DNA from: Acidobacteriota bacterium | GTDB lineage: Bacteria; Acidobacteriota; Thermoanaerobaculia; Gp7-AA8; JAHWKK01 | Assembly (NCBI GenBank): GCA_019347945.1 | Contig: JAHWKK010000028.1 | Span: 1-36,612 of the forward strand | Direction: 5' to 3' | DNA length: 36,612 nucleotides | Shown here: positions 1 through 36,612 of the stretch, piece after piece | Numbering within the stretch: position 1 is the stretch's first letter | How the letters are laid out: each line of letters begins with the position of its first letter | The notes under the pieces: generated by a model | Database searches by the model: none | Told to the model about the DNA's origin: nothing | Seen by the model: the letters and a program-made list of their open reading frames with translations, nothing else | Program-made: the position numbers and the translations under genes

Positions 1-201
1 ATACAGACCTTCGGGTGTGGCGCCGGGGGGGGCTGCCCCACAACCACGCTTTTCTTTCTTGTGTTGGTTTGGTTTTTTCTTTCCCCCGGGGGGGGGGGGG
101 CGGTGATATTCGGAAACATCACGTTTTTGCACCCCCTGCGGGGCTCTCTCTGCCGCATTTTGCATATCCTTCCCCCCCCGACCCCGGATTGCGATGAATT
201 C
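1..201. other. low-quality, homopolymer-rich contig end
   Basis: The first ~200 bases contain long G and C runs (about a dozen G near 88-100, a C run near 173-180) and T-rich patches unlike the even composition of the rest of the window. An open frame runs through it into the first gene, but the translated part is proline/glycine-rich and unlike the protein that follows. I read this as an unreliable assembly end rather than biology. The true upstream region and promoter of the first gene cannot be judged. Confidence 0.6.
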
Positions 202-996
202 ATGAAGGAAATCTCCTGCAGAGGGTGCGATTCGGCTTTCAGGGCCGCGCTGCCGGATCCGTTCGACAGCCCGGTGAGAGCGGTCTGCCCGGTCTGCTCG
301 CATCAGATGATCCTGCGGCCCGGCAGGGGAAGGAAATCGCTCAGGGCGGTCATCGCCGACGAGTCGAGACCGTTTCGGGATTTCCTCGTCGAACAGCTGT
401 CAACCCTTGGCTTCGATACGCTCTGCGTCGAGGACGGGAGGGAAGCCCTAGATCAGATCCGGTTGCTGCAGGCAGACCTGGCGATCGTCAATGTATATCT
501 GAGGAGCATGCTCGGTGTGGAGATATCGGAAGAGATTCGCGCGGACCGAAATCTGGACCATACGCGGGTGATTCTCATCGGCGCGCTCTTCAGGGCCAAT
601 CGATTTCGTGCAAACCCGACGAGTCTTTACGGAGCGGATGAATACATCGAGGACCAGGTTCCCGTTCAGGAGCTGCAGAAGATCATCCGGAAGGTGGTCC
701 CCGCCGCGGGCGGAGGTGGCCAGATCGAGATTACAGATAATCGCGAAGAGGAAGCGAGGCGTCTCGCGCGGTTGATCCTCTCCGACATCGTGATCTACAA
801 CTCGGACAAGGCGTTCCGGGGAATCCGGGATGGAAACTTCGAGGAAATTCTTCGCGACGAGATCAGCGAGGGACGCGAATATTTTCTGGCGAGGATCGGA
901 CCGGGAGGGAGGATCGACGGCGCGATCTTCGATGACACGATCGAACAGTTCGTCCGCATGAAGCGGGAGGAGTTGAGCGAGGCCACATCCGCATGA
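202..996 (+). CDS. zinc-ribbon plus pseudo-receiver regulator (FrzS-like principle)
   Basis: This 264-residue protein has three parts. Residues 6-32 hold two Cys-x-x-Cys pairs (C6/C9 and C29/C32), resembling the small MJ0042-type zinc ribbon. Residues ~46-165 fold like a response-regulator receiver. The acidic pair is kept (D53/E54), but the phospho-acceptor position reads AIVNVYL with Asn97 instead of Asp, and the conserved Lys near the end of the domain is not seen. It is therefore probably not phosphorylated and works by protein contact. Residues ~175-260 are a helical, charged region containing RRLARLILSDIV, which resembles a tail I recall from regulators of related bacteria, from memory only. 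The ATG at 202 is chosen because upstream sequence is low-quality and not protein-like. The stop overlaps the next start (ATGA at 993). It heads a chemosensory-type operon, so a scaffolding or output role there is inferred. Confidence 0.75.
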   Translation: MKEISCRGCDSAFRAALPDPFDSPVRAVCPVCSHQMILRPGRGRKSLRAVIADESRPFRDFLVEQLSTLGFDTLCVEDGREALDQIRLLQADLAIVNVYLRSMLGVEISEEIRADRNLDHTRVILIGALFRANRFRANPTSLYGADEYIEDQVPVQELQKIIRKVVPAAGGGGQIEITDNREEEARRLARLILSDIVIYNSDKAFRGIRDGNFEEILRDEISEGREYFLARIGPGGRIDGAIFDDTIEQFVRMKREELSEATSA

Positions 997-3242
997 CACC
1001 GGAGGAGCTGGCTGAGAAGGTGAGATCGGACGACGCCGATGTGCGCCAGGAGGCCGCCGTCACTCTCGCCCATGAGGTGTCGAATCTCTCTCTGATGTTC
1101 GAGATGATGGGGGATTCCGACTGGCGCGTGCGGAAAACGATCGTCGACGGGTTGGTCAGAAGGGCGAACGATCGGATCATCGAAGGACTCCTCGGCGCGC
1201 TGCGAGACGGGACCAACGCCGGGCGCCGCAACTCGGCAACCGAAGCTCTCATTCGGATCGGTCCCAGGAGCGGATCGAAGATCATCGCGACGCTGGCGGA
1301 AGAGAGAGATCCGGACGTGAGGCTCTCACTCGTGAATCTCCTCGGGGATCTGCGAAGTGACGAGGCGTACGACGAGCTGATCCGGCTGGCGGGCGAGGAG
1401 CAGGATGTCAATATCGTGTCGGGAATCGCGACGGCGATCGGTCGCTACCAGCGCCCGGAGGCTGTACCGATTCTGACGGCCATGTTGAAACGGGACGACC
1501 CGTGGGTCCAGTTCCATCTGATCGAAGCCCTCGGTGAGATCGAGGACAGGAACGCGCTCCCCCACATTCTCCCGCTGTACTCGAAGCAGGCGCTGCGGAA
1601 ACCAATTCTCGAGGCTGTCGGCCGGATCGCGGACGTGGGGACGATCAATTTTCTCCTTCGGATCATCTCCGAAGAGAGCAAGCTCAACCTGACGGCGCTT
1701 CGATCGCTCGTGGCGATTGCCGACGCGGACAAGCCACGCGTGATGAAAGCCGCCGAGCGGGAGCTGATCCAGCGGCGGCTGGAGCAGTCTTTTCCGGCGG
1801 ACAAGGTGGAGCCGCTGATCGCACACCTCCGCTCGACGCCCAAGAGGGAGGTCAAGGCCTTCATTCTCCGAGTTCTCGCATGGTCGGGAGATGTGCGTGC
1901 GGTTCCGGTACTGATCGAAATGATGAGGGAGGCCGAGCTGGCCGAGGTGGCGGCGTCGGGGCTGATCGACATCGGCCCGTCGGCAGCGGAGGCGGTTCTG
2001 ATCGAGCTGAAAAATACTCTGGATGCGGATCAGACGATTCTTCTTTTGCGGATCGCGGCGCGGATTGCGGGAGACCGGCTGCTCTCGGCGGTGCTTCCGT
2101 CGCTCGAGCATCCCAGCCCTGACGTGCGAAAGACGGCGGTGGAGGTCCTCACAGAGCGGGCCGATCCGAAGGCCATCGACTATCTGATCGCGCGACTCGA
2201 CGACGAGAACGTCGGCGTGCAACAGGCGGTCGTCAACGCGCTCACCGCGCTCGCCGCATCTGCTCCTGCCGCGAAACCGGCGATGCTCGGAAAATTGAGA
2301 AAACTGCTCGATTCGCGATCGCTCGCCGAGAGACTCAACTCACTCCACGTATTCGTCAACATCGAGGGGGAGGGTTTCCCGGACGAACTGCTCGCAGCGT
2401 CCCGCAACCGCGATCCGCAGATCCGGGAAAAGGCGGTTTCGCTGATGGGCCGGTTTCACGAGGAGAGATTCGCGGATCAGCTCGTCCTGCTCCTGACCGA
2501 CGAGGCGACACCGGTCAGACTCGCGGCGATCCGTTCGATCGTCAGGATGCGACCGGAAGGCGGATTGGCCCCACTCGTCAGCTCGCTCGGTGATCCGGAG
2601 ATCTGGATCAGGACGGCGGCGGCGCAGGCGCTCGGTGAATACCATGCCGTCGAAGCGGTCGCACCTCTGATCGACCGCCTCCGCTCCGACATTCCTCCCG
2701 TGAAGATCGCGGTGCTGGAAGCTCTCGGAAAGCTCGACCATCCCGATTCGCATGCGGCGCTGGCGAGCGCGATCGACTCGGAGGACCCGGAAGTTCAGCG
2801 AGCAGCGCTTCTGTCTCTGGCGCGGGTTCCGGGAGAGAAGGTGACTCGGATTCTGCTGGACTCTCTGGAAAGTGACGACTGGCGACACCGAGCAGCCGCG
2901 GCGAACGCCCTCGGGCATCGCGCAAGTCACGAGGCGACCGGGCGTCTCGAGCAGCTCCTCGCGTCGGACCCGGACCCCTTCGTCCGTCAGACCATCGTGC
3001 AGGCTCTGGACCGAATCGGCAGACCGGAATCGTTTCCCGCGCTCCTTCAGGCTCTGGACGATCCTGCCATCGTCGATGAGGTCAGCGATGCATTCGTGCG
3101 ACATGGAGAGCGCTGGAGAGAGGCGCTCGAAGAGGCGTGGCGGACAGCTGACGCGAGAAGAGAGCCGGTGATCGCGGCGATCCTCGCGGCGATGAAGAAC
3201 GCAAAGGGAGAGGAGGAAGCCGCCGACGCGTCGTCCCCATGA
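993..3242 (+). CDS. large HEAT-repeat scaffold protein
   Basis: The 749-residue protein is built almost entirely of ~31-residue helical repeats of the HEAT / PBS-lyase-like type. Recurrent signatures are D-P-x-V-R, A-x-x-A-L-G-x-I and short segments such as RTAAAQALGEY and RHRAAAANALGH. I estimate around twenty repeats from residue ~10 to ~735. No catalytic domain, signal peptide or membrane segment is visible. Such solenoids bind other proteins, so a cytoplasmic scaffold is the likely role. It is joined by ATGA overlaps to the pseudo-receiver gene upstream and to cheR downstream, which suggests its partners are the chemosensory proteins. The family label is confident; the function is inference from context. 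Confidence 0.85.
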   Translation: MTPEELAEKVRSDDADVRQEAAVTLAHEVSNLSLMFEMMGDSDWRVRKTIVDGLVRRANDRIIEGLLGALRDGTNAGRRNSATEALIRIGPRSGSKIIATLAEERDPDVRLSLVNLLGDLRSDEAYDELIRLAGEEQDVNIVSGIATAIGRYQRPEAVPILTAMLKRDDPWVQFHLIEALGEIEDRNALPHILPLYSKQALRKPILEAVGRIADVGTINFLLRIISEESKLNLTALRSLVAIADADKPRVMKAAERELIQRRLEQSFPADKVEPLIAHLRSTPKREVKAFILRVLAWSGDVRAVPVLIEMMREAELAEVAASGLIDIGPSAAEAVLIELKNTLDADQTILLLRIAARIAGDRLLSAVLPSLEHPSPDVRKTAVEVLTERADPKAIDYLIARLDDENVGVQQAVVNALTALAASAPAAKPAMLGKLRKLLDSRSLAERLNSLHVFVNIEGEGFPDELLAASRNRDPQIREKAVSLMGRFHEERFADQLVLLLTDEATPVRLAAIRSIVRMRPEGGLAPLVSSLGDPEIWIRTAAAQALGEYHAVEAVAPLIDRLRSDIPPVKIAVLEALGKLDHPDSHAALASAIDSEDPEVQRAALLSLARVPGEKVTRILLDSLESDDWRHRAAAANALGHRASHEATGRLEQLLASDPDPFVRQTIVQALDRIGRPESFPALLQALDDPAIVDEVSDAFVRHGERWREALEEAWRTADARREPVIAAILAAMKNAKGEEEAADASSP

Positions 3243-4099
3243 CTCTCAGGCCTCCAGATTTTTCGCTGAATCACCATATGGAGCTTCCGGACGATGTTTT
3301 TCGAAAACTCCGCCAGACGATCTACGAGAAGAGTGGCCTTTGGTTCAGTGACAACAACAAGTATCTGCTTCAGAAGCGTCTGAGCACACGGGCCCGTCAG
3401 CTCAACTTCGACAGCTTCCAGAAATACTTCTACTTTCTTGCCTACGACCCGGCGGCAGCCCAGGAGTTCGACCGGGTTTTCGAACTGGTCACGACGAACG
3501 AGACCTATTTTTTCCGCGAATCTCACCAGCTGGATGCGTTCATCCACGAGATCGTTCCGGAGATGAAAGCGGGTGTGGCTCGGGGAAGAAAGATGAGAGT
3601 GTGGTCGGCCGGCTGCTCGTCCGGCGAGGAGGCCTACACGATCGCGATGTTGCTCGACCTGCACGGCTGGTATGACAAAGGAGAGTTCGAGGTCTTCGGA
3701 AGCGACCTTAGCCAGACGATGCTTTCCAAAGCGAGGACGGGAGTCTACCGCGCTACCTCGTTTCGATCCACGCCTCCCGAGTTGAAGGCGCGCTACTTCG
3801 AGGACGTCGCGAATGAATCTTGGAGGGTTCGCGACGAGATCCGCAACCGTGTTTCGTTCGGGCGGCTGAATCTCTACGAGTCGAACCGGGTAGCGCTGCT
3901 CGGAGCTCTCGACGTGATCTTCTGCCGTAACGTGATCATCTATTTCAATGAGAGCTCGAAAAAAGTAGTCATTTCCAATCTTCGGGACCGGCTCATCGAT
4001 GGAGGGTACCTGCTGCTGGGGCACTCGGAATCGCTGATCGCGCTCTCGACGCAGTTCAAGCTCCGCCATCTGAAGCACGACATGGTCTATCAGAAATAG
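3239..4099 (+). CDS. cheR: CheR-type chemoreceptor glutamate methyltransferase
   Basis: CheR uses S-adenosylmethionine to methylate glutamates on chemoreceptors, setting adaptation. At 286 residues it has the normal length of a simple CheR. An N-terminal helical domain (~residues 15-90, containing a Lys/Arg-rich segment and the TTNETYFFRE motif) is followed by the SAM-binding fold with WSAGCSSGEEAY, then the acidic DLSQTML strand, and the family signature CRNVIIYF. No TPR or extra domain is present. The start at 3239 overlaps the stop of the HEAT gene (ATGA); an internal ATG at 3281 would also leave a complete domain. It lies two bases before cheB, the opposing enzyme. No receptor gene is in the window. 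Confidence 0.93.
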   Translation: MTLRPPDFSLNHHMELPDDVFRKLRQTIYEKSGLWFSDNNKYLLQKRLSTRARQLNFDSFQKYFYFLAYDPAAAQEFDRVFELVTTNETYFFRESHQLDAFIHEIVPEMKAGVARGRKMRVWSAGCSSGEEAYTIAMLLDLHGWYDKGEFEVFGSDLSQTMLSKARTGVYRATSFRSTPPELKARYFEDVANESWRVRDEIRNRVSFGRLNLYESNRVALLGALDVIFCRNVIIYFNESSKKVVISNLRDRLIDGGYLLLGHSESLIALSTQFKLRHLKHDMVYQK

Positions 4100-4101
4100 A
4101 G

Positions 4102-5130
4102 ATGATTCGCGCTCTGGTCGTCGATGATTCCGCGTTCAATCGGGTCACTCTGACTCGAATGCTCGAGTCGTCCGTGCACATCGATGTGGCCGGTGTGGCG
4201 GTACACGGCGAGGATGCGATCAAGCAGACGCTCCGCCTCGAGCCGGATGTCATCACGCTCGATCTCGAAATGCCGGTGATGGACGGGTTCGCGTTTCTCC
4301 GCTGGCTGATGGCAAATCGTCCGACGCCCGTGATCGTGGTCTCATCGAGGGCCAGCGACCGGAGTGTCTTCAAGGCTCTGGAACTGGGCGCGATCGATTT
4401 CATCGCCAAGCCGGGAGGAGCCGTTTCGCCCAGGCTCTACGAGATTCAGCAGGATCTGCTTTCGAAGGTCGAAGACATCCGGTCGGTCAGGCTCGAGAAT
4501 GCAGGACGCCATTTCGAGCCGACTGGCGATCGCGAGAAGTTTCTTCCGGGCCCGCTCTGCATCGATCTGGTGGCCATCGGCTGCTCCACCGGAGGGCCGC
4601 CGGCTCTTCAGACCATCTTCGAGTCGCTTCCCCATATGGAAGTCCCCATCGTCGTGGCCCAGCACATGCCGCCGGTGTTCACCGGAATTTTCGCCGAGCG
4701 GCTCGACCGGCTGACGTCCTACGTCGTCAGAGAAGCTGTCGACGGAGAGAAGGTCGAGAGCGGCGTCGTTTACATCGCCCCGGGGGGAATGCAGACTGAG
4801 CTCGACTCCGAAGACGGGGCGCTGAGGCTGCGAATGCGCGAGCGATACTCGAAGGAGCTCTACGCCCCGTCGGTCGATAAGCTTTTCGCCAGCGCTGCTC
4901 GAGTCCTGGGGAGCCGGATGCTCTCGGTCCTCCTCACCGGTATGGGGGACGACGGGGCCCTTGGGATGCTGGAAGTGCGAAAAGCAGGGGGGCTGACCGT
5001 GGCGGAGGCGCCGACCACCGCGATCATCTTCGGGATGCCCGGCGCGGCGATTCGAGTCGGCGCGGTCCAGCAGATCATTCCACTCGACAGAATCGCGGCG
5101 GGAATCGCCGGAATTTGCACCCGAACCTGA
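4102..5130 (+). CDS. cheB: CheB chemotaxis response regulator / protein-glutamate methylesterase
   Basis: CheB removes methyl groups from receptor glutamates, and deamidates glutamines, when phosphorylated by CheA. The 342-residue protein has an intact receiver (D8/D9, phospho-acceptor D54 in LDLEMPVMDG, K103 in AKPGG), a linker, and a methylesterase domain with the full Ser-His-Asp triad: S162 in GCSTGG, H188 in AQHMP and D284 in TGMGDDGA. All key residues are present, in contrast with the degenerate receiver at the head of the operon. It follows cheR by two bases. The requirement for a CheA phosphodonor implies that cheA lies elsewhere or upstream of this window. Confidence 0.95.
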   Translation: MIRALVVDDSAFNRVTLTRMLESSVHIDVAGVAVHGEDAIKQTLRLEPDVITLDLEMPVMDGFAFLRWLMANRPTPVIVVSSRASDRSVFKALELGAIDFIAKPGGAVSPRLYEIQQDLLSKVEDIRSVRLENAGRHFEPTGDREKFLPGPLCIDLVAIGCSTGGPPALQTIFESLPHMEVPIVVAQHMPPVFTGIFAERLDRLTSYVVREAVDGEKVESGVVYIAPGGMQTELDSEDGALRLRMRERYSKELYAPSVDKLFASAARVLGSRMLSVLLTGMGDDGALGMLEVRKAGGLTVAEAPTTAIIFGMPGAAIRVGAVQQIIPLDRIAAGIAGICTRT

Positions 5131-5148
5131 GAAAGGCTCCTTTTTGTG

Positions 5149-5154
5149 TATGAT
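5149..5154 (+). promoter_or_regulatory. possible -10 element before the GAF gene
   Basis: TATGAT lies 21 bases upstream of the ATG at 5176, in the only clear gap of the first operon. No good -35 hexamer is seen at the usual spacing, so this is only a weak internal-promoter candidate. Confidence 0.2.
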
Positions 5155-5175
5155 TCCTCCGGGCGGGCGACAGAC

Positions 5176-5979
5176 ATGAGCGACGATACACATCGGAGAG
5201 CCGAGTCTTTCCTCGAGCTTTTCAACAAGGGCAAGGAATTCACTGAGGAACTGCTTCAGGAAAACCAGCGTCTTCGGTATCGACTTGCGGCACTCGAAAC
5301 CGACGACGGAACCCATGTGCCTGAAATCGAGCGGCTGCGCCAGCAGATCGAGCGCCTGACGGCCGAGAATGCGAAGATCCAGGCTCATTTCGAAAAGGTC
5401 GAGAGCGAGAATCGCGACTTCGCCGAGCGTTACGTGGAAGTCGAGGAACAGAACAACAACCTCGCGAATCTCTATGTCGCCAGCTATCAGCTTCACTCCA
5501 CGCTCGATTTTCGGGAAGTGATCCAGATCGTTCAGGAGATCGTGATCAATCTCGTCGGAGCCGAGGTCTTCGCCGTTCTTCTGCGGGACGAGAAAACCGA
5601 CGAGCTGAAGGCGATTGCGAGTGAGGGGACGACCGTCCTGCCGGAAATGAAGGATCTGACCGTGACGATGGGCCGTGGCGTCCTGGGAAAAGTGCTCGAA
5701 TCGGGCGAGAGCCACTTTGGTAATCCCGAGGATCGCGACCCGCAGATCGATCAACCGATCGCGGCGGTACCGCTCAAGATCAAGGATCACGTGATCGGAC
5801 TCATCGTCATTTACAGGCTGCTTCAGCAGAAGGACGATTTCACCGCGGTCGATTACGAGTTGTTTTCGCTGCTGGCGGCGCACTCGGCCACGGCCATCTA
5901 TTCTTCGAAGCTCTACTCCACTTCCGAGAGGAAGCTGAGCACGATTCAGGGATTCCTGGATCTTCTGACCACCAACTGA
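5176..5979 (+). CDS. coiled-coil plus GAF-domain signalling protein
   Basis: The 267-residue protein starts with a long heptad-rich coiled coil (~residues 10-105, full of L-x-x-E/Q and EIERLRQQIERL-type segments) and ends in a GAF domain (~residues 115-255), beginning at the STLDFREVIQIVQEIV helix and including a GRGVLGKVLESGES loop and a late AAVPLKIKDHVIGLIV strand. GAF domains bind small ligands or mediate dimer signalling; no ligand can be predicted. No output domain follows. A GTG at 5146 is in frame, but ATG 5176 gives a cleaner N-terminus. It lies between cheB and the CheY-like gene, so a soluble sensor or adaptor role in that pathway is plausible but inferred. Confidence 0.8.
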   Translation: MSDDTHRRAESFLELFNKGKEFTEELLQENQRLRYRLAALETDDGTHVPEIERLRQQIERLTAENAKIQAHFEKVESENRDFAERYVEVEEQNNNLANLYVASYQLHSTLDFREVIQIVQEIVINLVGAEVFAVLLRDEKTDELKAIASEGTTVLPEMKDLTVTMGRGVLGKVLESGESHFGNPEDRDPQIDQPIAAVPLKIKDHVIGLIVIYRLLQQKDDFTAVDYELFSLLAAHSATAIYSSKLYSTSERKLSTIQGFLDLLTTN

Positions 5980-5992
5980 GGTAAGCGTGTAA

Positions 5993-6370
5993 ATGGATAA
6001 CCAGACGACCTTTCTGATTGTCGAGGATTCGCCGACGATGCGCCAGCTGATCTCGTTTTCGCTGAAGCGATTTCGGGGAGCGAAGATCATCGAGGCCGTC
6101 GACGGCGTGGACGCGCTGAAGAAGCTCTCGGGCGAGAAGGTCGACCTCATCCTGACCGACATCAACATGCCCGTGATGGACGGGCTGAAGCTGGTCGCGC
6201 TGGTACGTCAGAACGAACAGATGAAGGGCATTCCGATCGTGATCATCACGACCGAGGGGGCGGAGGAGGATCGGGAGCGCGGCCTCGCGCTCGGAGCGAA
6301 TGCTTACATCTCGAAGCCGATCCAGTCATCGCATCTGATCAAGACCATTGGCGAGCTTCTGCCCGCCTGA
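5993..6370 (+). CDS. CheY-like single-domain response regulator
   Basis: A stand-alone 125-residue receiver with every catalytic residue: the acidic pair in IVEDSPTMRQL, the phospho-acceptor Asp in LILTDINMPVMDG, the Thr in VIITTEG and the Lys in YISKPI. No output domain is attached, so it acts through protein contacts, as CheY does with the flagellar switch. It has a clear ribosome-binding sequence (GAGGTAAG) shortly before the ATG. No flagellar or pilus gene is in the window, so the target is unknown. It closes the chemosensory-type gene run. Confidence 0.88.
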   Translation: MDNQTTFLIVEDSPTMRQLISFSLKRFRGAKIIEAVDGVDALKKLSGEKVDLILTDINMPVMDGLKLVALVRQNEQMKGIPIVIITTEGAEEDRERGLALGANAYISKPIQSSHLIKTIGELLPA

Positions 6371-6467
6371 TTCGCGATACGAGCGGCGGCGGCTTTCGCC
6401 ATTTCTCGCTCCCCACTCCGGATCGCTGTCGAAATTCGATCGCCCTCCTCGGGCTTCGTGTGTATGG

Positions 6468-7334
6468 ATGGCAAACCGCAAGCTCGCTCTCGCGACCAAC
6501 GTCGGCGACGATTTTTTCGTCGACGAGTCCTGCATTGACTGCGATACGTGCCGCAGTGTCGCGCCTTCGGTGTTTTCTCGGGTCGGGGATCAGTCCGCCG
6601 TCGTGCGACAGCCGGTGACCGCCGAGGAATTCACCGCGGCGGGGAAGGCAGCCGTGGCATGTCCTACATCCTCGATCGGAGCGCGGAGTGTCGCCGCCAT
6701 AAGGCAGGGGGCAGAGAGCTTCCCGGACCCGATCGATGGTGACGTCTTTTTCTGCGGATACACTTCCGAGAGCTCGTTCGGCGCCCACAGCTATTTCGTT
6801 CGTCACGACGACGGCAACTTCATGGTCGACTCTCCCCGGTTCTCGTCGCTGCTCGCGAACCGGCTGCAGAGAATGGGAGGTGTCCGGACCCTCTTTCTCA
6901 CCCATCGCGACGACGTTGCCGATCACCATCGTTACCACGAGACCTTCGACTGCAAGCGGATCATTCACGAGTGGGATGCGGTCGGGACGATCTCGGAACC
7001 GGAGCGAGCGATTCGCGGTCTCGAACCGGTCGAGCTCGCGCCGGGACTGCTGGCGATCCCTGTTCCGGGACACACCCGTGGAAGCGTCGTCTATCTCTGG
7101 AAAAACTATCTCTTCACGGGAGATCATCTGGCGTGGAGCGAGCGGCTCGGACACCTCTACGCTTTCCGGTCCGCTTGCTGGTACTCCTGGTCCGCACAGC
7201 TCGATTCGATGCAGCGGCTTCTGGACTATCGATTCGAATGGGTCCTGCCGGGCCACGGGAGGAGAGTCCATCTGGAGGGTCGGGCGATGCGGGAATCACT
7301 CGAGCGATGCGTCGCGTGGATGCGCCGCAGGTGA
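6468..7334 (+). CDS. ferredoxin / metallo-beta-lactamase fusion hydrolase
   Basis: The 288-residue protein fuses an N-terminal single [4Fe-4S] ferredoxin-type motif (C22, C25, C28 and a distal C65 followed by Pro) to a metallo-beta-lactamase-fold hydrolase. The MBL metal-site motifs are THRDDVADHH, PGHTRGS, LFTGDHL and LPGHG. The first departs from the canonical HxHxDH: it has Arg at the second His position, a variant I associate with the ferredoxin-MBL family found in cyanobacteria and plants. Substrate is unknown; the fused cluster suggests redox sensing or electron transfer coupled to hydrolysis. The frame is open upstream to 6348, but the ATG at 6468 directly precedes the ferredoxin domain. 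No strong ribosome-binding site is visible. Confidence 0.8.
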   Translation: MANRKLALATNVGDDFFVDESCIDCDTCRSVAPSVFSRVGDQSAVVRQPVTAEEFTAAGKAAVACPTSSIGARSVAAIRQGAESFPDPIDGDVFFCGYTSESSFGAHSYFVRHDDGNFMVDSPRFSSLLANRLQRMGGVRTLFLTHRDDVADHHRYHETFDCKRIIHEWDAVGTISEPERAIRGLEPVELAPGLLAIPVPGHTRGSVVYLWKNYLFTGDHLAWSERLGHLYAFRSACWYSWSAQLDSMQRLLDYRFEWVLPGHGRRVHLEGRAMRESLERCVAWMRRR

Positions 7335-7399
7335 GAGCGGCGAGCGGGATCGCCCGTCGCGGCGGAAATGAATTCAGGCTGGGGTCGACGCCGAATGCG

Positions 7400-8089
7400 C
7401 TACAGGATGACTTTCTGAACGAAGTAGGCCTGCCAGGTGATTCGCTTCTCGACCAGATTGTCGGCATCCTGCCGGGTCATCTCGAATTTACCGGCAGAGC
7501 CTCCCGTGAGCGTCGCCATCAGCAGATGGACCTTCGAGATCTCCGGTGTGCGATCGATCAGAACCGACGTCGCCGAGATTGCCTTGAAGACATCGTCCTC
7601 GGAGTTTGCCGAGAGACGAACGGTCAATTCGTCGGGCCCTTCCTGAGTGATGCTGGCGCCGAAAAGGCCCATGTTCTCGTAGGCGCGCTGGAATCGATTC
7701 AGGATCCCGCGATCGAGCTCCGGAAACGCCGGGGCACTCACCGATGGATCTGTCGGCGCTTCTCCGGACGATCCTCTGGGGCGGATTCGGACCCTCGAGC
7801 CGAGGGGCGTTTCGTTGTTCTGAGGTTGGGCGGGTGCCCGTTCGGTGGTGATCAGGCGGGCATCTCCGAGGCCGAGGGCGTTCTGCTTCTCGGTGGTTTC
7901 CACGTCGATCAGTCGCGGATCGAAGGAGAGGGTGGTTCCGTTCTCCAGGGTGACGATCGCCTGGCCGTTCCGGACCTCCCACTTCTTGGTGGCCTTGTAC
8001 ACCGTCCCGTCCTTCATGAAGATGGTGTAGGTAGCGAACAGAGGCATCGCGAACAGCGACAAAACGGCGGCGAGAATGAGTTTCTTCAT
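7400..8089 (-). CDS. secreted protein of unknown function
   Basis: A 229-residue protein with an N-terminal signal peptide (Lys-Lys, hydrophobic core LILAAVLSLFAM, likely cleavage after Ala near residue 19). A strand-rich segment at residues 20-65 contains MKDGTVY and ENGTTLSFDPRLID. A Pro/Gln/Arg-rich linker (~residues 80-115) leads to a C-terminal domain (~120-229) of mixed helix and strand. The start at 8089 is supported by an AGGAGG ribosome-binding site just upstream (~8098-8103 on the plus strand); the open frame extends further but is not protein-like. It is transcribed divergently from aroF. I do not recognise the C-terminal domain and assign no function beyond export to the periplasm or surface. 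Confidence 0.7.
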   Translation of the reverse strand: MKKLILAAVLSLFAMPLFATYTIFMKDGTVYKATKKWEVRNGQAIVTLENGTTLSFDPRLIDVETTEKQNALGLGDARLITTERAPAQPQNNETPLGSRVRIRPRGSSGEAPTDPSVSAPAFPELDRGILNRFQRAYENMGLFGASITQEGPDELTVRLSANSEDDVFKAISATSVLIDRTPEISKVHLLMATLTGGSAGKFEMTRQDADNLVEKRITWQAYFVQKVIL

Positions 8090-8225
8090 CAGAAAAGCCC
8101 TCCTGGGGGTTTCGGACGATTCTAACAGCGGAGGATCCAATTGGATTTCGCGAGACGGATCCCGGCGTTCGCGGTAAGATTGATGGCGCACTGCCCGAGC
8201 CGGGCGGCGCCCCTGGAGGATTCAG

Positions 8226-9269
8226 ATGCTAGTCGTGATGGATGTATCGGCCGATCAGAAGCAGATCGATGCCGTCATTGCTCAGATCGAGAAGCTCGGC
8301 CTGCGCGCACATCCGATGCCGGGAGCGCAGCGAACTGCGATCGGAATCACGGGTAACCAGGGGACGGTCCACTCGCAGGCGCTGGAGAATCTCCCGGGAG
8401 TTCGGGAGGTCATCCGGGTTTCCCAGGCCTATAAGCTGGTGAGCCGGGAGACCAAACCGGACGATACGGTCGTCAGGATCGGGAACATCGGCGTCGGGGG
8501 AGCCCCGTTCGTGGTGATTGCCGGGCCGTGTGCCATCGAGTCGCGCGACCAGGCGCGAAGGGTGGCGGAGGCGGTCCGGAGGGCAGGCGCCCAGATGTTC
8601 CGCGGTGGAGCGTTCAAGCCGAGAACATCTCCCTACTCCTTTCAGGGACTCGGAGAGCGTGGGCTGGAAATCCTGGCGGAGTGCCGTGAGGAGTTCGATC
8701 TTCCCGTGATCACCGAGGCGGTGGATCTCGAGAGCCTGAAGCTGGTCGAACAGTACGCCGACGTCATTCAGATCGGCGCCCGGAACATGCAGAACTTCTC
8801 GCTATTGCGCGCTGCGGGTCGGATGTCGAAGCCCGTCCTGCTGAAGCGGGGTATGTCGGCGACGCTCGAGGAGTTTTTCCTCTCCGCGGAGTACATCCTT
8901 TCCGAGGGGAACTTCAACGTCATCCTGTGTGAGCGGGGGGTGCGCACGTTCGCCGACCATACCCGCAACACTCTCGACCTCTCGGTCGTCCCGGCCATCG
9001 AACGGATCAGCCATCTTCCGGTGATCGTCGATCCCTCGCACGGAACGGGCAAGAGGACGAAGGTCCGCCCGATGTCGCGAGCGGGGATTGCGGTCGGGGC
9101 CGATGGACTGATCATCGAGGTGCACGACCGCCCGGATCAGGCGCTGTCGGACGGGCCGCAGTCGATCGTTCCGGAGGAGCTGGAACAGCTCATGAAGGAG
9201 ATCAGGCAGATCGGAGAAGTAATCGGGCGGCCCCTCCATCCGACTGTTCCGGCCGGAGCGACCGCCTGA
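8226..9269 (+). CDS. aroF: 3-deoxy-7-phosphoheptulonate (DAHP) synthase, type I-beta with N-terminal regulatory domain
   Basis: The enzyme condenses phosphoenolpyruvate and erythrose 4-phosphate, the first step of the shikimate pathway. It has 347 residues: an N-terminal ferredoxin-like regulatory domain (~residues 1-70), as in the Thermotoga maritima enzyme, where it mediates aromatic amino-acid inhibition, and a TIM-barrel catalytic domain. Family motifs are all present: AGPCAIES, GGAFKPRTSPYSFQG, ITEAVD, IQIGARNMQNF, LLKRGMSATLEEF, LCERGVRTF and VDPSHGTGKR. A GGAGG site lies a few bases before the ATG. A second shikimate gene, aroB, lies at 21571 but is not linked to it. The assignment is secure; the identity of the feedback inhibitor is not visible. 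Confidence 0.95.
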   Translation: MLVVMDVSADQKQIDAVIAQIEKLGLRAHPMPGAQRTAIGITGNQGTVHSQALENLPGVREVIRVSQAYKLVSRETKPDDTVVRIGNIGVGGAPFVVIAGPCAIESRDQARRVAEAVRRAGAQMFRGGAFKPRTSPYSFQGLGERGLEILAECREEFDLPVITEAVDLESLKLVEQYADVIQIGARNMQNFSLLRAAGRMSKPVLLKRGMSATLEEFFLSAEYILSEGNFNVILCERGVRTFADHTRNTLDLSVVPAIERISHLPVIVDPSHGTGKRTKVRPMSRAGIAVGADGLIIEVHDRPDQALSDGPQSIVPEELEQLMKEIRQIGEVIGRPLHPTVPAGATA

Positions 9270-9430
9270 GCCGAAATTCGCGATCTTGAGGGTCGCGTTA
9301 ACGCTTTGTAACGGTGACGTAATCGCTCTCGGACCGTTTCTATGGTCTGATAAGCGATGGAAAACCAAGCCCTGCGGGGCGCCGGGCTGCGCTCGGTTTG
9401 ATGGTCGGGAGACCGGGAGATACGAGGTCG
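9270..9430. other. 161-base intergenic region with several short inverted repeats
   Basis: This gap is long for this window. It contains CGCGA...TCGCG (9279-9297), an overlapping palindrome GCGTTAACGC (9295-9304), GGACC...GGTCT (~9340-9355), and near the following gene a GGTC-GGGA-GACC hairpin (~9402-9413). No T-tract follows the first stem, so a standard terminator is not convincing. A structured leader for the outer-membrane protein gene is possible. I could not match it to a known riboswitch. Confidence 0.3.
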
Positions 9431-11164
9431 ATGAGGCACTGGACGCTCGCACTACTCGGAGTCGCAATGGTGGTTCCTTCCGGAACCGCTGGTGCGGCCG
9501 CCACGGGTGAGGGGGGGATGAAAGTGCTCGGCCGGGTGATCTCGGCCTCGTCGCCGGTACCGGAGGCTCTGGTCATCGCGCTGAGCCTGACCGACTCCAT
9601 CTCGTTTCGATCGGGTACGGATTCCGACGGTGCGTATCAGCTTCCGGAGCTTCCGCGCGGAATCTACCGGGTGCTGGCGGTGAAGCGAGGTTTCGCGCCG
9701 GCCATGGCGACGATCGTTCCGAACCGCCCGAATCACTCGATCAACTTCAATTTGCGGACCGAGGCTTCGCTCTCGGCGAGCGAGCGGGAGGAGATCTGGA
9801 AGATCAGACGGTCCATTCCGTCCGACATCCTTCGCGAGCTCGAGATGGAAGCTGCTCCGGCCGTGGCGGAGGAGGCTGGCCGTGATTCGTCGCTGAGCGG
9901 TGCTCTCCATTCGCTGTCGGGCATCGGTTCGGAAGCGAGTGGAAACTGGACCCAGACAGCGGTCGGGATCCGGGGAAGCGTCGACGGTTGGGCGGTCGGA
10001 TTGAACGGGCGGCTCGCCTCGTCCGAGGAGCGAGTCACTGGCGAAGGCCCGGTCTCGCCCGGATTCGAAAATTCGACGGTCGCGATGAGGATCGAGTCGA
10101 CCGGCGATTCGGTCTACGAGATCAGAACCAACCGCGCCCGATGGTTCGAGCCGACCGCAATGGATGCCGAAGTCTCGGTCAATACCCACAGCCTCGGATG
10201 GCGCGGAGAGCAATCGGAAGTCGAGATTCGCTATCTGGATCACCAGAATGTCCTTTCGAACGACTCGCGCGCTCAGATCGCGCTCGAGGGTGGAACGCGA
10301 CTGATTGACAGGAAGTCGTTCGACGTCGGTGTCGCGTTCAAGATCGAGCAGTTCGAGGGATCCGGTGCGTTGCGCTACGAGGTCGCCGAGCTCGCCACAA
10401 CGGCCCAACAGAAGATTGGCGAAGCAGTGAGTGTCGCGTACGGACTTCGCGGGCGCTACAGCGACATCGGAACGCAGTGGGTTCCGGAGACGAGCGCCAG
10501 AATCGAGCTCGGTAATCAGAGCTCGATCGTCGTTTCGGGCCACTACAAGGTGTATCAGGACGATCAGGAAATACTCACGTTGCCCGCAATTCTCTACTTC
10601 GACGACAAAACCTCCACGTATCCCCGTTATCGCTATGCGTTCGGAATGATTTTCGGCAGCGAAGAAGATTTCGTCAGCGCGATCGCGAGCGTAGCCGAGA
10701 TCGACTCCAGGACACGGATGTTCTTCAATCAGCGGTTTGACGGCAGAGCGGACGGGCTCTGGCTGGACGACGGCGATGTGACCCGTGATCTGACAGTGAC
10801 GATGCGGCGATTGCTCGCGGGCCGGCTTGCGCTCGAAGTCGCATCGACCGCCGGAGAGGCGAGCGGCGTTTCGAAAGAGCCGAGCAAGTACCTCACGGGC
10901 TCGGTTCAGTCTCTGTATCGGCCGTGGGGCACCTCACTCGATCTGGCCTATCGGTACATCGAACATGGAGCGATCAGCGATGCCGGCCTGCTGGAAAACG
11001 AGCGGCTCGCGTTCCGGATGGGGCAGTCGCTGTGGTTGCCGCTCGATCTGAAGGTGCTTCTGGGGATCGACTTCATTCGCGACGGTCTGACTGATTCCGA
11101 CATCTCGAACGGGGCCGATATCGTGCAGACCCGTCTCGTCGGAGGCCTTTCGCTCGCTTTCTGA
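9431..11164 (+). CDS. outer-membrane protein with carboxypeptidase-regulatory-like domain and beta-barrel
   Basis: The 577-residue protein starts with a signal peptide (hydrophobic WTLALLGVAMVV, Ala-rich cleavage region near residue 24). Residues ~30-115 are a carboxypeptidase-regulatory-like beta-sandwich (VLGRVISASSPVPEALV, DGAYQLPELPRGIYRV). The rest, from ~150, is made of alternating amphipathic strands typical of an outer-membrane barrel, and the chain ends in Phe (GGLSLAF), the usual BAM recognition residue. It resembles a short TonB-dependent-transporter-like or adhesin-like barrel, but no plug domain or TonB box is evident. The ATG at 9431 gives the signal peptide; a TTG at 9398 would add 11 residues. 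Cargo or function is unknown. Confidence 0.75.
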   Translation: MRHWTLALLGVAMVVPSGTAGAAATGEGGMKVLGRVISASSPVPEALVIALSLTDSISFRSGTDSDGAYQLPELPRGIYRVLAVKRGFAPAMATIVPNRPNHSINFNLRTEASLSASEREEIWKIRRSIPSDILRELEMEAAPAVAEEAGRDSSLSGALHSLSGIGSEASGNWTQTAVGIRGSVDGWAVGLNGRLASSEERVTGEGPVSPGFENSTVAMRIESTGDSVYEIRTNRARWFEPTAMDAEVSVNTHSLGWRGEQSEVEIRYLDHQNVLSNDSRAQIALEGGTRLIDRKSFDVGVAFKIEQFEGSGALRYEVAELATTAQQKIGEAVSVAYGLRGRYSDIGTQWVPETSARIELGNQSSIVVSGHYKVYQDDQEILTLPAILYFDDKTSTYPRYRYAFGMIFGSEEDFVSAIASVAEIDSRTRMFFNQRFDGRADGLWLDDGDVTRDLTVTMRRLLAGRLALEVASTAGEASGVSKEPSKYLTGSVQSLYRPWGTSLDLAYRYIEHGAISDAGLLENERLAFRMGQSLWLPLDLKVLLGIDFIRDGLTDSDISNGADIVQTRLVGGLSLAF

Positions 11165-11183
11165 GGATGCCGGGAGGGCGGCG

Positions 11184-12197
11184 TCAGTCTTCGTCCGATT
11201 CCTCGATCGTGATCTGCCCAACGATTCTTTCGACCCTCAGAGACATCCCCTTGCTGACGACGATCTGCTTCAGGTAGTTCAGTGAGGTGATTGCGGCGGG
11301 GAGACCGGACATCGCGGTCGGAATACCCGCGAGTCTGCCGACGAGCTGGATCGTCTTGTCGACGTTGGTGTACTCGCCCGAAGAGAGATCGCGGCCGGTT
11401 TCCCAGTAGTAATCGAGAATGAGCGTGTAAATGTCGTTCACGAGATCCCGGAAGCGCATCTCGGTGCCCCACGCGAAGCATTGGCCCGCGCGAATATTGG
11501 TGAGGAACTCATCGAGCGAGCCGGCTTTGCTCACCGTGAAGACTTTGGCGACGTGTTTGAGGGTATGCGCGTCGGAACCACCGACCATCGCAATGGTACG
11601 GCCCCGGTTCCTGATCTTGCTTGCAAGCTCGTGAACCGTAGCGTTGTGAATCGAGGCCATCGCCCCGTTCATGACTTCGTAGATGTCGAACATCTCGATC
11701 ATCTCGTCGATGTAACGGGTGGCTACGGATTTCATCCGATAGTTCTGGAACAGGTGATTAACCCCGAACAGGATGTCCTCGGATTTCATCCATCGAACGA
11801 GCTCGCGGATGTCCGGTCTGAGGCGCTGGATCTCGTCGTGCTGGGCTTCGGTGATGTTCCATGCTCCGATGTGAACTCTCTGCCCGGTCTCGGGAAAGTA
11901 GGTCTCGACCTCTTCCGAAATGAAGAAGTCGTCGAGATCGGGGTATTTGTCCAGGAGGTAGAGGGCACCGTCGATGCTGTCGTGATCGGTCAGGGTCACG
12001 TAAGACATTCCGCGAGCTTTCGCCGCCCGATAGACGTCTTCCGGAGGCGTGTAGCAGTCCCGGGTGTTCGCGCGCCGGAAGTACTTGAAAACCGAATATC
12101 GGCTGTGGCAGTGAAGATCTGCCTTTTTCCAGGATGAGTCATCCATGAAATCCTGGGAGTCGGGGGTTTTCATCTCGGTTCGTTCGGCGAAGGTCAT
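11184..12197 (-). CDS. PHP-domain metal-dependent phosphoesterase
   Basis: A PHP (polymerase and histidinol phosphatase) family protein of 337 residues from this start. The metal-binding motifs are intact: the first, ADLHCHSRYS, then TLTDHDSIDGA, a GVNHLF segment and late GGSDAHTLKH. These trinuclear-metal enzymes hydrolyse phosphate esters or nucleotides; the substrate cannot be read from sequence. The C-terminal ~90 residues (after FAWGTEMRF) lie outside the core. Three ATG starts are possible (12221, 12197, 12173); 12197 is preferred because GAAGG lies about 9 bases upstream. It is divergent from lon across about 60 bases and convergent with the outer-membrane protein gene. Confidence 0.82.
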   Translation of the reverse strand: MTFAERTEMKTPDSQDFMDDSSWKKADLHCHSRYSVFKYFRRANTRDCYTPPEDVYRAAKARGMSYVTLTDHDSIDGALYLLDKYPDLDDFFISEEVETYFPETGQRVHIGAWNITEAQHDEIQRLRPDIRELVRWMKSEDILFGVNHLFQNYRMKSVATRYIDEMIEMFDIYEVMNGAMASIHNATVHELASKIRNRGRTIAMVGGSDAHTLKHVAKVFTVSKAGSLDEFLTNIRAGQCFAWGTEMRFRDLVNDIYTLILDYYWETGRDLSSGEYTNVDKTIQLVGRLAGIPTAMSGLPAAITSLNYLKQIVVSKGMSLRVERIVGQITIEESDED

Positions 12198-12257
12198 TTC
12201 GTATAACCTTCGGCTAACCATACCCTTTGGGTCGAATGGCGTTCAAGTAGGAAAGCG

Positions 12258-14699
12258 ATGGTCACGAAGAAAGAGAAGCGCGACAGGAGCCTGAAGGAAT
12301 GGCTGGAGACGGAGGTTCCGTCACGGCTCCCGGCTCTTCCTCTGATCTCCACCGTGCTGTTTCCCGGCGGAGTGGTCTCGCTGACCGTCGCGATCCCGCG
12401 AAATGTTGAACTGATCCGGTCGCTCTCGGAGGAGCCTGCCTTCATCGCGGTATTTCCGCAGAAGACCGGGGATCGGGAAGAGCCGACGGCGGAAGACCTG
12501 AGCCGGATCGGGGTGCTCGCGACAGTGGTGCAGAAGCTGCCGCTCGCCGAAGATCGCTATCAGGTCTTCCTTCAGGGACGGCAGAGGATCGAGCGGGTGG
12601 AGGTGACGAGAACCGAGCCCCATTTCGAAGTCGAGCTGAGGGACGTTCCACCGCTGAAGTCGCATCTGGCGGAGGCGAAGAATCTGATGGAGCGATCGAT
12701 GCTCCTCTTCGCTCGCCTGGCCGAGACCGATTCCCGCTACAACCAGGAGTTGCTCGAGGTGCTTCAGTCGAACATGGCGGAGGGTCCGGATCTTTACGCG
12801 GATCTGCTGGCGACGCTGGTGCCGGAGCTTCCGCTCGAGTTCCGTCAGGAGCTGCTCGAGGCGGTCAATCCCGCCGACAGAATTCAGCGTCTTCTCGCGA
12901 GGATGGAGGAGGACTACGCCCACGCCCAGACCGACCAGGAGCTGCAGAAGAAGGTGAACCTCTCGTTCAGACGGCATGAACGAGAAAGCTACCTTCGCGA
13001 GCAGATGAAGGCGATTCAGGCCGAGCTCGGCGAAACGAGTGTGGCCGAGGCCGACGAGTATGCGAGAAAGATCGAGAACCTGGGGTTGCCGGAGGAATCA
13101 GAGGACTCGCTTCTCCGCGAGGTCGCCCGGCTGAGAATACTCTCGCCCGCTTCGTCCGATTACGCGGTCATACGAGGGCATCTCGATCTCGTGATGGAGA
13201 TGCCGTGGGGCAACTCGACGCCCACAGGCATCGACCTGGAGGAAGCGGGGACGATTCTCGATGCGCGACATCACAGCATCGAGGAGGTCAAGGACCGTGT
13301 TCTCGAGTATCTGGCAGTCCTCAAGCTGACCTCGGAAATCCGCGGTCCCGTGCTCTGCTTCGCCGGTCCGCCGGGAGTGGGGAAGACGTCTCTCGGCCAG
13401 GCCATTGCGGATGCGATGGGGCGGAAATTCGTCCGGTTTTCCGTTGGCGGAATGACTGACGAATCAGAGATTCGAGGGCATCGAAAGACCTACATTGGAG
13501 CGATGCCGGGGAAGATCGTTCAGAGCTACATCCAGGTCGGCGTGAACAATCCGTTGATCATGATCGACGAGATCGACAAGATCGGCAAGGATTTCCGGGG
13601 AGACCCCGCTGCCGCGCTTCTCGAGGTCCTCGATCCCGAGCAGAATCACGCGTTTCTCGATCGTTACCTCGAGATCCCGTTCGATCTTTCGCGTACCGTT
13701 TTCATTGCGACGGCGAATCACGTCGCGTCGATTCCCGGCCCGCTGAAGGACCGGATGGAGATCATTCAGCTGCCGGGATACACACCGATGGAGAAGCTGG
13801 TGATCGCCCGGGAACATCTGCTTCCGCGCCTCCTGAAGGATCATGGCCTGGAGGCCGAGCGGGTCACGTTCGACGAGGGCACGGTCGTCAATATCATTTC
13901 GGAGTACACCGCCGAGGCCGGCGTGCGGCATCTCGAGCGTCAGTTGGCCGCCGTCATCCGAAAGATCGCCCGGAAAGTAGCCACCGACCAGAAACCCGAC
14001 TTCACGGTAGACATGGCCGATATCGCCGAATATCTGGGTCCTCCGAAGTACGAGCACGAGTTCGCGGGAAGGGAGCCCGAGATCGGTGTGACCACCGGTC
14101 TGGCGTGGACGTCGTACGGTGGGGAGATCATGTTCATCGAAGCAACCATGATGCCGGGATCCGGCAGAATCATCGTGACGGGGCACCTCGGTGAAGTGAT
14201 GAGGGAGTCGGTCCAGGCGGCTCATTCGTACGTTCGTTCGAAGGCGGACGAGCTCGAGATTCATCCGTCGCGGTTTCAGGATTTCGACTTCCACGTCCAT
14301 TTTCCGGCGGGTGCGATTCCGAAGGACGGCCCGTCCGCCGGCGTCGCCGTCGCGACGACGATCGTTTCGGTGGCGGGAGAGAAGCCGGTCAGACACGATG
14401 TCGCGATGACCGGTGAGATCACTCTTCGTGGGAAGGTTCTGTCGGTGGGAGGCATCCGCGAGAAAGTGCTGGCGGCTCACCGCGCGAAGCTGAAGACGGT
14501 GATTCTCGCCGAGGGGAACCGGAAGGATCTGCACGAAGTGCCTCTCGAGGTTCAGACGGATCTCGAGTTCGTCTTCGTAGAGCGGGTCGAGCAGGTATGG
14601 GAAAAAGCTCTGATCCCGCTGTATCTGGTGAAGGACCGAGGCCGACGGTTCGACATGGAGGAGTTCCGAGCGGACATCCCCGAAAAGGGTCCCCGGTGA
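12258..14699 (+). CDS. lon: ATP-dependent protease Lon
   Basis: Lon is the cytoplasmic AAA+ serine protease that degrades misfolded and regulatory proteins. The 813-residue chain has the N-terminal LON substrate domain (~residues 20-215), a coiled linker, the AAA+ module with Walker A GPPGVGKT at residues 370-377 and Walker B LIMIDEID, and the C-terminal protease domain with the catalytic dyad Ser693 (PKDGPSAG) and Lys736 (GGIREK), spaced 43 residues apart as in E. coli Lon. An AGGAAAG ribosome-binding site precedes the ATG. It is the first gene of a seven-gene run; its stop overlaps the GTG start of the PASTA gene. No heat-shock promoter or CIRCE element was recognised upstream. Confidence 0.97.
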   Translation: MVTKKEKRDRSLKEWLETEVPSRLPALPLISTVLFPGGVVSLTVAIPRNVELIRSLSEEPAFIAVFPQKTGDREEPTAEDLSRIGVLATVVQKLPLAEDRYQVFLQGRQRIERVEVTRTEPHFEVELRDVPPLKSHLAEAKNLMERSMLLFARLAETDSRYNQELLEVLQSNMAEGPDLYADLLATLVPELPLEFRQELLEAVNPADRIQRLLARMEEDYAHAQTDQELQKKVNLSFRRHERESYLREQMKAIQAELGETSVAEADEYARKIENLGLPEESEDSLLREVARLRILSPASSDYAVIRGHLDLVMEMPWGNSTPTGIDLEEAGTILDARHHSIEEVKDRVLEYLAVLKLTSEIRGPVLCFAGPPGVGKTSLGQAIADAMGRKFVRFSVGGMTDESEIRGHRKTYIGAMPGKIVQSYIQVGVNNPLIMIDEIDKIGKDFRGDPAAALLEVLDPEQNHAFLDRYLEIPFDLSRTVFIATANHVASIPGPLKDRMEIIQLPGYTPMEKLVIAREHLLPRLLKDHGLEAERVTFDEGTVVNIISEYTAEAGVRHLERQLAAVIRKIARKVATDQKPDFTVDMADIAEYLGPPKYEHEFAGREPEIGVTTGLAWTSYGGEIMFIEATMMPGSGRIIVTGHLGEVMRESVQAAHSYVRSKADELEIHPSRFQDFDFHVHFPAGAIPKDGPSAGVAVATTIVSVAGEKPVRHDVAMTGEITLRGKVLSVGGIREKVLAAHRAKLKTVILAEGNRKDLHEVPLEVQTDLEFVFVERVEQVWEKALIPLYLVKDRGRRFDMEEFRADIPEKGPR

Positions 14700-15469
14700 A
14701 ACGGGCTGTGAGGTGGCTGGGCCACCTGGCGTTCGTCGGTCTTCTATTCGTCGCGATGGGGGCGAGTGCCTACTTTACCTTCCGGGTTTTCGTCAGAGGA
14801 GAGTCCGTGGTGACCCCTGCGGTCACCGGACGTTCTCTGGCCGAGGCCAGGGCGATGGCCTCGGATCTCGGAGTCGAATATGTCGTTGATGAGTCCCGGG
14901 CCCGATATTCCGACCAGATTCCTGCCGATCACGTGGTGTGGCAGAGTCGGCCGGCGGGTTCCTCGATCAAGCGAGGATCACGGCTGATGGTCGGCAGGAG
15001 TCTCGGCCCGATCGTAGCGACCGTCCCCGACGTGACCGGAGCCACTGCGCGTGCGGCCCTGATGGAGCTCAACGACCGGAATCTCACGCTCCGTCACGTC
15101 TCGACGATCGACTGGCCGAACGATCCGGGAGTCCTCGCGACGGTGCCGCGGGTCGGCAGCGCGGTGAGGCGCCAGACGGAAGTCTCGATTCTTGTCTCGA
15201 CCGGTGAGTCGCGACAGCGGTTCGTGATGCCCGATCTGATCGACAGAAACGCCGATCGGGTTCGACGCACGCTGGAGGCTGCTGGCTTCGAGGTGGCTCC
15301 GTTCCGGTACGAGAGCTATCCCGGAATCGAGGACGGCACAGTCATCCGGCAGGCTCCAACGCCCGGTTATCCGGTCTCGCTGGACGACATCATTACGCTG
15401 ACGATCAGCAGAGACGATCCCGATTCGATCGAGGATCAGGGATCAATCGACTTCGGGAGGTCGCAATGA
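14696..15469 (+). CDS. stand-alone membrane-anchored PASTA-domain protein
   Basis: The 257-residue protein has a short basic N-terminus, one transmembrane helix (~residues 9-30, HLAFVGLLFVAMGASAYF) and three consecutive PASTA domains (~35-100, ~102-170, ~172-240). Each shows the typical V-P-x-V/L-x-G/D start and a G-S-x-V/I-x-x-G-S-type end. PASTA domains bind muropeptides or beta-lactams and are usually attached to Ser/Thr kinases or penicillin-binding proteins. Here there is neither a kinase nor a transpeptidase domain, so it is an extracytoplasmic binding module only. The GTG start at 14696 overlaps the lon stop (GTGA). An upstream in-frame ATG lies inside lon and gives an unlikely N-terminus. 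Its stop overlaps the rpe start. Confidence 0.85.
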   Translation: MKRAVRWLGHLAFVGLLFVAMGASAYFTFRVFVRGESVVTPAVTGRSLAEARAMASDLGVEYVVDESRARYSDQIPADHVVWQSRPAGSSIKRGSRLMVGRSLGPIVATVPDVTGATARAALMELNDRNLTLRHVSTIDWPNDPGVLATVPRVGSAVRRQTEVSILVSTGESRQRFVMPDLIDRNADRVRRTLEAAGFEVAPFRYESYPGIEDGTVIRQAPTPGYPVSLDDIITLTISRDDPDSIEDQGSIDFGRSQ

Positions 15470-16137
15470 GCAGCGTCCGGATCGCTCCATCCCTTCTCTC
15501 ATCCGACTTCGCCCGGCTCGCTGAGGCGATCGCGATGATCGAGGAAAGTGGCGCAGAGATCGTTCACCTCGACGTCATGGACGGTCACTTCGTGCCGAAT
15601 CTGACGATCGGGCCCCCGGTGGTGAAAGCGCTTCGGAAGGAGACCGATCTGACGTTCGACACCCACCTCATGGTTTCCGAGCCGCAGGCGTGGATTCCGG
15701 GATTTCTCGATGCGGGAGCCGACATGATCTCCATCCACGTCGAGGCGGACCGGCATCTTCATCGGGGGCTGTCGATGATTCGCGACGGTGGAGCAAAGGC
15801 GGGCGTGGCGATCAACCCGGGAACGGCGGTGGAAAGCGTCTCCGAGGTCCTGGAGCTGACCGACTATCTGCTGATCATGACGGTGAATCCCGGCTTCGGC
15901 GGACAGCGGTTCATCGAGCGGGGTGTTGGAAAGATCGGACGTGCGAAGTCGATGATCGAGTCTGCAGGAGTGCCGTGCGATATCGAGGTAGATGGCGGGA
16001 TCGACGTCACGACGGCACCGCGGGTCGTTGCGGCCGGCGCCGGGATTCTGGTCGCCGGCTCGGCAATTTTCGGCACGTCCGATCCCGTTGGAGCGGTTCG
16101 GGCGCTACGACAGGCGGCCGCCGGGCCGGTGGCCTGA
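15466..16137 (+). CDS. rpe: ribulose-phosphate 3-epimerase
   Basis: Rpe interconverts ribulose 5-phosphate and xylulose 5-phosphate in the pentose phosphate pathway. The 223-residue TIM barrel has the standard length and motifs: APSLLSSDFARL at the N-terminus, VHLDVMDGHFVPN with the metal-binding His and Asp, FDTHLMV, SIHVEA, MTVNPGFGGQRFI and DIEVDGGID, ending with the VAGSAIFG phosphate-binding loop. All catalytic and metal ligands appear intact. It overlaps the PASTA gene by four bases (ATGA), and the next gene starts immediately after its stop. The neighbourhood recalls the Firmicutes prkC-rsgA-rpe cluster, which also places a PASTA protein near rpe. Confidence 0.96.
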   Translation: MSSVRIAPSLLSSDFARLAEAIAMIEESGAEIVHLDVMDGHFVPNLTIGPPVVKALRKETDLTFDTHLMVSEPQAWIPGFLDAGADMISIHVEADRHLHRGLSMIRDGGAKAGVAINPGTAVESVSEVLELTDYLLIMTVNPGFGGQRFIERGVGKIGRAKSMIESAGVPCDIEVDGGIDVTTAPRVVAAGAGILVAGSAIFGTSDPVGAVRALRQAAAGPVA

Positions 16138-16944
16138 ATGGAGGAGTTTTTGAGGAAGTCGTTGAATCTCAGTCTGATTCTGATCGGGGCCTTTGCAATG
16201 GTCGCGTTGCCATCCTGCAACCGGAATCGAACATTGGAGCCGGTCCTGATCAATCCGGCGTTTCTGAATCTCACGAAGGAAGAGGTTTTCGAACAAGGGG
16301 AGGAATTGCTCGGACAGAGGAAGTTCGCGCGGGCTCGCGAGCATTTCGCTCACGTTTATGAAAACTTTCCCAACGACCCGCTCGGGCGGCGGAGCCTTCT
16401 GGCGATCGCGGACACCTACTTCGAGCAGGGCGGCGAGATCAATCTGATCGAGGCCCAGTACAAGTACCGCGACTTTCTCAATCGCTACCCCGGCAGCGAG
16501 ATGGCCGACTACGCCACACTCCAGATTGCGCTCGTTGCGCACAAGCAGATGGAGCGTCCCGACCGGGATCAGGAGAAAACGTACGAGGCAGCGGCCAAGC
16601 TGCGCGACATGATCGCGCTCTACCCCAACAGCTCGTATCGCGCTCTCGCGGAGGAGAAGCTCGCCGAGGCCAACGATCGCCTGGCGGAGCACGAGCACAT
16701 CGTCGCACGGTTCTACATGAACCGTGGGAGCTGGAACGCGGCAGTCGAGCGACTCAACGGTCTGATCGACGACTACCCTACATATACCCGGCGTGACGAG
16801 GTTTTCTTCGATCTGGCGGAAGCCCTGACGGGACTTGGAAGAACCGGTGAAGCCCGTCTCTATCTGGAGCGTGTTCTCAGCGAGTTCCCTGACAGCGATC
16901 TCGCCGAAGATGCGAGGAGAAGGCTCGCGGAGCTGACGACGTGA
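16138..16944 (+). CDS. bamD: outer-membrane assembly lipoprotein, BamD family
   Basis: BamD is the essential lipoprotein partner of BamA in inserting beta-barrels into the outer membrane. The 268-residue protein has a lipoprotein signal (hydrophobic LSLILIGAFAMVA, lipobox LPSC with Cys27) followed by five or so TPR-like helical pairs, with recurrent segments such as ARAREHFAHVYENFPNDPLG and a KYRDFLNRYPGSEMA repeat. Length and repeat pattern match BamD/YfiO. The ATG directly abuts the rpe stop. Its stop overlaps the start of a second TPR lipoprotein. Some paralogous TPR lipoproteins look similar, so the BamD role rests on lipobox plus repeat architecture. Confidence 0.85.
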   Translation: MEEFLRKSLNLSLILIGAFAMVALPSCNRNRTLEPVLINPAFLNLTKEEVFEQGEELLGQRKFARAREHFAHVYENFPNDPLGRRSLLAIADTYFEQGGEINLIEAQYKYRDFLNRYPGSEMADYATLQIALVAHKQMERPDRDQEKTYEAAAKLRDMIALYPNSSYRALAEEKLAEANDRLAEHEHIVARFYMNRGSWNAAVERLNGLIDDYPTYTRRDEVFFDLAEALTGLGRTGEARLYLERVLSEFPDSDLAEDARRRLAELTT

Positions 16945-17609
16945 ACCTGCGGGCAGTTCTGCTCGGAGTGCTCGTCACATCGGCGTGTGGCACCGCGAGC
17001 CCGCCCGAACCGGCGGTTCCGCCCCCTTCGGCCCCGGTTGTTGCGACTGATCCTCGAGTCGGCGAGCTCGAAACGACGATTCGGGAGCTGACCGATCGCA
17101 TGGAAGTCATGCAGGCACGGCTCGAAGCGATGGAAGACGTCGTTCAATCGACTCGATCGGTTCAGCAGAACCCCTCGTCTCCGGCAGCCAGGACGGAAGT
17201 CGAGCGCACCACGACTCGCCAGGCGGCGGTCGTCGATGCGAGCAATTCGTACAGAGAAGCTCAGATCATGTTCGGCCGCGGACAGATCGAAAACGCGCGC
17301 ACCGCCTTCGAGCAGGTCTTCCGGACCGATCCGGTGGGCGACCTGGCCGACAATGCGCTCTACTGGATTGGTGAAACGTATTTCGTGATGGGGCAGTATC
17401 GCTCGGCAATCCGCGTCTACGACAGGATCGTCCGCGACTTCAGTAATCAGAACAAGGCGCCGGATGCGATGCTCAGAAAGGGACAGGCACTCGTGAAACT
17501 GGGCGACCTCGCCCTCGCGCGCGAGGTTTTTAGTGAGCTCGTCGATCGCTATTCGTGGAGCCCCGCGGCAAGCGCTGCCGAGGGCGAGCTGGTTCGAATA
17601 AGGTATTGA
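16941..17609 (+). CDS. CpoB/YbgF-like TPR lipoprotein
   Basis: The 222-residue protein begins at GTG 16941 (GTGA overlap with bamD). It has a lipoprotein signal ending TSAC (Cys16), a Pro-rich spacer, a coiled coil (~residues 38-75, the trimerisation-type segment of YbgF) and a C-terminal TPR domain (~95-222) with YREAQIMFGRGQIENARTAF and ALYWIGETYFVMGQYRSAI. In E. coli, CpoB coordinates PBP1B with the Tol machine during division, but it is a periplasmic protein rather than a lipoprotein. The lipid anchor here is a difference. No tol-pal genes are nearby, so functional equivalence is inferred. Confidence 0.75.
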   Translation: MNLRAVLLGVLVTSACGTASPPEPAVPPPSAPVVATDPRVGELETTIRELTDRMEVMQARLEAMEDVVQSTRSVQQNPSSPAARTEVERTTTRQAAVVDASNSYREAQIMFGRGQIENARTAFEQVFRTDPVGDLADNALYWIGETYFVMGQYRSAIRVYDRIVRDFSNQNKAPDAMLRKGQALVKLGDLALAREVFSELVDRYSWSPAASAAEGELVRIRY

Positions 17610-17612
17610 CGC

Positions 17613-18341
17613 ATGAGTGAGGCGATTCGCGACCTTCTTGCCCGACGGGATTATTCGGGTGCGGCCGCCCTGCTCCAGAGCGAGCTCGCCAAGTATCCGA
17701 AGAACGTTCGAATGAGGCTTCAGTACGCGGAAGCTCTGTCCGGAGGTGGAAACCTCGAAGATGCGCTCATCCAATACGACCGCGTCGCGAATGAATACGA
17801 GGCCGATGGTCTGATCGTTCAGGCGATCGGAGTTCGGAAAAAGGCCGAAAAAGTGGCGGCGCTCCTCGGAGCCGGCGCGTTGGAATCGGACCAGAGCGCT
17901 CCGGTGCTTCGCGCTCCGGAGAGCCCGCTCTTCGAGGAGCTCGAAGCAGACGAACTGGACGCGCTCGTTGCGAAGATGACCTTTCATCAATACGAAGAGG
18001 GCGACATCATCATCACGGAGGGCGAGCAGGGCTCGGCCCTCTACGTCATCGTTTCGGGATCGGTGAAGGTCTTCACGCGATCTCAGGCCGGGGAGAACAT
18101 CCACCTCGCCGTGCTCGAAGCAGGAGAGTTCTTCGGTGAGATCAGCGTGCTCACGGGCCGGCCGCGAACCGCGACGATCACCGCTGCCGAGAAGTCTGAG
18201 CTTCTGCGGCTCGACAAGCCCGACTTCGACGCGCTCGCGGCCGAAAAGCCGAATATCCGAAGCGTCGTCGAGGAGTTTTACGAAAGGCGGGCAAGACACA
18301 CGGTCGAGGCGGTCATCGAATCGCTGAAAGGGGCGAGGTGA
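17613..18341 (+). CDS. TPR plus cyclic-nucleotide-binding-domain protein
   Basis: The 242-residue protein joins an N-terminal pair of TPR-like repeats (~residues 5-80) to a cyclic-nucleotide-binding domain (~120-225). The phosphate-binding cassette reads FGEISVLTGRPRTATI, with the Glu and Arg that contact the cyclic phosphate in CRP/PKA domains, so binding of cAMP or a related nucleotide is credible. There is no DNA-binding helix-turn-helix and no kinase domain; output is probably by protein contact through the TPRs. It follows the cpoB-like gene by three bases and precedes def by one. A cytoplasmic location is inferred from the absence of a signal peptide. Confidence 0.82.
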   Translation: MSEAIRDLLARRDYSGAAALLQSELAKYPKNVRMRLQYAEALSGGGNLEDALIQYDRVANEYEADGLIVQAIGVRKKAEKVAALLGAGALESDQSAPVLRAPESPLFEELEADELDALVAKMTFHQYEEGDIIITEGEQGSALYVIVSGSVKVFTRSQAGENIHLAVLEAGEFFGEISVLTGRPRTATITAAEKSELLRLDKPDFDALAAEKPNIRSVVEEFYERRARHTVEAVIESLKGAR

Positions 18342-18342
18342 G

Positions 18343-18855
18343 ATGGTGGTCCTCCCCATTCGTAAGCTCGGAGACGACGTCCTGCGGAAGCAGACCGAGC
18401 CGGTCGTGAACTTCGACGCCGATCTGAAGAAGCTCGTCGATGACATGACCGACACGATGTATGACGCGCCCGGCGTCGGCCTCGCGGCCAACCAGATCGG
18501 CGTCTCTCTCGATCTGATGATCATCGACGTAACTTCCGGCGAAGAGCCCGGAAATCTTCACGTCTTCGCCAACGCGACGATCAGCCGGACCGAAGAGGAA
18601 CAGGTCGGCGACGAGGGCTGCCTGTCGGTCCCCGGGTTCTTCGAGATCGTCCCGAGGCCGGCAAAGGTGTGGGTTCGCTACCAGGACGTCGATGGGGAAT
18701 GGCGGGAGATGGAGACCGAGGGTCTCATGGCCAGAGCGGTGTGCCACGAGACCGATCACCTACGCGGGCTTCTCTACGTCGACCATCTGCGGGGTCTGAA
18801 AAAAGAGAGAATTCTCCGCAAGATCAGGAAGCTCGACAAAGCAGGAGAGTGGTAG
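18343..18855 (+). CDS. def: peptide deformylase
   Basis: Deformylase removes the N-formyl group from nascent proteins using Fe2+ or Zn2+. The 170-residue protein has all three family motifs: GVGLAANQIG with Gln51, EGCLSVPG with metal ligand Cys93, and HETDHLRG with ligands His135 and His139 and catalytic Glu136. Length is normal. It starts one base after the preceding stop and has a GGCGAGGTGAG ribosome-binding region. No fmt gene follows, although def-fmt pairs are common elsewhere. It ends the lon-to-def run and converges with the STAS gene. Confidence 0.96.
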   Translation: MVVLPIRKLGDDVLRKQTEPVVNFDADLKKLVDDMTDTMYDAPGVGLAANQIGVSLDLMIIDVTSGEEPGNLHVFANATISRTEEEQVGDEGCLSVPGFFEIVPRPAKVWVRYQDVDGEWREMETEGLMARAVCHETDHLRGLLYVDHLRGLKKERILRKIRKLDKAGEW

Positions 18856-18869
18856 CGCCGGAAAAACGG

Positions 18870-19208
18870 CTACCCGAAGCTTTCCAGCGCTTCCTCCTCG
18901 TCTTCGTAGATCTCGAAGAGCGGCAGGAGCATCGAAAGCTGGAGCGTCTGCCTCACCCGGTCCTGCGGGCGAAGCAGTTTGAGCACCGCCCCCTGATCCC
19001 GGGCCGCGCGGAAGCCGTGCACGAGCTCGCCGAGGCCGTTACTGTCGATGTAGTCGATGCCGGACAGGTCGATCAGGATTTTCCGGTGCCCCTGCTGCAG
19101 CAGCGCGACGATGGCCTGAACGAGCTCTTCCTCGGTGTCGCCGAGGGCGAGCCGTCCCTCGAAATCGATGACGGTCACGTCCCCCTGCTGCTTTGTTCCG
19201 ATCCTCAT
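18870..19208 (-). CDS. STAS-domain anti-sigma-factor antagonist-like protein
   Basis: A 112-residue single STAS domain. The phosphorylatable-Ser region reads IDYIDSNGLGEL, equivalent to the DSSGLG loop of SpoIIAA/RsbV, with the Ser retained. Such proteins are phosphorylated by a switch kinase and sequester it when dephosphorylated, freeing a sigma factor or other partner. No kinase, phosphatase or sigma gene is in the window. The ATG at 19208 starts the first strand (MRIGTKQQGDVTVIDFEG); a longer frame reaches 19289 but its extra 27 residues are not STAS-like and would reach nearly to the divergent gene's start. It converges with def. Confidence 0.82.
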   Translation of the reverse strand: MRIGTKQQGDVTVIDFEGRLALGDTEEELVQAIVALLQQGHRKILIDLSGIDYIDSNGLGELVHGFRAARDQGAVLKLLRPQDRVRQTLQLSMLLPLFEIYEDEEEALESFG

Positions 19209-19293
19209 CCGCGCGATGATATCCGACTCGGACAGCTTGTGCGGGAGGTTGGTCTGAAATATTGTGCCTCGGCCGCCCGGTAGGTCCACGGAT

Positions 19294-19812
19294 ATGCTGA
19301 TTCTTCCCTACAAAGGAAAGTCGCCGACATTCGGTCGGGGGGTGTATATCGCTCCGAACGCGACGGTCATCGGTGATGTCGAAGTCGGGAACGGAAGCTC
19401 GATCTGGTTCGGCACGGTGGTTCGCGGTGACGTTCACTACATCAGAATCGGCGAAGAAACCAATATTCAGGACAACTGCTGCGTCCACGTGACCAATGGG
19501 AAATGGCCGTGCGAGATCGGCCATCGGGTGTCGGTCGGACACGGTGCGATCGTTCACGGGTGTGTGGTCGCCGATGGATCCCTGATCGGAATGGGCGCCC
19601 TGATTCTCGATGGAGCAGAGGTCGGAGAGGAATCGCTCGTGGCGGCGGGTGCAGTGGTCACCGAGGGGATGAGGATTCCACCACGCAGTCTGGTTGTCGG
19701 TGTGCCGGCACGGATCAAGCGCGAGCTGACGGCCGATGAGCTCGAGCGCGTCAGAAACAACAGCGCCAATTACGTCGAGTACTGTAAAGAGTATCTGGGA
19801 GAAAACAGGTGA
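19294..19812 (+). CDS. gamma-class carbonic anhydrase family protein (left-handed beta-helix)
   Basis: The 172-residue protein is a left-handed parallel beta-helix of hexapeptide repeats (VIGDVEVGNGSSIWFG, IRIGEETNIQDN). The three zinc-type His ligands are present: His65 in CVHV, His83 in VGHG and His88 in IVHG. It belongs to the YrdA/PaaY/Cam-like family; carbonic anhydrase activity is demonstrated for only some members, so CO2 hydration is possible but not assured. The ATG at 19294 is preferred over an in-frame GTG at 19264. Its stop overlaps the aspS GTG start. Confidence 0.85.
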   Translation: MLILPYKGKSPTFGRGVYIAPNATVIGDVEVGNGSSIWFGTVVRGDVHYIRIGEETNIQDNCCVHVTNGKWPCEIGHRVSVGHGAIVHGCVVADGSLIGMGALILDGAEVGEESLVAAGAVVTEGMRIPPRSLVVGVPARIKRELTADELERVRNNSANYVEYCKEYLGENR

Positions 19813-21569
19813 GCAGCAGAGTTCAGGCAGGATCGCTTCGCAGAAGAGATGCGGGGCAGAACGTCACGGTAGCCGGCTGGGTGCGGAAGCAGCGCGATTT
19901 CGGCGAACTGATCTTCATTGATCTGCGGGATCGATCGGGTCTTCTGCAGCTGGTCCTGGACCAGGCTCGCTCGAGCCCGGAGCTGATGCAGATGGCGCGG
20001 GACATTCGCTCGGAGTTCGTCCTTCGCGTCACCGGTCTGGTCGTCGAACGGGAGGCCGAGAGGCGGAATCCGGAACTGCCGTCGGGGGAGATCGAGCTGC
20101 TGGTCCAGCAGATGGAGATTCTTTCCCGCTCGGACACTCCTCCGTTCGTCGTCGATGAGGATACGAGCGCATCGGAGGAGACGCGACTCGAGTACCGCTA
20201 CCTCGATTTGCGACGGCCCAATCTCACCCGGAACATGATCCTGCGCGACGCGGTCTGCAGGCAGGTCAGGAACGTCCTCCAGAAGAGCGGGTTTCTGGAG
20301 ATTGAAACTCCGATCCTGACGGCGTCTACACCCGAGGGAGCGCGGGATTACCTCGTGCCGAGCCGCGTCCACCCGGGGGAGTTCTATGCGCTGCCCCAGA
20401 GCCCACAGCTGTTCAAGCAGCTCCTCATGGTCTCGGGACTCGAGAGGTACTATCAGATCGCGCGCTGCTTTCGCGACGAAGACATCCGCAGCGACCGGCA
20501 GCCGGAATTCACTCAGATCGACATCGAAGCCTCGTTCGTCGACGAGGAGTTCCTATTCGATCTGATCGAAAAGATGTTCGCTGCCGTCTTTCCCGAGGCG
20601 GGGATCCATCCGTCGACGCCGTTTCCCCGGCTCACCTGGAAGGAAGCGATGGACCGGTTCGGGACGGATCGTCCGGACCTGCGCTATGCGATGGAGATCG
20701 CCGACGCGACCGAACTGGCTTCGAAGATGAGCTTTCCTCCGTTTGCCGAGGCGGCTGGCAACGATGAAGTGGTGAGAGGAATCGTCGTTCCGAGAGGCAG
20801 CGGACTCTCGAGGAAGCGGCTCGACGCGCTGACTGAAGAAGCGAAGAGTCTGGGCGCCGGGGGGCTCGTCTGGGTGAAGCTCGGAACCGAGCCGTCCTCG
20901 TCGATCCGCAAATTCCTCGAAGCGGCCGACTATCAGAGGCTGCGTGAGCATTTTTCCGCCGGATCCGATGATCTGCTCCTGATGATCGTCGGTTCGTGGG
21001 AGAAGGCGTCGTCGATTCTCGGTGATCTTCGGATCAGAATCGCCGGCGACGAAGGCATGATCCCCGAGCACCAGTGGAAGTTCGTCTGGATCGTCGACTT
21101 TCCTCTTTTCGAGTTCAATGCCGAGGATTCGCGATGGTACGCGCGACACCATCCGTTCACCTCACCGAGGCCGGAGCACGAAGAGAGTATCGAGAGCGAT
21201 CCCGGTTCGGCGCTGGCGCGTGCTTACGACATCGTCCTCAATGGTATCGAGCTGGGCGGAGGAAGCATTCGAATTCACCGTCCGGAGTTGCAGAGGAAGA
21301 TGTTCAGGGCTCTCGGCATCGAGGATGCGGAGGCGGAAGAGAAGTTCGGATTCCTGATGGAAGCGTTCCGTTACGGGGCGCCACCGCATGGAGGAATCGC
21401 TCTCGGGCTCGACCGGATCGTGATGCTGATGGCTGGTGCGAGCTCGATCCGGGACGTGATCGCATTTCCGAAAACCGCGCGCGGTCAGGATCTGATGGCG
21501 GGTGCACCATCGCCGGTGGCTGCAAAGCACCTTCGCGAGCTTTCCATCTCGCTGAAGAAAAAAAAGTGA
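19809..21569 (+). CDS. aspS: aspartyl-tRNA synthetase (bacterial type)
   Basis: The enzyme charges tRNA-Asp. At 586 residues it has bacterial-type length with an N-terminal OB anticodon-binding fold (~residues 1-105), the class II core (motif 2 in CFRDEDIRSDRQPEFTQID), the inserted GAD domain (~285-400) and motif 3 (GGIALGLDRIVMLM). Whether it also charges tRNA-Asn (non-discriminating) cannot be decided here; no gatCAB genes are in the window. The GTG start at 19809 overlaps the carbonic-anhydrase-like stop (GTGA). aroB starts two bases after its stop. Confidence 0.97.
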   Translation: MSSRVQAGSLRRRDAGQNVTVAGWVRKQRDFGELIFIDLRDRSGLLQLVLDQARSSPELMQMARDIRSEFVLRVTGLVVEREAERRNPELPSGEIELLVQQMEILSRSDTPPFVVDEDTSASEETRLEYRYLDLRRPNLTRNMILRDAVCRQVRNVLQKSGFLEIETPILTASTPEGARDYLVPSRVHPGEFYALPQSPQLFKQLLMVSGLERYYQIARCFRDEDIRSDRQPEFTQIDIEASFVDEEFLFDLIEKMFAAVFPEAGIHPSTPFPRLTWKEAMDRFGTDRPDLRYAMEIADATELASKMSFPPFAEAAGNDEVVRGIVVPRGSGLSRKRLDALTEEAKSLGAGGLVWVKLGTEPSSSIRKFLEAADYQRLREHFSAGSDDLLLMIVGSWEKASSILGDLRIRIAGDEGMIPEHQWKFVWIVDFPLFEFNAEDSRWYARHHPFTSPRPEHEESIESDPGSALARAYDIVLNGIELGGGSIRIHRPELQRKMFRALGIEDAEAEEKFGFLMEAFRYGAPPHGGIALGLDRIVMLMAGASSIRDVIAFPKTARGQDLMAGAPSPVAAKHLRELSISLKKKK

Positions 21570-21570
21570 A

Positions 21571-22653
21571 ATGGGCCGACGCGATCCCATCCGCGAAGTG
21601 CAGCACAGCACGGGGAGTTATCCGGTGTATTTCGGCAGAGGAGCGCTCGAAGAGCTCGGTGGAATCGTGCGTGCGAGCGCGGGGCCGAGGCGCCCGGTCG
21701 TGCTGGCGGGAAGAGGCGTACCGGAAAACTGGGTATCCGTCGCGGCGGAGTCCTGCGAAGCCGAGCCGATATTCTTCCGGGACGGCGAAGGCGACAAGAC
21801 GCTCGGGACGGTTGAAGCGCTCATCGGTGCGATGCTGGATCGCGGCGTCCGGCGTGACTCGGTGGCGGTCGTCGTCGGGGGCGGGACCGCCGGAGATACC
21901 GGCGGATTCACCGCCTCGGTCTTCATGCGCGGGATTCCGTTCATTCTCGTTCCTACGACTCTCTTGAGTCAGGTCGACAGCTCGATTGGCGGAAAGCTCG
22001 GGGTCAATCATCCCCTGGGAAAGAACATGATCGGGTCATTCCAGGCGCCGGTGGCTGTGGTATCGGATCCGGTCACCTGGTCGACGCTGCCCGAACGCGA
22101 GCGGAGATCCGGACTGTATGAGGTTCTCAAGGCGGGGGTGATCGCCGACCGGGATCTTTTTCTCAGACTCAACGAGCTCGAAACAGGGCCCTCGGGAGAG
22201 GAGATCGAGGCCGCGGTCGCAAGGAGTATCGAGATCAAGGCCGGTATCGTCTCCCGAGACGAGCGCGAAGCAGGGGAGCGCCGCCTCCTGAACTACGGGC
22301 ACACGATTGGTCACGCGATCGAGCGGAGTGCGGGATACGGCTCGATGACTCATGGCGACGCTGTGGCCTGGGGGATGATCGCGGCGAACGAGATCGCGGT
22401 CGGTCGCGGCATTCTCGACTGGACCGAGCGGGAGCTGATCGATCAGCTCATTCTGAAATGGGAACCGGCGAGGCTCGACCTCTCACGACTCGATACGGTT
22501 GCGGGTGCAGTCGAGCTGGACAAGAAGTTCACGGGCAGCGATCGGGTGATGATACTTCCCGAGCGGATCGGACGGTGCGCGGTCGTGGATCGGATCACGA
22601 CCGGAGAGATCGGCACTGCGATCGCGCTCCTGCAGAGCTACGCGGAACGTTGA
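21571..22653 (+). CDS. aroB: 3-dehydroquinate synthase
   Basis: AroB converts DAHP to 3-dehydroquinate using NAD+ and a divalent metal, the second shikimate step. The 360-residue protein shows the family motifs: VVVGGGTAGDTGGFTASVFMRG (NAD-binding region), VPTTLLSQVDSSIGGKLGVNH, and metal-binding His in LLNYGHTIGHAIE and a second in the following THGDAVAWGM. A late DKK segment is also conserved. Length is typical. It lies two bases after aspS, and its last 16 bases overlap the 3' end of the convergent histidine kinase gene. DAHP synthase lies 12 kb upstream. Confidence 0.96.
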   Translation: MGRRDPIREVQHSTGSYPVYFGRGALEELGGIVRASAGPRRPVVLAGRGVPENWVSVAAESCEAEPIFFRDGEGDKTLGTVEALIGAMLDRGVRRDSVAVVVGGGTAGDTGGFTASVFMRGIPFILVPTTLLSQVDSSIGGKLGVNHPLGKNMIGSFQAPVAVVSDPVTWSTLPERERRSGLYEVLKAGVIADRDLFLRLNELETGPSGEEIEAAVARSIEIKAGIVSRDEREAGERRLLNYGHTIGHAIERSAGYGSMTHGDAVAWGMIAANEIAVGRGILDWTERELIDQLILKWEPARLDLSRLDTVAGAVELDKKFTGSDRVMILPERIGRCAVVDRITTGEIGTAIALLQSYAER

Positions 22654-23684
22654 GAGCCGCGGACAGGTACCGGGATCGTGATGACCATGCTCGTTCCGAC
22701 GCCTTCCACGCTTGCAAGCGTTACGGTCCCGCCGTGAGCCTCGGTCACCTCCTTCACGATGAAGAGCCCCAGCCCGGTTCCGCCGCCACCTCGGAATGAT
22801 TTCCCGGAAGCCTGCCGGTACTTTTGAAACAGTTTGGTCTGTTCCTCCGGCTTGATTCCGATACCGGTGTCGGTGACGGTGATGACGATGTTCTGGCTCC
22901 CGTCTTCTGCGCGCTGGGGTTTTGCGGCGACGGTCACGACTCCGCCTTTGGGTGTGAATTTGAGGGAGTTGCTCAGCAGGTTGATGAGAACCTGGGTGAG
23001 TTTTTCCGCGCTACCTTCAATCGGTGGAAGGTCGTGTCCGTGTGCGGCCATCAGATGCACACCATCCCGTTGAGAGGCCTGCGCGAGACTCTTGACGCTG
23101 TGCTGGAGCACCGAACCGATATGGACCGTGTCCTTCTGGAACTCGAAGTTGCCGGATTGGATCTTCGAGAAGTCGAGGATTTCGTCGATCAGATTCATCA
23201 TCCGCTTCGACTCGCGCATCGACTCCTCGAGAAGCTCACTGTGAAGCGCTTCGAGGTTGGTGTCGGGGTTGTCGAGGATGAACTCGAGTGTTCCCTGGAT
23301 TCCCGACAACGGTCCTCTGAGGTCGTGGACGATCATCGAGGTGAAGTCGGAGCGTGCCTGCTCGATCTCCTTCTCCTTGGTGACGTCGTGGAAGGAAAGG
23401 GCAATCTTGGAGTTCGCTTCTCCGGTGGGTACGCGTCGCACGCGGTACTGTCTCGACTCGTATTCGACCTCGACCTCGTCCATCTCCTGGTCTTCGTCGA
23501 AGAAGGGGATCAGCCAGCCCCGTTCTCCACCCAGGGTCTTGCAGCCCGCCCGGATCCAGTTGCCGGCTCCGTCTCCGAAGCTCGCTCGGAACGAGGCGTT
23601 CGAGTATGGGAGCTCCCCCTCCGCGGTCACGACCGCGATGGGAAACATCAGGTTCTCGACGATCTGTTTTTGAATCTCGTTCAT
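22638..23684 (-). CDS. PAS-domain sensor histidine kinase
   Basis: A soluble 348-residue histidine kinase without transmembrane helices. An N-terminal PAS-like domain (~residues 8-100) precedes the dimerisation domain with phospho-acceptor His120 (SMIVHDLRGPLSG), followed by the catalytic ATPase: N-box Asn235/Asn239 (QVLINLLSNSLKFT), G1 DTGIGI (272-277) and G2 GTGLGL (302-307). All catalytic motifs are intact. No response regulator is adjacent. The ATG overlaps the stop of the small upstream gene (ATGA), so the pair is co-translated. A longer open frame to 24098 runs over that gene and is not needed. The 3' end overlaps aroB by 16 bases, tail to tail. Confidence 0.92.
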   Translation of the reverse strand: MNEIQKQIVENLMFPIAVVTAEGELPYSNASFRASFGDGAGNWIRAGCKTLGGERGWLIPFFDEDQEMDEVEVEYESRQYRVRRVPTGEANSKIALSFHDVTKEKEIEQARSDFTSMIVHDLRGPLSGIQGTLEFILDNPDTNLEALHSELLEESMRESKRMMNLIDEILDFSKIQSGNFEFQKDTVHIGSVLQHSVKSLAQASQRDGVHLMAAHGHDLPPIEGSAEKLTQVLINLLSNSLKFTPKGGVVTVAAKPQRAEDGSQNIVITVTDTGIGIKPEEQTKLFQKYRQASGKSFRGGGGTGLGLFIVKEVTEAHGGTVTLASVEGVGTSMVITIPVPVRGSQRSA

Positions 23685-24139
23685 GACGGAAGGGAGATGG
23701 CGTTGTGGTGCTTGAGTCGTGCGAGAGTGAACATGGTCGTGAAGCCGTCGAATGGACTGAGCTTGACGATGCGCTCGATGTTGGAGCGGCCATCGACCAG
23801 AGACATCAGATAACCCTCCTGAACCGTCAAATCGAATTGGTCGAAGTTGGAGAGAAACTCGGGAGAGATCCTGGGGATGACCGAGGAGAGGTTGTCGCTC
23901 GAGAGAAACTCGCGGACGATCGTGCAGCGGACGATCTCCTGGTAGCCGCGGAGGAGTGGATCGTTCTCGGCTGACTCTTCGAGCCAGCGGAAGGTGCCCC
24001 ACAGACCACGCGAGTCGATGGATGATTTTACGACCCTGTTCAATTCCGCAGGATCGGAAATCTTCTCGAGGGAGGCCTCCGATAACGTCACGGAACAATC
24101 ATACCGAAAGATTTTGGGTAGCGAGCAAGTTTGCGACAT
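23681..24139 (-). CDS. small regulatory-type protein co-translated with the histidine kinase
   Basis: A 152-residue protein from this start. The N-terminal half is helical and acidic. The C-terminal ~45 residues (DLTVQEGYLMSLVDGRSNIE through the RLKHHNAI end) resemble the small winged-helix-like segment often found after DUF4388 domains in acidobacterial and deltaproteobacterial signalling proteins, from memory rather than a search. The start is uncertain: ATG 24139 or an in-frame GTG at 24091 (136 residues); neither has a strong ribosome-binding site. The four-base overlap with the kinase gene argues that the two products act together, perhaps as sensor partner or regulator. Confidence 0.6.
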   Translation of the reverse strand: MSQTCSLPKIFRYDCSVTLSEASLEKISDPAELNRVVKSSIDSRGLWGTFRWLEESAENDPLLRGYQEIVRCTIVREFLSSDNLSSVIPRISPEFLSNFDQFDLTVQEGYLMSLVDGRSNIERIVKLSPFDGFTTMFTLARLKHHNAISLPS

Positions 24140-24213
24140 TTGACGCGACCGGGACACGCTGTGGTTGATTCCGTGGAAGGTTTGGCAGAGAATCGGAAAG
24201 AAGACGTCGAACG

Positions 24214-24837
24214 ATGGCGAAACCACTCTTTTATGCAGGTGTCTTACTGATCGTGGCGCTGGCTCTCGACCTCGCGGTCGCGGGAATCGGCCTTCTGGCA
24301 GGGGATTCGGGTCGAACCGTTGCACCGATCGAAGCGGCGGTCGCCCTCATGGCGATCATTCCTGTGTCGGCCCTCGTCATCCGCTTCGTCGCCGCGGTAG
24401 CCGTGAGAAACCTCTACGTCGGTCTGGCCGCGGCCGTCGCACTGACGGCAGCCGCGCTTGCGAGCGCAGTACGCCTCTCGCTTCACTTCTACGCGGGTGA
24501 GTCAGCTGCGCTCGCGTTTGCCCTCGACAGTGCAATCCTCTTCTGCTCCGCGATTCTCCTGCTCACGCTGATGCCGTATTTCGAGTTGCGCATGGGGAAC
24601 TGGAGCTGGCTTTTCGCTCTGCCGTCGATCACGTACCTCGCATCGCTGGTGTCGCCATTCATCGCCCCTTCGATCGTTCCGATGGCGATCGGCGCGTTGC
24701 CCCTCGTCACGGCCGCTTCGCTTCTCGTGATCGCAACTCACTCGCTGCGGCACCGCCGGCAGCTGTTCGAACCGGTACTTCCGTGGAGAGCCCTGGATGG
24801 CCGCATCGGAAAGCTCGACTCTCCTGCCACGCCGTGA
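24214..24837 (+). CDS. integral membrane protein of unknown function, six helices
   Basis: The 207-residue protein has about six hydrophobic helices (roughly residues 7-29, 37-62, 67-88, 99-121, 131-150, 155-175) and a basic cytoplasmic-type tail with HSLRHRRQ. No catalytic or transport motif is recognised. It starts at ATG 24214, divergent from the kinase operon across about 75 bases, and its stop abuts the 3' end of pdxH on the other strand. No homologous family could be named from sequence alone. Confidence 0.65.
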   Translation: MAKPLFYAGVLLIVALALDLAVAGIGLLAGDSGRTVAPIEAAVALMAIIPVSALVIRFVAAVAVRNLYVGLAAAVALTAAALASAVRLSLHFYAGESAALAFALDSAILFCSAILLLTLMPYFELRMGNWSWLFALPSITYLASLVSPFIAPSIVPMAIGALPLVTAASLLVIATHSLRHRRQLFEPVLPWRALDGRIGKLDSPATP

Positions 24838-25446
24838 TCAGGGCGAGAGCCTGGTGACCTTCCACGCTCCGTTCGATTCCCGCTCGTACACGATGCGATC
24901 GTGCATCCTCCCCTCACGCCCCTGCCAGAACTCGATTCTGTCGGGAGCCAGCAGGTAGCCTCCCCAGAACGGAGGCCGTGGAACCGGCATCCCCTCGAAC
25001 CGTTTCGAAACCCTTTGCAGCTGCAACTCCAGCGCTTCACGCGAGCTCACCGGCTCGCTCTGCCGCGATGCCCAGGCCGCAAGCTGACTCAACCGGGGGC
25101 GTGTCGCAAAGTACTCGTCCGAGGTCTCCGCTGACACCCGGGTGACCGTCCCCTCGATCCGGATCTGCCGGCCGAGTGCCGTCCACCAGAATGTCGCGGC
25201 TGCCCGACCGGTCGATTCGAGCTGATCCGCTTTGGGGCTGCCATAGTTCGTGTAGAAGGTGAATCCATTCTCTCCGTGATCCTTGAGCAGGACGATGCGG
25301 CACGAAGGTCGCCCGTCGGCAGTCACCGTCGCCAGCGCCATTCCCTCCGCCAGAGGGATGGCTTCCTCGTTCGCTTCCCTGAACCACGTCGCAAACTGGG
25401 CGAACGGATCTGCTTCAATCGATCGTTCTTCGAGTGGCCGGCTCAC
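24838..25446 (-). CDS. pdxH: pyridoxamine 5'-phosphate oxidase
   Basis: PdxH oxidises pyridoxine or pyridoxamine 5'-phosphate to PLP with FMN and O2. The core is intact: an N-terminal DPFAQFATWFREANEEA helix, PSCRIVLLKDH and FTFYTNYGSPKADQL (FMN-binding region), WASRQSEPVSS, and the C-terminal FWQGREGRMHDRI and VTRLSP signatures. The start is unclear. GTG at 25446 gives 202 residues, close to the usual ~200-220. A TTG at 25482 is possible. An ATG at 25905 is in frame but would add ~150 residues read through the heptamer repeats. No good ribosome-binding site is seen for any. PLP enzymes (the decarboxylase and GlgP) lie 2-6 kb away. Confidence 0.88.
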   Translation of the reverse strand: MSRPLEERSIEADPFAQFATWFREANEEAIPLAEGMALATVTADGRPSCRIVLLKDHGENGFTFYTNYGSPKADQLESTGRAAATFWWTALGRQIRIEGTVTRVSAETSDEYFATRPRLSQLAAWASRQSEPVSSREALELQLQRVSKRFEGMPVPRPPFWGGYLLAPDRIEFWQGREGRMHDRIVYERESNGAWKVTRLSP

Positions 25447-25493
25447 CGTTGTGATTGTCGTTCGATCGTCGATCGCTGGCAAGGGAGAAAGAA

Positions 25494-25686
25494 GAGTGAA
25501 GAGTGAAGAGTGAAGAGTGAAAGGAGGATCAAGAGCGAAGGGTGAAGAGTGAAGAGTGAAGAGTGAAGGGTGAAGAGTGAAGAGTGAAGGGTGAAGAGTG
25601 AAGAGTGAAGAGTGAAGGGTGAAGAGTGAAGAGTGAAGGGTGAAGAGTGAAGAGTGAAGAGTGAAGAGTGAAGAGTGAAGGGTGAA
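25494..25686. repeat. heptanucleotide tandem array (GAGTGAA/GGGTGAA)
   Basis: Four GAGTGAA units, an 18-base interruption, then 21 perfect-length 7-mers (25540-25686), each either GAGTGAA or GGGTGAA, the G variant recurring every three to six units. Because 7 is not a multiple of 3, all three minus-strand frames encode the same stop-free (FTLHSSL)-type peptide, while the plus strand has TGA in every frame. Such short arrays can change copy number by slippage. Confidence 0.9.
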
Positions 25687-25692
25687 GCGCTC

Positions 25693-25826
25693 GTCATTCT
25701 GAGCCCGGCGAAGCGCGGGCGAAGAATCTGGGCCGGGGATCGTGAGTCTCCGTTGCAGGCAGCCGCGAGGTTGATTCACGAGCCGTCCTCCAGATCCTTC
25801 GCCGTCCTTCGGCGGCTCAGGATGAC
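25693..25826. repeat. 134-base imperfect inverted repeat (dispersed-repeat type)
   Basis: The left arm (25693-25731) starts GTCATTCTGAGCC and ends GAAGAATCTGG. The right arm (25790-25826) is its imperfect reverse complement, ending GGCTCAGGATGAC. Each arm also contains its own small palindrome (GCCCG...CGGGC; GCCG...CGGC), so the element could form a branched cruciform or RNA hairpin. The arm ends resemble the GTCATTCTGAGC/GAAGAATCT intergenic repeat I know from many bacterial genomes, from memory. Confidence 0.75.
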
Positions 25827-25900
25827 GAATGTTCGAATTTCGCGAGAACAAGAAGCCAGGCACTCGCGCGATGTCCAGTATCACCAGCAGGGGCCGTCCT

Positions 25901-25930
25901 TTCACTCTTCACTCTTCACTCTTCACCCTT
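25901..25930. repeat. short inverted copy of the heptamer array
   Basis: Here TTCACTC/TTCACCC units (about four) appear on the plus strand, the reverse complement of the array at 25494-25686. Together the two arrays bracket the 134-base inverted repeat, giving a nested inverted arrangement of about 440 bases. Confidence 0.85.
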
Positions 25931-25968
25931 CTTGATAGACTCGGCCGCGCGTGAAGGACGAGCGAAAG

Positions 25969-26910
25969 ATGGAGGAACGGCTCGACCAGCTGCGCGAGCA
26001 GGGGGCGCGGGGCGAGCTCTCATCGGGCACCGGATCTCTCAGCTACTACGACCTTCCTGTTTTGAAAAAGCCGGTCTGGACCTGGGAGATCCCTCTCTAT
26101 TTTTTCGTGGGTGGCGCGGCTGGATGCAGCGCGGTCATCGCCTTCGCGGCGCGTGGCAGGAGCCGCCGGCGACTGGCGAGAACGGCGCGAAAAATAGCGC
26201 TTGCCGGCAGCATCGCGTCCGCACCTCTGCTGATCTCCGACCTCGGCCGGCCCGAGCGGTTTCTCTACATGCTCCGCGTGTTCAAGTGGAAGAGCCCGAT
26301 GAGCCTGGGCGTCTGGACACTCGTCGCGTTTTCCGGAGCGACCGCCGCCGCCGTGGCAGCGGACATTCTTCGTGCTCGCGGTGGAAAGAGTCGGGTTCCG
26401 GCCTTCGCAGGGGAGGTCGCCGGATTCCTCGCGGCCGCGACCGGGCTCGGGATGGCGACCTACACGGGCGTTCTCGTCGGAGCGACCGCGATCCCCGCCT
26501 GGAACCGGCGGATCATCGAGCTTCCAGTCGAGTTCGGAATGTCGTCGATGGGATCATCCGCGGCGATACTCGAACTTGCCGGCCACTTCGATCGAGCCTT
26601 GAACCGCGTGGCTCTGGCTGCTGCAGGAGCGGAGACTCTCTCGATGGCAGTCGCCTCCAGAACGATCGGTGGGAAAAAAGGGCCCGATGCCGCGAGTAAG
26701 ACGCTCCGGAACGATTCGGGCTCCGATGCCCGGATGCTGCGCGCCGGTGCCATCCTCTCGGGACCGCTTCCGCTGGCTCTGCGCCTGCTCGGGCGGCGAT
26801 CGCGAAGGTTGCGGCGACTCGCGGCATGCAGCGCCATCGCTGGATCGTTGCTGATGCGATACGGCTGGGTTGCTGCCGGGAAGCGATCCGCGGCAGTGAC
26901 CCGTCCCTGA
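25969..26910 (+). CDS. NrfD/PsrC-family integral membrane protein (orphan)
   Basis: The 313-residue protein has a soluble N-terminus (~45 residues) then about eight hydrophobic helices. NrfD-family signatures are visible: VWTWEIPLYFFVGG, the loop SDLGRPERFLYMLRVFKWKS and MSLGVWTL. NrfD/PsrC subunits pass electrons between quinol and an iron-sulfur partner in molybdoenzyme and other respiratory complexes. No iron-sulfur, cytochrome or molybdopterin subunit is adjacent, which is unusual. ATG 25969 is preferred because GAAGGA lies 11-16 bases upstream; an in-frame GTG at 25951 lacks such a site. It starts just beyond the repeat region. Confidence 0.82.
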   Translation: MEERLDQLREQGARGELSSGTGSLSYYDLPVLKKPVWTWEIPLYFFVGGAAGCSAVIAFAARGRSRRRLARTARKIALAGSIASAPLLISDLGRPERFLYMLRVFKWKSPMSLGVWTLVAFSGATAAAVAADILRARGGKSRVPAFAGEVAGFLAAATGLGMATYTGVLVGATAIPAWNRRIIELPVEFGMSSMGSSAAILELAGHFDRALNRVALAAAGAETLSMAVASRTIGGKKGPDAASKTLRNDSGSDARMLRAGAILSGPLPLALRLLGRRSRRLRRLAACSAIAGSLLMRYGWVAAGKRSAAVTRP

Positions 26911-26961
26911 ATCCCGGCAAGGATTCGGTCACTCCGGTGGCAACCGAAACTGAGGGACGCA

Positions 26962-26967
26962 TATGAT
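26962..26967 (+). promoter_or_regulatory. possible -10 element before the Nudix gene
   Basis: TATGAT lies only 8 bases before the ATG at 26976, with no ribosome-binding site between. If it is a real -10 box, transcription would begin at or near the start codon (leaderless). No clear -35 is seen. Weak candidate. Confidence 0.2.
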
Positions 26968-26975
26968 CCGCGGCG

Positions 26976-27425
26976 ATGGATTCCGCGAAACCGTACTGTT
27001 ACGAACACCCGAGACCCGCCTTGACCGTGGACATTGTCGTCTTCAGGGAACAGTTGGGAGACGAGGTTCTTCTCGTGAGGAGGAAGCACCCGCCGTTCGA
27101 GGGCTGCTGGGCGCTGCCAGGAGGGTTCGTCGACCAGGATGAAGCGCTCGATCAGACCGCACGGCGGGAGCTGATGGAGGAAACGGGCATCGAGGCGGGC
27201 GAGCTGGAACAGCTGGGAGCATGGGGCGAACCGGGGCGCGACCCGAGGGGTCACACCGTGTCCGTCGTTTACATGACCGCCGTAGTCGACGGCGAGGCGC
27301 GAGCGGACGACGATGCCGCCGAAGTGCGATGGTTCGCGATCGACGAGCTTCCGACACTGGCCTTCGATCACTCCGACATCGTCAGAGCTGCGATCGAGCG
27401 CATCGGGTCGCGGGGTCCCTCGTGA
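26976..27425 (+). CDS. Nudix hydrolase, ADP-ribose pyrophosphatase-like
   Basis: The 149-residue protein has a complete Nudix box from the Gly of GGFVDQDEALDQTARREL through MEETGI, matching G-x5-E-x7-REU-x-EE-x-GU exactly, so metal-dependent hydrolysis of a nucleoside diphosphate linked to another moiety is expected. The preceding FEGCWALPGGF and following DPRGHTVSVVY are typical of ADP-ribose or oxidised-nucleotide hydrolases; substrate is not certain. It leads a four-gene overlapping run; its stop overlaps the GTG start of the PLP decarboxylase. Confidence 0.9.
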   Translation: MDSAKPYCYEHPRPALTVDIVVFREQLGDEVLLVRRKHPPFEGCWALPGGFVDQDEALDQTARRELMEETGIEAGELEQLGAWGEPGRDPRGHTVSVVYMTAVVDGEARADDDAAEVRWFAIDELPTLAFDHSDIVRAAIERIGSRGPS

Positions 27426-28855
27426 GCGATCGCGATCTCCGGCTCGACGAGTCTCTGCGCCGTCGGATCTGGGCGAGTCTGGGCGAATCGATCGAGAAGT
27501 ACCTCGTCGACGTGGAGGAACTGCCGGTTCTGCCGGAGCTCGATCCCGGAAAGATCCGGAAAGAGCTGGCCTCGGTGGACATGGAAACGGGTCTCGGTCT
27601 GGAAGAGGCGCTCTCCCGCGTGACGGGATGGATGCGGGATTTCCAGCTTCACATCGCGAGTCCACGCTACTTCGGCCTGTACAACCCTCACCCGACGACC
27701 GCCGGGATTGTCGGCGACGCGCTCGCGGCCACGTTCAATGCCCAGCTTGCCGCCTGGGGACACAGTCCGTTCGCGGTGGAGGCGGAGCGCTTTTTGATCC
27801 GCGAGCTGGGCGGAAAGCTCGGAATGCCCGTCGGATCGGTCGACGGCACATTCGCTTCCGGCGGCGCCGAGGCCAATCTGACGGCCACCCTCGTGGCGCT
27901 GGCAGAGAAGTTTCCCGGCTACCTCGAGACGGGCTTCGCAGGCAGCGGCCTGCGACCGGTCGTCTACGTGTCTGAAGAGGCGCACGATTCGATGCGCCGG
28001 TCGGGGCGAGTCGCGGGAATTGGAGACGCCGGAGTCAGCCACATCCCTGTCGACGAGGCATTCCGGATGAGGCCCGATGCACTCGAAGAGGCGATTCGGA
28101 GTGACCGTGCATCGGGGCGGATACCTTCGATGGTCGTGGCGACGGCGGGAACGACCAACAGCGGAGTCATCGATCCGCTGGCCGACGTGCTCGAGATTGC
28201 GAAGGCGAACGATCTCTGGGCGCACTGCGACGCCGCCTGGGGAGGTGCCGGGTGGATCGTCCCGGAGCTCCGGCAGCATCTTCGGGGATTGCCCGAATAC
28301 GATTCGGTCACGATCGATGCACACAAATGGTTCTCCGTCCCGATGGGTGCCGGGGTTTTTCTCACGCGCCACGCCGGAGTGCTCGAGCGAACGTTCAGTC
28401 TGACTCCGGCCTACATGCCGCGCGAGGGAACCGGGCTCGACGTCAGGAATCCGTTTCAGCATTCGATCCAGTGGTCGCGACGATTCATCGGCCTGAAGTT
28501 CCTGATGACGTTGCTGAGCTCGGGATGGAAGGGCTATGAATCCGCGATCGAGCATCAGGCGCAGATGGGGGAGCGTCTCGCGGATCTGCTCATCGAGTCC
28601 GGCTGGAAAATCCTCGTTCGATCGCCGCTGGCCTTGGTCTGTTTCACCCTCGCGGACCGGCCGGAGGATGGGACCCGGCTCGACGAGATCGTTCGTCGCG
28701 TGGGGGCGAGCGGAGAGGCGTGGATCTCTGCGACGATGCTTGCAGGTCGGATTCCTGCACTACGAGCCTGCATTACGAATTTTCGAACGGAGGAGGGCGA
28801 TCTGAGACGACTGATCGAAGTACTTAACCGGATTCGAGCGGAGGTCGCGGTATGA
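27422..28855 (+). CDS. PLP-dependent group II decarboxylase family protein
   Basis: The 477-residue protein belongs to the glutamate / aromatic amino acid decarboxylase family. PLP-site features: SGGAEANLTA (phosphate loop), VSEEAHDSMRRS (stacking His), TAGTTNSGVIDP, HCDAAWGG (Asp pairing with the pyridine N) and the Schiff-base Lys302 in TIDAHKW. Substrate cannot be read from the sequence; aromatic amino acids, glutamate, aspartate or a related compound are possible. The GTG at 27422 overlaps the Nudix stop (GTGA); an upstream in-frame start lies inside the Nudix gene and is rejected. The stop overlaps the glycogen phosphorylase ATG. Confidence 0.88.
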   Translation: MSDRDLRLDESLRRRIWASLGESIEKYLVDVEELPVLPELDPGKIRKELASVDMETGLGLEEALSRVTGWMRDFQLHIASPRYFGLYNPHPTTAGIVGDALAATFNAQLAAWGHSPFAVEAERFLIRELGGKLGMPVGSVDGTFASGGAEANLTATLVALAEKFPGYLETGFAGSGLRPVVYVSEEAHDSMRRSGRVAGIGDAGVSHIPVDEAFRMRPDALEEAIRSDRASGRIPSMVVATAGTTNSGVIDPLADVLEIAKANDLWAHCDAAWGGAGWIVPELRQHLRGLPEYDSVTIDAHKWFSVPMGAGVFLTRHAGVLERTFSLTPAYMPREGTGLDVRNPFQHSIQWSRRFIGLKFLMTLLSSGWKGYESAIEHQAQMGERLADLLIESGWKILVRSPLALVCFTLADRPEDGTRLDEIVRRVGASGEAWISATMLAGRIPALRACITNFRTEEGDLRRLIEVLNRIRAEVAV

Positions 28856-31323
28856 GAGAGCAGCGCATGACGCTGACCGAAGGTGCGCCTTTGTCGGCGT
28901 CGGACCTGGTGGCGAAATTCAGACGCCAGATGACTTACGGCGCTGCGAAGGATCGTTTCACGAGATCGGACAACGATCTGTATCTCGCGCTCTCGTTCGC
29001 ATTGCGCGAATGGATCATCGATCGCTGGTTCGCCACCCAGCGGCGGATCTACGAGACCGATGCGAAACGCGTCTACTATCTGTCGCTCGAATTTCTGACG
29101 GGCCGGCTTCTCTATTCGAACGTGCTCGCGCTTCAGGCCGAAGATGAGGTGAGGAGCGCACTCGATTCATTTGGAATCGACTTCGACCTTCTGCGGCAAC
29201 TCGAGCCCGATCCCGCTCTCGGCAACGGAGGACTCGGGCGGCTCGCGGCGTGTATCACCGAGTCCGCCGCGACGCTCGGCCTCCCTTTCTATGGCTACGG
29301 TATTCGCTACGAGTACGGGATTTTCAGGCAGATGATCGTCAACGGCGCTCAACAGGAGGCTCCGGATCCCTGGCTCGCCCGCGGCAATCCGTGGGAAATA
29401 CCACGAACCGACATCCTGATGCCCGTTCGGTTTTTCGGCAGAGTGCAATACGAGCGATCCGGTACCGGCGACCGGTTCCGATGGGTGGATGCCGAAACGG
29501 TGTACGCGATGCCGTTCGACATGCCGATCGTCGGGTTCGGTTCGGGAGTCGTCTCGACTCTTCGACTCTGGTCGGCGAGAGCGTCCCGTGAATTCGATCT
29601 CGCGAGGTTCAACGCCGGAGAATACGTTCGTGCCGTGGAAGAGAAGACGGCAACCGAGAACATCTCTCGCGTCCTTTACCCGGCCGATGACCAGTATGTC
29701 GGCAAGGAGCTTCGCCTCAAGCAACAGTATTTTTTCGTCACCGCCACTCTCCAGGACGTGATTCGACGTTTCAGGCGCGTACCCGGGAGGGTGTGGGACG
29801 AGCTTCCGCAGAAGGTCGCAATCCAGCTGAACGACACGCATCCGGCGATCGCGATCCCGGAGATGATGAGAATTCTCATGGACGATTACGGTCTGAGCTG
29901 GGATCGTGCGTGGGAAATCACCGAGAAGAGCTTCGCCTACACCAACCACACGGTGCTGCCGGAAGCGCTGGAGACGTGGGAATTCGAGCTGATGCAGCGA
30001 CTGCTGCCTCGGCATATGCAGATCATCGAAGAGATCGATCGCCGGGTGAAGCTGAAGGCGCGATCGATCGAGGGGACGACTTCGAGCTTCGTCGAGGACG
30101 TCGCGATTCTCGACGGACGGAGCCGCGCGGTGCGGATGGCCAATCTTGCATTTGCCGGTTCGCACCGCGTGAACGGGGTTGCAAGACTCCATACCGAGAT
30201 TCTCGAGGAGCGCGTTTTTTCCCACTTCACCAGACTCTTTCCGGGACGGCTCACACCGATCACCAACGGCATTACGCCGCGGCGCTGGCTCTACAAAGCC
30301 AATCCTCTCCTCGCGACGCTGCTGACCGAGCACCTCGGACCCGAATGGGTCACCGACCTTTCGAAGATCGCCGGCATTGCGGAGCTGGCGGATTCGAAGG
30401 AGTTTCGATCGCGCTGGCAAGCGGTGAAGATGGCGAATAAGGCGAAGCTTCTGGACTGGCTCGAGGAGACACATGGAATCCGCGCGCCGGGCGTCGACGC
30501 GAACACCTGGCTGTTCGACATCCAGATCAAGAGAATTCATGAGTACAAACGGCAGCTGATGAACGTCCTGGCCGTACTCGCGAGCTACCACCGAATCCGG
30601 TCGGGAGAGATCCCGGCAGTTCCAAGGCTCGTGGTGTTTGGCGGAAAGGCTGCGCCCGGTTACGACACCGCGAAGCTCATCATTCGCCTGATCAATTCGA
30701 TTGGTGCCCTGATCGAAAGAGACCCGGAAGTGTCGAGACATCTGCGGATCATCTACGTTCCCGACTACCGGGTGACGGCGGCGGAGATGCTGTTTCCGGC
30801 ATGCGAGCTGTCGGAGCAGACCTCGACCGCCGGAATGGAAGCTTCCGGAACGGGGAACATGAAGGCCGCGCTGAATGGCGCGCTCACCATCGGCACACTC
30901 GACGGCGCCAACGTCGAGATCCTGGAGCGAGTCGGTCAGGACAACATCTTCATCTTCGGACACGACGCCGCGGCGATCGAGAGAATGCGGAACGAGGGCT
31001 ACGATCCGTCGGAGTGGATCGGGCGCTCTCCCGATCTGAAGCGAGCGCTCTCGACATTGAGAGACGAGGAGCTCGAGCCGGCGCAACCGGGACTCTTTCG
31101 CCCTCTCGCCGACCAGCTTGCAATGAGTGACCGCTACTTCGTCTGTGCAGACTTCGAAATGTACCTCGACGCGCGACGGGCGGCGGATCAGCAGTACCTC
31201 GATCAGGATGAGTGGACGCGGAAATCGATCATCAACTCGTCCTCGATGGGGTACTTTTCGAGCGACCGTACGGTTCGGGACTATGCGCGCGAGATCTGGG
31301 ATGTCGAGCCTCTCTACGACTGA
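28852..31323 (+). CDS. glgP: glycogen / alpha-glucan phosphorylase
   Basis: GlgP releases glucose 1-phosphate from glycogen or maltodextrin using PLP. The 823-residue protein has the normal length for bacterial GlgP/MalP. Diagnostic segments include YYLSLEFLTGRLL, DPALGNGGLGRLAACI, NDTHPAIAIPEMMRIL, ITNGITPRRWL, IHEYKRQLMN and the PLP signature EASGTGNMKAALNG with Lys671. Catalytic and PLP residues look intact. The ATG overlaps the decarboxylase stop (ATGA). No glgA, glgB or glgC lies nearby, so glycogen use is not clustered with synthesis here. The 3' end overlaps the following MBL gene by 23 bases. Confidence 0.96.
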   Translation: MREQRMTLTEGAPLSASDLVAKFRRQMTYGAAKDRFTRSDNDLYLALSFALREWIIDRWFATQRRIYETDAKRVYYLSLEFLTGRLLYSNVLALQAEDEVRSALDSFGIDFDLLRQLEPDPALGNGGLGRLAACITESAATLGLPFYGYGIRYEYGIFRQMIVNGAQQEAPDPWLARGNPWEIPRTDILMPVRFFGRVQYERSGTGDRFRWVDAETVYAMPFDMPIVGFGSGVVSTLRLWSARASREFDLARFNAGEYVRAVEEKTATENISRVLYPADDQYVGKELRLKQQYFFVTATLQDVIRRFRRVPGRVWDELPQKVAIQLNDTHPAIAIPEMMRILMDDYGLSWDRAWEITEKSFAYTNHTVLPEALETWEFELMQRLLPRHMQIIEEIDRRVKLKARSIEGTTSSFVEDVAILDGRSRAVRMANLAFAGSHRVNGVARLHTEILEERVFSHFTRLFPGRLTPITNGITPRRWLYKANPLLATLLTEHLGPEWVTDLSKIAGIAELADSKEFRSRWQAVKMANKAKLLDWLEETHGIRAPGVDANTWLFDIQIKRIHEYKRQLMNVLAVLASYHRIRSGEIPAVPRLVVFGGKAAPGYDTAKLIIRLINSIGALIERDPEVSRHLRIIYVPDYRVTAAEMLFPACELSEQTSTAGMEASGTGNMKAALNGALTIGTLDGANVEILERVGQDNIFIFGHDAAAIERMRNEGYDPSEWIGRSPDLKRALSTLRDEELEPAQPGLFRPLADQLAMSDRYFVCADFEMYLDARRAADQQYLDQDEWTRKSIINSSSMGYFSSDRTVRDYAREIWDVEPLYD

Positions 31324-32305
31324 TCGCAGAAACGCTCGCACGGCGCGGGTGCTCGCGGCTCTGGCGGCAGCTGTCTCGCTGGCATCGAGCGCGGGCGGCT
31401 GTGGTTCCGTTCCGATGGAGGCCGGTCCCGGCGAGGGACCCTATGTCGTCGTTCTCGGAATTGCCCAGGACGGGGGCTATCCTCAGGCGGGGTGCAATCG
31501 TCCGCATTGTGAGCCGGGGTGGCGTGATGAGGCGAACCGCCACGCCGTGTCGTCAATCGCCGTCGTCGACCCGCTCAGCTCGCAGAGATGGTTGATCGAC
31601 GTCACTCCCGACTTTCCCCGGCAGCTCCGGATGCTCGACGAAATCGAGAAGCCACGAGCAGGAGATCCATCGCCGGCGCTCGATGGCATCTTCGTGACCC
31701 ATGCTCATATCGGCCATTACGCTGGTCTGATTCATCTCGGGCGCGAAGTGATCGGGGCGAGCGGAGTTCCACTTCACGTCATGCCTCGTATGCGCGTTTT
31801 CCTCGAGAACAACGGTCCGTGGAGCCAGCTCGTGGAGCTCGGCAATGTGCGGCTCACCGACATGGCTGCGGGCTCGAGGATCCGATTGAACGAGCGGGTT
31901 GCGATCGAAGCCTTCCTCGTTCCCCATCGTGATGAATTTTCCGAGACTGTCGGATTCCTGATTCACGGTCCCGAGCGGAGTGTCGCGTATCTTCCGGACA
32001 TCGACAAATGGGAGAGATGGGGGAGGAGGATCGAGGATCTGATTGCGGACGTGGACGTCGCGTACCTCGACGGAACGTTCTACGCGAACGGCGAGATTGC
32101 GCGGGACATGTCCGAGATTCCGCACCCGTTCATCGAGGAGACGGTGGCGCGGCTGCGGAACCTTCCGGCAACGGAGCGGTCGAAGGTGCGGTTCATCCAC
32201 CTGAATCATACGAATCCCCTTCTGCAGGACGGTTCAGAAGCGAGGGCCGAGGTCGAGCGTGAGGGAATGGGGGTCGCGGAAACTGGAGAGATCACTCGTT
32301 TGTGA
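31301..32305 (+). CDS. PqqB-like metallo-beta-lactamase-fold lipoprotein
   Basis: The 334-residue protein starts inside the end of glgP (ATG 31301) and has a signal sequence (VLAALAAAVSLASSA) with a lipobox-like AGGC near residue 34, so it is probably lipid-anchored. The MBL fold follows: VLGIAQDGGYPQAGC, DVTPDFPRQL, the metal motif THAHIGHYAGL (His-x-His-x-Gly-His, with Gly for the usual Asp), VPHRDEFSETVGF, YLPDIDKW and FIHLNHTNPLL. This is the PqqB-like branch. No other pqq gene is present, so a role in pyrroloquinoline quinone synthesis is unlikely. Function remains unknown; hydrolase activity is likely but unproven. Confidence 0.82.
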   Translation: MSSLSTTDRRNARTARVLAALAAAVSLASSAGGCGSVPMEAGPGEGPYVVVLGIAQDGGYPQAGCNRPHCEPGWRDEANRHAVSSIAVVDPLSSQRWLIDVTPDFPRQLRMLDEIEKPRAGDPSPALDGIFVTHAHIGHYAGLIHLGREVIGASGVPLHVMPRMRVFLENNGPWSQLVELGNVRLTDMAAGSRIRLNERVAIEAFLVPHRDEFSETVGFLIHGPERSVAYLPDIDKWERWGRRIEDLIADVDVAYLDGTFYANGEIARDMSEIPHPFIEETVARLRNLPATERSKVRFIHLNHTNPLLQDGSEARAEVEREGMGVAETGEITRL

Positions 32306-32633
32306 GCCCTGGAAGGATGTCCTCGGTACCCACCCAGACCTGTTCGCCTTCGATCCGGACGGGGAGGCCCGCGAAATTCAGAAGGTCGGTCCACTCCTTC
32401 GAGCTGCTTCCGACCCTGCGGGCGATGCAGTCGAGGAGTGTCTCGAGGCGCGTCGCCCCTGGCTGGATCAGATCGTCGTGATCGCAGGATGCATCGATCG
32501 CCGAGACCCTCCCGTCGGAGTCCAGCCGGAGGAGGATCGTCGTACCTCCTGCGCGAAAAATCTCGGGCTTGCCCGGTGTCAGCTCCGAAAGACTCGTAGT
32601 CCGGTAGAAGTTGTCATCGAAGGCCGTCGACAC
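32292..32633 (-). CDS. small conserved-looking protein of unknown function
   Basis: A 113-residue product from a GTG at 32633. Codon third positions are strongly G/C, as in neighbouring genes, and the protein is balanced (strand-rich GGTTILLRLDSDGRVSAIDA, then helices, then GLPVRIEGEQVWVG), so I consider it real. It contains a lone SCDHDD but no full metal-binding motif. The open frame extends to an ATG at 32783, but that ATG lies inside tRNA-Phe and the extra residues are tRNA-derived; GGTAG precedes the GTG. The 3' end overlaps the PqqB-like gene by 14 bases, tail to tail. Confidence 0.5.
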   Translation of the reverse strand: MSTAFDDNFYRTTSLSELTPGKPEIFRAGGTTILLRLDSDGRVSAIDASCDHDDLIQPGATRLETLLDCIARRVGSSSKEWTDLLNFAGLPVRIEGEQVWVGTEDILPGLTNE

Positions 32634-32750
32634 GAGTGAGTCTACCAGTGGTGAGGAGATCCGGATCGGCCAGATGACTGCCTGCGCCCGAGGATGCCGC
32701 GAACCGGAGATGAAATCCGGATGATCGAAAGAGTTCCAGTGAGGAGTAGG

Positions 32751-32826
<76 letters not shown>

Positions 32827-32951
32827 ATCAACGTCGCGGAGACCGGATCGATCTCGAACGTGGCACTCTAACCCGGCGGGAACGACTCAATATTTCTCGC
32901 ATCTCGCTCGAACGGGCGCACCGCCGCGTGGTGCCGGAAAGGCCATCGGAA

Positions 32952-32957
32952 TATACT
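32952..32957 (+). promoter_or_regulatory. possible -10 element of the rnc operon
   Basis: TATACT lies 17 bases before the rnc ATG (32975) in the divergent gap between tRNA-Phe and rnc. The hexamer 17 bases upstream (TGGTGC) is a poor -35. As the only AT-rich hexamer close to rnc it is the best promoter candidate for the rnc-envC-S41-DinB run, and would leave a leader of about 10 bases. Confidence 0.35.
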
Positions 32958-32974
32958 GCCGCGGGTTCGTGGCC

Positions 32975-33679
32975 ATGTCGTCTGATCTCGGTGAATTCGA
33001 ATCGCTGCTGGAGTACGTTTTCCAGGACCGCTCCCTTCTCGTACGGGCGCTCACCCACCGTTCCCACGCGCACGAATCGAAGGAAGATCGCGATAATGAG
33101 ACCTACGAGTTCCTGGGAGACTCGGTGCTGGGATTTGTGGTGGGCGACGAGCTTTTTCACCGATTTCCCACCGTGGACGAGGGGACGCTGTCCAAGATGA
33201 AGGCATTCCTCGTGAGCGCGCGAAGCCTTTCGAAAAAGGCCGAGGCGATCCGTATGGGAGAGTTCGTCCGGCTGGGAATCGGTGAGGAGCGGTCGGGCGG
33301 CAGGGTCAAGAAGTCGCTTCTCGCCAATCTTTACGAGGCGGTCGTGGCTGCAATCTATCTCGATGGGGGAATCGACGCGGCGCGGAAGTTCATCCTCCGT
33401 ACGTTTGGTCCCCATCTGGACCAGGTGACCGAGAGCGACCTGCTGTTCCACGACTACAAGACGGCGCTGCAGGAGGCTGCTCAGAGCCGTGGGTGGGAAC
33501 TTCCGAGTTACGAAGTGCTCTCGGAGCTCGGTCCGGATCATTCGAAGACCTTCGTCGTTGCGGTCGACGTCGGAGAGATGAAGGCCGAAGGGCGTGCATC
33601 CTCGAAGAAGGAGGCGCAGCAGCGAGCCGCCCGGGTCGCGCTTGCTCAGCTCCAAGCGTCGAACGGAGAGCAGCGCTGA
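32975..33679 (+). CDS. rnc: ribonuclease III
   Basis: RNase III cleaves double-stranded RNA in rRNA and mRNA maturation. The 234-residue protein has the catalytic domain with the signature ETYEFLGDSVLGFVVGD (metal-binding Glu and Asp), the second acidic site in NLYEAVVAAIYLDGG, and a C-terminal dsRNA-binding domain (~residues 160-230: DYKTALQEAAQ, GRASSKKEAQQRAA). Length is typical. ATG 32975 is preferred over an in-frame GTG two codons earlier. Its last bases overlap the proposed CTG start of the EnvC-like gene. Confidence 0.96.
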   Translation: MSSDLGEFESLLEYVFQDRSLLVRALTHRSHAHESKEDRDNETYEFLGDSVLGFVVGDELFHRFPTVDEGTLSKMKAFLVSARSLSKKAEAIRMGEFVRLGIGEERSGGRVKKSLLANLYEAVVAAIYLDGGIDAARKFILRTFGPHLDQVTESDLLFHDYKTALQEAAQSRGWELPSYEVLSELGPDHSKTFVVAVDVGEMKAEGRASSKKEAQQRAARVALAQLQASNGEQR

Positions 33680-34785
33680 GACGCGCCGGATACCTGCTGC
33701 TCGTCGCGTTGGCGGCCGTCGGGATGGCCGGGCAGGACGACGACCGCAACGCTCTCGAGCGATTGCGGGAGGAGATCAGCGCGCTCGACCGGAATCTGCA
33801 GCAACTGCGCGGCCGGGCGTCCACTGAGCGGGACCGGCTCGGTGATCTCGAGGATGAGATCGCCGTGCAGGCCCGTCAGCTCGAGGCAGCAGAAAGGGCG
33901 ATCGAGGAGATCGAGCGTGACCGGCTCCGGGGGGAGCAACGGCTCGCCGAGCTGACGGCGAGACGGGAGTCACAGCGAGCGGCCCTGGAACGGCGGATGG
34001 TCGCCCTCTACAAGATGGGAGATCTGAGCTATTTGCGGCTTCTCCTCTCCGGGGATCTCGACCCCGCAGCGCTCGGAATGCTGAACTATCTCGTCAAACG
34101 GGATGCACGAATGATCGAGGAGTATCGCGCGACCAGCCAGGCGCTCGCGCAGGAGCGCGCGATGATCGCGGCACGGCAGGTAGAAGCTGTCGAAGTCGCC
34201 CAGATCCTGGAGGGGAAAAAAGCGGACCTCGAACGGTCGCGCTCCGAGCAGCGTCGCCTGATCGCCGAGCTCGAATTCCGCGAGCGCACCGGGCAACAAC
34301 GACTCGATGAGCTCGAGGAGAAAGCAGAACGTCTTCAGCGGCTGCTCGTCGTATTGACGGAGGAAGGTTCAGCGGCCTCTGCGGGGATCGGGCAGTTCCG
34401 CGGCGCTCTCGGGTGGCCGGTGGCTGGCGAAGTGATCGAGCGGTTCGGCAGGCAACGAAGCCGCAAATTTGCGACTTTCACCGTGAATAACGGGATCAGA
34501 ATCGCTTCAGCGCCGGGCTCGGAGGTAAGGCCGGTTTTCCAAGGAACAGTGATCTACTCACAATGGTTGAAGGGGTATGGCAACCTGATCATCGTCGACC
34601 ATGGCGACCGCATCTTCACGCTTTACGGGAACCTGCGGAACAGTCTGGTGGAACGAGGAGAGAGGGTGTCGCCCGCCGACCCGATCGGCACTGTCGAGAC
34701 CGACGGCGCAGGAGACGGCGGGGCGCTTTACTTCGAAGTGAGAGTTGACAACGAGCCGGTCGATCCACTGGCCTGGCTTAGGTGA
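33676..34785 (+). CDS. EnvC-like degenerate LytM/M23 factor (probable amidase activator)
   Basis: The 369-residue protein has a signal peptide (RRAGYLLLVALAAVGMAG), a long periplasmic coiled coil (~residues 25-240) and a C-terminal LytM/M23 domain (~255-369). All zinc-binding positions of active M23 peptidases are replaced: His-x-Gly-x-Asp reads N271-N-G-I-R275, the second His motif reads LYGN319, and the HFEV motif reads Y352FEV. It should not cut peptidoglycan; like E. coli EnvC it more likely activates cell-wall amidases at division. No ATG or GTG fits: a CTG at 33676, overlapping the rnc stop as CTGA with GGAG upstream, gives a full signal peptide, while TTG 33709 or ATG 33724 would truncate it. 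The S41-like gene follows by 13 bases. Confidence 0.8.
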   Translation: MRRAGYLLLVALAAVGMAGQDDDRNALERLREEISALDRNLQQLRGRASTERDRLGDLEDEIAVQARQLEAAERAIEEIERDRLRGEQRLAELTARRESQRAALERRMVALYKMGDLSYLRLLLSGDLDPAALGMLNYLVKRDARMIEEYRATSQALAQERAMIAARQVEAVEVAQILEGKKADLERSRSEQRRLIAELEFRERTGQQRLDELEEKAERLQRLLVVLTEEGSAASAGIGQFRGALGWPVAGEVIERFGRQRSRKFATFTVNNGIRIASAPGSEVRPVFQGTVIYSQWLKGYGNLIIVDHGDRIFTLYGNLRNSLVERGERVSPADPIGTVETDGAGDGGALYFEVRVDNEPVDPLAWLR

Positions 34786-34798
34786 GGTGAAAAGACAG

Positions 34799-35956
34799 AT
34801 GCAACGAGCGCGATTGCCATTCATTCTGCTGTCCCTGGCGCTGATGTCGACCATCATCGTCGGAGCTCTGTTCGGACAGGCGGCCGACAAAGACAATCTG
34901 TACAGAAACCTGAGCCTCTTCACGGAGGTGATCGAGCTGGTCGACAACAGCTATGTGGACGAGGTCGATCAGGAAAGATTGATCGAAGGGGCATTCGCCG
35001 GCGTCACAGAAGCGATCGACGAGTACAGTTTCTATGTGCCCCCCGCTTCGATGGCCGATTACGAACGTGTGCGCGTGCTGGATGACCCGGGCGTCGGCCT
35101 GATCATCTCCAAGAGGCTGGGCTATGCGTACGTCATCGCAACAATTGCCGGATCTCCTGCCGAGCGCGAGGGGATCGTCGCGGGCGATTTCATCGAGCGA
35201 ATCAATGGGAATCTGACCACGGACATGCCGGTATGGAAGATCGAGGCGGCGCTTCGTTTCTTCGAGTCCGATCGGGTCGAGATGACGATCGTGCGCGCCG
35301 GGATGGCGGAAAGGGAGCGGTTCACCTTCGAACAGGAGGATTACGAGATCGATGGCCCGCGCCTCAGCTGGGACGAGGGAGACGCGATCCTCGTCGTGCC
35401 GCAGTTCTCCGCGGGAACCGCCGATCTGGTTGCCGCGATCCTGGAGGAGGTCGGGAAGAGGAAGACGGATCGACTGCTGATCGATCTGCGAGGAAACGCC
35501 TGGGGTGAAGCGGAGGAAGCGATCAGGACCGCCGACCTCTTCATGGAGGAGGGCGTGATCACGTCGACCGAAGGCCGGCGGATCGAGCCGCAAGAGTGGA
35601 ACGCTGAGAAAGGAAGCTCGTGGAACGGCAGCACCGTGGTACTCGTCGATACGTCCACGGCCGGGCCGGCAGAAGTGTTCGCAGCCGCGCTCTCACGGAA
35701 CGGGGTCGCACGTCTGGTGGGAGTCCCGACGTATGGGAAGATGCCGGTTCGGCAGTTCGTGCGCCTCGGAAGCGGCGGTGGCCTCGAAATTACGGTCGGC
35801 CACTATCAGACCCCCGACGGCATGTCGATCGTCGAGGGGGGCGTACGTCCCGACATCGTCATCAATCGTGCGGCGCTCGCGCTCAGCGACGAGGACGAGG
35901 ACCTGATCCTCGATCGCGGACTCGCGATTCTCAGAAGTGAACCTGAAGGAGCCTGA
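34799..35956 (+). CDS. S41 / C-terminal-processing-protease homologue lacking the catalytic serine
   Basis: The 385-residue protein has an N-terminal signal anchor (LPFILLSLALMSTIIVGALF), the CTP helical region (LVDNSYVDEVDQERLIEGA), a PDZ domain (~residues 80-175, PGVGLIISKRLGYAYV) and an S41 core. At the nucleophile site, where active enzymes read S-A-S-A-S-E, this protein reads T287-A-G289-P-A-E, so Gly289 replaces the Ser. The general-base Lys is kept (Lys314 in TYGKMPV), 25 residues later as in E. coli Prc (Ser452/Lys477), confirming the alignment. It is probably proteolytically inactive, perhaps a substrate-binding or adaptor protein; Ser286 or Thr287 substituting cannot be excluded. 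ATG 34799 is preferred; a GTG at 34787 is possible. Confidence 0.8.
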   Translation: MQRARLPFILLSLALMSTIIVGALFGQAADKDNLYRNLSLFTEVIELVDNSYVDEVDQERLIEGAFAGVTEAIDEYSFYVPPASMADYERVRVLDDPGVGLIISKRLGYAYVIATIAGSPAEREGIVAGDFIERINGNLTTDMPVWKIEAALRFFESDRVEMTIVRAGMAERERFTFEQEDYEIDGPRLSWDEGDAILVVPQFSAGTADLVAAILEEVGKRKTDRLLIDLRGNAWGEAEEAIRTADLFMEEGVITSTEGRRIEPQEWNAEKGSSWNGSTVVLVDTSTAGPAEVFAAALSRNGVARLVGVPTYGKMPVRQFVRLGSGGGLEITVGHYQTPDGMSIVEGGVRPDIVINRAALALSDEDEDLILDRGLAILRSEPEGA

Positions 35957-36398
35957 CCAGCCGGTCCTCTTTCTCGAGCGCTGGAGACTCGTACGGAAGC
36001 GGACGATCGGCTTTCTGAAGGAGATCCCCGAGCGCGATCGGACGGGGCTCGCATGGGAGGGCGGCCGCTCGGTCGTCGAGACGGTCGCACATCTGATTGC
36101 CACTCAGGATGCCGTTCTGCGCGGTCTCTCCACGGACGCCTTCACCTTCGACGAGTCGGAGTCGATGGCGGCCCGTGAGGATTGGGAAGGCCTGCTCGCA
36201 AAGGGACGAGAGCTCGATCGTGACCTCGTCGAGCTGCTCGACTCGGTTTCCTCCGAATGGTGGACCTCGGTGAGCGCGCACGGCCTGACGCGGGGGGAGT
36301 GGTTGTGGCAGATGCTCGAGCACGAAATCCATCACCGTGCTCAGATCCCGGTGATCATTCGTATCGCGGGTGGAGTCCCGCCCCGCATCTATCCCTAG
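35937..36398 (+). CDS. DinB-family metal-binding four-helix protein
   Basis: The 153-residue protein has the DinB/YfiT-type four-helix bundle with the three-His metal site: His in ETVAHLIATQ, and the later pair in MLEHEIHHRAQI (HxxxH). Family members include thiol-dependent transferases (bacillithiol, mycothiol) and many of unknown activity, so no reaction is assigned. The GTG at 35937 overlaps the S41-like stop by 20 bases; no strong ribosome-binding site is visible and the exact start is uncertain. It is the last gene before the low-quality contig end. Confidence 0.82.
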   Translation: MNLKEPDQPVLFLERWRLVRKRTIGFLKEIPERDRTGLAWEGGRSVVETVAHLIATQDAVLRGLSTDAFTFDESESMAAREDWEGLLAKGRELDRDLVELLDSVSSEWWTSVSAHGLTRGEWLWQMLEHEIHHRAQIPVIIRIAGGVPPRIYP

Positions 36399-36612
36399 GG
36401 ACGGGGTCGGGGGGGTAAATGGTAAAGAAAGCGGGGCCCCCCCCCCCCGCGGGGGGGGGTTTTGGGGGGAAAGTTCAAAATTAGAACCCACCCCCGCGAC
36501 CCGCCCGCGATACCCCCCCCGGGGGGCGCACCCCGGCGGGGGCCAAACAGGCAACCCAACCACCAGACCCCCCCAGGGTTGAACCCCCGGGGAGACACAA
36601 CACACGCACCCC
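36399..36612. other. low-quality, homopolymer-rich contig end
   Basis: After the DinB-like stop the sequence turns into long C and G runs (about ten C then CG then about ten G near 36437-36459, and more to the end) with almost no coding character. Like the first 200 bases, this looks like an assembly or read-end artefact, not a real GC-rich region. Frames open here should be ignored. Confidence 0.65.

Follow-up and report, generated by a model that had tools for sequence, protein, structure and literature searches.

A CtpA-like pseudoprotease usually encoded next to envC is conserved across the Acidobacteriota and may act in cell-wall remodelling

The window, which is the whole 36,612-nt stretch of Acidobacteriota DNA analysed here, encodes near its end a CtpA-type S41 pseudoprotease (34799 to 35956, + strand; 385 aa from ATG). 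Our survey shows that this dead CtpA paralogue is a conserved factor throughout the phylum and is not the same protein as the canonical CtpA that these genomes also encode. CtpA and Prc proteases are known as regulators of the cell wall through the degradation of hydrolases. The loss of the cutting residues over about 50 families, while the gene neighbourhood was kept, points to a non-proteolytic job of this protein family that is maintained by selection. Our leading proposal, in which we place about even confidence, is that the pseudoprotease regulates by binding cell-wall-remodelling enzymes or their activators and not by degrading them. We found no description of a bacterial CtpA pseudoprotease in the open-licence papers that were searched.

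The protein consists, from the N to the C terminus, of a membrane anchor, CtpB_N-like helices, a PDZ domain, and an S41 core. Residues are numbered from the ATG at 34799, and an upstream TTG at 34745 is a possible alternative start. The hydrophobic N-terminal segment (34811 to 34873, + strand) is predicted from the sequence to be a membrane anchor or signal and forms a helix (residues 5-25) in a low-confidence model, and the PDZ domain (35105 to 35305, + strand) is matched by Pfam PDZ_6, PDZ, and PDZ_2. Pfam Peptidase_S41 scores 114.7 bits, and CtpB_N-like and PDZ_6 are above their cut-offs; the score against the prc model TIGR00225 is 175.7 bits, under the cut-off of 218.6. The PDB matches are CtpA and CtpB, and the best Foldseek match of a weak fold model (AlphaFold, six sequences, pLDDT 60) is Pseudomonas aeruginosa CtpA (PaCtpA; E 2e-23). 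The window protein is a member of the S41/C-terminal processing peptidase fold family.

We compared the active site with that of PaCtpA, whose catalytic triad is S302-K327-Q331 (PMC8764530). The alignment to the solved structure of PaCtpA covers residues 56-378 of the 403-aa frame reading and places the residues TAGPAE over the catalytic Ser stretch. Gly289 (codon GGG, 35663 to 35665, + strand) occupies the nucleophile position of Ser302. Lys314 (AAG, 35738 to 35740, + strand), 25 residues downstream, retains the general base and corresponds to Lys327. Four residues past the Lys, where an active S41A peptidase is expected to have Gln (Gln331 in PaCtpA), the window protein has Arg318 (CGG, 35750 to 35752, + strand). 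The frame is open, two of the three triad residues are gone (Ser to Gly and Gln to Arg), one more than the first-pass annotation had noted, and the Lys alone remains. Judged by these residues, the window protein is predicted to be unable to cleave peptides. A strain-specific sequencing error behind Gly289 was rejected: it takes two substitutions to get from any Ser codon to GGG, which one miscalled base does not explain, and Gly is the norm across the phylum. The alignment and the Pfam matches bear out the first-pass annotation in its description of Gly289 at the nucleophile, Lys314, and the PDZ domain. Its reading of the protein as a catalytically dead CTP homologue linked to envC also holds, in that the protein is a conserved pseudoprotease by sequence and the link is real.

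Active-site states across the phylum were read from the columns of a MAFFT alignment of 118 readable proteins from 42 families; two rows of family f10 were excluded because the fetched gene is the canonical CtpA. The nucleophile column holds Gly in 84 proteins and Ser in 15. Lys is present in its column in 15 proteins, and the rest have Leu, Arg, Met, His, and others, giving 17 residue types including Lys. Among the 101 class or EnvC-linked proteins (40 families) from outside the window's order, four have Ser and one has Lys, and none has the Ser-Lys dyad. In a second set, drawn largely from families in which EnvC is not linked (10 further families), 28 of 28 proteins have Gly and none has Lys. 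No Ser-Lys dyad is thus present in 129 proteins of 50 families outside the window's order, with Gly as the usual replacement. The frame is intact in 50 families. The dN/dS values of close pairs are 0.08-0.21 in 10 of 14 and 0.34-0.49 in the other four (one of the 14 is an S/K/Q pair), and these mostly low values indicate purifying selection on the dead S41 genes. Conservation is among the highest in the N-terminal helix region, where Y52 is invariant and V53, G64, A65, and G68 are nearly so. At eight loci of family f5, the dead nucleophile helix and the GxxT.G motif are separated by a low-complexity insertion that reaches about 50 residues at most.

Most of the 61 related genomes covered by the first search have both the short S41 gene and a longer canonical CtpA. 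The canonical CtpA of the window's own genome (contig C5, 586-aa frame) also belongs to the S41/CTP family; unlike the window protein, it has an intact triad and a longer C-terminus, and it falls in a separate clade. In this genome and 11 others of the order, the canonical protein reads SASASE...GKGLVQ (12/12 intact). As a control, we read EnvC-linked CtpA proteins from another phylum, that of a 'Deltaproteobacteria' MAG; all 10 readable cases have S/K/Q, which agrees with the earlier statement that an envC-linked CtpA is normally catalytically intact. Trees were built with the catalytic columns removed. In a quick tree, the dead-paralogue proteins, including those of family f2, form one clade (112 rows, SH-aLRT 99) that includes neither the canonical CtpA nor the active, EnvC-linked CtpA of the control phylum.

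One family of the window's order, the sister family f2, has a version of the protein that, as judged from its residues, appears either to have kept or to have regained the full catalytic triad. S/K/Q is present in 10 of the 16 readable f2 members, and triad losses are found in G003, G005, G008, G014, G017, and G018; owing to f2, the dyad is not lost in all members of the clade. The first-pass annotation had regarded an intact Ser in close relatives as a sign of a strain-specific error. The outcome is mixed: such a Ser does exist, together with the Lys, in these 10 proteins, but the 50 other families have no dyad. The annotation had also proposed to check whether the Ser-to-Gly change is fixed in the clade and goes with this envC type. 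Gly is usual and envC lies upstream in most loci of the phylum, but f2 has intact members and genomes without a detectable EnvC keep the dead form. In the tree, the window protein branches off first within its order, followed by G003 and G017 (G/R/Q), G014 (S/R/Q), and a mostly S/K/Q group.

This branching could mean that a phylum-conserved pseudoprotease regained Ser-Lys-Gln in f2 and that the window protein, with Lys and no Ser, sits beside the transition, a scenario that we consider rather unlikely. In a two-state model on the larger tree, regain beats loss-only (dyad lnL -18.06 vs -25.31), and loss-only needs 13 losses without regain; the smaller tree favours regain weakly. Both fits take rates to be constant and rely on a quick tree. 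However, the codons count against regain. In f2, every Ser codon is TCN, the type also found in the order's canonical CtpA, and not AGY, which is one step from Gly and which the control phylum uses in its EnvC-linked CtpA. The f2 sister pair G008 and G005 has Ala (GCC) and Gly (GGC), codons that plausibly mark a loss route along a Ser-Ala-Gly path. An alternative tree in which the order branches outside every other member is not rejected (p-AU 0.09). Gene conversion from the canonical CtpA was also considered as the source of the f2 triad and was rejected, as no local rise in similarity is seen (297-345: 0.36 for f2 and 0.36 for f5). The dead window protein and the intact f2 orthologues in one order provide a natural experiment on binding versus cutting.

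The genes at the window end are tightly arranged on the + strand in the order rnc, EnvC-like, S41, and DinB. The rnc gene (RNase III by Pfam; 32969 to 33679) is an upstream neighbour conserved in the order (10 loci of f1 and f2). The DinB-family gene (Pfam PF05163; 35937 to 36398), which shares 20 bases with the 3' end of the S41 gene, is outside the conserved pair. The EnvC-like gene (33676 to 34785, + strand) encodes a coiled coil and a degenerate LytM/M23 domain without zinc ligands (34483 to 34767, + strand; Pfam PF01551, Peptidase_M23 83.7 bits). Its frame is open, and its start is uncertain, since the CTG at 33676 overlaps the rnc stop. The protein matches EnvC in the PDB and NCBIfam EnvC PRK11637. 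Like it, E. coli EnvC, which activates amidases with FtsEX (PMC7668044, PMC12505981), has a coiled coil and a LytM domain without zinc ligands; a difference is that the window protein reaches 136 bits, short of the NCBIfam equivalog cut-off of 270. Numbered from 33676, N271, R275, N319, and Y352 are present at the ligand columns as the first-pass annotation described them. The ligands are indeed absent, but their loss is no special feature, because the same ligands are absent from E. coli EnvC and the full set is found in none of about 130 EnvC sequences. The idea of an unusual EnvC-like pseudoenzyme is thereby ruled out, a zinc-less LytM domain being ordinary for EnvC. In several EnvC proteins of the phylum (for example at loci L107, L149, and L136), three of the zinc-ligand positions are kept (H, D or E, H) and the last His is missing. 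The window's own genome encodes FtsX (FtsX_ECD, 60.2 bits) and two Amidase_3 proteins, which makes a standard FtsEX-EnvC-amidase axis plausible.

The envC gene lies directly upstream of the S41 gene in every fetched locus that covers this stretch in families f1, f2, f5-f7, and f9-f13. It also directly precedes a short S41 gene in 71 loci, fetched mostly from across the phylum, and about 21 EnvC loci have no such neighbour. The dead protein is kept away from envC in families f8 and f33; the separation from envC was observed at six f8 loci. The Gly-type protein is also kept in seven of seven genomes for which the EnvC search gave no match. EnvC linkage is therefore widespread, yet it is not essential, because genomes without a detectable EnvC keep the dead protein. 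As an obligate partnership with EnvC, the complex controlling septal amidases that was suggested earlier is not supported, given these seven genomes.

Families without linked EnvC show other cell-wall neighbours. MltG (YceG) or a PBP transglycosylase is encoded within 1.5 kb in 14 of 27 such loci; RuvX is nearby in other loci without linked EnvC, and it adjoins MltG where both were seen. At these loci (families f20, f31, f21, f26, f45, and f37), the dead CtpA gene adjoins RuvX/MltG, divergently where checked, or directly precedes a PBP transglycosylase gene. The 1.5-kb flanks contain no cell-wall neighbour in some families, such as the Chloracidobacterium-like f40. We place the function in cell-wall remodelling because two different kinds of cell-wall neighbour, envC and MltG or PBP, occur in different classes. 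This role is inferred from gene context, and proximity to cell-wall genes is no proof of interaction. The S41 pseudoprotease would be a CtpA paralogue that keeps the fold, the PDZ domain, and the dimerisation helices without cutting. It is probably anchored in the inner membrane and faces the periplasm, where its PDZ domain and a blocked substrate tunnel may hold cell-wall-remodelling enzymes or their activators, with regulation presumably exerted through binding instead of degradation. EnvC, the septal amidase activator, would be the likeliest partner where the genes are linked, and MltG or PBPs are candidate partners where EnvC is missing.

Other explanations of the conserved dead protein were weighed against this binding role. 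It is possible, though on balance we doubt it, that the dead protein serves the canonical, active CtpA as a regulatory subunit, joining it via the N-terminal dimerisation helices to tune activity or substrate choice, in the manner of dead paralogues in other mixed complexes. Such a subunit would work with or without EnvC in the genome. The strong conservation of the helix region suits it. So does the occurrence of both proteins together: nearly every genome examined has a canonical CtpA in addition to the dead paralogue, and the canonical copy is intact in each of the 12 inspected at the residue level. There is also a precedent in trypanosomatid deoxyhypusine synthase, which is activated by a dead paralogue (PMC3663545). 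However, the dead and canonical genes are linked in no fetched locus, whereas envC is linked, and the dead clade is only about 13-18% identical to canonical CtpA in the N-terminal region, leaving a shared dimer interface uncertain. We think it improbable that the protein acts as a periplasmic binding protein or chaperone outside cell-wall remodelling and that its neighbourhood reflects ancestral operon order only. Its retention in genomes without a detectable EnvC and at loci without a visible cell-wall neighbour is consistent with such a role, but the two kinds of cell-wall neighbour, envC in some classes and MltG or PBP in others, argue against it.

Residual proteolysis through Ser286, Thr287, or Lys314 alone is very improbable. 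The Lys is retained and a Ser and a Thr precede the Gly, but intact CtpAs also have Ser or Thr two residues before the nucleophile, and PaCtpA S302A, in which that Ser is still present, is protease-dead (PMC8764530). The Lys is gone in nearly all relatives, and the Gln is replaced by Arg in the window protein. The great diversity at the Lys site would be expected once catalysis is unneeded, and could also suggest a decaying protease gene left over without function. This neutral reading has hardly any probability left: it is largely refuted by the selection result, and the intact frames and the conservation of structural motifs and neighbours also speak against it.

The binding role that we prefer can be set beside known systems. 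In P. aeruginosa, envC and ctpA share an operon with PA5135, and cell-wall endopeptidases are under the control of LbcA-CtpA (PMC12569750). The window resembles this system in the envC-ctpA order, the CtpB_N helices, the PDZ domain, the S41 core, the best structural match, and the cell-wall context. The difference is that PaCtpA, with Ser302-Lys327-Gln331, degrades cell-wall hydrolases with LbcA, whereas the window protein has Gly/Lys/Arg. The E. coli PDZ protease Prc with its adaptor NlpI is of the CTP family and controls cell-wall enzymes (PMC5686067); it differs from the window protein in being an active protease of another architecture. The fold can also serve without catalysis. IRBP, a non-peptidase S41 homologue, is a vertebrate retinoid binder with an S41-like fold and no link to the cell wall. 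The window's own genome has a third S41 gene (1099-aa frame; contig C8, 79363-83852), which lies about 4 kb from ftsX.
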